A DNA stretch of 64,000 bases from Beroe forskalii. Lineage: Eukaryota; Ctenophora; Nuda; Beroida; Beroidae. Within the stretch, counting starts at the first letter, position 1; every line of letters begins with the position of its first letter. The notes below the pieces were generated by a model. That model was not told the origin of the DNA. It saw only the letters and a list, made by a program, of their open reading frames with translations, and ran no database searches. The DNA lies in contig WFMF01000004.1 of NCBI GenBank assembly GCA_011033025.1, forward strand, positions 124,001 to 188,000. The letters are read 5' to 3'. Both the position numbers and the translations under genes were made by a program. Shown one piece after another: positions 1-64,000 of this stretch.

Positions 1-3000
1 TTAAAGAACCACATCGTTTACATTTGTATCTGTACCATTGAGTCAAAAGAGAATTAATAAATTACTCATCAATTGTAATCATGCGACTCTTATTCAACAA
101 CCCGATCCGTGAAATCATTTCAGGGAAAATTTTAAAAAAAAACTGACTATGCAATGGCATTAGTTTATTTCTGACAGATGCATATGAAATTATTTAATTT
201 TTATAATGATATGCACTAACTGCTCATTGTGTTACTTATATTGTCAAATTTGTTGTATATATGTGCTGTCTTCTAGAAACTTTTCTATGAATATTAGGCT
301 AAACAATATAAATATTGTTTAGCTTTCACGTGCACGGTACACCTAAGGGATTTGTGTCCTTTTAAAATTTCAATGCTTTTCACTGGAAGGTTTACTGGAA
401 TTCCGTGTAACAGGGGTATACGTGTTTAGCAAGTAAAAGATGAAAATTTGCGTTGGTTTGAAGATGATTAAGTTTTAAGAATAGCTATTGTTTTTCTAAG
501 CCCTTGTAGGATGTTACCCTACCCTCCGCCGCGCACGCAACGTTTTCCGCGGGGAGGGTAGGGCTCAACTCGACACGCTGTGAAGCAGAATTTGCTTCAC
601 GATCTGATTGGCTGAGCGCGTGTCGACGTCATTATCATGGATCAACGTATAGCGCTACGGAACGACGCGCGCGCGTTCATTTTGCAGTTCTTAGCGATAT
701 TTTGCTCCGGTTGGGAAATGAGTGAAAATTATTTCAAAAACCTTTTACAAATGTTACATCATTGGATAGATCTCATTCTCAGCATCACATTCATGCAAAA
801 ATATTTGAAAAAGGAGTCATGGATCAAAAGATATGGGCATTTCAGTGAATTCTCACTAAGTTGCTCGGCGTCCAGCTTCGCTCCAAAATCGAGCGCTAGC
901 TTCGCTCACCTCGTGTTCAGTCTCTGGGAGTGCTGTTATAACTTTTCCTACTGTTGTATCTGTTGCTTCTGCAGCATTGAATTTGAATTTTTCCGAATTT
1001 TACTGAACCTTCTTATTATATTTTTACAGAGTAATGGATTGTCACCAAGTCAGTAATTTTTAACTGGTACCCATCCATTTGATCTTTGTTTCGATGTGTA
1101 ATTGTGTAGCATATGTATGAAGTATGTGGCATTTCTATATCGATTATATCGGATCAGAATGTATCTGAGCTTTCTGCCAAATTGATGTTATTTTCTTTTC
1201 AATCGTATTGACTTTTCCACTTATTTAAAGGGATAATAAGACGGCAATTATCAAAATATAGAAAAAAATTATCTCTAAAATTTAACTGCTTGTACTCTTG
1301 AAGTCTTCAGATCGCTTTCATGACATCTGACCGGTGTTAGCTGCTTCATTAATTTGCTAAGGATGCTCTCCATTTGTTTTTCTGGAGTCAGCTTTGGTCT
1401 TTTTCTAAATCACATGATCTTCGGTGAGCAGACCTTCAAAAATAGAAAAACAACAAAAACAATTTAGGCTCATTATAGCTCATTATGACATCTTAGGTAA
1501 TGTGGCATCAATGCATATTTAACATCTTTACAACTTAGAGGCATAATTTGTAATATGACCTAAAAATTCTTATTCTAATTCTAATTCAGATAATTACTGA
1601 ATTACCTACTAGTGAGTAAGATGAAGTTATAACGAGGACTAAACTTTGTCCCAAGAGCAAATCGCCTTATTGCTTATTCATGCTTATTATAGAGCAACAG
1701 AACTTCCAATTTCATCTCCATTATTAAACTTAGTACCTAGGTACACAAAGGCGCCTTAGGTACATGTAAATGTTATTGCTTCACATGATTCTTTTGCTCT
1801 ACTTTGACTTTGCTTTTTACTTCTAAACCATAAATAAACCATAAATTTCAGACTTTCAGACTTTTTCATAACTTCATAAGATTTTTAGTTTTCATTTGAC
1901 GCAGTGGGTTTTAAATCTGTATATATTCAAAAACTGATTGACTGAGTCCAGAGAGACTGAGTCATCGGTAACCGCTCCCTATTTTGAGATTTTGTAAATC
2001 AATTTAATAAATACGCTATGTTGATATTTCCACTTTTCGTCTTTTCCTGAGTTTTTCTGCAATCATGGTTCTATAACTAGACTTCTATAGATTACAGTAT
2101 ATAATTATGGTTTATCATTCACCATTGAAATCTTCGCTCTTATATGGTCGATATGATGGTTTATACACTTATGTGCATATGATTCAATGAATAAAGCTCA
2201 TAAAGTCATAATCATGATAGGTATCAAACGATTATGATGAAAAGATTGAAAGAAAAACGCTCTACTCGCCCTATGAAAACTCACCTCGAGTTTCAACTTG
2301 TTGCTTTGTGACATTTTTTCATCACTTTGAATTCATTCTGTTCAGCTGTTTTTTGTGAATTGTGTTTAAGCTGGTTGATTATATAAGTGCTGCCAATTTA
2401 CCCTTTCATTTTCATTCATTTACCGGCATAGGTATATTCTGATCTTTGGTACCTATAATAGGTATAAGCTCTCCCTCCTCCTTTCCATTTTCCTCTGTAA
2501 TCTTTCAATTCTGGTTTGTTATACCCTGGTTTGTTATAGGATAGTTAAGTAATATGTACCTATGTGTAACTACATGGAGCAAAAACTCAGTGAAGCTGCG
2601 TGACATGGAAAAAGTGGTTACATTTTGCTAGTTTGCAGCATTTCATCTTGAAAATGAAACAAAAATACCTAATATAAATATTTGGAGTTTTATGCTTTTG
2701 TTTTAGTTTATTTCTTTTGTAACTTAAGTACTACGTTACTTAGGCACCCTATTTATTTGACCAACTTATTTGCCATATATTTATTTTCCGTGTGCATTTA
2801 CTTTTATATACCCAGCGCTTACCTTACTCCCAAATGTACTACTGTATGTATAATGTATTGTATCTTTTTATGTACGCACGAACACAATAACCAACACCTT
2901 TGAATCATCATACTTTTAACATTTGCAAATACCTATTACTCTGCAGTAGCTAATAAGCGGGGGGAGACGATAGCAATTTTCAAGGAAAAGTCAGGGCCAG

Positions 3001-4560
3001 GTACCCTTCCCGTTTAAGTGATTCTGAAAATTTCAACCACATTTAGTGGAAAATCTATTCATCATTGGTCATTTTTTGTTAATTTGCATATAAACTTGTA
3101 AACTTGGCAAAGCGATGGACTGACTAGCATCAATCAGTGAAATTCAATTATTTCATGAAAAAAAAACAATTAAGGAGTAACTTCGTTTCATCAGAAATCT
3201 AGGTCCACCCAGTTATTTGGTAACCCCCCCCCCCTCCCTAAGCACGAAAATCTCAAATCGCCCCCAACACCTTCACCCCGGTACGCTTATTTTATTTATT
3301 TCGACCCACAAGCTTATTACTTTATTAGCTACTGCAGAGTGGTGAGTACCTACATTCTACAGCTGCAATAGAATTAAATGCGGATACTAAACACTTTCGA
3401 GAGTAATTGCAATAGGCAATGTATGTAGATTACAGTGTAAACTGTAAGTGTACATCATAAGTGAGGTTACAGTATTATATAGTTCTTCAATTTCATTTTG
3501 TCCTTATTGCTTGGTTTGTCGTTCAGTGTTCATGGAGTGTACATTTTGATTGTATGGAACAGGAATGCTGTGTTGCTGCTAGTGCCTACATACTATTTTG
3601 CTTAAATGCTACATTTTTAATGTTAAATTATGATGCATCGGTGAATGAAGTATCGAATCGACTTGTGAGTGATTGTGATATTTGAAGGGAACCCGTCCGC
3701 TACTATGTATTGATTTTAGATGTGGTTTGTTCAGTGTTTTGCGTGCAATTTAGTTTCTCAGTGCGAATGAACACGACTTGTTGGTCCTCACGATCATTTT
3801 GATTCTATAAACTGTCTGAAACGCTTTCAGCCACGTTTGATATAGATTAATTGGTGTGCTGTGTCCTGTGAAAGCACCTGAATGTGTTTTATCCATATTT
3901 TTTCATTTTAGAAGCCCTTTGTGATGCCCCTGGTGGGTTTGCAGTCAATCAATAGAATGAATATGTTTGAATTTAGCGCCAACTTTGTTCACCGGCCGAA
4001 TTGATATTCACCACGCTGTGCGCCGGGAAAAAGTATCTTCTTGTCGCGTGGTAACTGGTTATGCAGCATATACCTTTTATTTTTTACATAATATGTAAGA
4101 CTCTGATTTGTGGACTGAATAGCTGCAGCCAAGTTGAGTTTTCTTATGTTATTTTTCAATCAGTTAATAATCATCTGTTTCTCTGATTCAAGCCGTCCGT
4201 GATATCGTTTTTTCAAGTTTATTTACAGTGATTACTGATTTGTCATAGTGAGCTTGAGGTATCCCAATCCCCCATTTCCCCGATAACTTCTGTTTGTTGA
4301 CAATAGCTCTAATAATAAGTCAATCCTTGGATTCAAGCATCAAGTGGAAGTATCTGATTTCATGTTATCAACACTTTCCAATTTTTCCAAGATAATGTTC
4401 AACTTGACACTTCTTGTTTCGCGTTTTACTTGACTGATTTTCACCATTCTGCACGTCACCTGACACATTTATTCCCTTTTTTAAAATCCAATCTGTCTTC
4501 CTTTGAGCTTAAAATTAGAAGTATGTTGTATTTCACATCACATATACTCCATGTTGCCAT
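1..4560. other. Gene-poor AT-rich flank, no gene recognised
   Basis: Both strands were read for conserved motifs and for exon-like open stretches with matching splice sites; none was convincing. The short open frames here have no family resemblance. The stretch holds poly-C near 3224, one GC-rich inverted-repeat cluster (517-625) and otherwise plain AT-rich DNA. Confidence 0.6.
517..625. repeat. GC-rich inverted-repeat cluster
   Basis: CCCTACCCTCC at 517-527 is mirrored as its reverse complement at 553-563. It is followed by CGACACGC/GCGTGTCG arms around an inner GTGAAGCA/TTGCTTCAC hairpin. Such GC-rich hairpins in AT-rich DNA recur through the window and look like MITE relics. No target-site duplication could be assigned. 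Confidence 0.55.
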
Positions 4561-4564
4561 CATT

Positions 4565-4640
4565 TTGGGGGCAATCAGGAGGTTTTGGGTTCAAGCCCCG
4601 CTCTTAGTCTTAGTCTTAGTCTCATTTTCAGATCACCGAG
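4565..4640 (+). repeat. Possible tRNA-derived SINE fragment
   Basis: GGGTTCAAGCCCC fits a pol III B box (GGTTCRANYCC) and is followed by a TCTTAGTCTTAGTCTTAG tail, a typical SINE ending. No cloverleaf or clear A box is present, so it is not a tRNA gene. A related B box with a similar downstream TAGTCTTGG lies at 6410-6470. Confidence 0.35.
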
Positions 4641-5364
4641 TTTGTATGTGTGACTACAGGCAGGGTGAATTACAAATGAAACCAAGCATTGGCATGTAAT
4701 TTGCTAGGTATCATGTAGATAATAGTGTAGTACACTCTACATGCAAGGTATATCACGTTGAACAAGAAAGGTATATGTACAAAGAGTGCCATGTATAGTA
4801 TTAAATCTGAAAAAGGATTTGGTTGTGTTTGTGAACGACAGTTTAGCGTTCCTTACCTCGCAACCTATGATATAACAAAAAACATGGCAGTTTCTACGCA
4901 TCATCTGCTGCAATGTCTGATTTAAAGGCTAAAGCGATAGTTAAAATGTGAATAAGCGGCAGTTGCTGTGTTGAAACTGCCACGTTCATTTTCCTTCAAT
5001 AGATTTTGAGGTTAAGACCTTAATTTGTCCCAAATGCCCCAGTTGTCCCAAAAACTCAAAAACCGGTCCCAAACTCCAAAAAATGTTGATTAGGACAGTG
5101 ACGCTCACCTTGCCATAATATTATCATGATGAAAAGTTATCTGATTCTTATTTACCCCTGTATTCCAATAGGATTCATGCAATAAACCGAAGAAGACTGC
5201 TGGAGCTAAATACCATCTCCGTGGCTGGAAATATTGCCCCTCAAGTCCACATTTTTTAGCACTACAACAGAGCGAATATGACAGGAGGCATGACAGCATA
5301 CTTGTCGCAATTGTCAAATTGAAATGGATCAAAATCAGCAGGGAGTCAAGAAAGGAAAATGTAA

Positions 5365-5604
5365 GAACTAGCGGAAGAACGAAGAAAACTAAAAGAATCA
5401 TTTGTTACTGCTGGGACTCCTAAGACTATAAAGACGAAAACCCCTCAGACACCATGCCAATGGTGGTTGCATGCTCAGTTCCAGGATGAAGAATTCCTCA
5501 GTGATAAAAGGGATGAGCAATACGAGATCCCACCTGAGATAACACACAGTTCCAACGTCACGATTTGTGTCTGTCCTTTGCAGGCTGCAAGGACGTCACT
5601 GTGA
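5365..5604 (+). CDS. Unrecognised 79-codon open stretch without ATG
   Basis: This open stretch lies between an in-frame TAA and TGA and has no ATG. The peptide is charged, starts ELAEERRKLKESFV and contains a QWWLHAQFQDEEFL segment. The composition (Lys/Arg/Glu run, Trp pair, then FL) looks more coding than its surroundings and vaguely recalls MADF-type DNA-binding proteins of transposon origin, but no family is assigned. It may be a decayed exon of a mobile element. A possible acceptor CTAG lies at 5368-5371. Confidence 0.2.
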   Translation, partial: ELAEERRKLKESFVTAGTPKTIKTKTPQTPCQWWLHAQFQDEEFLSDKRDEQYEIPPEITHSSNVTICVCPLQAARTSL

Positions 5605-6365
5605 CCTCTGGAACACAATTTGAGACGCGTAGGGCTACTGGGCGCCTAAATTGTGCCACCAAAATAAGACATGAAGCGAGTATGGAATAAGTGTTCTACA
5701 TAACCCTCCTGAACATTATCTGAAAATGGAGCAGGGAATATTGCAGACGTGCCTAAGTCCTGGTGCGAAACCCATGCTGTGTTGATACTGAACCCTAACG
5801 AGTACTACATGAAGCCAGAACTGAGGACATACCCATGTTTGGTATTCTCTTCTTTCTCCTCTTTATTGAGATGTGATTCAACCAGGCATGGAAACTGGAA
5901 AGTCCCTAAGGTTACCCGTTACTGTATTCAGCTCTTTTGCTGTTTCGTATCCCAAGTTCTGGCCTCATTACTCCATCCTTCCCTACTGGAACTTCCTCCC
6001 TCCCAACTTCACCGCCCCAACCCTCGTATGGCATCTTCGGAAGGTAAATTCAAGAAAATATAACCATTCCTATTTTCAACACAAGGAATTTTGCATTTTA
6101 AATTGCATACCGAGTTCCAAATGTATGTGTGCTGTACAGATTTATCTGTAATCTGTTACTGCGAGTTTTGCCTGCGAAAGTGAGAGTGAAAATCACTGAC
6201 AGTTTATCCTCTGTGAGAAGCATTAAAGTCGGCGCAATAAGTTTTGTTTTGGTAAATGGACGTAGACGCGTTTCATAATGTAATTTGAAATTGAGTTGAA
6301 TAGTGAAAGGGGGGGGGGTGTGATGGCGTGATGTGAGGGACGGGTTTTTCCTGACCTAACACGAA

Positions 6366-6490
6366 AGACAGACTTGCAGCCATCAGGCCGGTGGCATCAA
6401 GGGGTCTGGGGTTCAACCCCAGCGGGGGAAAGAGTCGGAGCCCCTAAATGACATAGTCTTGGACTTGAAATCAGGAGCGACTAAGTAATC
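6366..6490 (+). repeat. Possible tRNA-derived SINE fragment
   Basis: GGGGTTCAACCCCAG fits a pol III B box with a self-complementary T-arm-like stem, downstream of a GGCCGGTGGCATCAAGG stretch. The following TAGTCTTGGACTTG resembles the tail of the fragment at 4565-4640. It lacks the acceptor-stem pairing of a functional tRNA. Confidence 0.35.
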
Positions 6491-6966
6491 AACCAATACT
6501 TATTGTGGCAACTTTAATCTAGCTATGACAGGTTAACCTTTTCAGTGCTCTTCGAGTCTACTTTGATCTTCGCTAAAGTGCTTCGTGAAGTTGCAACTCT
6601 CAAACGAGATTACCGACTACAGTTATACGAGCATCAAGATCATATGGACATCATGGGATTAATAGCATCGTTCAGTTATAAGGTAAATGAGACATTCAAT
6701 GCCGGTTAAGGCAAAAATTATAACTTCAGATTTTCAAGCAACAAATTTATATGTTTGCTTGAGGTACCGATTTTTATTTCAATAGGCTCAATAAATTTAG
6801 AGACTTCTCGAGCGTGTTTCATATATCTCGCTATCCGTGTAACAGTGTAGATAGAATATTTGAGTGTAATGTTCCCTTTCTTCAGAGCAGCGACTGAAAA
6901 GTAATTTCAACTTCTTTTCGGTGACGGGATTGCGATGTTATGCGACACATGAGGCTACCTCCGCAG

Positions 6967-7685
6967 GCTGCCACCAAAAACACGGCTTCTCAAGATGAAG
7001 AAAAGGCTTCGCTAACATGTAAGCTTTCAATATTTTAGGTTTTCAGTACTCATATAGTCATAGCACTTGATACGGGGAGGGGGGGGGGTTCAGCAGTAAG
7101 TGGGATGTCGACATCGCCCTATCTGGTCAAGAATCCCAACCACCCACCCACACACCAGACTTTTATCAGCAAAATTTGAGCTTTCTTATTTCGAACCATT
7201 CGATTCAAATTCACCCCCGCCCGACATTTTTGAAATACATGCTCAGGGAGACAGTAATTGCTGCCCAACCCCCCGTCTATTTCAGGCTGAGAAAAAATAA
7301 ATCTTTGTAAATTGGTGTGTGATTTTACTGTCTAATACAGTACTCTATGATTCAGCACTGTTTCATTCAGTACTAAGTCATACAGTTTCGCACCTAAAAG
7401 TTGAAATTTGCAGCTAAAAAATGACAGAGTTGATACTGAAGTTTCTGAAGTTCAAAAATGTTAACTTCTCCACACTGCATATTATTCACATGTTGTCCGT
7501 AATATTCTGAAAGTTTGATCAATATTGCTCAAAAAACAGCGGAGTTATACGCTTTTTTGTATTGTGTAAACGAGCATTTTGCTTATTACCATATAAGGTA
7601 ATGTGTGCTTGTTGTGTACAGGGTGTGTACAGTGTCTTGTGTAAACCGTTCGACTGCTGTACCGATAGTCGATACGTAATATGTA
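6967..7685. other. Intergenic stretch; host sequence of an older repeat copy
   Basis: 7390-7680 is a diverged copy of the interior of the inverted-repeat element at 7686-8446 (shared CTGAAAGTTTGATCAA and GCTCAAAAAACAGCGGAG-like stretches), so the younger element appears nested in an older relative. No gene is recognised. Confidence 0.4.
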
Positions 7686-8446
7686 CCGGGTGGGCCAAAA
7701 AGAACGTTACAAAAGTAACGCGCTGTTGCTTTGGCTGTGTTTGGAGTTTCTTAATGAAACTTTGGGATGTCATAGGTATGTACGATACAATTTTGCACCA
7801 AAAATTTGAAATGTCTACCTCAAAAAATGCCCGAGTTATCAACGAAAAATCGGTTTATTTGCCATATCTCAGCTTCTGAGACTCAAAAATGTTAGCTACT
7901 CCAGGATCATATTGCCCACATATTGCCCGTAATATCCTGAAAGTTTCATCAAGATAGCTCAAAAAACCTCGGAGATATGCACCTTTTTGTATCGCAAAAA
8001 AGCGTGTATACGCAAGCTTTTACACACTCTGCAGATGAAATGTAAACAATTAACACCGTGCTTATCTCCATATTTGGACATGTAAAACTATGAAAGCTTG
8101 CATAATGTACCCTTTAATTGTGCTTTATGTACACTTTTGCGATACAAAAGGCGCATATCTCCGAGGTTTTTGAGCAATCTTAATGAAACTTTCAGGATAT
8201 TACGGGCAATATGTGGGCAATATGATCCTGGAGTAGCTAACATTTTTGAGTCTCAGAAGCTGAGATATGGCAAATAAACCGGTTTTTCATTAATAACTCG
8301 GGCATTTTTTGAGGTAGACATTTCAAATTTTTGGTGCAAAATTGTATCGTACATACCTATGACATCCCAAAGTTTCACTAAGAAACTCCAAGCACAGCCA
8401 ATGTTACAGCGCGTTACTTTTGTAACGTTCTTTTTGGCCCACCCGG
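7686..8446. mobile_element. Mariner-like foldback MITE, 761 bp, TA target site
   Basis: The element starts CCGGGTGGGCCAAAAAGAAC and ends with its reverse complement, flanked on both sides by TA (7684-7685 and 8447-8448), the duplication used by Tc1/mariner elements. The arms are each about 350 bp and nearly identical, so the whole element is close to one long palindrome. No transposase is encoded; it is a non-autonomous element. The superfamily call rests on the TA site and the terminal sequence style. Confidence 0.75.
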
Positions 8447-9199
8447 TATAATCTTATAATACTTGTAAGCCGCTCAAACTCACCGCAGAAATGATGACCC
8501 AACTCATTTCGTTCTTAAATAATATCTTAAAAGCTTACATAAGACCTGTCAGAAACCCGTCTAAAACCTGTATGAAAGCCAGTCGTTGGGTCAAAAAGTC
8601 AAAACTCGTCATGAGAATGTTCAGAGCATAGCACAAACCAGAGCAGAGTAGCTGCCACCCAATGTTATTGTCGAGGCACCGATTCCCTAGAGCTCGACTT
8701 GCGCCCCTCTGTTTTGCCTTTCAAGATCATTGAAATGGGACAGAACTGCAACAACACCTAATTACTAGCAAATTTGGGACAAAAAAGTAATAGAGAGTAT
8801 GTAATGTCAGCATTTAGCTGTAATGTCAGCATTTAATTTAGCTGTGCAGCGCATGTGTAGCTTTATGTGTAAGTGTGTATTATGGTGTATATACTATTAC
8901 CTACTATTTGTTTTGTGTATACTGTGAGAACTGATGAGACGACGCTGGTGAAATAGCTAATTAGGGTGCGGTGTGCCAGTTATGCAGTACCAATCTTCAG
9001 CTACTCAAATTGCTGATAAACTGTTTGATTCGAGGTGTGTTAACTAAAACATGTTGATGCCATTGCCGTGTAGCCGTGTGTGTTTATGTGTACAAAATAA
9101 TAATATACACTCTCTGCAGGTACATGTATACACCTCTTGAGCTCTTCATGTATAATATATGTTTCTAGTTCATGTTTCTAATTATATCTTATTCCTCAG

Positions 9200-9311
9200 G
9201 CACGTCCAAGTTTGTGACAGTGACACAAATGCTGCGTTTCTTGGGGAAGTTTGTTATGATGAGCTGGAGCTGATTCAGATTGATATCCGACAGACAATCC
9301 TAGACTGCTAG
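9200..9311 (+). CDS. Possible terminal exon of an unidentified gene
   Basis: A good acceptor (pyrimidine-rich tract ending ATTCCTCAG at 9199) opens a frame that runs 36 codons (HVQVCDSDTNAAF onward, acidic, two cysteines) to TAG at 9309-9311. No family is recognised and no upstream partner exon was found, so this could be chance or a relic. The phase at the acceptor would need two bases from an upstream exon. Confidence 0.22.
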
Positions 9312-10340
9312 TGCTGGGACGAGGAAGGCCAGTCTCTATAACGCTGCTCAAGGGATATGCAGTAACCTTACCCGAAGACGCTGACAGCTGTTGTTAAGTT
9401 GCAAAAATCTCCTAATCTGCTAATCTGAACTTCTTACTTATTGCTAATGCTCTAATTGCTGACTCATAAAAGGACCGTGGCATCGATCAGAACAACACCG
9501 ATATTCTAACTTCTGAAAATTAAGTGCTGCAGTGCAGTTAATGGAATTGGATAATTCCGAGACAATTTTCGGCTCAATCAAAAAATTCCAATTTCTGTAT
9601 CTCTGAGATTCAGTTCCATCTCCTTCCAGATGGCATGTCATTTTTCAGCTTATTTTAGTTATATCCTTTGGAGTTTGAATAATCTCAACGGTTTGTTTAG
9701 ATTAATTTATCTGAAAGGTACATTGATTTCGATACTTTGGATTGGAATTACGGATCTTTTCAATTTCATGTTCATGTTGCACTTAAAGTTACCTTATTGG
9801 CCCTTATTTAACAGGCTGGTACGTTTTGGTTAAAAAAGCCGGTGGAATTGGGGCCGATTAAATTAAATAATTAAAGGCCAGTTGATTTAGGTCAGAAGAA
9901 ACTTTTATTACTTGGCTTCTGTACTGTTAAATTCATTTGACCGTCATTATTTAACACAGATAATGGCCTAAATCATGATATTAGACCAGGATTTGGGTTT
10001 TTGATGCAATTTACTTCTTTACTTAGTATAAGTTGGTTTTTTGGCTATTTTTGAACAAAAATTTCTTTGTCAACTGCTTGATGAATTTTTGTCCAAGGGG
10101 CCGGTTAAAAATGATCCGATTTTTATCGATAGGGCCGGTTAAAAAAGGCTGGCTAAATACTTAAATAAAGGCCAATAAGGTAACTTGTAATTTTGTCTTT
10201 ATCACTTTAACAGAGGCCTAAAAGCATTTCAAGTTCGTGTCGTTACCCGTTCTGAGCTATGTGAATTGATTATTTCATTTTTAGTTTTTTAATCTGTTTG
10301 AAAAGGTCGTATATTTAATTTTAATCTCTCACTCAAATTG
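9312..10340. other. Intergenic, nothing recognised
   Basis: AT-rich sequence without convincing exons on either strand. Partial inverted similarity occurs between 9795-9860 and 10100-10200 (GGCCGGTTAAAAA and AAGGCCAATAAGGTAAC), suggesting a decayed MITE. Confidence 0.4.
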
Positions 10341-10344
10341 TCTA

Positions 10345-10835
10345 GAACATAGTATAGCGCGGCTCGCGCTATACTAACAGGAAAGGTAAAGTACACACGC
10401 TGTTAGTATAGCGCGAGCCGCGCCGTCGCGAGCAGCATCGTGTCGAGTTTTGCCCATCCCTAGTCTGCAACACGACCCTCCAAACCTCCGAGTGTTGCGC
10501 GCAGGGATGGGAGAAATCCATCAACTAAGCCCGCATAGGTGTGTGTACGCGCCGCGCGCTTCCCATTCCCTACGACTTACGAAGAAGCGCGCCGCGCAAC
10601 GCAAAAAAGGATATACGTGTTTGGCAAGCTATTGCTAAACACATAGGGAAACATCCCTGTTTGCGTCGCGTTGCGCGGCGCGCTTCCTCAGAACATGAAC
10701 AGGGAATTGTGCGCGCGCGTATGCACACCTCTGCGCTCTCCCCTAACCAGGGGTGGTTTAGCGCTTGCCGCGCCGCGCACTCCGTGCGCGTAACCAGGGC
10801 CCTGGTTAGGGCAACTCTGCGCTATAAGAAAAAAA
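10345..10835. repeat. Nested GC-rich palindromes (CG-rich MITE cluster)
   Basis: AGTATAGCGCGGCTCGCGCT appears with its reverse complement around 10350-10425. Further inverted pairs follow: CATCCCT/AGGGATGG, GCGCCGCGC/GCGCGGCGC, CCAGGGCCCTGG. The segment is far richer in CpG than its surroundings and has several hairpins nested in one another. Open frames crossing it are incidental. Confidence 0.6.
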
Positions 10836-11744
10836 ATGAGCTATAGTGTTGATAAGTGTCAATGTTAAAATGTTATCTGGCGTTGACAAACCTTCTTGAG
10901 AATCATCGCCGCGCTGCAGCTGACGCCAGCCGCTTCGCGAATCGCGGCTGGCGTCAACGTCAGCGGGTCATACATCGTACGACAATTAAAATGAAAAGTA
11001 AGTGGATTTTTCCATCCCAAATGCGCAACAAGTAGATGGATTTCAATATATAAAAAATTACATGTACATTGTACACCCATCGCTTGCGCGAAACTTACCA
11101 CATGCTATTCATATTTAGTATTGAATATTTAAAAAATTTCGCTAAATATATTTAAATCACAAAGAACTGCTTATTTTCACTCATAATACCTGTACATTAC
11201 TGTATGAGCATTGAGATTTCAGATTGTTGAGAGGCAGACTCACAGTTTGGCCGGATGGGTTTAATTCATTATGAACTCGGTTGGAGGCTTTGATCAAACA
11301 TGTGGATGTGACTCTCGATCTCAGAATACTTTGTGTGGGTTTCTGAGTCTGATGGGAATCAAAATGGTGCACCAGCTTGATGCTTTGAAATTGTTAAATA
11401 CTGTTATTATTGTGCTGTACTGGATGGCAGGATAGGTGTGCTGTCACTTTGATATGATGTTTGCATTGTAAGAAATTCAATGATTGACATTCAATCTAAA
11501 GTCTTATCTATAAAAGTGTATTGGTATATGACAATTGACAAACATAAATAGATGCCGAGTAAATATTGATTTTTCTTATCCAATGATAAGAGGTAAGAAG
11601 GGAGAGACTTAACAGTGGATCATCAGTGGTTACCTTGCAGATGCATGGTCCCCTTCTCAACTGTGATAAGGTTCTCACATCAGCAGACAATGTAAGAGAA
11701 TGGAGGGGGGGTGTCACTGTCCCAATTGTCCCAAACTCAAGAAA

Positions 11745-11995
11745 AAGTGGATTGGGACAGGGACAAATGGGACAATTGGGACAAATGGGACAGAGAAAAT
11801 GGAACAAATGGGACTCAAAAAAGTGAATTCGGACCGGGACAATTGGGACAAATGGGACAATTGGGACAAATGGGACAGAGAAAATGGAACAAATGGGACT
11901 CAAAAAAGTGAATATGGACTGGGACAAATGGGACATTTGGGACAAATGGGACATTGGGACAATTGGGACAAAAGTGACAGAGGCAACTGGGGCAA
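11745..11995 (+). repeat. GGGACAAAT minisatellite with higher-order unit
   Basis: Tandem copies of GGGACAAAT/GGGACAATT are organised in a higher-order block of about 110 bp that includes GAGAAAATGGAACAAATGGG and occurs twice. It abuts the left edge of the foldback element. The unit length is a multiple of three, which creates spurious open frames on both strands. Confidence 0.85.
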
Positions 11996-12099
11996 GTGAT
12001 ACATTGTATGTATATTTAGAAGTAATTAATGGGGTTGGCAAGTATGGTAGCCCGGGAATAGGGGGAGGCATTAATGCTCCCCTTATTCCCGGGATCACA

Positions 12100-14730
12100 A
12101 ATTACAGAGTTCACCGTACGGAGGCTTCCCTAAACCTGGGATCACCTCTAATCACGGACTCCCCTGTACACTGCTCCCCTTAATCTAGGGGCTCCCCCGA
12201 TTGTCCGGGGCTCACCTCTATACACGGTCTCGCCCGCCAGACTCACCCTATTGCCGGGCTTCACCACCAGGCTCACCGGACCTCGGGCTTCACCAATGCC
12301 TTGGGATAACCCCGATACAGGGGCTCTCACCCGTGGGCTCACCCTTACCTTGGGCTTCGCCACCAGGCTCACCCGATCCTCGGGCTTCACACGGATGTTC
12401 TGGGATAACTTGATACAGGGACTCACCCGTACCAGACTCACCTTATCTTGGGCTTCACCATACCAGGCTCCACCGAACCTCGGGCTTCACTGATGTTCTG
12501 GGCTCACCCTCAAACATGGCATCACCCATACCAGGCTCACCCCTTACATTGGGCTTCACCGTGCCACCTGGCTCCACCTTATCCTGGGCTACACTGATGT
12601 TCTGGGCTATCCCTGAAACATGGGATCACCCATACAGGCTCACCCCTTACCTTGGGCTTCACCGCGGCTCCCACACCTAATCCTAGGCTCCACCACAACT
12701 TGGGCTCACCCTGAAACATGGGATCGCCCATACGAGGCTCACCCTACCTTGGGCTTCACCGTACTTGGCTCACACCTTATCCTGGGCTTCGCCATAGCTT
12801 GGAGGCTCCCCCACTTGTTGCCCCCCTACCAACTCAGGGCTCCCCTATGACAAATCTCCCCATGGCTCCACACCCTGGGATCACCCCAACTCGGGCTCCC
12901 TCATACTTCGGGCTCCCCACCAGCAGAGCTCCCATATACCAATTTGGGCTCCCCCAGACTAACTCGGGCTCCCCCATACTACCTCGGGCTCCCCCATACT
13001 AACTCAGGCTCCCCCATATTAACTCGGGCTCCCCCGTGCAGTACGGGCTCCCCCGTACCAACTTGGGCTCCCCCGTTCTAATCGGGCTCCCCCCATACAA
13101 CTTGGGCTCCCCCCGTGCTGTTCGGGCTCCCCCATACCAACTTGGGCTCCCCGTGCATTCGGGCTCCCCATACCAACAGGCTCCCCCGTGCTGTTCGGGT
13201 TCCCCATACTATGGGCTCCCCCATGCTTTTCGGGCTCCCCCATACCAACCAGGGCTCCCCCGTGCTGTTTGGGCTCCCCATACCAACTTGGGCTCCCCCG
13301 TTCTGTTCGGGCTCCCCATACCAACTTGGGCTCCTCCGTGCTGTTCGGGCTCCCCCATACCAACTTGGGCTACCCATAATAACTTGGGCTCCCCGTGCTG
13401 TTCAGGCTCCCCCATACCAACAGGCTCCCCGTGCTTTCGGGCTCCCCCATACCAACTTGGGCTCCCCGTTCTGTTCGGGCTCCCCATACCAACTTGGGCT
13501 CCCCGCCTCTAATCGGGCTCCCCCATACCAACTTGGGCTCCCCGTGCTGTTCCGGGCTCCCCGTACTAACCCTGGGCTCCCCCCGTGCAGGCTCCCCCAC
13601 ACCAACTTGGGCTCCTCCGTGCTGTTCGGGCTCCCCCATACCAGCAGGCTCCCCCATGCAACTTGGGCCCCATGCTGTTCAGGCTCCCCATACAACTTGG
13701 GCTCCCCCGTGCTTTTCGGGCTCCCCCATACCAACTTGGGCTCCCCCGTTCTTTTCGGGCTCCCCCATACCAACTTGGGCTCCCCCGTTCTAATCGGGCT
13801 CCCCCATACCAACTTGGGCTCCACCGTGCTGTTCGGGCTCCCCCATACTAACTTGGGCTCCCCGTTTAGTACAGGCTCTAACAGGCTCCCCGTTCTAATC
13901 AGGCTCCCCATACTGCTTGGACTCCCCGTTCTGTTTTCAAAGGCTCCCCCGACCCCCATACCAACTTGGGCTCCCCCGTGCTGTTCGGGCTCCCCCATAC
14001 CAACTTGGGCTCCCCCGTGCAGTTTGGGGCTCCCCCATACCAATTTGGGTTTCCCGTGCAGTTCGGGCTCCCCCATACCAATTTGGGCTCCCCTGTACTG
14101 TTCGGGCTCCCCTGTACTGTTCGGGCTCCCCTATACTAACATGGGCTCCCCTGTACTGTTCGGGCTCCCCTATACTAACATGGGCTCCCCCGTGCTGTTC
14201 GGGCTCCCCCATATCGCTCCCCGGCTCCTCCACATACAAACTTGGGCTCCCCCGTAATGTTTGGGCTCCCCATACCAACTTGGGCTCCCTCGTGCTGTTG
14301 TTCAGGCTCCTTATACCAACTTGGGCTCCCCCATGCTGTTCGGGCTCCCCATACAGACTTGGGCTCCTCCGTGCTGTTCGGGCTACCCTATACTAACATG
14401 GGCTCCCCCGTGCTGTTCGGGCTCCCCCATGTTCGGGCTCCCCCCATACCAACTTGGGCTCCCCGTGCTGTTCGGGCTCCCCCATACCAACTCTGGCTCC
14501 CCCATACCAAGTCGGGCTCCCCCGTAATGTTCGAGCTCCCCCATACCAACTCAGACTCCAACACACTGTTAGTGCTGCCGCGTTCAATCTTGGGCATCCA
14601 TGCACTATTTATACTCCCAATGCCTATTTTGGACTTTGGGATCCCCCTTCCTTTCAGTATAAGGGCTCTCTATTTGACTCAGGCTCTCCATCTACGTACG
14701 TCGGCTCTCCACACAGTTTTAAATGAGAAA
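12100..14730 (+). repeat. Left arm: C-rich tandem array, 39-bp inner unit
   Basis: The inner array (about 12960-14560) alternates GGGCTCCCCCATACCAACTT and GGGCTCCCCCGTGCTGTTC. The outer part (12100-12900) has a degenerate 35-45-bp unit around GGGCTTCACC and GGCTCACCC. The arrangement is homogeneous inside and diverged outside, as expected if inner units are refreshed by unequal exchange. Long open frames with Gly-Ser-Pro-Leu repeats across it are by-products of the tandem unit. Confidence 0.9.
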
Positions 14731-14985
14731 CATTATGAATAGTACTAAATCAATGGATTCAATTAAATTAAAAAATTAGAATCAGGAATCCCAATGAATT
14801 AATTCTAAACAGTATTAGGAAATTTGAATAACATGATTATTGACTATTAAGAGAACTTTGGATAATTGATAAAATCTTTGTAAGCGTCACTTCGTGCTTA
14901 GGAAAAGCCCGCCTCTGACACCCCAACAAACCAGTAGATTAGGAAAGGGGCACGAGGGCGAGCCCTTGTTATTCAAATTTTCCAG

Positions 14986-15177
14986 CTCGCAATACCCTGA
15001 AAGCTCTAATTGGGACTGCTCCATGCGGGGCAATATCCTACGTATCAGAGGCCTTTCCGGGTTCACTGTCTGATAGAGAAGAACTTGTGTTATCCAGCAA
15101 AGTCTTGGACCAGGTGGTTCCAGGGGATCTAATTCTGGCCGATAAGGGCTTCTCGGTGCATGACATTTGTCCTGATG
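14986..15177 (+). pseudogene. DDE transposase exon (Harbinger/PIF, DDE_Tnp_4 type), fragment
   Basis: After a clear acceptor (TTTTCCAG at 14985) the frame encodes about 64 residues with the signature of IS5/PIF-Harbinger-like DDE_Tnp_4 domains: a KALIGTAP beta strand, FPGSLSDRE with the conserved Asp, then PGDLILADKGF with the second conserved Asp and Gly-Phe. It ends at a plausible donor (GATG/GTAATT). The N-terminal DNA-binding part and the third catalytic acid were not found, so it is a fragment or one exon of a broken gene. It lies between the inverted arms of the foldback element, which makes it a candidate former driver of that element, or an unrelated passenger. Confidence 0.82.
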
Positions 15178-15279
15178 GTAATTATACGTTAATTTAGGCG
15201 TACCCTTTTTCTATTTTTTCATTCACCTAGTTTGGAACGATTTTTGTCTTCAAAAGCATCAATTTGAGTCCGACCCAAA

Positions 15280-15646
15280 CAGGCCCGAAGCCAGGATTTT
15301 TTTTCCGGGAGGGGTACAGGCCCCTGCCGGGGTTAGGGCAGGCCCCGAAAAATTTAGGGGAAATAAGGATGCTGCAGGATGATTTTTACAATAAAGAAAT
15401 GTACAGGAAATGTACAGGACGATATTTGTCAAAATTAGAGCATCGAAAAAGTACACAATCAAATATAAATGAACTATAACAGTCAGAATAAGATTAAACT
15501 AACTAGTAAACTGCCACTATTTTACCAAGCCAAAGTATATAATTATGATTATCAGTCAAAAACTTTATTCTAACTATTTTTTGAAATGGTAACTTTTCTT
15601 CCGAGGGGCTGCAGCCCCTAAGCCCCCCTCTGTCTGCGGGCCTGCA
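15280..15646. mobile_element. Nested MITE with CAGGCCCG termini
   Basis: Bounded by CAGGCCCG at about 15280 and CGGGCCTG at about 15639-15646, with GC-rich ends (GGGGTACAGGCCCCTGCC on the left, GGGGCTGCAGCCCCTAAGC on the right) and an AT-rich centre. No clear 8-bp duplication was seen at its edges. It lies in the spacer of the foldback element. Confidence 0.5.
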
Positions 15647-15672
15647 CCAAACTATTATTTGAATGTTTATCT

Positions 15673-17745
15673 CATCCCAAGTTGGTATGGGGGAGCCCGA
15701 ACAGAACGGGGAGCCCAAGTGGTATGGGGGAGCCCGAGCAGCACGGGGGAGCCCATGTTAGTATGGGGGAGCCCAAACAGCACAGGGCCCAAATTTTGGT
15801 ATGGGGGAGCCCGAACAGCGCAGGGCCCAAGTTGGTATGGGGCCGAACAGGTTTCAGGGGAGCCCAGGGTTGGTATAGGGCCCAGACAGCACAGGAGCCC
15901 AAGTTGGTATGGGGGGCGAACAGCACGGGGGGCCAAGTTGGTATGGGGGCCCAGACAGCACGGGGAGCCCAAGTTGGTATGGGGAAGCCCGAAAGCACGG
16001 GGAGCCCATGTTAATAAGGGGCCGGCTGGCACAGGGGGCCCAGCAGTGGGGGCAGGCAGGCTACCCAAGTGGCCCAACAAACCGGGGGCCAGGTTGGGGG
16101 AACCCATTGGGGGTGGGCCCGTTGGGAGCCCCCGTGAGGGGCCCAAAAGGGGGGGGCCCAGGGCCCGGGTTTGGGGGGCCAAGGTTTTTGGGGCCAGGCA
16201 ATGGGGGCCCGGGGCCAGTTGGGGGGCCCAACCGGGGGAGCCCAAAAATGGGGGGGCCGGGCCCGAGGCCCAATTTGGGGAGGGGCCCCGGGGGCCCAGG
16301 TTGGGAAAGAAAAGGAAGAGGCTAAAGGGGCCCAAGTTGACCCAGGGGGAGTTTATGAAAAATTGACAAAGCAATGAAACTAAAAGGGAAGGCATGTTAG
16401 TAGGGGAACAGGCCCTTTTGGGGGGGAGCCCAGAAACTGGGGAAGGGAAGGGTGAGGGGGGTGTTAGAAAACCGGGGGAAAAATATGAAGGCTGACAAGG
16501 GGAGTTTTAAAGGGGGGAAGGAAAAGGGGGCCCCGTTGGGTTTGGGGGCCCGAGTGGGGGCCCAGGGGGGGCTGGGTGTATGGAGGGGCCCAGTGGGGGC
16601 CCGAACAGCTGGGGGCCCAGGTTGGTATGGGGGGCCGGGGCTTAGTGTGGGGGCCCAGGGGGGGGCCCGTTGGTATGGGGCCCGAGTTAATGAGGGCCCA
16701 GTTAATGGGGGAGCCTGAGTTAGTATGGGGGCCCTGAGGTTGGGGTATGGGGGAGCCCAAATTAATGAGGGCTGGTTAATATGGGAGCCCAAGTTGGTGT
16801 GGGGCCTAGAGTTGGTATGGGGGCCCCAAATTGATGTATGGGATCCCAGGATTGGTATGGGGCCCAAGTTGGTGTGGGGGAGCCTTGAGTTGGTAGGAGG
16901 CCCAAATAATGGGAGTGGGGGCCCAAGCAAATGGGGGGCGGATGTCATAGGTATTGGTGAGCCCAAACAAGTGGGGGAGCCCAGTATGGGGCCCATGTTT
17001 CAGGGTGAGCCCAAGTTGGTATAGGGGAGCCTAGGGGGGATGATCCAGGGTTGGTGAGAAAGTTACGTGGGTAGTAAAGCCCAAGGTATAGGAGCCTGAG
17101 CCTATATGGGGATCCTGCATGTTTCGAAAGGGCCCAGAACATCAGTGTAGCCCAGGATAAGGTGTGGAGCCAGGTACGGTGAAGCCCAATGTAAGAGTGA
17201 GCCTGGTATGGGTGATGCTAAGGCAAGTTTGAGGGTGAGCCCAGAACATCAGTGAAGCCCGAGGTTCGGAGGAGCCTGGTATGGCGAAGCCCAAGATAAG
17301 GGTGAGTCTGGTACGGGTGAGCCTGTATCAGGTTATCCCAGAACATCCGTGAAGCCCGAGGATCGGGTGAGCCTGGTATGGCGAAGCCCAAGGTAAGGGT
17401 GAGCCTGGTACGGGTGAGCCTTTATCAACATCCCAAGGTTATCCCAAGGGAGCCTGGTATGGCGAAGCCCAAGTTAAGGGTGAGTCTGGTATGGGTGAGC
17501 CCGTGTATGAGGCCCCGGACCGAGTCTGGGGATCCTAGTGTATGAGGTCGGTGGAGACAATCGGGTTAAAGGTGAGTTGGTAGGGAGCAGTGTATAGGGG
17601 AGCTTTCATAGGATAGTTATCCCATGTGTAGGGAAGCTTGGGTGGACTTGGTGAACTCTGTAATTTGTGATACCTAGAATAGGGGGAGCCCTTGTCACCA
17701 AAACGGATACATGGGCTCCCCCTACTTGCCAACCCCATTAATTAA
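15673..17745 (-). repeat. Right arm: G-rich tandem array, inverse of left arm
   Basis: It starts abruptly with the reverse complement of the left-arm inner unit (CCCAAGTTGGTATGGGGGAG) and ends with the reverse complement of the left-arm outer unit and terminus. From about 15800 to 16750 the units are badly disrupted, with long G runs and missing bases, unlike the tidy left arm. That pattern could be real decay or poor consensus through a hairpin. G-run density would allow G-quadruplexes on this strand. Confidence 0.85.
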
Positions 17746-18222
17746 TTAATTTAACTGGGGCTCAAATGATTGTGTTTTTGAGTGGGAGTTTAGTGTTTTT
17801 GTCTTACAGCTTGTTACATAGCAGCACCCAACCAAAACTTGTGCCCATTAGCATAGTAGTATGATAGAAAAAACATTGATCAATGTAAAATAGATGACTG
17901 ATTTGTCCAACTTTTGTTTTCCCAATATGGAGAGGTTTTGGCCTGCAATTTGCTGTTTGTTATGCTAAAGTAGCAGTTTTTCATGTAGTCAAAATGTTCT
18001 GTGCATTCTGTCATATTTTTGCACTTGGTTTGACTTACAGTAATATTCCAATCTTTAAATTAAAAAACTCCAAATTTCAGCCCTGGAATAAACTGTCAAT
18101 CTTTAAGATAAATACATATTAGGTGAAAGTGTTTCCATTTTATTTGTAGTCAATAGATCATGGCTGTCACTATGCAGTGTAATAGATATGAACTAATAGT
18201 ATGATCATGTAATGGAGAAATT
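17746..18222 (+). promoter_or_regulatory. Presumed upstream/5-prime UTR region of the flippase gene
   Basis: Only about 480 bp separate the foldback element from the first recognised flippase codon. No TATA box or initiator could be fixed. An out-of-frame ATG at 18211, twelve bases before the chosen start, begins a frame ending just past the exon 1 donor. Confidence 0.3.
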
Positions 18223-19891
18223 ATGTTCAACCTTGGAGGGCTTAGATCGCTCTTCCAACAAGAAGAAAAGACTGACTCTATTAGACAGGTAATGTGAATT
18301 CATTGTTTCTTCGTAAATTGTGTCTAATTTTGTATAAAATTATATTATTGGGTTATATTGTTAAGCCTCCAGTCTTTTCAGGGATTTTTATGTCTGTAAT
18401 TATCAGATTTTTTTCTAGGTTTACGTTTTCAACCGATATCCAGAAGGGGTGAAGCTACAAACATTTGCTGACAATGCTATTAAGACAAGCAAGGTAAGAA
18501 ATTATTTGTAGAAATGAAGGAGTTATAATGCTGTTTTTAACTCATATTAATATTCTCGTAATTAGGCTTTACTGGGATAAATTGTTCAACTGTTGACTAC
18601 TGAAGATGAATCACCCCAAGCAATTCTACACAATGCATCTTTGGAAACATTGATTATTCTTTCAATTTTCCTTTTCAGTATTTATTCAGTGTAAATAATT
18701 ATATAAATTTCAGTATACACTCCTCAACTTCATTCCAAAGAACCTTTATGAACAGTTCAAAAGAATTGCTAACTTCTATTTCCTCTGTGTTGTGGTTATT
18801 ATGGTAAGTCAAAAGTTATACTGAGTAGCCAGTAGTTGTAATTCTTTCTTCACATCCTATTCATTGATTTTGTTATTCATGGTCTTTAGCATCACTGCTA
18901 TTCATTTAATATAAGCTCTGGTGTGAAATCCTTGTCTTGCCATCCATTTCAGTGTGTAATGAATGAAAATGGCGAAATATTATTAGATTTGAAATTATAG
19001 TTGTCATTGTTAATAAATTTCAGCTCTGCATTGAGACACCTATTGGTCCTGGAACAACAATGATGCCCCTGATAATCGTTGTAACGATTTCTCTTTGCAA
19101 ACAGGTTACAGAATATTGTGATGGTATTAATAAACCGTTTGGTTGATATTGCAGAGGTTTTGTAACATCTGAGAATGATATTCAGAAATTTACACATAAT
19201 ATGAGCAGCATTTGAGCATATTATGTACGTATGTGATACAGACATAACAGCATTATAATTACGTATGTATATGGTGGCTATAATGATTTTTGTTTCTTGG
19301 TGCCTAATCACTTGGTGTCTAATCACTTGGTGTCTAATCACTTGGTGTCTAATCACTTGATGCCTAATCACTTGGTTTTGTAGGGTTACGAGGATTACCA
19401 GCGACACAGGGCAGATAACGAAGTGAATCAGAGAAGAGTTAGTGTTATAAGAAACGGAACATTGCAGCAGACAGCCAGCAGAAATATCAAGGTGAGCATT
19501 TAGTTTTAGACTGATTTATCATCGGGTGTTCATTAACTGCTCATAGAGAATAAGATAATGTTTTTGTGTAACAATTTGGCATCTTATGCCGCCTCCCCCT
19601 TCTTCCGATGTGCCCCTAAAGCACCTAAAGTTGAGAATTACTTGAAATTTTCACGTTTAGAAACGATGATTTATTGATGGCTTCATTATCATGTTTGAGA
19701 ATGATGAATGGGTTACGTAACCTCTCACCATGGGTTTACAAACAAACAAACCCTTCCGTTAGGTCGGTGACGTTGTTAAAATCGAGTGTGAAGAAGAATT
19801 TCCCTGCGACATGATCCTGCTTTCTTCGAGTGATGATGAGGGAAACTGTTTTATTACCACAGCTAACTTGGACGGAGAAACCAACTTGAAG
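18223..19891 (+). CDS. ATP11: Flippase exons 1-6: N-terminus, TM1-2, actuator domain
   Basis: The start ATG at 18223 was chosen because [13 protein letters not shown] leads in phase into [10 protein letters not shown], aligning with the usual 25-30-residue N-terminus of ATP11 proteins. Exon 3 carries [20 protein letters not shown] (TM1 start). Exon 4 is TM2 with [10 protein letters not shown]. Exon 5 begins [15 protein letters not shown]. Exon 6 ends in the actuator loop LDGETNLK, whose Glu drives dephosphorylation. All introns are GT-AG, mostly phase 0. Intron 4 ends in a 15-bp minisatellite just before the exon 5 acceptor. Confidence 0.95.
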
Positions 19892-22800
19892 GTAAATTTA
19901 CTGGGTGTTTCATGTTAACCAATCTCTCGAAGTACACGTCGAAAAATTCTTGTCCAGTTTTCGTCAATCTAAGCGTTTGGCTTATGGTTCAATAGTGTGT
20001 ATCGACCGAAGCTAATGTTCTAACTATTAATCGTGCAGTTATCAACAATTTTCCCTTCTCCTCATTGTTAATTTCACTGATTAGTGCATACACTCCGGTG
20101 AGCCTTATATTCATTCGCAGGAATAATCACAGTCGAAATCTTGTGGTTTTGGTAAAATATGGAGTTGCTTATCATGAACAAATCATATTTGATATCGACT
20201 GAGTCTTATTCTTTAATTGTGTTAATTGACTAGTTGGACTTATTATCAGTCATCCTCACAAATGTGTCCTGTATTTTGGCTCCACATAGAACTTAAATAC
20301 GCTCAAATATGAATATCGCTTTATTTGGTCCACTTTTATTCCCTATCGCTTTGTTTAACCTCCTTTTGTTCTCTAAAGTGTTACATTCAAAATGTCATTT
20401 ACTAAAATTTAAGCCTACTGGATTCCCCATATTGCTAAGTTCCATTGTATCGAACAATGAACATACCACCAAATTCTTGGCGCCTGTTCAAAGCATTTAC
20501 TCATTTACTGCGCAAGTAAACATGGGGATTTAAAGTAAATATGTGTACAATGTCTAGAGTACATGTGCTATTTTCACAAACAACCACATCGAGTTATGTT
20601 GAGTACATGGTATTATTTGTCAAAAAGCTAGCATTAGTCAGGAAGCCACACATCGTGGCCTAATTGCCAATGTCACGTCACCAAACACTGAAAATTAGCA
20701 CTCAAAATCAGAAAAACAAAAACACACTCGAAGTTAGGGACTTGACGCCCGGGGATGTTCAGTAAGTCCCATCCGGCGCAAGGTAGGGCGAGGTTTTGAG
20801 GAAATGGCCGGATTAAGAACTTCCGAATTGGATCGATACGAACTATGGGGCTGTGAATGAAAAGTGCCCTCAACAAATTTACTACCGTAGTCTATGTAGT
20901 ATGTACATTGTACATTGTTCATTTTTTAAAGATTATGAACATTTTACGTGGGAATTTCAACGTGAATATAGGAATAAATAATAAATATCAAAAGTGTGTT
21001 AAGTGTTGTCACGACCTACACACCGCACCCTACTCCCAATACTTCCTCGCCATTTCTGGCGGCGCATATTTAGAACCATCAATGGTTAGGAGTCAGGGCA
21101 CTGCAAGAATTGTCACCCACCGTGTGAAAGCCTGTGATGCCACCAGCCCTATCAAGGCCACTTCAGTCTGTTATCAGCTCTGTTGCCTTTCCACCATTAA
21201 GATAATTTTGATGATATTTAACCCTGGTAATGGGGTGATCGGGTCCTTTTGTCAGTGCTACGGTGTCTTCCTGATCCTTCTAATTTACTGCCAAGAGAGT
21301 GTAGGGCAGTGAAGATGATCAGTGTCTAAATTATTCCCACTGATACTGATAATTTTAATGCTGGAATATGCCAGGAAACAGACACCAAAATACGTGATTG
21401 TGACGTCATTGGGGAAAGTCAATGTTAAATCTTTGATGGCACAAATTTTGAATTTAACGCGCATCACGCTTTATAAAATGGCACAGGGTACACGCTGGTG
21501 AATTTGATTCGTTCGTTACAAAAAGGAGGCATCTGATTGGCGCGCCTCAAAAGTAGGCATTTGATTGGTTCGTTACAAAAGTAGGCGGGCCAATGTTATC
21601 ACTTCACCACCTTAAAACATATATAATTGTCATCATCCTCAAATGTCTGTTTCTATGGAAATATCTTGGCATTGAACGTGTGTGTGTAATTGAAACGTTA
21701 TCTCGGTTATTATGAATCGTTGGAACGAAGGTGCGAAGAAGATTCATATTTACTGTTCATTGTCAAGAGGAATGTGTATTCTAACCCTACACCATGCCAT
21801 TCCTTCACACACACACCTGAAGAAATATTCTTTATTAATTTCTTCTTTGAAACATCAGGAATTTAGGTTTCATTTTCTTGAAGATCCACCTCAATCGTGA
21901 TAGGAATGTGGAAATTCCTTTAATCTTATTTCAAATTTTGCTCTTCTCACTTCCATTTAATTTCAAAATGTTAATGTGTAAGGAAAGTAGGGGAGAGTTT
22001 AAGAGTTTAAGAAGTGAGGTTATAGATGTCATAAAATGAGTAATAAACCTCAGTTCATCACGTAATTGGTGTGCATTAGACCTGCACCAAGCCAAAGCTG
22101 CAAAAGAAATTGTTTCCATCTGACGTGATCGTTTTAGCGATACATTTTGGATTTTGAACGATCAATTTTAAGATATTATTATCCAACCAGCCCTAGCAAT
22201 CGGATATCATAACACTTGTTTCGTCTCTTTTGAATCCCCTGTCTCCTATTTTTAACCTCTTTTTCATCACTCTTTCACCACATTTTCTCCGCTTTCTAAC
22301 CTCTTTTCTCCTACAGATATTGACGTGTCCTGACGAGACTAAGAACCTAGTAACAGTTCAGGAGTTGTACGGACTGGACGCCAGTATTGAGTGCGAACCT
22401 CCTAATGTGGATTTATACAGGTCAGTGCTTTAAAAAAGATATATTTCAGGAAAAATCTATGATGCCAAAGAACAATCTGGAATTGTTCTGTCCTGTTTTT
22501 CCGACTTCAGTGCCGAAAAGGGCGGTGGAGACAGTTTTTGGGTTTTTACCGCGGTAGAGGACAGCTATTTTGGTACCCTACCCAATTAGACAACTAAAAG
22601 TTTTATTTAATTGAGTTTTGGTATTAATTACAGATTCCCCGTCTATTTGGGCCTGATTACCTTGTCTGTACCTATGTCTGTGTCTGTCTGTGTGTTTGTT
22701 TATACGTGTAACTGAGTTACTGCAATTTTGCATTCTATTTTCAATATAGTAAAAGGGCTGCGTTGAGGAGTCTTATTATATACGCACAATATGCATGAAA

Positions 22801-25800
22801 TCAATGATCTGTCTAGCTATATTTTAACAAAACACAGTTCAAAGTTACAGTGAATCGATCAACTCATGTCTGTGTCTTTTTGTTACATAGCAGAAAATTC
22901 CACCTGCATAGCATGCATTTTATACATCCAAAAAATAGAGCGATCTATGTCATAGTTAAAGTGAGAGCTTCAACAAAAGACTCAAGACTTAATATTGTAT
23001 TGCGGAAAACTGTGTGTACTGACGATTTAAAACAGTCCTAATATTGTCATTTTAATTGTGTACTTAGTGAGAACTACTCAATACTCATCCATACACTTTC
23101 TGTACGGAGTATATCCAGGGTAGTAAAATATAAGCTGGGGCGTGGCCAGGTTGTTAGAAAGGGGTCAGCGAGTTACATTGAAAACCTGATGAATGTCTCA
23201 TGTTGCTTGGCTCCAAGGTCTAACCATTAAAAAGTTTCACAATCTCTGCAGGGGCGTAGCCAGAATTTCGAAAAGGTGGCGGCGAGTTACATTTGAACCA
23301 GTTGATTTTTTCTTTCGCTTGGCTCAAAGTTCTCATCTTAACAAATTTTCTGTCCAAAAAGGGGAGGCAGCCTCTTGTGTCGCCTTCCCCCTGGCTACGC
23401 CCCTGAATCTCTGTCCGAAAAGGGGAGGCAGTTTCAATCTACAAACCACTGTACAGAATTGCTGCAATCTGATCAATCCATGTCAGTAATTTTAAAGAGG
23501 AATAAGAAAAGATCATGCTGTGCATTGCTCAGGATACTCAAGTAAATGACTCTCCCTTGACCCAAGCTATATACATTCAATTCAAGCCACAGCGTTTAAA
23601 ATGTTACCTTTAATCGGCTCTTTCCATTGTTGCATTATAATGGTTTTGTATAAAGAGCGATTAAATAACTCATGGATCGTGTGTTATTGAAACTTGTCAA
23701 ACTCGGCTAACGCCTCGTGCGATAATTTTTGTTAGTTGATCGCTCATTGTACTGAAAGCCCTAGCGCGAGCTGTTGAGCTGACAGATCATTTACCGTTTT
23801 CTCCGGAAATTTAAAAAAGTAAAAACGGAAATTGACATGGAATTACGATGTTCAGAATATGAATAAGACATATGGAATTGACTTATTATACGTTATTACA
23901 AGTCATTATGATGCGATGCATGATATTTCAGGTTTAAAGAATATTGACAATATTTCATGTGTTTCACATATTTTATTTGACATGTAGTGTGTCGTATCCA
24001 TTGTATGTGGCTGTGTTAGTATGTTCTTTAGTATTAAGATGTACTGTACATGCATATGGGTGTTTTACTGTACACTAACATACATAATGTACAAGAATGT
24101 AAAATAAATGTGTATTCTTTACACTAAATGTGTACTCTTTACACTAAATGTGTATTCTTTACACTAAATGTGTATTCTTTACACTAAATGTGTATTCTTT
24201 ACACTAAATGTGTATTCTTTACACTAAATGCTCACTTGAGCTCCTGAATAAAGCTCTTGGTAAAGTTAGAGGTAATGTAGAATATTTGATTGTAGTCCAA
24301 TCAAAAAGCAGTTTTGTATATTACAGCCAATCAAAATACAGCATTTTATATCACGTGACATTATACTTTTATACAGATTTCAAGGAAGGATAGTGTTTGC
24401 TACTGATACCAGCCTGGACAACATCTCCGCTATGAAGTAAGACACTTTAATTATTTGTTAATTAATTGATGTTGAATTCATATCTATTATCACAAATATG
24501 GAAAAATTCATTCAATTTTAAGGAGCTTTGAAATCAGATATACTTGGGTTAAACAACCACTTCTTTCCTTCAAAAAAAGGTACTTTTTAAAAAGTTCAAA
24601 GTACACAATATCGCAGAAACAAAATCATACGATCATATCTCAACCTCATGAATAGAGTCATTACTATAATAATGATTATAGCTATAATCTTGGTTACAAC
24701 TTTAATCCTGATATTAATTATGTCAATAATCTTGATTAAAACTCTAATCCTGATTATAACTCTGATCTTGATATGGGCGTGGCTCACAATACAATCCACT
24801 GCCTGAGCACATCCTTCGCTAGCTCTCTCCTCTCACTAAACAGTACACAGCCATCATTATGCCTCCAACACACGGTGAAGCAAGGAAGGCTAATGCGACC
24901 ATCATCATGCCTTTTGAGGCAGTTCGAGAGGCAATTTTGCAATTTCTCGTATAATTTGAGCGTCAACGGCGCGCGCGGTCGCCGATTTGTGATTGCGCGT
25001 GCAGCTAGCTATTGTGCGCATTGGAAACTAGCAATAGCCCCGCATGCTAAAATTCCCACGCTTTGAATTTCCAATTGAAGGCAATTATTCAAACTTAGAT
25101 AATTGATAGTTCACAGTCTTTCAATTGCTTCATTCAAACGATATTTTGCTCCATTTTTGCAATCTTTTCGAAGATTCTTGCAGCTTTTCATCTGTATACC
25201 ACTGAAAGGTATTCAATTAGATCTTCCATGGTTTAACTTGGCAATTATAGCCATTAAAACAAGGTACCCGAAACGATGGCCTGCCTTAACAGAAGTTTCA
25301 TAATTATGATGGCGAAACATTAGACACAGTAGAAACATTATGTTGAAACATTACCTGTTTGAAACAGTTAACTCCCTTCTTTGATGACGTTACTGACTCG
25401 CCACTTGATTCATGTGATAAGGCTAGCGTGTCATGTGACCCGCAGGTAGAGTCACATGATCTGGCAGAATCACGTGATTCTTCTAATGCTGTCATCTGAG
25501 CTGCTGCTCGATTCCGTGGTGTGTTTATCAGATGAAACTAAATCTTCTATACTCACTCTAAGTCCCTGAAATGGCAAAAATATCAATTATTTCATCACGC
25601 GTAAAATCCATGGTTTTTAAGGTTTTGGATTATCTGCAATGGGGAAGCAGGGGTCAAGGTAACTGAAAAACAGAGCCCGCCAAATTGAAACCTATTGGAA
25701 TTATATTCTCTCTTTTCCGAATAAATGCCTCTCAAAAAAGTGCCCTTATCATCATATCTTAAAAGAGAGTGTACCTATCATCATAGCTCACATTAATCAG

Positions 25801-28800
25801 CGATTTTATGTCCATGTAACTATCCGATGACTCCGTATCATCACTACTCCACGTTTCCTTGTTTCGTGATACGACCCGCTTCAGTCTGATCCACAGTCGC
25901 TTCATCTTGCCACCCATGTCCTGACGTGGTGTGTAGAATAGGGATTTCTTCGTCAATTTAATCAGAACTGGACGACTAGAGTGGTTACGAATATTGTTAC
26001 GTCAAGAACACGGCGTTTTAATTGTTACAGTTGAAAAAGTTCGTAACCACTCTACTCGTCCTATTTCTGTTTAAAATTTTCTGGCGGTTTGTGAGGTTTA
26101 TGCACAGGTCCGTCAAATGTAGAATGTTGCGCAAGCCTGATTTTCTAACAGCCAGTCGTGCGCGGCTCACTGCCTGATATTAACGGCCAGTGCGCCGCGC
26201 ACGAAAGAACCGCAGACGTAGGAGTTCGACACGACTCCTTAATGCGCTTCCAATGATGAAGATGTAATCGATACAAAAGGTGAAAAGGGCGCCAATTTTG
26301 CTAGACACGTATACCCCTGTTATCGTCGCGCGGCGCGTACACACACCTATGCGGTCTTAGGAAGCGCCAATTATGTTTTGGTTGTTGTTGAACTTACCTT
26401 GCTCTACTTCAGATCGCTGGGGTCAACCAATCTGTTGCTCAGAGGCGCAACTCTCAAAAACACGAAGTTTGTATACGGTTAGTGTTTCAACGAGATTTGC
26501 ACTGTACTGTTTAACATACTCCTTTATAAATGAAATAAGACATTTCATGTTATCAGAAGGTCTCCATAATTGAAATTTTTTCTCGTTTTCTTAAATTTCT
26601 ATTTCTCAGGGGTACCAGTGTATACGGGAAAGGACACTAAGATGGCGCTAAATCAGGCGCAAGCACAGTACAAATTACCTTCAATCGAATGGTTCGTAAT
26701 GTGAAGTAATAAATAACAAATCAACTCAAATCTCATTCCACGATTCCTTCTATGATTCCAAAATATGATTTGTGAGTCATGTGAATGGGCTTAACAGTCA
26801 GACACCACTTCAGACGTAGTCGGACCGGAATCAGTCCAATTATTGCGATAGAATAGTACAAACTACAATATTTGCACATTTGTTAATGAATTTGTTAACT
26901 AATTTGATATAATTTATTCTTCTCCACCACCAGGAAAATGAACATGTACATTCTTTTCTTCTGTTTCGTGGTAGTCGCCCTGGCAACCCTCCTTACGATT
27001 ATAGAATTCTTCTGGGAAGTGGAATGTGATAAGAATGCTCTGTACAGAACCAAAGTCACTTTCAGTCACAGTGTGAGTTTCATGGCTAGATAAGTAGATT
27101 GGCGGAAGAATTGATAGAGACGCGGAACTTTGCTGTACTTTCGATCGACTTTTTATCGAAAGTTGACGCGCAAATAGTAAATTCTCACGTCTTTCATATC
27201 GCCAGCCCTCCGATAATCTAGCCATCTGCATACACGCATTTTCTCTCAATTCTTGCCCCAATTCTGCATATTTCTCTCAATTCTCAGGCGAATTTCTCCC
27301 CATTCTAACGATCTCTCATATTTCAGATAGGTGGTTTTCTCAACGATTTCTTCTCCTTCATTGTGCTGTTCAACTACGTCATCCCCATCTCGCTCTACGT
27401 CACTGTGGAAGCAGTCAAGTTTATCTCAAGTTACTACGTAAAGTGGGACCTTGACATGTACCACGCTGTGAGTTCTAGTCCCTTTTTACTAAACGGTGAC
27501 AGTTTGAACTGCAGTTTGCGTAGCTTAGGTTTGCGCGGCGTACAGACATGTCATTTATATGTCAGTATGTCTATACGCCGCGCAAACTTAAGCCGCGCAC
27601 TGCGCACACAAATGACGCACAAAATTAAGTTCGAACTGCCCCTGATATTCAATCAATCAGTATCACTGATTCATTTTCATTTGCGCCTCTTTGTATATCC
27701 CGAAAGATGTTACATTCATTCGCTTTATGATTCATGAAGAATGGCAACCTGAGGCTGCGAATTGTCGCTTAACGATCGGATTTTAAAAATTTCAGTGAAT
27801 TTATTCCCTTTCAGGAAAGTGACACGCCAGCCAAAGCAAACACATCCGATCTGAATGAGGAACTGGGACAAATTCAATACATTTTCTCTGATAAAACAGG
27901 TTTTTAGATATTGAACATATTGCTGATATATCTTAAGTTGTTGACTACGCCAATTAACCAAATTCCTGACCAAAATTCTAGCGTTAATTCTTGGTATCAT
28001 TACGGTGGGAGGGGGGTGGTCGACTTATTTTTTGTTTTGTATTTTTGTAAGTGTTGTTTTTTTGAAAAACAAAAAAAACATAAAAAATACAAAAAACATG
28101 GAAATCATAAAAAAACATAAAACATAGAAAACAAAAAATACAAAAAAATGCCCAAAAAAATCCTTGGGGAACTTTGTTTTTTGCCCTTTTCTTCTAACAC
28201 GTTGGGTAAAACTTTAAGAGACCATATCTCTGCTTCCTTTTGAGATAGAGAGGTCAACGACCAGTCTAAAATGTGTGCAATGGTCACATTTATTGGGGCG
28301 GGTCAAGGTTTCAAGTCGTTATCTAGAACCGTTTTCGAGATAATCGCCAAAAAACCTTTTTCGATAATAAGCGCAAAGGGGTAAAAAGTTGTACTGCTGA
28401 ATGTGGCTCTTCTGCAGGTAAATTGGCCAATGGCCATCTTTGTGTTTAGAGAAACGTTTCTGCGTCGTTTATAGTTTTAAGTTGCACCAAAAAAAGTTGC
28501 CCAAAATATTCCATAAGAAACCCCCATTTTTACCCCTTTTTCATACCCCGTGTATTGAAATTGAAATATCTCCACTTCCTTTTGAGACAGAGAGGTCAAC
28601 ATACAATCTAAAATGTACAAAATGATCACATTTAGTGTGGCAAGTCAAGGTTTTAAGTCGTTATCTCGAACCGTTTTCGAGATAATCGTCAAAACCCTTT
28701 TTCGCTATGCGCAAAGAGGGAAGGGTGCCCTCGTATCGCCGCCTCGTGAGACAGGTGGCAGTTCCGTTGCTCTTGAGGTATCCCTCGTTACACATCCACA

Positions 28801-31800
28801 GCCTGCCCCGAGGTGAAGCTAGCCACCGAGTAGTCGCCGTTATCCACCGAGGGGAGGGAAGTGCTCGGGCAATCGTAGCCTACTGCCTAGGAGGGGCGAT
28901 AACCTTATTTTAAAAAGCTACAAATAAAATCATTTCGGCATTTCGTTTTGAAGAAATCTTTGAGCATTTTGCATTTTATTCTGGGAAAAATATTTCAATG
29001 AATTTACAGTAATTTCGATGAATGTAATATCAAGGTGACACTAGTCACCTTGATATCTTCATGTATTTATCTTCACGTCCATTAGAAGTTAAGAGTACGA
29101 TGCTGAAATTATCAAAGACTGAAGGTGCAAGATATCACACCCTCATTAACAATATTGTTGTTAAGTTGTTGACATTAAATTAATGATTAATAAGATCATT
29201 AAATTGATCATTAATTGCTTATTAAGTTGTTGACATTACATTGATGACTAATAAGATCATTAAATTGATCATTAATTGCATGGAAACAGGGTATTCAGCA
29301 GATAAGGTGGGCACATTCTTGTGATATTTGTATTTCTCCATGCTAATTGACCTCAATTTAACAAAAGATACACGTGACTGTGTGATACGTGACATCGCCG
29401 GGATATTCGAGACGACATACGAGGAGCCTCAGGCACTGCCGCGCACGAGAAATAGGCGAGTAGGATGACGTCATTATCATACCACGATGTAGTGTGTTGA
29501 TGACGTTGACGGCCTATTTCTCTAACGCGTCGTGTAACTTCAAGATGTTTCCTTCGCACATAAAACATGGCAGTTATATCGAGTTTCGACGGTCCTGCTG
29601 TGCGAGTACAGACCCACCAAGTGTCCCCGTGCTTTTTGCTTTTGAAGTTATGACATGATTGGTATCACTTAACATCAGTATTTTTCAGTTGCTTGTATAT
29701 TTTGCGTGTGTTTTTTGTGCATTTGAGAGCGTTAGAGTACACTTATTATTCCTTATATGGAAACTTGCTGTGGTATTAGTAATTTCACATGTTGTTGAAA
29801 GTAGCCTTCTCATGAACCTATTTGTAGTGTTGCGTTGTTGTTTCTGTCTCGTTCACTTTTGAGCGTTTTCTGGTTCTTCAACCGTCTGCATCATGTTTAT
29901 ATGCTTTTATTCTGGAATGTTTCATTTCAGTACATATTTCTTAATTTACCCAATTCTCCAATATTTCTCCGATCACCGTGTAAATTCTTTACTTTATCAC
30001 CATTTTAAATCACCACATTTCTTAACCCTATATCGGCTCTATCAGAGAAATCTGCATAGGCATGAGGAGGTCAGCCCCTTACACAAAGAATGGTCCATGG
30101 AAGCCAGGCTCAGCGAAGGTCTCAAAGGAAACCATGGATAGATACGACAGAGTCATAGACAGGGAACCCCTCACCCATGCCTCTCTGGACCTGTCTAGTG
30201 ACATAGTGACTGTATACGACTTGGAAACAGCTGGCCTGGGAAAGTTCGATGATATTCTTCAGGTATGCAAATTATAAATCGTAGCATTGGTTTTACAAAT
30301 TCTGCTACCATTACCATTGATAAAATCCCAAGCTTTATCCCTGTTGTCACGCCTGCATTATAAGTGACACAAATCTTTGTTTTTTTCGAATTTTCACCCA
30401 AATAGTATGACGTATAACAACAACATTTGACAAAACAACATTTGACAAAAACATAACAATTTATGTTTCTCAGATCTCAGCGATCCGTCTGGATTTGAAG
30501 GAGAAGAAGGAACTCGACAGCTTCAACTGCTACTGTTTACCAAGGAAACCAATACCTGATGAATCCAGTCAAATCCATAACATCTACTATGAAGACGGTG
30601 TGATGATAAAGAAGAAACATGACGACTCTGAGGAATATGAAATTCTTGACGCAGTGCCAATAGACCTGGGCTTGGAGAGTTTTCTAAAGTGGGCACGTCA
30701 TGACGGAAATGAAGCGGGGCACAAGTTGCTGGTTGGGTATAACAACTTATATTTTGATGACATCCGTATCATTAATCAGATCCGTGACAGGTGTCATGAG
30801 GCACACTTGACTGATTTACGACGGACATTCTTTTCATCAGACGTAAAGATAATACTGAACAGTAGGAGGAAGTTGGTGGAGGAAGCACAAAAACTAGATA
30901 TTGATACCAGCGATGCCCACGAAGGATTGAGTGACTGCAAGATGGTTTGTGAGATCATTCTGCGTAGACCGATCACTATGACCCAGCTAAAGGAAAAGGC
31001 CTGTTCGTTCGAGGACTCTATGAACAACCTGACCAACCCTCTTCTGAAATCAGGGCTGATTACGCAGGCAGTAGCTCGCAGATTACCGAATCAGTACACT
31101 CATAAGGAGTGGTTTGCAATGTCAGATGAGGAAGTCAAGGAAATGCTTCAACTGAACGGCGTGGTGGCAGTTGCAGTCAAAAGATGTCTGGCAATGCGCC
31201 AGAAATACAAGTAACAGTCATAGGACTAGGGCTGGAGAAGCATTGATTAATACACCATTTAGATAGTTAATATTTTCTCAGTTATTTGAGTAGTATTTGC
31301 AGAGTACGCAGTTGGAATGTGCAAAGTAACACATCTGTGAATTATAAATTTCGCAGCAATTGGATTATTATTTCTTGAAATAGTTGTTGTCTACTTTTGT
31401 TGTTTAAAATGTCAGTTATAAAGCCAAAATAATAAATAACAAAGAAAAACCGTGAAATGATTATTTTGTTTTTTGTTAAGGTAAATGAGATTTTTTGGAA
31501 AAAACAAAAAATATGTCGGCCACCCCCTATTACGCCAAAGTTCGCCAAAAATCAGAACTGGTCTCCTAGAACTTACTCAAAAGTTCGGCTGTGAGGAGAG
31601 TGTCTTCATCATTAATCATTGCCTTGTCATCATGGTGTTTTCCATCACGATGATGACGTCACCCTCCCCCCCCCCCCATTAAAACAGATGCATTTTTTGC
31701 CAATTTACCAAATTCTTGGCCGAAATTCTCCCTATAATGCGCTAGTCCTTATCAATCATGTTTTCCATCACGATGATTGATGACGTCACGAAAGTTAACG

Positions 31801-34800
31801 ACGCCACATCTTTGAATGATTGATGACGTCACTCTCCTCCCACTCCCTGATAATGACGTCATCACTTTAACCCCTCACTTTAATCCCTGATAATGACGTC
31901 ATCAACTCTCCATTCTAACCCCTGATAATGACGTCATCAACTCACCACTCTAACCCTGATAATGACGTCATCAACTCACCACTCTAACCCCTGATAATGA
32001 CGTCATCCTCCTCCTAGGGACGCTGACTGAGAACGAGCTAGTATTTCGGAAGTGCAGTGTCGGAGGAGTCAAGTTCGCCTCCGTGGAAGGGGTCATGGTG
32101 GAGGAGAACTCTGAGATAGCTGTGGATCTGGCCAATCAGAGCGTGAGTTGAAATTTGTTGTGTTCGAGGTTCAATTGGGTCCAAAGGAACTTGGGCCCCT
32201 ACCTTACTACCTTTCTGTGGTCTTAGAATTCCGATATAAAACTACGCATCCCCTTAGGTAAAATAAATGTTAAAATGCCTCCCCCTCCCCTCAGGTGAAA
32301 GACTTCCTGATATCTATGTCGCTGTGTCACTCCGTCTTCACGACGGAGCAGCAGGGAAACCTCACCTACGAGGCTAGTTCCCCGGACGAGCGAGCTCTGG
32401 TGGAGGCAGCCGCTCAGTGAGTCCAGCATTCTCATTGGCTGAGCGGTATCACGTGACATCGAATTTAGCACTGTCATTGGTCGAGCGATAACACGTGTTA
32501 TCGAATGCAGCACTGTCATCGGTTGATACTGATAGCGCTATCCGTGACATCAAATCTAGCATTCTCATTTTCTATTATCGCTATCCAGCATTGCCCATAT
32601 GTTTGCACATGGATCGATCGATAAAAACGCGTAATATGACTGTACATTCGACATGAAAGTAAATTGCGCGTACCATGTGAAATGCGAGCCTTTATGATAT
32701 TGGCGCGTGCAGAAAAATTGAAAAAGTATTATGTGAAGGATATCTTTTTAGTTTCATATCTCTATATCCTCACTTATCGGGTCCATATTGGTTTATACCC
32801 CCGCCCTTTAGGCCGAGGGTGCATCCAAAAATGAACCCGATTGGCACGTGTTTATGTATTTTGTTACCCCATCGTCCTATCTAAATGACTCCTCTCTTCA
32901 CCCCAGGTTCGGTGTCCGGTTCATGTTCTCGTCTCGTAACTCTCGTAAGATTAAAGTCGAGGGTCGGTTGGATCGGTACGAGTTCCTACATGTTCTGCCC
33001 TTCGATAACAACCGGAAACGGATGAGCATCATCCTGCGAGACCCGGACGGAAAGATTAGTGATTGCAGTGCCTTGACATCACTTCTTTTAGATTCTGTTG
33101 CTATGACAACACATTTTTCAGATCCTGTTGTTATGACAACACTTCTTTCAGATACTGTTGCTATGTAAAGGGGCTGAGTCATCTGTACTGGATATCTGTG
33201 ATAGTGGCTGTGTGGATGTCACGAGACAACATGTTGATGAGTAAGTTGAAACATCTTTTAGCTTCAAAATATTCCTAAATTCCAATTTTAATATTAGTGT
33301 TCTTATGAATCTTTTATCTCTTTTCAGTTTTTCTCTCGCTCCCGTTTCCCTTGTCTTTGCTATCTTCGAGATATATCTTATCTCACTCCCTTATATCGCT
33401 CCCTTATCTCACTCCCTTATCTCGCTCCCTTATCTCACTCCCTTATCTCAGCCACTTATCTTTCTTATCTCACTCCCCTATATCTCTTATCTCACTCCCC
33501 TATCTCTCTTATCTCACTCCCTAATCTCTCTTATCTCACTCCTTTATCTCACTCCCCTCAGCTATGCAGCAGAAGGTCTGCGGACCCTTGTCTTTGCTAC
33601 CCGTGAAATCTCCCCGGAGGATTACGAGACAGTGGATAAGTTGATGGTGGAGTGTCAGAATGCCATCAACGACAGGGAGGCAAAGGAGCAGGAGGCTTTC
33701 ACTACGGTGGAGGATAGGTTGTGCTGTATTGGTGCTACCGGCGTGGAGGATAGGTGGGTTTTGGGAGGGATTAGGGTTAAGGGCGTTTAGTGTGATAAAT
33801 GTGTTTAGGTTTATGGGTTACTAAACCTTGGTGAAACTAAATATCACCTTAAAACTTGCCCTAATTCCTGTTCCTTAACCCTGGGACAGGAAACCTTATC
33901 CATGATCGAGGGTAGGTGAGTGTATGTTATTGGTGCAGCAGGGTTTTTTGAACCACCCTAAGTAGTACGCTAATTAACATTTAGTTGCCTGGTACTATTG
34001 TAACCATAAGTTACTTTAGTGCCTATCAAGATGGTAACCATGGTAACCCTTTCAGGCTACAAGACGGTGTTTATGAGACTATCAGTGCGCTAAAAGAGGG
34101 TGGTGTCAAGCTCTGGGTGCTTACAGGTGACTAAAGCAGCTAATAAACGATCCAAAGAATAGAATGAATCTCACATTATTGGCCTTTATTTAACCGGCCC
34201 TTTAGGACAAAAACAACTTTGAGATTTTTGTCCAAAGGAACGGTTGTCGATAATTACGTCATAAACACACCACTCTACCCCCTGATGATGACGTCATCAG
34301 CACACCACTCTAACTCCTAATGGTGACGTCATCAGCACACCACTCTAACCCCTGATAATGACGTCATTAACTTTTCCACTCTAACCCCTGATAATTACGT
34401 CACCAACTCCCCACTCTTACCCCTGCTAATGACGTCACTTCCCCAGGCGATAAGATGGAGACAGCCGTGAACATCTCACAGTCGTGTAACCACTTCACCA
34501 GCTCCATGAAGCTCCACTTCCTGACGGCAAGGAGGGACGGGGAGAGTTGTAGGGATACTCTGGAGAGTCTACACCGACAACTGGAAGGTAGGGGGAGATA
34601 AGAGATAGGGTTTAAACAACCCTTTTACACCCTTTTCACTATTCCTTCGCTTGTTACTGATGAGTTGTAGGAGATTAGGTAAGAGATAAGAGAGAGGATG
34701 AGAGAGATAGGAGATAAGAGATATGAGATAAGAAAGATAAGGGAGATAAGAGATATAAGGTAACCACTTCACCAGCTCCATGAAACTCCACTTCCTGACA

Positions 34801-37800
34801 GCAAGGAGGGACGGGGAGAGTTGCAGGGATACGCTGGAGAGTCTACACCGGCAACTGGAAGGTAGGGGGAGATAAGAGATAGGAGATAAGGTAAGTAAGA
34901 GATAAGACTAAGAGATAGGAGATTTAATGATCATGGGAGATAAGACAAGAGACAGGAGATGAGAAAGATAAGTCTAAAGAATAGGAGATAAGATACGAGA
35001 TAATGGGTGCCCCTGTGTAACACCTTTCCCTCCCCCAGGAGCGTCCATGAAATTGAGAAATTTCAGAATGAACTCCTTACTCGAAGTCGCGACACCCGTG
35101 TATTGTTCAAAGTGGCAGTTCGAACTGCAATAGTGCAATCTGCGCGTCTTTTGTAATTGTAGTTTTGTGTGCTCGTTGTAAGTTTGCGCGGTGTACAGAA
35201 ATATAAATAACATGTCTGAACGCCGCGCAAACTTACGCCGCGCACACAAAAGACGCGCAAACTGTCACCGTAACTCCTTTCCCTTCCCAGGAGCAGCGCC
35301 GAGGGAGCGTTCCCAGACATACGGCCTGGTGGTGGACGGTACCTCCCTGTCCACCAGCTTCGAGTCCTGTCCCGAGCTCTTCCTGAAGACAGCCCTGCTC
35401 TGTACTGCAGTGTTGTGCTGCAGACTCTCTCCTCTGCAGAAAGCAAAGGTTTGAAGAAGACTTTTTTGTGTTCTACTGCGGCAGTAAATTAGTACAGTTT
35501 TGAAAACTCGCACATCTTAGAGTACGCGCCAATTACGTGACGCAGTTCTTTAGTGTTCCCACTGCAGAGTGCAGAAACTGAAAGCCAAGGTTTTGGTTTT
35601 TACGTGCTCTTCATCGACCATCATCCATACCTTTTTGACAAACTGATATCATGTCTCATAATTTTTACGTGAAATCGATTTGGTCAGCATACCAAAAGAT
35701 TGGCAAGGACTGTTTCACACATTGTACATAGATCCATTGTACGCTCTTCATTGATATACTCATTTCAGGTGGTGCGGATGGTAAAGGAACACAAGAGTAA
35801 CCCAGTAACGCTGGCTATCGGAGACGGAGCCAATGATGTCAGCATGATTCTCGAAGCTAATGTGGGAGTTGGTAAGTGGCTTCCGAACGCCTCATTGATT
35901 GGTAATAAACCTTTAATTGGACCATTTCATGGCATAAACCGTGAAGTTGGCCATTTATTGATGAATTGGACCATTTTCAAATACTAGAGAGGGACCCAAT
36001 CTTTGATTCCTCCACCATTGGACATTTTAGAGAAGGTGTACCTTGGAAATATATTTCACATTCTCCCAGCAATGATTTCACAAAATTTACCCTTCCCAGG
36101 AATATTCGGTAAGGAAGGCGGTCAGGCCGTGAGAGCCTGCGACTTTGCCATCGCCAGATTCCGCTACCTCCGTAACCTGATGTTCGTACACGGTCACTAC
36201 TTCTATCGACGGATTGCTACGGTGGTGTTCTACTTCTTCTATAAGAACGTGGTCTTTGTGGGTCCTGGGATTTGTTTTCTTTTCATGAACGGCTACTCCC
36301 CACAGGTTGGTTTGCATAAGTCTTATATAGGAGGGGGGTAGAATATGAAACTTTCGAAAATGCTTCCATTTTTAGTTGGCCTAAAATGTACGTTTCTTGA
36401 GTTTGCCGTGAAATTTTCATTTCATTTATAGAGACCGTTCATAGTAATCTCAACGAAAAATTAGAACGATTTAAACCATCGTCCATCATAACACTGTTGA
36501 TAGACGTTAAGTTATAATTATGATTATCTCAATTATCCCTCTCCCAGACGATATACAGTGAGTTGCAACTGATCGGCTTCAACCTCATGTTCTCTGCTCT
36601 GCCCATCATCAGCTACGGGCTCTTTGAGCAGCACCTCCCTCCCACACTGCTTTACGAGAAACCTGCACTTTACAAGTTAGTTCGGTGTCCCTCAAGGAGG
36701 TGTTTTGGGGCCGCTTGATGAATCGAAAAAAAAGAAAAACGATTGAAATCAAAGCAGATATCTGCCTCGTTCTCAATTTTAAAACAAGCAGAAGTGAGAT
36801 CTACGACCAACAAAATTTTAAGCGAAAATGGTCAATATAAAGCCAACTTTTTAATTTCATGTTCTCATAAATATCTGAATCTCATTCACTTTCAAGATAG
36901 AAATAGTTTCTGAGACAAACATTTTATCCAGGGAGTCAGCTAACTTAAACCCCTGGCGCGCAAATATTCAGACCTCGTGTTGCCATTTCTTATCACGTAC
37001 TTTTGAAAAAAATACGGGTATTTTTCTCCTTGAGCCAATACGCCGTACTTTTCTCTCGATTTTTGCTCGTATTTAACAACCCAATATTCTCCAGGGAGTC
37101 AGCCAACTCGAACCTCCTGGCTCTCAAATACTTCGTGTCGTGGATGTCCTTGGCGGTGTGGAACTGTTTCGTTATCTTCATCTTCTCTTTCTCTCTTTTC
37201 TAGTAAGTCGGACATTTCATTTCACGATACTTGTAATATTTCAACTCTGGGTTAGGGTTCATCTTCCGATCATTCTCTCTTTTTCTAGTGAGTCTTGACA
37301 TCAATTGATGTCATGGGCCTCGATTCAGAACTATTTTCTCCATTCCAAAATCAGTTGAAAGAATTCCTGGTTTTTGTCTCCTTTTACGATAGAAAATTCT
37401 GATTTTGATTAGATTTATTCAGAACTTATGTCACCTTTTATCTAAGACTTTTTGTAAAACATTGTTCAGTGATGCGGGTGGTTTTAACAAGAAACAACTG
37501 GTTGGAGGACTGTGGTGCTATGGTACGCTAGCTTACAGCTCCGTCATCCTCGTCATCAATCTCATGGTAAGATGGCCTTAATTGAAACCGGGATTTATTT
37601 ACTCCAAATCCTATTGCTAATTTCTCAACCCCTGTTACTTCTCATCATAGATTTTCTCCATTCTAATCCAGCCCCACTGCATACAATTACATATGTTTAC
37701 GTCTCTCCAAGTTAGGCCACTATGTCATTGTTTTTGTTTTTGTTTTTTGTCATCTTTCATCTACCCTAATCCCCACCGCAGATTGCGCTGAAGACACGGT

Positions 37801-40800
37801 TCTGGGTGTGGTTCACCCATCTCACGATTTGGGGTACCCTCATTGCCTACATCGTTATTTCTTACATGTACGCTCTGTGGACCAAGTGAGTTAACAACAA
37901 CGTATTAGTAATGGTTTATGGTGACAGTTCGAACAGCAGTTTTGTGTGCGCGGCGCAAGTTTGTGCGGTGAACAGGCATGTAAAGACATGTAAATAACTT
38001 ATTTACATGTCTTTACGCCGCGAACTCTGACACAGAACTGCAGTTCGAACTGTCACCGTAACTATACTTCACGTATTAGTAATCCCCCGGCTGTGCATCT
38101 TTTCTAGCGCGCAGCAGTACTAAGTGACGTCATATGCCCGGCGGATTACTAATACGCGAAGTGTAGCTCTTCAGGCGCGAAAGAAATGTATTACCCTTGA
38201 AATTTCCTAATCCAAGGAATAATTGCCAAAAATTGTCCAAACCTGGAACTGGTGAAGGGCAATCTAATTTATTCTCCAATATGTTACCCAAGGTGTCTTG
38301 TAACACAGGAAAAAAGTTCGCTGCCCAAATCGATAGGGGGAGGCCCAAAAAATCGATTTTTTGATGAGCCGTAGCCGAGTTATATAGAAAATGCCTATCT
38401 CGGTCCAGGAAGGTCGTAGAGACTTCATTTTTAGCTTAAAATGAGCACAATGGACATGTTTATATACAACTTGTGAACAAACATATACTCTAAAGTACTT
38501 AGAAACTGAGCTATGAGCCAAAAACTGATTTTGAGGCACCCACAAGGCCCAATTTGACAAAAATTACTATCTCGGCCCAGGAAGGTCGTAGAGACTTCAC
38601 GTTTAGCTTAAAATGTGCGCAATGGACATGTTTATATACGACTTGTTAACAAACATATACTCTAAAGTACTCAGGAACTGAGTTATGGGACAAAAACTGA
38701 ATTCAAAATTTGGCCTCCCCTCTGCCTCAAAAATCAGTTTTTGGCCCATAGCTCAGTTCCTGAGTACTTTAGAGCATATGTTTGTTGACAAGTCGTATAT
38801 AAACATGTCCATTGCGCACATTTTAAGCTAAAAATTGAGTCTCTACGACCTTCCTGGGCCGAGATAGACGTTTAGGCCAAATTGGGTCTTACCGGTGCCT
38901 AAAAATCAGTTTTTGGCTCATAACTCGGTTCCTGAGTACTTTAGAGTATACGTTTGTTGACAAGGCGTATATAAACATGTCCATTGCGCACATTTTAAGC
39001 TAAAAGTGAAGTCTCTACGACCTTCCTGGGCCGAGATAGACATTTTGGTCAAATTGGGCCTTGCGGGTGCCTCGAAAATCAGTTTTTGGCCCATAGCTCA
39101 GTTCCTGAGGACTTTAGAGTATATGTTTGTTAACAAGTCGTATATAAACATGTCCATTGCGCACATTTTAAGCTAAACGTGAAGTCTCTACGACCTTCCT
39201 GGGCCGAGATAGTAATTTTTGTCAAATTGGGCCTTGTGGGTGCCTCAAAATCAGTTTTTGGCTCATAGCTCAGTTTCTAAGTACTTTAGAGTATATGTTT
39301 GTTCACAAGTTGTATATAAACATGTCCATTGTGCTCATTTTAAGCTAAAAATGAAGTCTCTACGACCTTCCTGGACCGAGATAGGCATTTTCTATATAAC
39401 TCGGCTACGGCTCATCAAAAAAACCGATTTTTGGGCCTCCCCCTATCGACTTGGGCAGCGAACTTTTTTCCTGTGTTACAAGACACCTTGGGTAACATAT
39501 TGGAGAATAAATTAGATTGCCCTTCACCAGTTCCAGGTCTTACCCAAAATGCCTTGGATTATCCACCCGTGCGCAATTTAATTAAGTAAGTACTTCAACT
39601 TGTTGGTAGGTACGTGATACGTGAATGATAAATCACGGAATTTTAAATAATCACATGTACGTCACGTATTTATCAGGCACCTGCATCGTTACGCGTCGAT
39701 CAAATGGATTGATCAAATGAAAAACGCACACAATCGCGCGCGCTTGCTTTTTTGCGCGGATGTCTTCATAACACCCGGGTTCCTGTTACGAGAAAACTCG
39801 CGAGAAAACTCGCAAGAAAACTTACGAGAAATGTTTTCGCCGCAGTTCCTGTACAAAATTCTCGCGAGAAAAACCATTTTTTTCCTCGCGAGAATACTCG
39901 CGAGAAATTTGAACACGTTTTTGCATATTTTCCTCGCGAGAATTCTCGCAAGGAAAATACGAAAAAGGAATAATTGATTTTGGATGAAATGTTACACATA
40001 ATGGGAATATCGAATTATGAGCGTCAATTACGTCCAAGCAAAACAAAAAACTCGTGTACAGGAACTATGTTGATGAAAATCCTGATTTCTCGCAAGTTTT
40101 CTTGCAAGTTTTTTCGTGAGTTTTTCTCGTAACAGGAACCCGGGTGTAAAAGTGTATTGTGCGTGTTTTTCATTTGATCAATCCATTTGATCGACGCGTA
40201 ACGATGAAACCACCTCAAGATTAATATGTTTACTACTGATAATTGTTATAATACCTTCAAGCACGTTATTTCCGATAACCCTCATGGTGCTTCATGATTG
40301 ATAACCTTCATGTGCGTGGAGAGTATATTGTCAGCATACGGTGATAATCCGTTCTCATGAGAGAATTATATCCCATAATACCTTCTAGACATTTCAAACA
40401 CTGTATCCCGCTAATTATCGAGCGAGCACCATGTTTCATAACAACTTCGCGACATTTCCCAGACTGTGTCTAACTTGCCCGGGCATGTTATGTGTCGCGC
40501 ACGAACAATAGGCGCTTGGATCGTTACTGCTGGTACCAATTTGAGGGCATATTGTTTGTGCGCGACTTCTTAGTCGGCACCCTCGACAGAGCCTTTCAAT
40601 ATTTCAAATGTTTTTTGTGATGCAATTATCATCAGTAACGTAGCTAGAGTTTGAGGCCAGAGTATGCAAAATGTTTCTTGGGTATGCATCTGGCAGTAAA
40701 ATTAAGCTTAATTAGCTATGATTAGACAATTTCTCAGAATTTCAGACTATGCAAGGGACTTTTCCAGGGTATGCAATGCATAGTCTGCATACCCTCTGGC

Positions 40801-43800
40801 TACGTCATTGATTATCATACGTTGTAGTGTTGTTTTAAAGACGTTTCAGGTCAAGAAAATGTTCCCATTCATAGTTTTCAAAGATGTGTCATTCTTTGAG
40901 CTGGCATATCAGTGTTCAGTGCTTTTTTAAATTACACAATCCAGTCATTTGTCAAAAGATGCATGCGTTATTTCAACCAATTTCAATTTCTCGTTTTGTG
41001 GATTTTGGTTGTGGCTCACGAAAATGTTCGGAGTTTGCTAGTTCCTGAATCAGAATTCACAGTGTCTTCAATAGTTAAATCATGGTTTGATTGCGACTCA
41101 TGCCTATACACTAAGTTTGGAATTGAATTGAATTTTGCAGCCTTGGTTCTGACCAATATCTGAATATGTTTTCACAAATCACAAGTAGAAAGTTCGAGTA
41201 GAGCACCGTTGCCCCAGTTTATTAGACATTTTGCCAACCTTTTTAACTTTTTCTACCTACTTTACGATCTGATGCTTCTGACCTATGATTTATGTGGATA
41301 CATATCAGCCCTCGGACCTGTCAGTGTCACAGCTTCATAGATCATCAATATCCTGTTCCTGATTTAAGAATTTCAGTCTATTTCAGTGTTCAATCTGTTG
41401 TTTCTTTGATAGTTGTGCTGTTATTTCTGACATTTTGCTGCAATAACTTTCTGTTGGTTGAAAAAATTCGAAGATTTATACTCAAACTTTCAACATTTAC
41501 TTTCTAGAAGAGGTAAATCTCTCAAAAGCTCCCGAGTGAGTATTGGACATACATTTCACAGTCAAATAATTGGCCCCCGACTATTTAACTGCTTTTCACA
41601 TGAAAAATCGCAGAAAATTCATCCTTCAGGTATTATAACAGATAATACCTTGGTACTTTGAGACGCCGCGCAAACGCTCTCACTTCGTTCGAGCGTTATC
41701 ACGCGCGGCGCTCAAAGTACCAAGGTATTATCATGTTATAATTTCGATCTTATCTTCAGTCCGAACATCCTGTGGGTGCATGAAAGCAACAACTCTTCTT
41801 TCGTCTTCAACTTCTTATTCACAAGGTTGGTATCATCTAAGAAACTGGCTTCAATGGGTTACATACACTTACAGCCTGATTCAATTAGGGACAGTATTTT
41901 TTCAAAACTCAAAGGATTTCATATCTTAATTTGTAACCTTAATCAAATATTTTTTCAAAATAAAACCCTAAAATTCCTCTAATTTCAGCCCCATCGTGTA
42001 CTCGACCCTTCTGATAGTGGCCATTCTGTGCATCCTACCTCCAGTACTGATCATGCTGCTACAACACCACATCTACCCTCGAGAAGTGGATAAATTCCGG
42101 GTATGTGTGGACTTCAAAGTCCACACAAAGTGGAATTTGTGTGGAATATGTCTGAACTTCAAAGTCCATAGAAAATTCATGTTGTGGAACTTGTGTGGAC
42201 TTTAGTGTCATTGTATTTATATTTGTTACGCATGTGTGTGCAGACCGCTCGATTTACAGAGGGATTGCTAAAGAGGCGCAATTTTGCTGTACTTTCTGTT
42301 ATTTATTTCGAATCAGTGATTAATCCGAAGCAATAATATAAAATTGAGTGTCTATTAATCATCAATTCCTCCAATTCCACCTACCGAGTGATCTGCAGTC
42401 TGCACACATATGCGTGACTTCAATATCTGTTTTGTGCAGCATCCTCAATTAAAGTTAATTAATTATTATTAACTATTATTTTCTTACTTTCAATGTATAT
42501 TGCAACTTATTGTTATTGTAACTTTAATCATAGATAGTCATAATCTATCAATCTCACCGTCCGATGTACTGTCATCATCTTGTTTGTCATTTTGTCAAAC
42601 CCAATGTTTCAGGTCCAGTGTCAACTGTGAATATTTCCAACGTTCGTCATTCGTTATGTTTTGCATATCAATATGGAGTACTTTTCAATGAGTCTCATTA
42701 CATATTATTGACTCATCTTGTTTTTAAAAATGTTGTCTCATTTGGCTTCTTGCCACAAATGTTTTATGTTTGCATTATGGTTTGTGTGGCTAAATTGAAC
42801 ACCTAATGTCATATCTAGCTGACGCTATTTTGAATCTTGGTAGAATTTCATGTGGTCTGTATACAGTTTGCTAAATGTGTTTTGAAATTTTGCCCCGGTG
42901 TGTTTGGCTTATAAATGTTTTATTTTGTATATGTATCATTTGCTACTTTGTTTTTATCATTTTCTACTTTTTGTGTGTGTTTGCTACTTTGTATGTGTAA
43001 TTATATTTGCTAATTTTATGTATATTTATTCCCTTTGTGTATATTTAATCCTGTTGTGTTTCCATTTTCTACATTTTGTACGCGTTTTTTCCAGTAATTG
43101 TATTTTATTTAAATTACTACTCTGTATACCATTTGCTACTTTGTGTATTATGCTCCTTTTTGTGTGTTTGCTACTTTGTGTATCTAGCCGAGTGTGTGTT
43201 ACTATTTGCTACTTTGCTGTGTGTGTGTTTCTTAGCTGCAGCTTCTCAGTGTGAAGAGTGGAAGCACGCTCCCCCGCCCTCCTCCTGCTGTTCATGTCAC
43301 GTGACCGCGATCAGCCAATGGCTGGGCTTGTCACGCGTGAGTGATAACGCGGTTGTCAAGGGCAACGATCACGTGTCGTCACGTGTCCAATCCCCGGAGG
43401 AGGACTCTGCACGTGATGTGTCGTATCGGAGACTCGGAGATAAGCCCGGATACGGGAGCATTTCTTCGGGAACCGTGTAGTTTCGCAGGTATACTTTTAT
43501 CTGATACTTCGAAATTAGTGTTTTTCTGAGTAGACGCCATCAGAAGCGGTTCTAAAAAAGAGAATAGAGGGGAAAGAGAGGCATATTTTATGTTGCGCCA
43601 CGGAAAAGAAATAAGGGTATACACTATACCTTCATGTTCTACACTTGAAGTTGACGCGTTTGAATAGTGCCGGCTTGGTTACGTGACTCAAATCTTTGAA
43701 CCGACCTAGGGCAGTAACTGAAAACCTATTAACTTGAAACACGGAATGTCCTCTGACCTCTGTTTATGGCATAAACTGAAGTTTCAAGTCTGTAGGTGTT

Positions 43801-44615
43801 TCAGTAATTGATTTGGGTCAGGTGACCAACAACCAAGCCGACATCTGACTTTGAGGATTTTTACTGTGTTTTTGTGTGTGTAATTTACGGTTTAATAGTT
43901 CGAATTGCAGTCTGCGCGCGTCGTTTAGTCTCATTGCTCATGTGCGCGTCTTTAGTTTGCGCGGCGTACAGATATGTTTTTTTTCTACACGCCGCGCAAT
44001 TTTAAGACGCGCAAACAAAAGGCGCGCAACCTGCAGTTCGAACTTCCACCGTCAGTGTGTTTTGTTCACTATCTCTCCATTTGCAGTTGCAACATCATGA
44101 ATCATGGTGGCTCAGTCTAAACTCTAAAAAATAGAAATTTAATCTGCTTTTTGATCTTCACTAAAATTCTTGGGCCTCACAACGAGCCAGCCTGATTCTG
44201 CTGATATTAAATTTAAACTGAAATCTAGCATCTTTCTATGTGTTAAATCATCTTTCGTGTATGTAATCGTATGTACAATGTACAATCGTATTTATTCAAT
44301 GTTTATTGTACTGGTACTACATGGTCCATGAGTCAAATTTTTGTAAATTTACATGAAATGTAAATGTGTGCAGTGTGCACATATTAATTATTGCTTGTGT
44401 TCATATTGTGTATTTTTTATCAATGTATATTTGTACAAACGTACATTTCGGGCGTATTTCAAATTCATTTCCTTCCTGTAAACGTACACTTCGGGTGGAT
44501 TAAGTATTTCATTTCCTTCCTATTTCAGATGTTCCAGCCTACTGAGTACACCCCCATAACCCGACTAGGATCCACCAGCTCCAAGGCTAACTACTCAACT
44601 CTCATGGAGGAGTAA
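18223..44615 (+). CDS. ATP11: Class-6 P4-ATPase phospholipid flippase (ATP11-like), 31 exons, about 1122 aa
   Basis: Predicted ATP-driven flippase moving phosphatidylserine/phosphatidylethanolamine to the cytosolic leaflet; family members act with a CDC50/TMEM30 subunit. Exons: 18223-18288, 18419-18493, 18714-18803, 19024-19104, 19384-19491, 19763-19891, 22317-22420, 24377-24436, 26413-26477, 26610-26691, 26934-27072, 27327-27467, 27815-27899, 32018-32142, 32295-32416, 32907-33054, 33152-33240, 33562-33753, 34056-34126, 34447-34587, 35291-35448, 35769-35871, 36100-36305, 36548-36675, 37095-37202, 37470-37566, 37782-37885, 41760-41825, 41989-42100, 43250-43336, 44529-44615. Phases agree throughout and sum to 3369 nt. 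Motifs: DGET 177-180, PISL 353-356, phosphorylated Asp 406 in DKTGT, KGAE 546, TGD 657-659, GDGANDV 775-781. KQGYED and [11 protein letters not shown] favour ATP11 over other classes. The exon 16 donor is AT instead of GT. Human ATP11A/C are about 1130 aa. Confidence 0.95.
19296..19370 (+). repeat. 15-bp minisatellite, five copies, beside exon 5 acceptor
   Basis: Five tandem copies of CTTGGTGTCTAATCA, the first and last with single changes, end 13 bp before exon 5. The array therefore occupies the usual branch-point interval of intron 4. Confidence 0.9.
19892..22316 (+). other. Flippase intron 6, no embedded gene recognised
   Basis: 2.4-kb intron. The 151-codon open frame at 20857-21312 has no recognisable motif and overlaps unremarkable sequence. 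Around 21500-21590 a short duplicated motif (GATTGGTTCGTTACAAAAG) occurs. Nothing else is supported. Confidence 0.5.
22317..24436 (+). CDS. ATP11: Flippase exons 7-8: end of actuator domain
   Basis: Exon 7 (22317-22420) encodes [11 protein letters not shown] to CEPPNVDLY and exon 8 (24377-24436) encodes [20 protein letters not shown], matching the P4 segment after DGETN where ATP11 proteins have a QPEADLYRFMGR-like stretch. The intron between them is in phase 2 and holds a hAT-type MITE with an intact target-site duplication plus a 20-bp minisatellite. Confidence 0.93.
23128..23440 (+). mobile_element. Older copy of a hAT-type MITE interrupted by a younger copy
   Basis: The flanks 23128-23248 and 23406-23440 together resemble the element they enclose: GGGGCGTGGCCAGG, AGCGAGTTACATTGAA, TTGCTTGGCTC and CCGAAAAGGGGAGGCAG each have a counterpart inside 23249-23405. 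The older copy lost its right terminus. Confidence 0.6.
23249..23405. mobile_element. hAT-type MITE, 157 bp, with 8-bp target-site duplication
   Basis: Perfect 15-bp terminal inverted repeats CAGGGGCGTAGCCAG/CTGGCTACGCCCCTG are flanked by the exact 8-bp direct duplication AATCTCTG (23241-23248 and 23406-23413). An 8-bp duplication with CAGGG-type ends is typical of hAT elements. No coding capacity. Confidence 0.9.
24111..24230 (+). repeat. 20-bp minisatellite, six copies
   Basis: Six head-to-tail copies of TGTATTCTTTACACTAAATG, nearly identical; the second copy has one substitution. Lies in flippase intron 7. Confidence 0.95.
25470..25917 (-). CDS. Possible small two-exon antisense gene in flippase intron 8
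   Basis: On the minus strand, exon 1 (25917 down to 25792) encodes [16 protein letters not shown] then a Ser/Asp-rich [12 protein letters not shown] stretch, and ends at a strong donor GTGAGC in phase 0. A good acceptor (CATTTCAG) opens exon 2 (25565 down to 25470), encoding [14 protein letters not shown], a serine run and SIRRIT before TGA. The predicted product is 73 aa: basic N-terminus, acidic serine-rich C-terminus, no known domain. An acceptor (CGTCAG) just before the ATG means exon 1 could be internal. Alternatively the frames are chance; codon content looks coding but no homologue is recalled. Confidence 0.25.
25968..26215. repeat. Two adjacent hairpin MITE relics
   Basis: GGACGACTAGAGTGGTTACG at 25968 pairs with CGTAACCACTCTACTCGTCC ending near 26062. 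Next to it, TCGTGCGCGGCTCACTG pairs with CAGTGCGCCGCGCACGA across 26155-26205. The second belongs to the GTGCGCGGCTCACT hairpin group also seen at 52537. Confidence 0.65.
26413..27899 (+). CDS. ATP11: Flippase exons 9-13: TM3-4 and phosphorylation site
   Basis: Exon 9 encodes [18 protein letters not shown] and exon 10 [15 protein letters not shown] (the conserved YTGxxTK). Exon 11 is hydrophobic TM3 ([17 protein letters not shown]). Exon 12 contains TM4 with [11 protein letters not shown], the P4-specific proline motif on the lipid path. Exon 13 ends QYIFSDKTG, with the catalytic aspartate. Intron 13 follows at phase 1 and is 4.1 kb because it hosts the exonuclease gene. Confidence 0.95.
27493..27639. 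mobile_element. GTTCGAACTGC hairpin MITE, copy 1
   Basis: First of six copies of a 120-170-bp hairpin family whose ends read roughly TTACGGTGACAGTTCGAAC and whose stem holds GCGCGGCGTAAGTTTGCG. It sits in flippase intron 12. The two arms pair almost along their full length around a short loop containing ATATGTCAGTATGTCTA. Other copies: 35114, 37916, 43885, 53020, 53279. Confidence 0.75.
28200..28720 (+). repeat. Two direct copies of a 'TATCTC...GTTATCTCGAACCG' repeat
   Basis: 28207-28375 and 28555-28705 share CTTCCTTTTGAGATAGAGAG, TCAAGGTTTCAAGTCGTTAT and GAACCGTTTTCGAGATAATC. The same repeat style (short sentences around TATCTC, AAAAATG and CCTTTTTCG) occurs in the inverted elements at 7686 and 38209, suggesting related internal sequence. 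Confidence 0.6.
29027..29056. repeat. Perfect 13-4-13 palindrome
   Basis: ATATCAAGGTGAC, loop ACTA, GTCACCTTGATAT. A short perfect inverted repeat in flippase intron 13 upstream of the exonuclease gene; function unknown. Confidence 0.8.
30062..31214 (+). CDS. DEDDh-type 3'-5' exonuclease, two exons, nested in flippase intron 13
   Basis: Exon 1 is 30062-30262 and exon 2 is 30474-31214, joined in phase 0 (DDILQ/ISAIRL) across a GT-AG intron; 313 aa if the ATG at 30062 is the start. The RNase T/DnaQ-like fold is shown by DEDDh residues in order: Asp53 and Glu55 in VYDLETAG, Asp162/163 in GYNNLYFDD, and His206-x4-Asp211 in AHEGLSDC. The C-terminal 95 residues lack a recognised domain. There is no signal peptide, so a nuclear or cytoplasmic nuclease acting on DNA or RNA ends is inferred; the substrate is unknown. 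It reads in the same direction as the host gene but has its own stop and polyadenylation signal and shares no phase with flippase exons, so it is a nested gene and not an alternative exon. An upstream in-frame stretch before the ATG is open, so a further 5' exon is possible. Confidence 0.85.
31431..31436 (+). terminator. Polyadenylation signal AATAAA of the nested exonuclease gene
   Basis: AATAAA lies 217 bp after the exonuclease stop codon and 580 bp before flippase exon 14. Recognition would have to be suppressed for the flippase pre-mRNA to be completed. Confidence 0.45.
31640..32006 (+). repeat. TGACGTCA-bearing satellite before flippase exon 14
   Basis: Roughly eight TGACGTCA palindromes; the later copies are spaced about 35 bp apart in the unit CCACTCTAACCCCTGATAAT followed by GACGTCATCAACTCA. 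The array ends about 12 bp from the exon 14 acceptor. TGACGTCA is the perfect CREB/ATF site. The same unit recurs at 34253-34440, 44625-45003 and, inverted, 58189-58279. Confidence 0.85.
32018..34126 (+). CDS. ATP11: Flippase exons 14-19: P domain start and nucleotide-binding domain
   Basis: Exon 14 completes [11 protein letters not shown]. Exon 15 holds SLCHSVF and [14 protein letters not shown]. Exon 16 holds [19 protein letters not shown]. Exon 17 begins [13 protein letters not shown] with the ATP-contacting lysine. Exon 18 has [15 protein letters not shown] and IGATGVEDR. Exon 19 has [13 protein letters not shown]. Phases are consistent except that exon 16 must end at 33054 (GGAAAG) directly before ATTAGT, where a normal donor would read GTTAGT. 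The only nearby GT donors (33059, 33071) are in phase 1 and lead to a stop. Confidence 0.9.
33062..33166 (+). repeat. Triplicated acceptor region of flippase exon 17
   Basis: Three tandem copies of a 36-bp unit end in a pyrimidine tract plus CAG or TAG followed by AT(T/C/A)CTGTTG(C/T)TATG. Only the third continues into TGTAAAGGGGCTGAG; the first two continue ACAAC. Duplication thus multiplied the 3' splice site and the first 14 exon bases. Confidence 0.85.
33360..33558 (+). repeat. Pyrimidine-rich TTATCTCACTCCC minisatellite before exon 18
   Basis: Irregular copies of CTTATCTCACTCCC, interspersed with TATCTCTT, run up to the exon 18 acceptor (33561), making an unusually long polypyrimidine tract. 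It is complementary in sense to the GATAAGAGATA array in intron 20. Confidence 0.85.
34253..34440 (+). repeat. TGACGTCA-bearing satellite before flippase exon 20
   Basis: Five or so copies of the CCACTCTAACCCCTGATAAT / GACGTCATCA unit, several with mutated palindromes (TTACGTCA, GTGACGTCA), end within 10 bp of the exon 20 acceptor. Confidence 0.85.
34447..36305 (+). CDS. ATP11: Flippase exons 20-23: P domain hinge and TM5
   Basis: Exon 20 begins [14 protein letters not shown] after LTG. Exon 21 holds [11 protein letters not shown] and [14 protein letters not shown], both strongly conserved. Exon 22 has [13 protein letters not shown], the Mg-binding hinge. Exon 23 starts [18 protein letters not shown] and runs into the first C-terminal membrane segment ([16 protein letters not shown]). 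Intron 20 contains a partial duplicate of exon 20 and a hairpin MITE inserted immediately before the exon 21 acceptor. Confidence 0.95.
34600..34990 (+). repeat. Purine-rich GATAAGAGATA minisatellite in intron 20
   Basis: Irregular copies of GGAGATAAGAGATA in two blocks on either side of the duplicated exon 20 fragment. The strand sense is opposite to the pyrimidine array before exon 18. Confidence 0.8.
34760..34883 (+). pseudogene. Duplicated 3' part of flippase exon 20, lacking its acceptor
   Basis: GTAACCACTTCACCAGCTCC through GAAGGTAGGGGGAGATAAG repeats 34486-34609 at an offset of 274 bp with a few changes (AAGCTC/AAACTC, ACGGCA/ACAGCA). It keeps the donor but not the first 39 exon bases or an acceptor, so it should be silent. 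Confidence 0.9.
35114..35274. mobile_element. GTTCGAACTGC hairpin MITE, copy 2
   Basis: Ends GGCAGTTCGAACTGCA and AAACTGTCACCGTAACT, with GTTTGCGCGGTGTACAG / CGCCGCGCAAAC in the stem. It lies 16 bp from the exon 21 acceptor. A second acceptor-like CCCCCCAG/GAGCG at 35038 lies on the far side of the insertion. Confidence 0.75.
36548..37885 (+). CDS. ATP11: Flippase exons 24-27: membrane segments 6-9
   Basis: Exon 24 encodes [20 protein letters not shown] and [20 protein letters not shown]. Exon 25 is [17 protein letters not shown] plus a Phe-rich helix. Exon 26 starts [15 protein letters not shown] and runs into a helix. Exon 27 is [18 protein letters not shown] and a further helix. The order matches the C-terminal half of the P4 membrane domain. 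A degenerate duplicate of exon 25 with its acceptor lies about 170 bp upstream in intron 24. Confidence 0.95.
36924..36981 (+). pseudogene. Degenerate duplicate of the start of flippase exon 25
   Basis: TATCCAGGGAGTCAGCTAAC followed by TTAAACCCCTGGCGCGCAAA resembles the exon 25 acceptor and first 40 bases (TCTCCAGGGAGTCAGCCAAC, then TCGAACCTCCTGGCTCTCAA). It loses similarity afterwards and has no open donor, so it is a dead copy. Confidence 0.8.
37916..38060. mobile_element. GTTCGAACTGC hairpin MITE, copy 3
   Basis: TTATGGTGACAGTTCGAACA and GTTCGAACTGTCACCGTAA termini, a stem with GTGTGCGCGGCGCAAGTTTG, and an inner palindrome ACATGTAAATAACTTATTTACATGT. It begins 31 bp downstream of the exon 27 donor. 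Confidence 0.8.
38066..38168. repeat. Hairpin MITE, CTTCACGTATTAGTAATCC arms
   Basis: ACTTCACGTATTAGTAATCC at the left pairs with GGATTACTAATACGCGAAGT at the right; GCGCGCAGC and TGACGTCA lie in the loop. It directly follows the preceding MITE. Confidence 0.75.
38209..39562. mobile_element. 1.35-kb inverted-repeat element with inner tandem units
   Basis: Left and right ends are inverted copies for about 350 bp (AATCCAAGG, CCTGGAACTGGTGAAGGG, CTGTGTTACAAGACACC in reverse). Inside, a unit of about 170 bp containing AGTCTCTACGACCTTCCTGG occurs twice in one orientation on the left and four times inverted on the right, so the arms differ in copy number. No coding capacity. A small foldback element in flippase intron 27. 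Confidence 0.8.
39684..40206. mobile_element. 523-bp inverted-repeat element with CTCGCGAGAA repeats
   Basis: CATCGTTACGCGTCGATC at the left is mirrored by GATCGACGCGTAACGATG at the right, continuing through CAAATGGATTGATCAAATGA and ACCCGGGTTCCTGTTACGAG. The interior repeats TTCTCGCGAG/CTCGCGAGAA, a 10-bp palindrome, many times. Confidence 0.85.
40633..40810. mobile_element. hAT-type MITE, 178 bp, with 8-bp target-site duplication
   Basis: Termini CAGTAACGTAGCTAGAG and CTCTGGCTACGTCATTG form imperfect inverted repeats, flanked by the exact duplication ATTATCAT (40625-40632 and 40811-40818). The inner ends continue with AGTATGCA / TGCATACCC pairing. Same terminal style as the element at 23249 but a different sequence. 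Confidence 0.85.
41641..41732. repeat. Strong 92-bp hairpin 28 bp before flippase exon 28
   Basis: GATAATACCTTGGTACTTTG plus AGACGCCGCG pairs with CGCGGCGCTCAAAGTACC plus AAGGTATTATC with a single 1-base bulge. The loop carries an inner ACGCTC/GAGCGT stem around CACTTCGTTC. Probably a MITE; its closeness to the acceptor could expose or hide the branch point. Confidence 0.85.
41760..44615 (+). CDS. ATP11: Flippase exons 28-31: last membrane segment and C-tail
   Basis: Exon 28 encodes [19 protein letters not shown] and exon 29 the last helix plus [15 protein letters not shown], which matches the class after TM10. Exon 30 (43250-43336) encodes [20 protein letters not shown] to GLSR and ends at a strong donor GTGAGT in phase 0. 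Exon 31 (44529-44615) encodes [18 protein letters not shown] to the stop. If the exon 30 donor is skipped, the frame stays open to TAG at 43478-43480, giving an alternative tail ending [18 protein letters not shown], which resembles the exon 31 tail. Alternative C-termini are known in mammalian ATP11A. Confidence 0.85.
42235..42415. repeat. Hairpin MITE relic of the GCAGATCGCTCG family
   Basis: TGTGTGCAGACCGCTCGATTT at the left and GAGTGATCTGCAGTCTGCACACA at the right are imperfectly inverted, with CGAATCAGTGATTAATCCG in the centre. The ends resemble the nearly perfect hairpin at 58304-58384 and a relic near 27085-27235. Confidence 0.5.
43885..44055. mobile_element. GTTCGAACTGC hairpin MITE, copy 4
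   Basis: ATAGTTCGAATTGCAGTCTG at the left and CCTGCAGTTCGAACTTCC at the right, with GTTTGCGCGGCGTACAG / CACGCCGCGCAA in the stem. Lies between the two possible last exons of the flippase. Confidence 0.7.
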
Positions 44616-44624
44616 AAATAGTTT

Positions 44625-45003
44625 TATGACGTCATCAATTCACCATTACAATTTATGATGATGACGTCATCATGATTATCGGCCACCTTGATTGAAGATC
44701 TGTGTGTTCACGATCGCCAACGCAAAAAGGACTGATCATCCAGGCCGGCCCAAAATATCATTATCATCAGATGATATTTTGTACCGGCCTGGATGATCAA
44801 TTCTTTTGTTTCGACGATAAAGAAGACGTCAAATTCCAATCATTCAATCAAGTGTCTCTTCATTTGCCACCGAGTTTATGCAGACACGTCATCGATTCTC
44901 TATTCCAATCTAGGATAAAATAATGACGTCATCAACACACCATTCTAAACCCTGATAATGACGTCATCAACACACCACTCTAAACCCTGATAATGACGTC
45001 ACT
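44625..45003 (+). repeat. TGACGTCA-bearing satellite copies in the flippase 3' region
   Basis: TGACGTCA occurs at about 44628, 44652, 44925, 44959 and 44993 in the unit ATTCTAAACCCTGATAATGA / CGTCATCAACACACCA, the same family as the intronic arrays. Confidence 0.8.
44733..44799 (+). ncRNA. 67-nt near-perfect hairpin in the flippase 3' region (pre-miRNA-like)
   Basis: The left arm begins TGATCATCCAGGCCGG and the right arm ends CCGGCCTGGATGATCA; arms are 29 nt, 27 of them paired, with a 9-nt loop TATCATCAG. Size and loop fit a small-RNA precursor, but the stem is more perfect than usual for an animal miRNA, so a tiny MITE or chance hairpin is equally possible. Confidence 0.35.
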
Positions 45004-45234
45004 CTCCTTGTGTTTGTGTGGGACCATGTATTGACTTTTGACAAAGCATTGAGTGCTGAGATTTAAATTAGAATTATAATTGGTTTGGCTGCTCATTTTG
45101 TTATTATTCACTAATGTATGTTAGCTAAATTATTCAACTGTTTTAATCATAATTACTATTTTGCATTAATGTTACGTGTTGCTTGATGCTTTAATGATAA
45201 TGATATTATAATGATCTTTTCCGGATTAACCTCA

Positions 45235-45378
45235 TATGTGTGCACATGGATCGATCAATAAAAACGCGTAAAATACGACAGAAATTCTATGAAAAGTAAA
45301 TTGTGCGCACTGTAAATGCGCATTTTTCGATTCCTTGGACTGCATCGATCAATACATGTGCATACGTCATTTTCACAT
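45235..45378. mobile_element. GGATCGATC hairpin MITE, copy 2
   Basis: TGTGTGCACATGGATCGATC followed by AATAAAAACGCGTAAAA, and at the other end GCATCGATCAATACATGTGC. Related copies: 32605-32680 (truncated) and 53455-53735. Confidence 0.65.
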
Positions 45379-45379
45379 G

Positions 45380-46400
45380 TGACAGCGCAATCAATTATAA
45401 ATCAAGAATATAATTCCTTATGAATTTATTTCACAACCAGTTTTTCGAAAATTATTAAGCATCACGACAATTTCGGATTCATTTTCACTGAACATAAATT
45501 CAAGATTTAAACTTTGATTCAAAACGTTTGTAAAGCTGATTTGAATTATGTGCAGTTATTAAATTCTGACTGTTTTAATCTATTTTTCTTTAATATTCAC
45601 AATTTGATTAGAATAAATTTGTGAAAATCGATTCATCGAGTTAAAGTTGATCTTTATCTGATTAAGCAATTAATAACTATTAATTTTAAAATCAAATAAC
45701 GTTCGTGAGCGACTTACACTTACAGATTAACAGTTGGAACCATTCTAGGGACCGAATTCGCATATTACTTGGTCATTTTCTGGCCAAATTTCCCCCACCT
45801 CTCGAAATCAAGTTGACAAGTTTATTTGAATGTGTTATCATTTGTAAACGGAAACCCCTCCCTCCCCCTAGCTATAAGTATAAATCACATAATAATAATA
45901 TGTAAAATTTTAACAATTTCAACCCCCCTCCGTAATGTTTATCATATTATATTTTTGGAAAAGGCCAAATTTCAAAATTTCACACTTTCGGCATCATATT
46001 TTAGTTGTATTCTTAGCGTAATCATTTGGCCCCTTCGATTTCCCCTCGATGATAGAAATGTGAAATATCTCTTTCAACCGTGCGTTTTTCGCTCACATGA
46101 ACGGCTATCAGTATTATAAAGTTTGTTGATCGAACTCCTAGGCTCTGTATATTGTTTATTTTCGTTATACTTTGTTATATTCATGTTAATATCATAATTA
46201 TAGATAATATAAAGTGTTTAAACTGTATTTGAGTATATATACTGTTAATTGTAATGCGCTATAATAGTTTATAATTAAAACCTATGAACGTGTTTTGATA
46301 GTTTCGTCTCAGTTTTAAGGGTTTTGGGGATAAAATTGAACTTATAAAATTTTGTTGAACGTGTTACATGTGTCACGGGAGGGTATTAGTATTACGGACA
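45380..46400. other. Intergenic AT-rich stretch, nothing recognised
   Basis: No exon or known repeat was recognised between the flippase 3' region and the 15-bp satellite. Confidence 0.5.
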
Positions 46401-46404
46401 CTAA

Positions 46405-47600
46405 TTCATCTCACGACATTTTATCTCACGACATTTCATCGCACGACATTTCATCTCACGACATTTTATCTCACGACATTTCATCTCACGACGCTTTATC
46501 AGTATCTCACGACACCTCATCTCACGACATTGTATCTCACGACGCTTTATCTCACGATGCTTCCTCTCACATAACATCTCAGGAAACTTCATATCACGAA
46601 ATTCCATCCCACGAAATTCCACCTCACGACACTTCGTAGTTTATCTCACGACACTTTATCACACGGCACTAATTCATCTCATGACACCTCATCTCACGAC
46701 ACTTCATCTCACGACACTTCATCTCACGACACTTCGGGGAACGGACATTTTATCTCACGACATTTCATCTCACAACATTTCATCTCACGACACTTCATCT
46801 CACGACACTTCATCTCAAGAAATTAAACTTAAATCTCACGTCATTTCATCTCACGGCACTTTATGTCAAGACATTTCATCTCACGACACTCCAAGTCCAT
46901 CTCACGAAACTTCATCTCACGACACTTCATCTCACGACTCTTCACCTCACGACACTTCATCTTACGACAATTCATCTCACGACACTTCATCTCACGACAC
47001 TTCATCTCACGACAATTCATCTCACGACAATTCATCTCACGACAATTCATCTCACGACACTTCATCTCACAAAACTTCATCTCAAGAAATTAAAATTAAA
47101 TCTCACGTCATTTCATCTCATGGCACTTTATGTCACGACATTTCATCTCATGAAATTGAATCTCACGACACTTCATATCACAGCACTTCATCTCACAGCA
47201 CCTCATCTCACAGCCCTTTATCTCACGACACTTCATCCCACGACACTTAATCTCACAACATTTCATCTCACGACACTTCATCTCACGACACTTCATCTCA
47301 AGAAATTAAACTTAAATCTCACGTCATTTCATCTCACGTTATTTCATCTCACGGCACTTCATCTCACGACACTCAATCTCACGAAAATTCATCTCACGAC
47401 ACTTCATCTCACGACACTTCATCTCACGACACTTCATCTCACGACACTTCATCTCACGACACTTTATCTCACGACACTTCATCTCACGACACTTCATCTC
47501 ACGACACTTTATCTCACGACACTTCATCTCACGACATTTCATCTCAAGAAATTAAAATTAAATCTCACGTCATTTCATTTCACGGCACTTCAATTTTCAC
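46405..47600 (+). repeat. 15-bp satellite TCTCACGACACTTCA with higher-order blocks
   Basis: About 80 tandem copies of TCTCACGACACTTCA with substitutions at a few positions (ACATT, ACAAT, ACTTT). A block containing CAAGAAATTAAA and AATCTCACGTCATTTCATC recurs near 46813, 47083, 47306 and 47547, marking a higher-order period of roughly 240-270 bp. Because 15 is divisible by three, all frames on both strands stay open for long stretches; none is a gene. Confidence 0.95.
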
Positions 47601-48648
47601 GACATCAATTACATTTACAATTACATTCACGACATAACATCTCCGGCACTATTATTCATCTTACTATCTTAATTTGATTTAGGCCGTGCGCTTAGGGGGC
47701 GCGCCCGAGTCAGTTAGGGTACAAATAGGGAGCATTTTGATTTTTTAGGCGCCCGTAGAATTGGTCGATCGATCATTTTGAACGAATTTTTTTAATGGTT
47801 GACTTGAATCGTGTTTAAATGAGCAATATTTAGTTGTTTCTCTACAAGCTTAAAGATTTTCTATTAAAAACACACCAGTCGATCAAATGAAGTTGATCAA
47901 TCGACCAATTCCATTCGATCGACCGACGAACGTTACATGCACCTTAGGGTGCATCACTGCATTGGGCGACTGGTCAGTGCTCATTGACCGGTTAGTCACT
48001 GTCAGTGTCAGGAAAGGGAGGTGAAGTGTCCTGATATGAAATTCACTATCACTGGAAGTGGAAGAGGATATTGAACAGCCTTTTCATGTAAAGGACTTAA
48101 CAATAAGTATAACAATGTGAATATGTGGATTTGGAGCTCATATATGGAACTGGTTTAACTTTGTAGATTTCATAGAATTAGACGTGTTATGTGTTCCAGT
48201 GAAAACCCAGGTTCCTTTTAATAAGTTGACACAGCTAAACCAGGTGTGCCTATGCTTTCCCTTGACGGTCAAGAGATTTGGGAATGGAACGTTGACCGAC
48301 ATTGACAATTTCCCTGCTTTATGAACAAGTAACACCTTGATCCATCCAGCAGTGTCATTCTCATATGGCACAGCTGTTCCTTATCCCGGTCTTTTCTTCT
48401 TGAAGTAGAAGTCATGAAAAGGAGCGTCATCAACTTACCACTTAAACGCATGATGATGACATCATTCTCCGATTCCGAACCTCTCACTGAGACACAGGGT
48501 AACAACGAACTGTGACTTTTCCTGTCTGTCAGTCCCTCGAGTCCTAACAGTAACACCATATACTCCAGTCATATATACTTGCTAAATCACTGAACCGTCA
48601 AGTGTGTCTCTTTGAGTTTTCTAAAATTCAAATTTAATGGTGATGTTA

Positions 48649-48657
48649 TGACGTCAC
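48649..48657. promoter_or_regulatory. CRE-like TATGACGTCACC upstream of the kringle gene
   Basis: TGACGTCA lies about 110 bp before the start codon. It could be a CREB/ATF site or a stray unit of the dispersed TGACGTCA satellite; no TATA box was seen. Confidence 0.3.
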
Positions 48658-48762
48658 CATTACAGCGTGGAGAAGTAAGTTGATGACGCGGAACCACATT
48701 TTCACACTCACGGGGTATAGACCACCCCATCCTCCCTTCTCTCCATTTCTCTCTCTTCCACC

Positions 48763-51639
48763 ATGCGATTTGTATCTCTTCTATTGCTCCTAATTACGAG
48801 CTCTGCTGGTCCTCTCTGAACGGACCACCCAAGAAGACCTAGATGCGTTAGAATACGACTCCCCCTGCCCTCGTGGCTCCTACTCCTACGACGGGTGGGG
48901 CTATCACTCCGAGGAATACCCGTGCGAACTGTGCGGAGCGGGAGAGTTCGGTGGGGATGAAGGGCTGGATGAGTGCGGAGCATGTCCCGCGGGCAGCTAT
49001 ACGCCAGATGAGGGATTCTGGGAATGTGTCCAGTGCCCGCAGGGGAGTATTGCAGATCAGGAGTACAGTGTGGAATGCTACCCGTGCTATTTGGGGCAGT
49101 ACGCACCGAACGAGGGCGGGACTTCCTGTGAGAACTGCCCGTCAGGTAGTTACCAGGATGAAGAAGGAGCGGGGGATTGTAAGACGTGTCCTGCGGGCAC
49201 CTACCAAGACACCCCCGCTTCTGAAACCTGCAGCCTCTGCTCTGCGGGATCTTCCTCCCCTGCGGGATCTGATGCTGCTGAGGCCTGTACTCCGTGTGCT
49301 GCGGGCTCTTACGCCCCTACTGAGGGGTCTGAGTGCCTGCCTTGTCCAGTGCTGAGTTACAGTGACGTCACAGGAGCTGTGGCCTGCAAGGATTGTCCGT
49401 CCAACACGGACGCTGAAGGAGCGACGGAGTGTAAAGCGGAGGTGGAGTGTGAGGACGGAGAGGTTGAGGTGGACGGCGTGTGTACGCCCTGTCCAGCTGG
49501 GAGTTTTGGACAGGATAAGGTGTGCAAGCCCTGCTCAGCTGGTACTTTCAGTGCCACCACAGGGGCCACCCAGTGCGAGACATGCCAGCCTGGCACCTTC
49601 AGTGCCACTGAGGGTTCAGCCAGCTGTGACGCATGTCCAGCTAAAACATACGGCCCCACTGAGGGCCTGACGGAATGTCTGGAATGTCCAGGGAATGCTG
49701 ACGAAGGAATGACGGAATGTAAAGTGGAGTGTCCGGCCGGACAGGTGGAAGATAAGGATGGAAACTGCGTGGCGTGCCAAGTTGGCACCTACGAGAAGGA
49801 GGGACAGTGTGTCACTTGCGAAGCAGGCGCCTACTCCGACACAGCCGGGGCTGTGGAGTGTCAGACGTGTCCCGAGGGACACTACTGTCCCGCCGGGACA
49901 TCAGACCCGCAGCAGTGTCCCGCTGGCAGCTACTGCCCTGCTGGGTCTGCTGACTCTACCCCGTGCCCCGCTGGGACATTCAACACTGAAAGTGGCAGCT
50001 CTAGTGCTGATAGCTGTGTGGCGTGTCCAGGAGGAAGCTACTGTCCTGCTGGGTCTTCCTCCTCTACTCCGTGCCCTGCTGGGACCTTTAACACTGAAAG
50101 TGGCAGTTCCTCAGCTGACAGCTGTCTGGTGTGTCCCACTGGAAGCTACTGCCCTGCTGGTGCTGCTGACTCTACTCCTTGCCCTGCAGGGACCTTCAAC
50201 ACTGAAAGTGGCAGTTCCTCAGCTGACAGCTGTGTGGTGTGTCCCACTGGAAGCTATTGCCCTGCTGGGTCTTCCTCCTCTACCCCGTGCCCTGCTGGGA
50301 CATTCAACACTGAAAGTGGCAGCTCCAGCTCTGAAGCTTGTGTGGCTTGTCCAGGTGGCTCTTACTGCGCCACGGAAGGACTGAGTGCTGTGTCTGGGCC
50401 GTGTGAGGCTGGATACTACTGTCCAGAAGGCAGCAGTTCAGCCGAACAGAACATCAGTCCGCCAGGGACCTACAGTCCCACTGGATCCTCCTCCCCTACC
50501 CTCTGCCCTAAGAACACCTGCTGTGTCGGACCTTGCGAGGGAGGATACTACGCAGCAGGTCAGCAGTTCTGCCAGGCTACATCAGACACAGGATACAGCC
50601 CCACTGGATCCTCCTCCCCTACCCTCTGCCCTAAGAACACCTCGGACCCCGAAGGACTACGGGATCTAGCAGCGTGCCATGTGTGGTGTGTGCAGGCGTA
50701 CAGTGACACACAGAACGCTGACGCCTGCACGCCTTGTGCCCGCAACACGTATACTTCCATTGCGGGCTCCACTGCATGTCTTGTCTGCCCGGATACTGCC
50801 GCCTGCACTTTGGGGAGGGACGGCATGACTCCTTTGATACTGCCTACACTGACTCCTTTGATAAGTGTATAGGACCGGTTGTAGAGGTGTGCACGGAGAA
50901 GGATATGGGAGGAGATTGTGGTAGGTACTATGATGATAACCTCCAGATTAACTACGATATCTTGTCGCTGCAAGTGGTGAGAGGAGAGTTTGAAGTGTAC
51001 ACGGCTCCAAATCATGGAGGGGATTATTCGCTGGTAACGGAAACTGATGGACCTCTAAATGTGGAGGAAATCTTCAATTCGTACGACTCTGACGAGACAA
51101 AAGTCCTGTCCTTCAAACCCATCCTGAACGATGTTTTCTGTTCCTTTGAAAAGGGAGAGAACTTCAGGGGAAGCTTCAGGACCAGTGCCAGCAACGGAAA
51201 ACCCTGTCTCAACTGGAGTGACACACCCCTCTCTGACATCGCACTTCCCAACACCTACTGCCAGAACCCGGACGGATCCGCAGACGAACCCTTCTGCTAC
51301 ACCAGTGAAACAGAAACGAGTCCCTGTGGGATCCCGGGATGTCTCTGGGATATCATCTGTTACACGGGGATCGGAGCGGAGTACCGCGGGACTACATCCA
51401 GCACGGAGCATTCTAAAACCTGCCAGAACTGGGAGACTGACTGGCCACACCCTCACTCCTATCACGGAGATAAGTACGCCTGGGCAGGGATCGGGGATCA
51501 CAACTTCTGCAGGAATCCCGATAAGAAGGGAACGGGAAAGACCTGGTGTTACACGACCAGTCTTAATCCCTACTACTGGTGGGATTACTGCGATGTGGAG
51601 AGGTGCAACCGGGATCAGTTCGATTTCTACAAACTCTAA
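48763..51639 (+). CDS. Secreted cysteine-rich protein: GCC2/GCC3-like repeats, beta/gamma-crystallin-like domain, two kringles (two frame breaks)
   Basis: Intronless and much more GC-rich than its surroundings. ATG 48763 has a good context (CCACCATG) and opens a signal peptide MRFVSLLLLLITSSAG, but TGA follows at 48817. The domain frame, open from 48794, is shifted by one base. That frame encodes about 15 Cys-rich modules (CPAGT, YSDTAGA, GxYCPAG) of the GCC2/GCC3/ephrin-receptor type, including four nearly identical 41-residue repeats with TFNTESGSSSADSC, and stops at 50870. Downstream coding continues in the first frame from about 50830: a beta/gamma-crystallin-like stretch (VCTEKDMGGDC, FEVYTAPNHGG), kringle 1 (51136-51342) and kringle 2 (51358-51610), each with six cysteines and GKPCLNW/KTCQNW, NPDG/NPDK and FCYT/WCYT. 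The two shifts cancel. It is either a real gene with two sequence errors or a recent pseudogene. An extracellular adhesion or defence role is only a guess. Confidence 0.85.
49890..50380 (+). repeat. Four 123-bp tandem repeats inside the Cys-rich gene
   Basis: Each unit encodes a GSYCPAG, STPCPAGTFNTESGSSS and C-V/L-CP module of about 41 residues. Near identity at the DNA level points to recent expansion or gene conversion. Confidence 0.85.
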
Positions 51640-51698
51640 GGGACAGATTAGGGGATCAGTTTGATTTCTACAAACTCTAAGGGACAGATTAGGGGATC
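51614..51698 (+). repeat. 42-bp tandem duplication across the stop codon
   Basis: GATCAGTTCGATTTCTACAA through CTCTAAGGGACAGATTAGGG is followed by a second copy with one change (TTTGAT). The first copy supplies the last codons and TAA; the second is 3' UTR. Confidence 0.9.
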
Positions 51699-51755
51699 AG
51701 TTTGTTTTTGGAATTACTGTTACAGGGACATATTAATTATCTGTGAAGGTGATCA

Positions 51756-51761
51756 AATAAA
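51756..51761 (+). terminator. Polyadenylation signal AATAAA of the kringle gene
   Basis: AATAAA lies 117 bp after the stop codon at 51637-51639, a normal distance for an animal 3' UTR. Confidence 0.6.
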
Positions 51762-52530
51762 GGGGATCAGAATAACCATGGACGCATTTATGAGCAAGAT
51801 TAGATTTAGATGTCAAAAATGGCCTTTTCTTATTTCGTGATTTTCTGATCTTCTTCTGATCTCAGTAATATGGAAAATGGAAGATCTAATATTGTAATGT
51901 CGTAGTTCTACAAATTGAAAAAGAATAACAAATGCCGCATTAATTGTCGTGACTGCCGTTCAGTTTCAAAAATGTTCATAATTGCTACCCCCTTGCTACC
52001 ACTGGCGTCAGCGGGTCTGCTGGAAGCAACCCACTAACCAATCACCGATGGACATTTGACAAGGATGCTGGATGGTGACTGCCCGGCCTTTTCAATCACC
52101 ACATAAGATCTCCTATCGTAAGATACGAATTAAAGAGATCCAACAAGGTAGCTCGACCCCTAAGATAAAGGAAATAGGAAAATAGTCAAGTTTTTCAAAA
52201 CGAAATGTACACGAACCTTGATAATTGACAATAATACTATTCATAAACTTATTGCAGGATTCAATATTTTAATATAATAATACCACACGTTCCTTGTAGT
52301 GATCTGCCTATGGAAAGTCAGTGATCTTCCAGACTGCCCAATTCTCCTTCTTTCAAAATACGAGGAGCGAATACCATCCAATCGCCGATTGAATGAAGAA
52401 TTGGTAAGGGCCCGTTCACATATTTGTATATTGCGTGATCAAAGATCATCTTGGGGAGGGAGGGGGATTTCACATGGTTTCAATTTGAAACGGTGGGGTG
52501 TTTGACTCCTACGTGCGCAGCTTTTCCATG
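51762..52530. other. Intergenic, nothing recognised
   Basis: AT-rich spacer between the kringle gene and the MITE-rich region downstream of MKK7. No coding or repeat signal was supported. Confidence 0.45.
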
Positions 52531-52536
52531 CGCGAC

Positions 52537-52587
52537 ATAATCGTGCGCGGCTCACTGGTTGTTTACAAGTGAGCCGCGCACGATAAT
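52537..52587. repeat. GTGCGCGGCTCACT hairpin
   Basis: ATAATCGTGCGCGGCTCACT pairs with AGTGAGCCGCGCACGATAAT around an 11-base loop, one mismatch. It is the core of a MITE whose ends read CTCCTACGTGCGCAG / GCGCAAGTAGGAG. Confidence 0.8.
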
Positions 52588-53019
52588 GCCCAGAATGAAA
52601 CAGAAAAGTAGCGCAAGTAGGAGATCAACATTCAACATGTCCCTGTTACAAGGGTCGGGCTTGTAAGTGAAAATCAGCCCAAGAAGTAACATTGATTACG
52701 TCAAATATGTGAACGTTTCCTCACAAGATCACAAAACATGCGGTACATCATCTAAAATTTCGTCATAGTACCAAATTTTTCACTCAGTGAACCGCTCAGT
52801 TTGTCGTTTGCAGAAAATTTTGCACGCTTGCACAGGGGTCAATCCTTAAATTCAACTGTGATTAGCTGGAAAGCTTATATTAAATTGAAATAAAAAATAA
52901 AATTAAAGTTCTCTCATAAATTAAAACGCAATTTTTCTTTTTTGAAAAGAATTAGTCAGTGAATTTCTACCGATTCAATTAGCAACGTGAAACAAACTGA
53001 GCGTAGCAGTGACGTGTTG

Positions 53020-53140
53020 GACTGCTACGTGCGCGGCTTTTCCATGCGCGGCGTATTCGTGCACAGCCCACTCACACTGCGCACGAGGACACTGCGCACA
53101 CAAAAGACGCGCACAGAGCAGTTCAAACTGTCCCTGTAAA
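53020..53140. mobile_element. GTTCGAACTGC hairpin MITE, copy 5 (decayed)
   Basis: Inner CTACGTGCGCGGCTTTTCC and outer GAGCAGTTCAAACTGTCCC relate it to the family; the left arm is worn. Confidence 0.5.
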
Positions 53141-53278
53141 TTTTCCAGAGGTTAATAATTTCAAGTTTCAACACCGCCCAAAGTCGTATTACTTCAATGT
53201 CAAAGATTCGCAAACTGAAAAATATAACATCTATATCATTAGAAATTTAGCAATACGTCTACAAACCTTGAGTTTAGC

Positions 53279-53400
53279 AGTGACAGTTCGAACTGCAGTT
53301 TTGCGTGCGCGGCGTAAGTTTGCGTGGCGTTATTTATGTCTCTAAGCCGCGCAAATTCACGCCACGCACACAAAACTGCAGTTCGAACTGTCACCGTAAT
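53279..53400. mobile_element. GTTCGAACTGC hairpin MITE, copy 6 (best preserved)
   Basis: AGTGACAGTTCGAACTGCAG at the left and CTGCAGTTCGAACTGTCACC at the right, with GCGTGCGCGGCGTAAGTTTG against CAAATTCACGCCACGCAC in the stem and a short TTATTTATGTCTC loop. Confidence 0.85.
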
Positions 53401-53454
53401 TAAACAGTTTAGCTGAGAAGTGATTAAAAGGCGGCGACAGCGAAGAAGCCATCA

Positions 53455-53735
53455 CGCATACTTGTGCAAATGGATCGATTAGATGAGGGATCGATAAAGA
53501 CGTACAACTTCAACAGAAATTTGAGGTGCGCCGTATAACGTCGCACTTGGACACTTTTTAAGGCGTGTTGCAAATTAAAAGTAATTAGCACGCTGTCAAG
53601 CGCCGCAAAAAGTACCAGGCGCGGCGTAATGCGCCGCGCCTCAAAAGTTCAGGACAGCTGGGTTACAGTAAATTGCGCGTCTCAATCGATCCCTTATTCA
53701 ATCGATCCATGTACACAAACATGTGTAAGCCTCGA
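53455..53735. mobile_element. GGATCGATC hairpin MITE, copy 3
   Basis: TTGTGCAAATGGATCGATTA on the left and AATCGATCCATGTACACAAA on the right, with GAGGGATCGAT / ATCGATCCCTTA inside. A GCGCCGC-rich centre includes AGGCGCGGCGTAATGCGCCGC. Confidence 0.7.
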
Positions 53736-53887
53736 CGGTGCTTGTTATGTTATATATACATATGAAATATAAACAAAAGAATCGCATTTCTTCAACATTA
53801 TTAACTTCAAAAACTGAATATAAACTCTCTCTCAAGATGATAAATCGTGTGTGTAAGTGTGTAATATTATAGTTCTAATCAATATCT

Positions 53888-54575
53888 CTACTTCTCTTTG
53901 TCCTCTAAAAAGTGGGTGGTATACCACTCGGCTACGGCGCTCGAATCAACGCCCTCATATCGCTTGATAAAGGGATGCTGGAGAAGTCTGTCGTACTTGG
54001 GTCGCTGGTCGACATCTTTAATCAGGCAGAATCTGACAAAGTCAATGAATTCCGGGGAGAACCCGTCCTCTGGTTTGAGTTGTGGCGGGGGCGAGTTGAT
54101 GATTTCCGTCATGAGCATGAACTGAACGGCGGTGTTGTTGTATGGGTATTTGCAGTACGCCAGCTCTATCAGCGTTACGCCGAGCGACCAAACATCCGCC
54201 CGGATATCGTACGACGGGTTGTCTTGATCGGGCGGGTCGATCCGTTCGGGCGACATGTATGCCGGGCACCCCTGGTCCCGCGTCTTAACCTTACTATCGA
54301 CCAAGTTACCCGCAATGCCAAAATCACAGATCTTAACTTGTCCGTTTCTGTCGATGAGGATGTTACTCGGCTTCACGTCGCGGTGAATCACGCTGTACTG
54401 TTGCTTGAGAAACGCCAGGCCGTTGACCACCCCCACCGTTATTTTCCCGAGAACTTCCTCGGGAATTCCGCCGGTCATCCCTCGCGCTTTCATGGCTTTC
54501 TGGAGCTTTTCCAGACAGGTGTCCATGGGCTCCATGCAGATACACACGTCCTGTTCCGTGATGTACGCCCCGTAC
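53888..54575 (-). CDS. MAP2K7: MKK7 exon 6: C-lobe of kinase domain and stop
   Basis: Begins at acceptor GCTCAG/GTACGG, giving [11 protein letters not shown] after exon 5. It carries [34 protein letters not shown] and the C-lobe to TAG at 53890-53888. The position after the phosphorylated Thr is Arg-Asp where human MKK7 has Arg-Ser. An inverted repeat overlaps the intron just upstream of the acceptor. Confidence 0.97.
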
Positions 54576-57500
54576 CTGAGCAATATAGGATAATCAAACA
54601 CCCTTAGGATACGTTTATATGAATTATCACACGAGCGAAGCGAGTGTGATAATTCGAATTATTGCTCGAGCCGAAGGCGAGTGCAATAATTCCAATTATC
54701 ACTCGAGCCGAAGGCGAGTGTGATAATTGATATAAACGTATCCTCAGGGTGTTTGATTAATCTATTATATAACGTGAGAAACGGGCGGAGATCTACACTG
54801 GTTTTTCCAATAAAAAGCAAATTAAGAAGCTTTTAAATATGAAAACCCTTTGAGCTAGAGAGTAGAGGGCCTGAAATTGACTTAGGAAAATATCAAGATT
54901 GGCCAGGAATCTTAGATTAGATGGCGAAGAGTGGCTATGTATATCTAAATTTGCTTTCAAAGTATGCATAAAACGTAAGTACGGAATCTTTATAAACTTT
55001 GCTCATATCTTTTGATTCAACTAGGTACTATAAAGTCGATTGAAATGTGTAGCAACATCAACACAAAATTGAAATATCATTTCTGTGTAAGTGTGTAACG
55101 CTGTAACGGATGCACATTTATAGGCATTTATAGTATAGTAGTGAGGGTAAGTAGGTGCACGGCTCATGTATCGCATACCAGGTATACATAAACTCATGAA
55201 ACCAAAACAAACAAAATAAATGTATACACTGCTACACTGATGTATCCTAATGGAGTGAAAGCAAGTGGTCTTACTGGCACGTGGGTGTGCGGCTCATATA
55301 ATGACCAACAAGTGTACATAAACTCATTAAACCAAAACAAGATAACGTAATATGTATACACTGATGTATCGTAATGGAGTGAGAGCAAGTGGTCTTACTG
55401 GCACGTGGGTGCGCGGCTCATATAATGACAAACAAGGTATACATAAACTCATGAAACCACAACAAGATAACGTAATACGTATACACTGGTGTATTGATTT
55501 AGATCAAGTGGTCTTATTCCTTTACTGGCACGTGCGTGCGCGGCTCATATAATGACTAACGTGAACGGTGAATGCATAAACAAGATAACATAAGATGTAT
55601 ACACTGGTGTATGGTAATGGAGTGAGAGAATTGACTAAAAGTCAGATTGAAATGATTTTACAAAGTAGATAAATACGAATAACAAAATTCTAAAGTTTTG
55701 ATTTTTGGGGTGTGATAATTTTTCAAAGGTGTGATAACTGTTCTTTGAGGGGTGTGATAACTGTACAGTTATCACACACCTGGAAAAATTATCACACCCC
55801 AAAATTTCGAAAATTTTAAAATCTTATGAAAATTATTAATTGACCCCTAAACTCCATTTTTGAAGCCGTTATATAACAAAAATTATCAGAGCAAGAATTA
55901 TATAACGATCGTTATCTCTAATATAATTTCGCAACCTCTGTATTATTATAATTATGTACGTCGTAACGTCTTTTGTCCTTTTGTAGACACATTTTGAAGT
56001 GTGCACGTGCAGTATGGATATATGCGCGCGCGTTGCTATGGTTACATATTGCGCTCGCGTTCATTTCTGTTTAATGCTGTTTTGAATACGTTGATCCGTA
56101 ATAACTTTTGATCTGATTGGAATTTTTTGATGCGGTAAAAAGTATTGAGTTGATTTGAAGTTTGCGAACGAGGTGCTGCGTAGTAGCGCCGAGTGAACTG
56201 TTTATTAGCAGTCCCATCGGGCGTGCTAGTCTTAATTATAATTTCGTAAGAGCACGTGAATAATGTTTGTGCTCCCGTACACAATTAAATTTGAGCTTGC
56301 CAAGAAATTATCAAGGAAAACGAATACAAACGGGAGAAAGGAGGTGCTGTTGCTATGGAAACCAATTTTAGTGCACGTGCAGATTATGATCAGTTCTATG
56401 CGAGTGCTTTCTATTACGCAACTACTTTTAAATGCTGTGCTGTTAAGGCTTTTGAAAATTTTTGGCGTTTTCTTTACTTCAAGTTCAAGATCTCAAGATG
56501 GAGAATGGACATAACTTGAATAACGGAGGATATTTCAGATGGATTGTTATCATAAAACTGTGGCAGAGTTCGGTCTATAATCAATGCTTAGTCGGTGATA
56601 ACAGTAGTAACTGTAATTTTGAAATTGAACGCTTAGAGCAATCTAAGGTTTACAAAAGTGTACAATTTATTCGAGTTGAATATAGGTGAAGCAGATTACC
56701 AAGAATTGATCCTGGCCCGGGTCAATATGAAAAAAGTTGTCCAATGTCAGTAATCAGTATGGGAATCAGTTGTCAGATTTAACATCATCCTGCGGAACAA
56801 AAACGGAACAAAAGTCACATGATTTAGCACAATTACTGAGACTAATCGTCGAACTATTTTTTCACCCTGCTCCTTCATAAAATTCGTTGCGTATAACTAT
56901 TTATCTGATTGCAATTTTTTGATGCGGTAAAAATTATCCAATCAATTTGAATGGTAGTGTTCAATATTTGCGAACGAGTTGCTGCGTAGCAGCGCCGAGT
57001 GAGCTGTGTGTCTGCAGGCCCAACGGGCCTGCTAGTCTTATATATAATTTCGTAAGAGCACGTGAATAATGTCTGTTTGTGCGGGCGCACAGTTTAAATT
57101 TGAGCTTGCCAAGTAAATATCAAGAGAAACGAAGGCTAAGCTGGGCGAAGTCGCGCCGTTGCTATGGATACAGGTATTCTGCACGTGCAGATTATGATCA
57201 GTTCTATGAGAGTGCTTTCTGATACGTTGTTTACTGCTGCGTTATAGCGTTTGAAAGAACGTCCTGTTTACTGTTTTTCAAGATCTGAAGATAGAGGACG
57301 GGTATGGGCTGGCATCATGGAGGCTATTTCCGATATCATCTCTTCATAAATCTGTGGCAGACGCCGGTCAATTTAGATTAATACTGAGTTGATGGTAACG
57401 GAAAAATGTGAATTAAGAGCAATTTAAGATTGACCAACAGCAAAATCAAATTTAATCGAACTTCGGCATAGCACATTGCGATTTTGGATTACTGCTCTTG

Positions 57501-60500
57501 ATCTCTTGGCGTGAAACAATGCTTTAATTCAACGTTCAGTATGAGCACAATACTCGGTTTTGATTTTCAGATTTAAATTCATCATACAAGAACAGATTAC
57601 AATAATCAAAACTTGCACGGTCCAGCATTACAAAAAGTAACCAACGGATAATGGTAAATTTTGCTCCTTCATAAACTTTTTGATAGCTTATTATTTGGTC
57701 CCTCGCACATTCATATCTGTTTAATGCTGTTTTAATTTAGTTGCTCCGTAACTTTTGTCTTGATTGGAATTTTTGGATGCGATAAGAAGTGATCAATAAA
57801 TTTGAGTTGCAGTGTTTCAATTTGCGAACGAGGTGCTGCGTAGCAGCGCCGAGTGAGCTGTGTATTTGCAGGCCCAACGGGCCTGCTAGTATAATAATAA
57901 TTAAATAATAATTAATTAATGCAGAAAAATATTTCAATGATTCATTGATTCTAGATATTAGAGCTATAGTTTAGAAAGGCAGCAAACGTTAATAATAATT
58001 AATATTTTATTAATAATCAGTTGATATTTGATTAATATTAAACTAATTATTAATTAATATTTGATTAACTAATTTATGTCGTTTAACCGTACGAGTTGAT
58101 GATGCTCGGACACGTGTGCTCTTTGATGACGATGTTAAGGTCCGTGAAGATGCGCCGCTGCTCCCGAAGATCCTGTGGAGAAAAGAGAGATGACGTCATT
58201 ATCAGGGGGTAGAGTGGTGAGTTGATGACGTCATTATCAGGGGGTAGAAGGTTGTGTTGATGACGTCATTATCAGGGGGCAACTTTACATACTAACACAT
58301 ATGTTTGCAGATCGCTCGATACGGAGGGCCCGATAACTTTACATTCTAAAGTTATCGAGCCCTCCGTATCGAGCGATCTGCAAAAATATGCTTTATACGC
58401 CCTTCAATCGGATAAGACGTGTATCCGACAGTAGCAACCTGAGTTCGACGCATCTTCTTTACTGCCATAAGCACTCCTGTCGGCTTGTGCCGCATCAACT
58501 GAAACATTTACTCGGATCAAGTTTCCCTGCTTTCTTCATAGATCAAGTTTCAAAATTAAAATAAGTTGATGAAGTTAAGAATCATTCGACGCGTTCAATT
58601 CAGTTTTACGGGGTTAAATTTAAATATATAGGGTCAGTATGAAAATGAATAGGGTTATTGGAGTAAGATTCGGGCCATTAAATTCGCATAATGATAAAAT
58701 TTCCGAACTGACTGAAATGGGGTCCCTACGCCCTACGCATTGATGTCAAACCGGTTTCAAAATGAAAGCGACAGCCTCACTTCGGTAAACGCTCGTGCGC
58801 GCTATGCTCACACCTAATTTTAGGATCTTTCGATAGAAAAACTTCGCAAATTTTAGTTGTAAGCATTAAGAGAAGACCTGGAAGCCGCGCAATTTTGACA
58901 AAGCGTCAAGATAACAGGCAAACAAAACAACGCCGATCACCGATGGCAAACTGAGTGCTTAAATTCTGCTGAAACCGTCTTTGGAATTTTTAATCAACAA
59001 AACTTGGGTTCCAAAGTTTAACATAACATCCAACGCCATAACCGCCAGTGTCCTTACGTTATATTCACAGGACGATTGACAAGGAAACAAAACCTGAAGT
59101 TAACAGCAAAACGCCCCTTTTTTCCACCGGGAAATCTTGTCTCAAAATGAAGGGTTTATGATGAATAAACCAATCGGTTAACCGTGCGTTTTCAGCCATA
59201 CGAAACCGAAACTGTATATTTTGATTTCGCAGATAACCGTTTAGAGAAATGGTTGATTAACCGAATCGAAACCAAAATACCGTTTGACCGGGCGGTAGGC
59301 GGACTTTATAGCTAACGGACTTTATAGCTAAACCGGTCAAAATAGCTGAATTTTGATTTAGCTATATCGTCCGCAGTTCGGACTATTTAGCTAAATCTTC
59401 CTCCTCCCAATCAGTTTAGATGTTTAGCTATATAGTCCTCGATTCGACTATTTAGCTAAATCTGTATCATAGCATTTGTATAACATCACGATACATCACG
59501 GCTCATAGCAGCGATGAGCCGCGTCATGAGGAAGGGTAACGTAACACCTGTGCTACTTGGGGATATCTGAGATAGTAATGTCTACTTGCTAAGGTTATCT
59601 GGGATAAGGAGAAAGCTATTGTTATGGTTGGCTTCAGCAAGTTCATCACCGGCCAGCCCAGTCTTTCAACCCTGCTGACCAGACCCTTCTAACGGAGCGA
59701 AGCAGCACAGCCAGAAGCACCAACCTCCGAGACCATTCTTTCCCCCCCCCACCCGTCAGAAGACCCAGAGACGTACTTCGTCGCGTACGAGGGCAAGACA
59801 GAAATAACTCTGTTTATGACTTATCTCACATGAACTAAGATACTGAGTTAAACCTGAGCTGATCCCAGAGCTGAATCATTGAATGTGCCCAGTGCGCACT
59901 TGTCGTTTCAGATGCAGAGGATTTACTGATTGGGTTACTCCCCAAATTTTGCCACGCTACCCTGTCAATTATTGAGCTCCCATGCGCGCAGTTGTCCGGC
60001 AGCCGTTATAACAGCTGTGCCCGCTACACCGACACGGGGACATGTGCTCTGATTAGGTGGAATTGTACGGTTTGATCCGCTATGGCAAAGCGTAGAGCAT
60101 TATATCCATACCGAGGAACAGTAAGGTAAGATTTAGCTATATCGTCCGCAGTTCGGACTTTTCAGCTAACGGACTAAATAGCTAGAGCTAGGACTTTATA
60201 GCTAAACCTACAGAAAAATTTAGCTATATAGTCCTACAATCGACCGGGCGCTTCTAGCCGTTTGAAACCGAAAACGTAACAGAAAAGCAAATTAAGGTTT
60301 AGGGAAATGGTCCATTAACCGTAACCAGAAAACTGGTTGACTGGCACTTTTTCGCTGAACCGTAACCGGATTTATTGGGAAAAGTTAATGAATGAATGAA
60401 TGAAAATATTTTTACAGCACAATTACAGTACAAATTCTTAAAAACATTTTCATATATGAAGAAGTTTCTTGGTTATGCTGAGGAACAGCACTAAGTCAAT

Positions 60501-62354
60501 CATGAAGGGTCCTTTTCTAACCTGAACACTGCCGCACGCCCCTTCGCCCAGATGGGAAATACTCTCGAAATCACACTGCGACACCGTGTACCGCTGTCCG
60601 TCGATTCGAACTTCGGGGTTGAAGTTCTCAAACTCGAACAGATTAGATTGGGAGGAGGGTTGCTGGGCGTGCTGCTTGGGTTTTTTGAGGTTTGAATTGG
60701 ACAAATCATTATTAAACTCCTGTTTACTCAACGCTCATTTAATGAGAGGTAGTTTAATAAAATTGCACTTATAAAAGTGACCCAGTTCTTAATATAGTAC
60801 CATAGCTAGAAACTCCAATCACGACGAAAGTTATGGATCTCTACATTTGAAAACTTTTTGAGAAACCCGGCACCTACCTTGCTACTTCCAAGGTAGGTAC
60901 TCCTGTACTGTGGTTTATAGATAAGTGTATAAAAATGTATGAAAAATGTATGAAAATGTATAAAAATGTATAAATATGTATAAAAATGTATAAAAATGTA
61001 TAAAAATGTATAAAAATGTATAAAAATGTATAAAAATGTATAAAATGTATAAAAATGTATAAAAATGTATAAAATGTATAAAAATGTATAAAAATGTATA
61101 CATACCTTGGTACTTCCCATTAGCTTGGGGCGTGTTAAGAGGGAGGCTGGCAGTCGGACGACCTCGTCTGATATCGTCCCCAATTCGCATGTCAATCCGG
61201 CCTGGCGTGTGGAAAGTCTTGGGTTTTCGTGATGTGTGATGACGTCATTATCATTGTATGAAGTGAGAAGTTTATGACGTCATGTCAATCCGGCCTGGTT
61301 TGTGGAGAGTCTTGGGTTTTCGTGATAGTATGGTTGAAGTGTGACGCGAAAGGGGTGAGCTGATGACGTAATTATCCTAGTGTTGAGTGTTTTGTTGATT
61401 ACTGAAAATTTGCTAATAACACGATCCGTCGATCCAAAAAGTGTTTTGATGCATTCCAATTTCCATCGAAATAATGTGTATAAAATGGGAAATAATCATA
61501 GTTTTGGCGAACCATCACAAGGACCATTCAGCAGACCATTTACCAGATAATCACTGCATTCTTCAATCAACGGAGAATAATTCAAATCTCAACAATTCAT
61601 ATCAATTTTTGCTTTGAAAAAAACATCAGTCAAAACCAGCGATGCATAATTTATGCAGTTATAATAAAGCATTATCATATACAAAGAATCAGCAACAGCA
61701 ATTATTTCAGCTGAGAAGTTTATGCTTCACTGAAAAGGGATTGATTTTACGAATTGACAAAGATCAAATAAAGATCAAACACAGCCTGATTTAACAGCTG
61801 ATAAGAGATGCTTTTATATGCTATCAGTGATTTTAGAAATCGTGAGAAAGCATCCTTATTGTTTAATTGTAGGAAGACTGAATTGATCATTGTAAAATAA
61901 GAAGATGGCTCCGTTATCAAACAATTTAATTGGTAGCACTCGTGCAACTAAAAAGCTAAAACCTCATTCCAACGGCATGAGATAAGCAAATGGAGAATTC
62001 ACACATCATTACATTGCAGGTGTCTCCACTTCAAGAAATTATTTTTTTTCTGAAATTCCCGATCACGCGGTGCCATGTACGTACGTGGTACGTGGATTAT
62101 ATACTGTTGAATCAGTATCACGCACGTACAAATGGCAGTCGAATGTCGAAATTTCAGACACCGATCCGTGGCGACATCTCTGTAATTCATGAACACCACC
62201 CAGCTCAAGCTATAAAAACACAGCTCAAATAACTCACCACAGCACATGTATAAACCCACGAACACATCCCACACACACAATACACAATCCACTTACCGGG
62301 CCTAGCACGGACCCCTGCGGAACCCCCGCCCTCGCTCGGCCTGAGGGATGTCAT
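53888..62354 (-). CDS. MAP2K7: MAP kinase kinase 7 (MKK7/hemipterous), six exons, 397 aa
   Basis: Dual-specificity kinase that phosphorylates JNK on its TPY loop; cytoplasmic. Exons in transcript order: 62354-62297, 61201-61106, 60733-60522, 58498-58439, 58172-58093, 54575-53888. All introns are GT-AG and the phases give 1194 nt including TAG. Residues: JNK-docking (D) motif [12 protein letters not shown] at 31-42; Gly-rich loop GEGACGSV 114-121; catalytic Lys136 in [11 protein letters not shown] Asp235; DFG Asp253; activation-loop Ser263 and Thr267 in SKVKT, the MKK7-type phosphosites. APE is SPE here ([11 protein letters not shown]). [13 protein letters not shown]-like [12 protein letters not shown] and [11 protein letters not shown] are MKK7-specific against MKK4 and MKK3/6. 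Human MKK7 is 419 aa. The middle exons are only 60-96 nt, while the last holds most of the kinase domain. Confidence 0.96.
54591..54759. repeat. 169-bp inverted repeat at the MKK7 exon 6 branch-point region
   Basis: TAATCAAACACCCTTAGGAT plus ACGTTTATAT at the left is mirrored at 54730-54759. Between are three stem segments of the form ATTATCACACGAGC / GAGTGTGATAAT with GCCGAAGGCGAG. The left arm begins 14 bp upstream of the acceptor AG. Confidence 0.8.
55150..55640. repeat. Tandem repeat, about 120-bp unit, four copies
   Basis: Each unit contains CGGCTCATATAATGA, ACATAAACTCATGAAACCA, AACAAGATAACGTAA, TATACACTGATGTAT and GTGGTCTTACTGGCACGTG. The copies are 80-95% similar by eye. Lies in MKK7 intron 5. 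Confidence 0.85.
56040..57895 (-). repeat. Three tandem copies of an 800-840-bp unit with a conserved GC-rich core
   Basis: Cores at 56163-56230, 56968-57036 and 57823-57890 share GCGAACGAGGTGCTGCGTAG, CAGCGCCGAGTGAGCTGTGT and GCAGGCCCAACGGGCCTGCT. Each is preceded by GTTTAATGCTGTTTT and TTGGAATTTTTTGATGCGGT, and in the first two copies followed by ATAATTTCGTAAGAGCACGT and TTTGAGCTTGCCAAG. The cores fold into GCTGC-GTA-GCAGC and GCAGGCCC-AA-CGGGCCTGC hairpins. No protein is conserved between copies. Confidence 0.85.
58093..58172 (-). CDS. MAP2K7: MKK7 exon 5 (80 nt)
   Basis: [20 protein letters not shown] then CPSIINS, aligning with the helix alpha-C region of MKK7 (KRILMDLDVVLKSHDCP). Acceptor CTCCACAG, donor GTACGG; the alternative donor GTTAAA four bases on would break the frame to exon 6. 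Confidence 0.95.
58189..58279 (-). repeat. TGACGTCA-bearing satellite upstream of MKK7 exon 5
   Basis: Three copies of GATGACGTCATTATCAGGGG plus GTAGAGTGGTGAGTT, the reverse complement of the flippase intron unit. On the transcribed strand the array ends about 17 bp before the exon 5 acceptor. Confidence 0.9.
58304..58384. repeat. 38-5-38 near-perfect hairpin in MKK7 intron 4
   Basis: TTTGCAGATCGCTCGATACG plus GAGGGCCCGATAACTTTA, loop CATTC, then its reverse complement with a single G-T pair. It lies between exons 4 and 5, 55 bp before the exon 4 donor in + coordinates. Looks like a very young mini-MITE or a small-RNA precursor. Confidence 0.9.
58439..58498 (-). CDS. MAP2K7: MKK7 exon 4 (60 nt)
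   Basis: [20 protein letters not shown], in phase 0 at both ends, contains the ATP-anchoring lysine and matches MKK7 RFRKTGHVIAVKQMRRS. Acceptor TGTTTCAG, donor CAG/GTTGCT. Confidence 0.96.
59295..60245. mobile_element. TTTAGCTATAT / ACTTTATAGCTAA repeat copies and a GC-richer spacer in MKK7 intron 3
   Basis: GATTTAGCTATATCGTCCGC plus AGTTCGGACTATTTAGCTAA near 59350-59400 recurs at 60128-60180, with ACTTTATAGCTAAACC inverted partners on both sides, so two MITE copies or the two ends of one element. The 700 bp between (59480-60120) is GC-richer, with no recognised coding motif; it may be an LTR-like or other insertion. Confidence 0.5.
60522..60733 (-). CDS. MAP2K7: MKK7 exon 3 (212 nt)
   Basis: After a two-base start (CG completing GCG with exon 2), it encodes [14 protein letters not shown], a Lys/Gln/Pro-rich linker, [20 protein letters not shown] and GEGACGSVQ, matching MKK7 IGGQRYQAEINDLENLGEMG. 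There is no in-frame ATG and a TGA lies just upstream, so it is internal. Donor CAG/GTTAGA. Confidence 0.95.
60927..61101 (-). repeat. 10-bp minisatellite GTATAAAAAT beside the MKK7 exon 2 donor
   Basis: About 17 copies of GTATAAAAAT (read on +), a few with one A missing, run right up to the exon 2 donor GTATGT at 61105. The donor's own GTATGTATAC could have seeded the array. Confidence 0.9.
61106..61201 (-). CDS. MAP2K7: MKK7 exon 2 (96 nt): D-motif exon
   Basis: [20 protein letters not shown] then [11 protein letters not shown], aligned with the human RRRIDLNLDISPQRPRPTLQLPL region, which holds the first JNK-docking site. Phase 1 at both ends. Acceptor CACGCCAG, donor CAAG/GTATGT. Confidence 0.93.
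61189..61326 (-). repeat. Duplicated acceptor region of MKK7 exon 2
   Basis: TGTCAATCCGGCCTGG with CTTGGGTTTTCGTGAT occurs at 61189-61232 (real acceptor) and again at 61282-61326, separated by a TGACGTCAT-containing unit. The second copy keeps the CAGGCCGG acceptor and first exon bases. Confidence 0.9.
62297..62354 (-). CDS. MAP2K7: MKK7 exon 1 (58 nt) with start codon
   Basis: ATG at 62354 opens [19 protein letters not shown] and ends with one base at donor GTAAGT (62296-62291), in phase with exon 2 so that PG/RID reads as the human ARRRID. It is shorter than the human N-terminus. Confidence 0.85.
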
Positions 62355-62359
62355 TATTA

Positions 62360-62645
62360 AACTTTGCGGCCGGGGCCGGCGCTCCTCGCTCCTCGCTGTT
62401 GTGGGGGTCGTGATGAGGGACTGGGGCCGTTCTCGTCTTCTGCCCGACGACTCGGCCGGCGCGCTAGAGACTCGTCTGGGGGAGGAGAGGAGACTCTAAG
62501 AGGTCAGCAGACCCCGCGGGGGTCTGCTACGAGAATTGTAGCAAGGGTGGCCTAATTAGCACCGGTATTAGTGTCTAGAAGATAGCTAGCTATAGAGGTA
62601 CAGATGGGGTCTGCTACGAGAAATTTAGCAAGGGTGGCCAATTTA
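62360..62645 (-). promoter_or_regulatory. GC-rich presumed 5' UTR/promoter of MKK7
   Basis: 62360-62530 is strongly GC- and CpG-rich (GGCCGGGGCCGGCGC) in an AT-rich setting, as at animal CpG promoters. It contains the 9-3-9 palindrome GCAGACCCCGCGGGGGTCTGC's halves at 62507-62527. The motif CTGCTACGAGAATTGTAGCA with AGGGTGGCC occurs at 62521 and again at 62610. No TATA box was identified. Confidence 0.4.
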
Positions 62646-64000
62646 AGATTTAGCAGACGTAGGTAGTAGGTATATTATTTTTTCAATAGTAACTAGCTCG
62701 ATTTGTGGGGTCTAGAAGGAGGCTGGCTATGGATGGATCTTAGTCTCTGTCGCAGAAGTCTATTGAAGCTGTTCAGCAGAAGCTCGAGGAATGAGCAGCT
62801 AAGCAGAAAGTAGGTATAAATATAAAAATAAATGATGAATTACTGAATTATCAAGAATCATATCCGGAGGATATTGACTTATAAACAATGAGGTCAGATT
62901 ATAGAAACGTGTATAATATACGCTTAGAGCATGGCTGGGAATGCGTAAATAGAAATCAATGCACAAGGCGAAGCCGAGTCAATATTACAAATTAATCCAC
63001 GCTTATAACTCTATATAAGTACCCTAAAATGTGCTAATATTATAACTGATAATGTATTTCGCATTATCACGTACGGTATGACAGGAGAAGAAGGAGCCAT
63101 TTCACCACCCCTGATCCTCAGGCTGTTCAACCGCTCATAGATACCAGTCGTATTGATACCTGGGAGATGTATTTAAGTATTTAATAACATGCCGTTCAGC
63201 AAGGACAGTCGTTGAGTTAACTAGGCTACGCTTCAACGCGAACAACTACTGAGACAAATTTTGTATTTATACCGTATAAAGAGAATCAACGCATTTCTAA
63301 GTCTCGTGATAGCTGATAGTTCAATTTCTAAATTTTTTCTATCTCTGAAGTCTGAGTAGACCGAATGAGAAGCGGTTCTAAAGTATTAAGTTCTAACTTC
63401 TAAAATAGCAAACAAACCTTGTCCTGTATTGGATGCCATCAAGCCGTTTATTTACATGAAACCAGGTCCTCAATAGAAACACAGATGAGAATTGAAAAAT
63501 AAATAATGCATCATAAAATGATGGAATAAGGATAAAATGAGGACATTAATATTTCCTTTCAATGAAATGAGCTCAGTTTGATAAGGCTCTCTTTGTAACT
63601 GTTATTAGAACCTAGAGTCGTACCTACTCACTGAGTAAATACAGCTTTAGGGTCTATAATTGGTGAGAATGTATTCACTACGAAAATTTGTGACTGCTAC
63701 ATAATAAGGTTAAAAGTGATTGTAAAGTGGTTGCAAATAGAATACTATTTTCAATTTTCTATCAATTAATTAATCACGAGATTTCAAAATATCATTCCAT
63801 ATATCGATACAATTCAAAATCATTAATAATCATAATAATCAAAAAAGTAACTGAAGCATCTTTATCGTATAATTTAGAAAAATCTTAAATTTATAAATAA
63901 GTTGATTAAAAATTATCAATAGGTGAAGAAATTCCATTAAAACAATAAATTCCATTAAAACAATAATTTATGATGATTCTTAGGGCATTGGATGGAGTTT
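62646..64000. other. AT-rich flank upstream of MKK7, nothing recognised
   Basis: No exon, RNA gene or classified repeat was supported on either strand. Confidence 0.5.

Follow-up and report, generated by a model that had tools for sequence, protein, structure and literature searches.

The locus at positions 48763-51639 of the window (here the whole 64,000-nucleotide stretch of Beroe forskalii DNA that was analysed, part of contig C469 in a genome searched as 216 Mb in 1134 contigs) is probably a member of an expanded family of secreted, non-enzymatic modular proteins with a scaffold or recognition role, present here in a copy that is broken as assembled. In this reading the domain content, the domain order, the family and the frame breaks are observations, from which we infer, by analogy of domains, an extracellular scaffold or recognition role. 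The order proposed in the earlier note, from Cys-rich repeats through a crystallin-like middle to two kringles, was recovered as claimed (Table 1). The same note had treated 48763-51639 as a single intronless gene and overlooked both frame breaks: the ATG frame ends at 48817, and the repeats and the crystallin-kringle part lie in different frames. The first break falls within 48763-48819, and the 18-residue stretch MRFVSLLLLLITSSAGPL could alternatively be a translated pyrimidine tract. The crystallin-like part and the kringles together stay open for 305 codons (50722-51636, frame 1). Between the copies of the 108-bp repeat, pS was 0.474 and pN 0.175 (summed over the six pairs of four copies), showing that the internal repeats of the window gene were under purifying selection in the past.

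Table 1. Features of the stalk-crystallin-kringle locus, in window positions.
Feature	Position	Strand	Remarks
Putative signal-peptide-like stretch MRFVSLLLLLITSSAGPL, 18 residues	48763..48819	+	ATG, frame 1, TGA 48817-48819
Cys-rich repeat region, frame 2	48794..50872	+	Open for 692 codons (48794-50869), then a stop codon at 50870-50872
Coding tandem repeat, unit of 108 bp (36 residues), 4.1 copies	49915..50353	+	Within Cys-rich region
Zone in which frame 2 gives way to frame 1 (second break)	50783..50865	+	Between last Cys repeat and CIGP motif
Beta/gamma-crystallin-like middle, CIGP ... DILSLQVVRGEFEVY ... VLSFKP	50866..51138	+	Frame 1
Kringle 1, compact, six Cys	51139..51342	+	40.6 bits
Kringle 2, full length, NPDKK at anionic centre	51358..51606	+	69.1 bits
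Short polar tail at the C-terminus with stop codon, lacking a membrane segment	51607..51639	+	
41-bp tandem duplication across stop codon	51611..51692	+	Last codons recur in 3' flank

The two ends of the protein were readily assigned. Ephrin_rec_like (PF07699), listed under its earlier name GCC2_GCC3 in a table of PMC4224354, matched the window protein in 16 stretches (Pfam, E 5.5e-48, 161 bits against a curated cut-off of 23.1), in agreement with the GCC2/GCC3 repeats first noticed in the sequence. The two proposed kringles were likewise borne out: Kringle (PF00051) matched the 301-residue crystallin-kringle query in two stretches (Pfam, E 2e-28), both scored above the Pfam cut-off of 34.3 bits in a genome-wide kringle profile search (40.6 and 69.1), and inspection of each translated domain by eye showed six cysteines. 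Kringle 2 aligns over its full length with the kringles of plasminogen and HGF, from which the window protein differs in that no protease domain was found by Pfam and that Asp is missing from the second anionic position. At this anionic centre the plasminogen kringles that we take, by their position, to be numbers 1 and 4 have NPDND and NPDAD, respectively, and the presumed number 3 has NPDGK, as against NPDKK in kringle 2 of the window. As stated in PMC11231438, a lysine-binding kringle needs two acidic residues (Asp54, Asp56) together with Arg70, and plasminogen kringle 3, which has Lys56, binds a lysine analogue poorly, Lys56 being the cause. Read by eye, kringle 2 of the window carries NPDKK and YYWWDYC, and kringle 1 NPDGS, in place of this lysine-binding set. 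Given the NPDKK of kringle 2 and the Lys56 precedent, a classical lysine pocket would not be expected in the window kringles. No membrane segment was evident in the repeat or crystallin-kringle parts tested, and no enzyme domain was listed by Pfam for the window protein or the scanned paralogues, which suggests a secreted scaffold or recognition protein, with a binding or matrix function.

The window copy does not stand alone. Its crystallin-kringle part found 71 matches in its own genome, itself included, many of which are the kringles of other genes; reading of the loci after this search gave 13 with the same core, the window counted. The window DNA matched only itself in the assembly, with no second copy or haplotype. 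Like the window, C202a, C202b and C880 end shortly after kringle 2; a long branch comprises C167a, C167b, C160, C389, C1 and C189, and a branch with a short repeat part C154, C325 and C449. Eleven of the 13 loci are present in the genome-wide kringle list, the kringles of the two absent ones (C1 and C189) having been read by eye. Several relatives are open in one frame over 542 to 1815 codons, and C202a, C167a and C154 are long single frames. C202a (L040) and C880 (L042) share with the window the Ephrin_rec_like repeats (27 and 13 stretches, respectively), a CxGP middle and two kringle-like domains, with 44-45% identity over the matched kringle part; they differ from it in a worn first kringle, leaving one Pfam-scored kringle each, and C202a also in having one open frame of 1001 codons. 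The long branch also has the repeats, the CxGP middle and two kringle-like domains, these last recognised partly by eye, and differs in frames of 776 to 1815 codons; C167a differs further in its F5/8 type C and ricin-like domains (Pfam) and has 33 Ephrin_rec_like stretches. In relatives, Pfam often misses one kringle of the pair (one kringle stretch in C202a and one in C880, two in C154); the window copy has both clear. No kringle was found in the whole of C167a at E up to 0.05 (hmmscan), and both C167 copies are just over the kringle cut-off in the genome-wide list. L040 and L041, on C202, are tandem copies about 16 kb apart, from a recent duplication or an assembly artefact; C202b, whose repeats are broken, is identical to C202a across the last 720 nt of the gene, and on this identity it may be an assembly duplicate.

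The breaks in the window copy may be real, in which case the locus would be a family pseudogene yielding no full-length protein, a serious possibility though one short of probable. Two breaks within about 2.9 kb, the 41-bp duplication that covers the stop codon, and damage in sister copies point this way: C449, which is like C154, lies split across some 3 kb, a 5-nt gap appears in C325 when it is set against C154, C160 changes frame twice, and the repeats of C202b are broken. Against decay, the remainder is open over the 692 and 305 codons and bears the mark of past purifying selection, both breaks coincide with domain borders, a placement that random decay would not necessarily produce, and small assembly indels would give the same appearance. 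That the gene is intact and both breaks are small assembly errors is about equally conceivable, being consistent with the open remainder, the kept domain order of the family and the long single frames of C202a, C167a and C154; the absence of a second copy or haplotype from the assembly and the clean frame of the neighbouring MKK7-like 256-codon stretch argue against it. Decay and assembly error were thus graded about equally likely as causes, and the window copy may be non-functional.

Frame-restoring introns at one or both breaks, or a true first exon further upstream, form an unlikely third account. For comparison, 18 split-kringle regions of the genome were used as a benchmark, in which the best-scoring join was taken each time, so that its numbers are flattering; introns were solved in 17 of them (136-497 nt, donor scores -2.5 to 5.3, CAG or TAG acceptors), and no consistent join was obtained in L078. 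With donors tried at 48766-48816 and 50700-50865, ten frame-restoring GT-AG candidates were found in the window, those at the first border all of 25-43 nt and those at the second of 35, 83, 104, 116, 170 and 182 nt. GT-AG pairs therefore occur at both borders, and the acceptor scores of some, including the -1.2 of the 83-nt candidate, lie within the range seen. This 83-nt candidate would read GSTACL-CIGP with a spacing near that of the relatives, from a weak donor and an AAG acceptor, and the 170-nt candidate has an ordinary intron length for this genome and a TAG acceptor. In addition, no start Met is obvious in the frames of C880, C167a, C160 and C189, and some members may therefore have a 5' intron. 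All window donors nevertheless scored lower (-2.8 to -5.8) than those of the solved introns, and the 170- and 182-nt candidates would excise the invariant Cys of CxGP. Scored against the 17 solved introns, the ten candidates make introns an unlikely origin of the breaks, and small indels were judged more likely. The description of the gene as intronless is likely to hold in so far as the candidates at the breaks look poor.

The assignment of the middle domain depends on the family rather than on the window copy. Taken alone, the window middle (91 residues from 50866) had Crystall as its only Pfam match, at E 0.039 and 14.5 bits against a cut-off of 25; Crystall was absent at E up to 1 when the 301-residue window query was used, the genome's list of 55 Crystall matches contained no family member, the window copy included, and a search of the PDB with the window middle alone returned no crystallin but five unrelated sequences at E 0.41 or worse. 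Among seven aligned family middles, three matched Crystall individually, and none of the seven matched any other Pfam family at E up to 10. With E up to 10, the profile of these seven middles recovered 56 different sequences from the PDB, of which 54 were crystallins or AIM1, which we take to be a crystallin-type protein (53 bore the name crystallin or gamma-E and one AIM1; the other two were an anti-CRISPR and a fatty-acid-binding protein), with a best E of 5.3e-5 and 23 matches at E 0.001 or better. Single crystallin domains scored weakly (i-Evalue 0.73 to 4.9 in two alignments), the whole-chain E being a sum over two domains, and the 54 matches are largely a few of the same lens proteins; for both reasons the PDB profile evidence is consistent with, rather than by itself strong for, a crystallin origin.

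Profile-profile comparison (hhalign) was made against nine author-chosen crystallin-like stretches, taken from six loci with Crystall in this genome; the broken C449 and C202b were excluded from the middle profiles, and C389, C1, C189 and C325 entered only the 11-member set. The seven-member set scored 38.6 (probability 92.6%), a value reached by none of 300 column shuffles (maximum 16.1), nor by the reversed alignment (17.5) or 11 overlapping controls drawn from the same alignment (13.4 or lower). The window middle alone scored 29.6 against a shuffle maximum of 23.3 (n=300). The 11-member set scored 43.4, with none of 200 shuffles reaching it (highest 17.6), and the eight members from branches other than that of the window scored 44.6. 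Together with the family profile search of the PDB, these controlled comparisons make homology of the middle to crystallins a well-supported prediction for the family as a whole. The crystallin-like middle, previously a judgement from family pattern, is thus sustained by family profile and hhalign and falls under the Pfam cut-off for the window copy alone. A structure prediction of 50860-51636, run without an alignment, had a mean pLDDT of 37.2 and yielded no usable model. The calcium motif of crystallins is N/D-N/D-x-x-S/T-S and is absent from many members; by eye it is kept in neither half of the window middle, which has YDILSL and ETKVLS at the matching places. The window middle therefore resembles the beta/gamma-crystallin superfamily (PF00030) in its family-profile match and differs from it in its sub-threshold score alone and its worn calcium motif. 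Convergence on a short motif, in a middle not derived from crystallins, could account for that low score, for a match centred on about 30-50 residues and for the weak single-domain values; it appears quite improbable, as the family profile recovers crystallins almost exclusively in the PDB, the hhalign score was out of reach for every shuffle and control stretch, and Crystall is the sole Pfam family that members match.

The earlier description of the gene as G+C-rich relative to its surroundings holds (0.566, with flanks of 0.394 and 0.407), and the same is true of all five relatives measured, with gene and flank values of 0.488/0.375 for C202a, 0.591/0.429 for C880, 0.475/0.366 for C167a, 0.502/0.408 for C154 and 0.509/0.355 for C160, the last a broken copy with a short flank. 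Third-position G+C varies more widely (0.57-0.62 in the window, 0.57 in C880, 0.55 in C154, 0.47 in C160, 0.39 in C167a and 0.35 in C202a), so that the excess is partly a matter of protein composition and partly not common to all members. The genome-wide kringle list has 123 entries: 43 span 60 or more of 79 positions in a single frame, and in 24 cases an N-terminal half pairs with a C-terminal half across a gap of 114-494 nt; split and single-frame kringle genes are both common in this genome, and the window gene is not thereby singled out as a retrogene. The suggested search for an intron-bearing paralogue gave no copy of the whole architecture among the loci read, although exon-wise searches could miss one. 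A retrogene or recent foreign arrival, once suggested by the single-exon appearance and G+C richness of the gene and favoured further by a third-position G+C above that of C202a and C167a, is very improbable, since 12 other loci carry the same core, the measured relatives are likewise richer than their flanks and often single-frame, no close relative was found in viral contigs (two pattern matches) or in bacterial and archaeal genome contigs (17 pattern matches), and no run of at least eight A occurs in the approximately 660 bases downstream of the stop. A retroposition long ago, at the root of the class, is conceivable.

Several other elements were observed in the window. Directly upstream of the stalk-crystallin-kringle gene lies a 15-bp satellite, TTCATCTCACGACAC, in about 74 copies (46405-47546). 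A 256-codon frame on the minus strand (53891-54658) has MAP kinase kinase 7 as its best PDB match (E 3e-80), and a 267-codon frame on the plus strand (30411-31211) contains an RNase_T exonuclease domain (E 2.7e-8). A G+C-rich 39-bp array at 12928-14552 is followed at 15676-16012 by an array of a nearly identical 38-bp unit in inverted orientation, the two having opposite GC skew. Dispersed 35-bp repeats with TGACGTCATC or its reverse complement, which we take to resemble a CRE site, occur at 31876-32007, 34249-34437, 44920-45001 and 58189-58279.

Related domains are combined in other ways elsewhere in the genome. By Pfam, L052 joins Ephrin_rec_like, TSP1 and Crystall, L048 joins Crystall, Kringle and DM9 in a single frame, and L056 joins TSP1, Crystall and Kringle, also in a single frame. 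These three resemble the window gene in combining a Pfam-grade Crystall with Ephrin_rec_like or Kringle, and differ in their orders and partners, none having all three window domain types in the stretch scanned. L062, a further single-frame mosaic read from sequence, is present in both the Crystall and the Kringle match lists of the genome. L050, L051, L053, L055 and L057 are single-frame genes with two crystallin-like domains and then another region, which looks aerolysin-like to us. L045 (C588) is a single-frame gene in which a peptidase, presumably papain-like, is joined to two kringles and to additional Cys-rich domains; a partial near copy lies about 5-6 kb further along.

If the protein is made, the Ephrin_rec_like repeats would form a disulfide-rich stalk giving length and stiffness, the divergent crystallin-like domain, opening with CxGP and with its calcium motif worn, would act as a rigid spacer, and the kringle pair would be a head that binds a protein or glycan partner through a surface distinct from the classical lysine pocket; the window copy, broken twice as assembled, would be a decaying copy of such a gene or one marred by assembly indels. 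More broadly, we lean towards an undescribed, largely single-frame family of about 13 loci, in which a divergent crystallin domain forms a fixed adaptor between a stalk of variable length and a non-lysine-binding kringle pair, within a wider shuffling of modules. The domain order was not found described among the papers listed in the literature search, which covered mostly work outside subscription journals; that search found no paper joining Ephrin_rec_like with a kringle and none uniting crystallin, kringle and thrombospondin in cnidarians, and for crystallin-kringle in sponges it returned unrelated papers only. No such architecture was seen in passages of PMC2394772, PMC4224354 and PMC12549020. 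These are known modules in an apparently new order, shared by a family, for which the term undescribed is provisional.

Should this reading hold, the adaptor family would belong to a broader reshuffling in this lineage, in which crystallin, kringle, TSP1, DM9 and ricin-like modules come together in secreted proteins with few introns, and crystallins would be extended to a role as stalk-to-kringle adaptors. Exon shuffling is the usual explanation for modular extracellular proteins. The crystallin-kringle family, which consists largely of long single frames beside ordinary intron-split kringle genes, would lend itself to the study of how combinations of domains are propagated when introns have become scarce.
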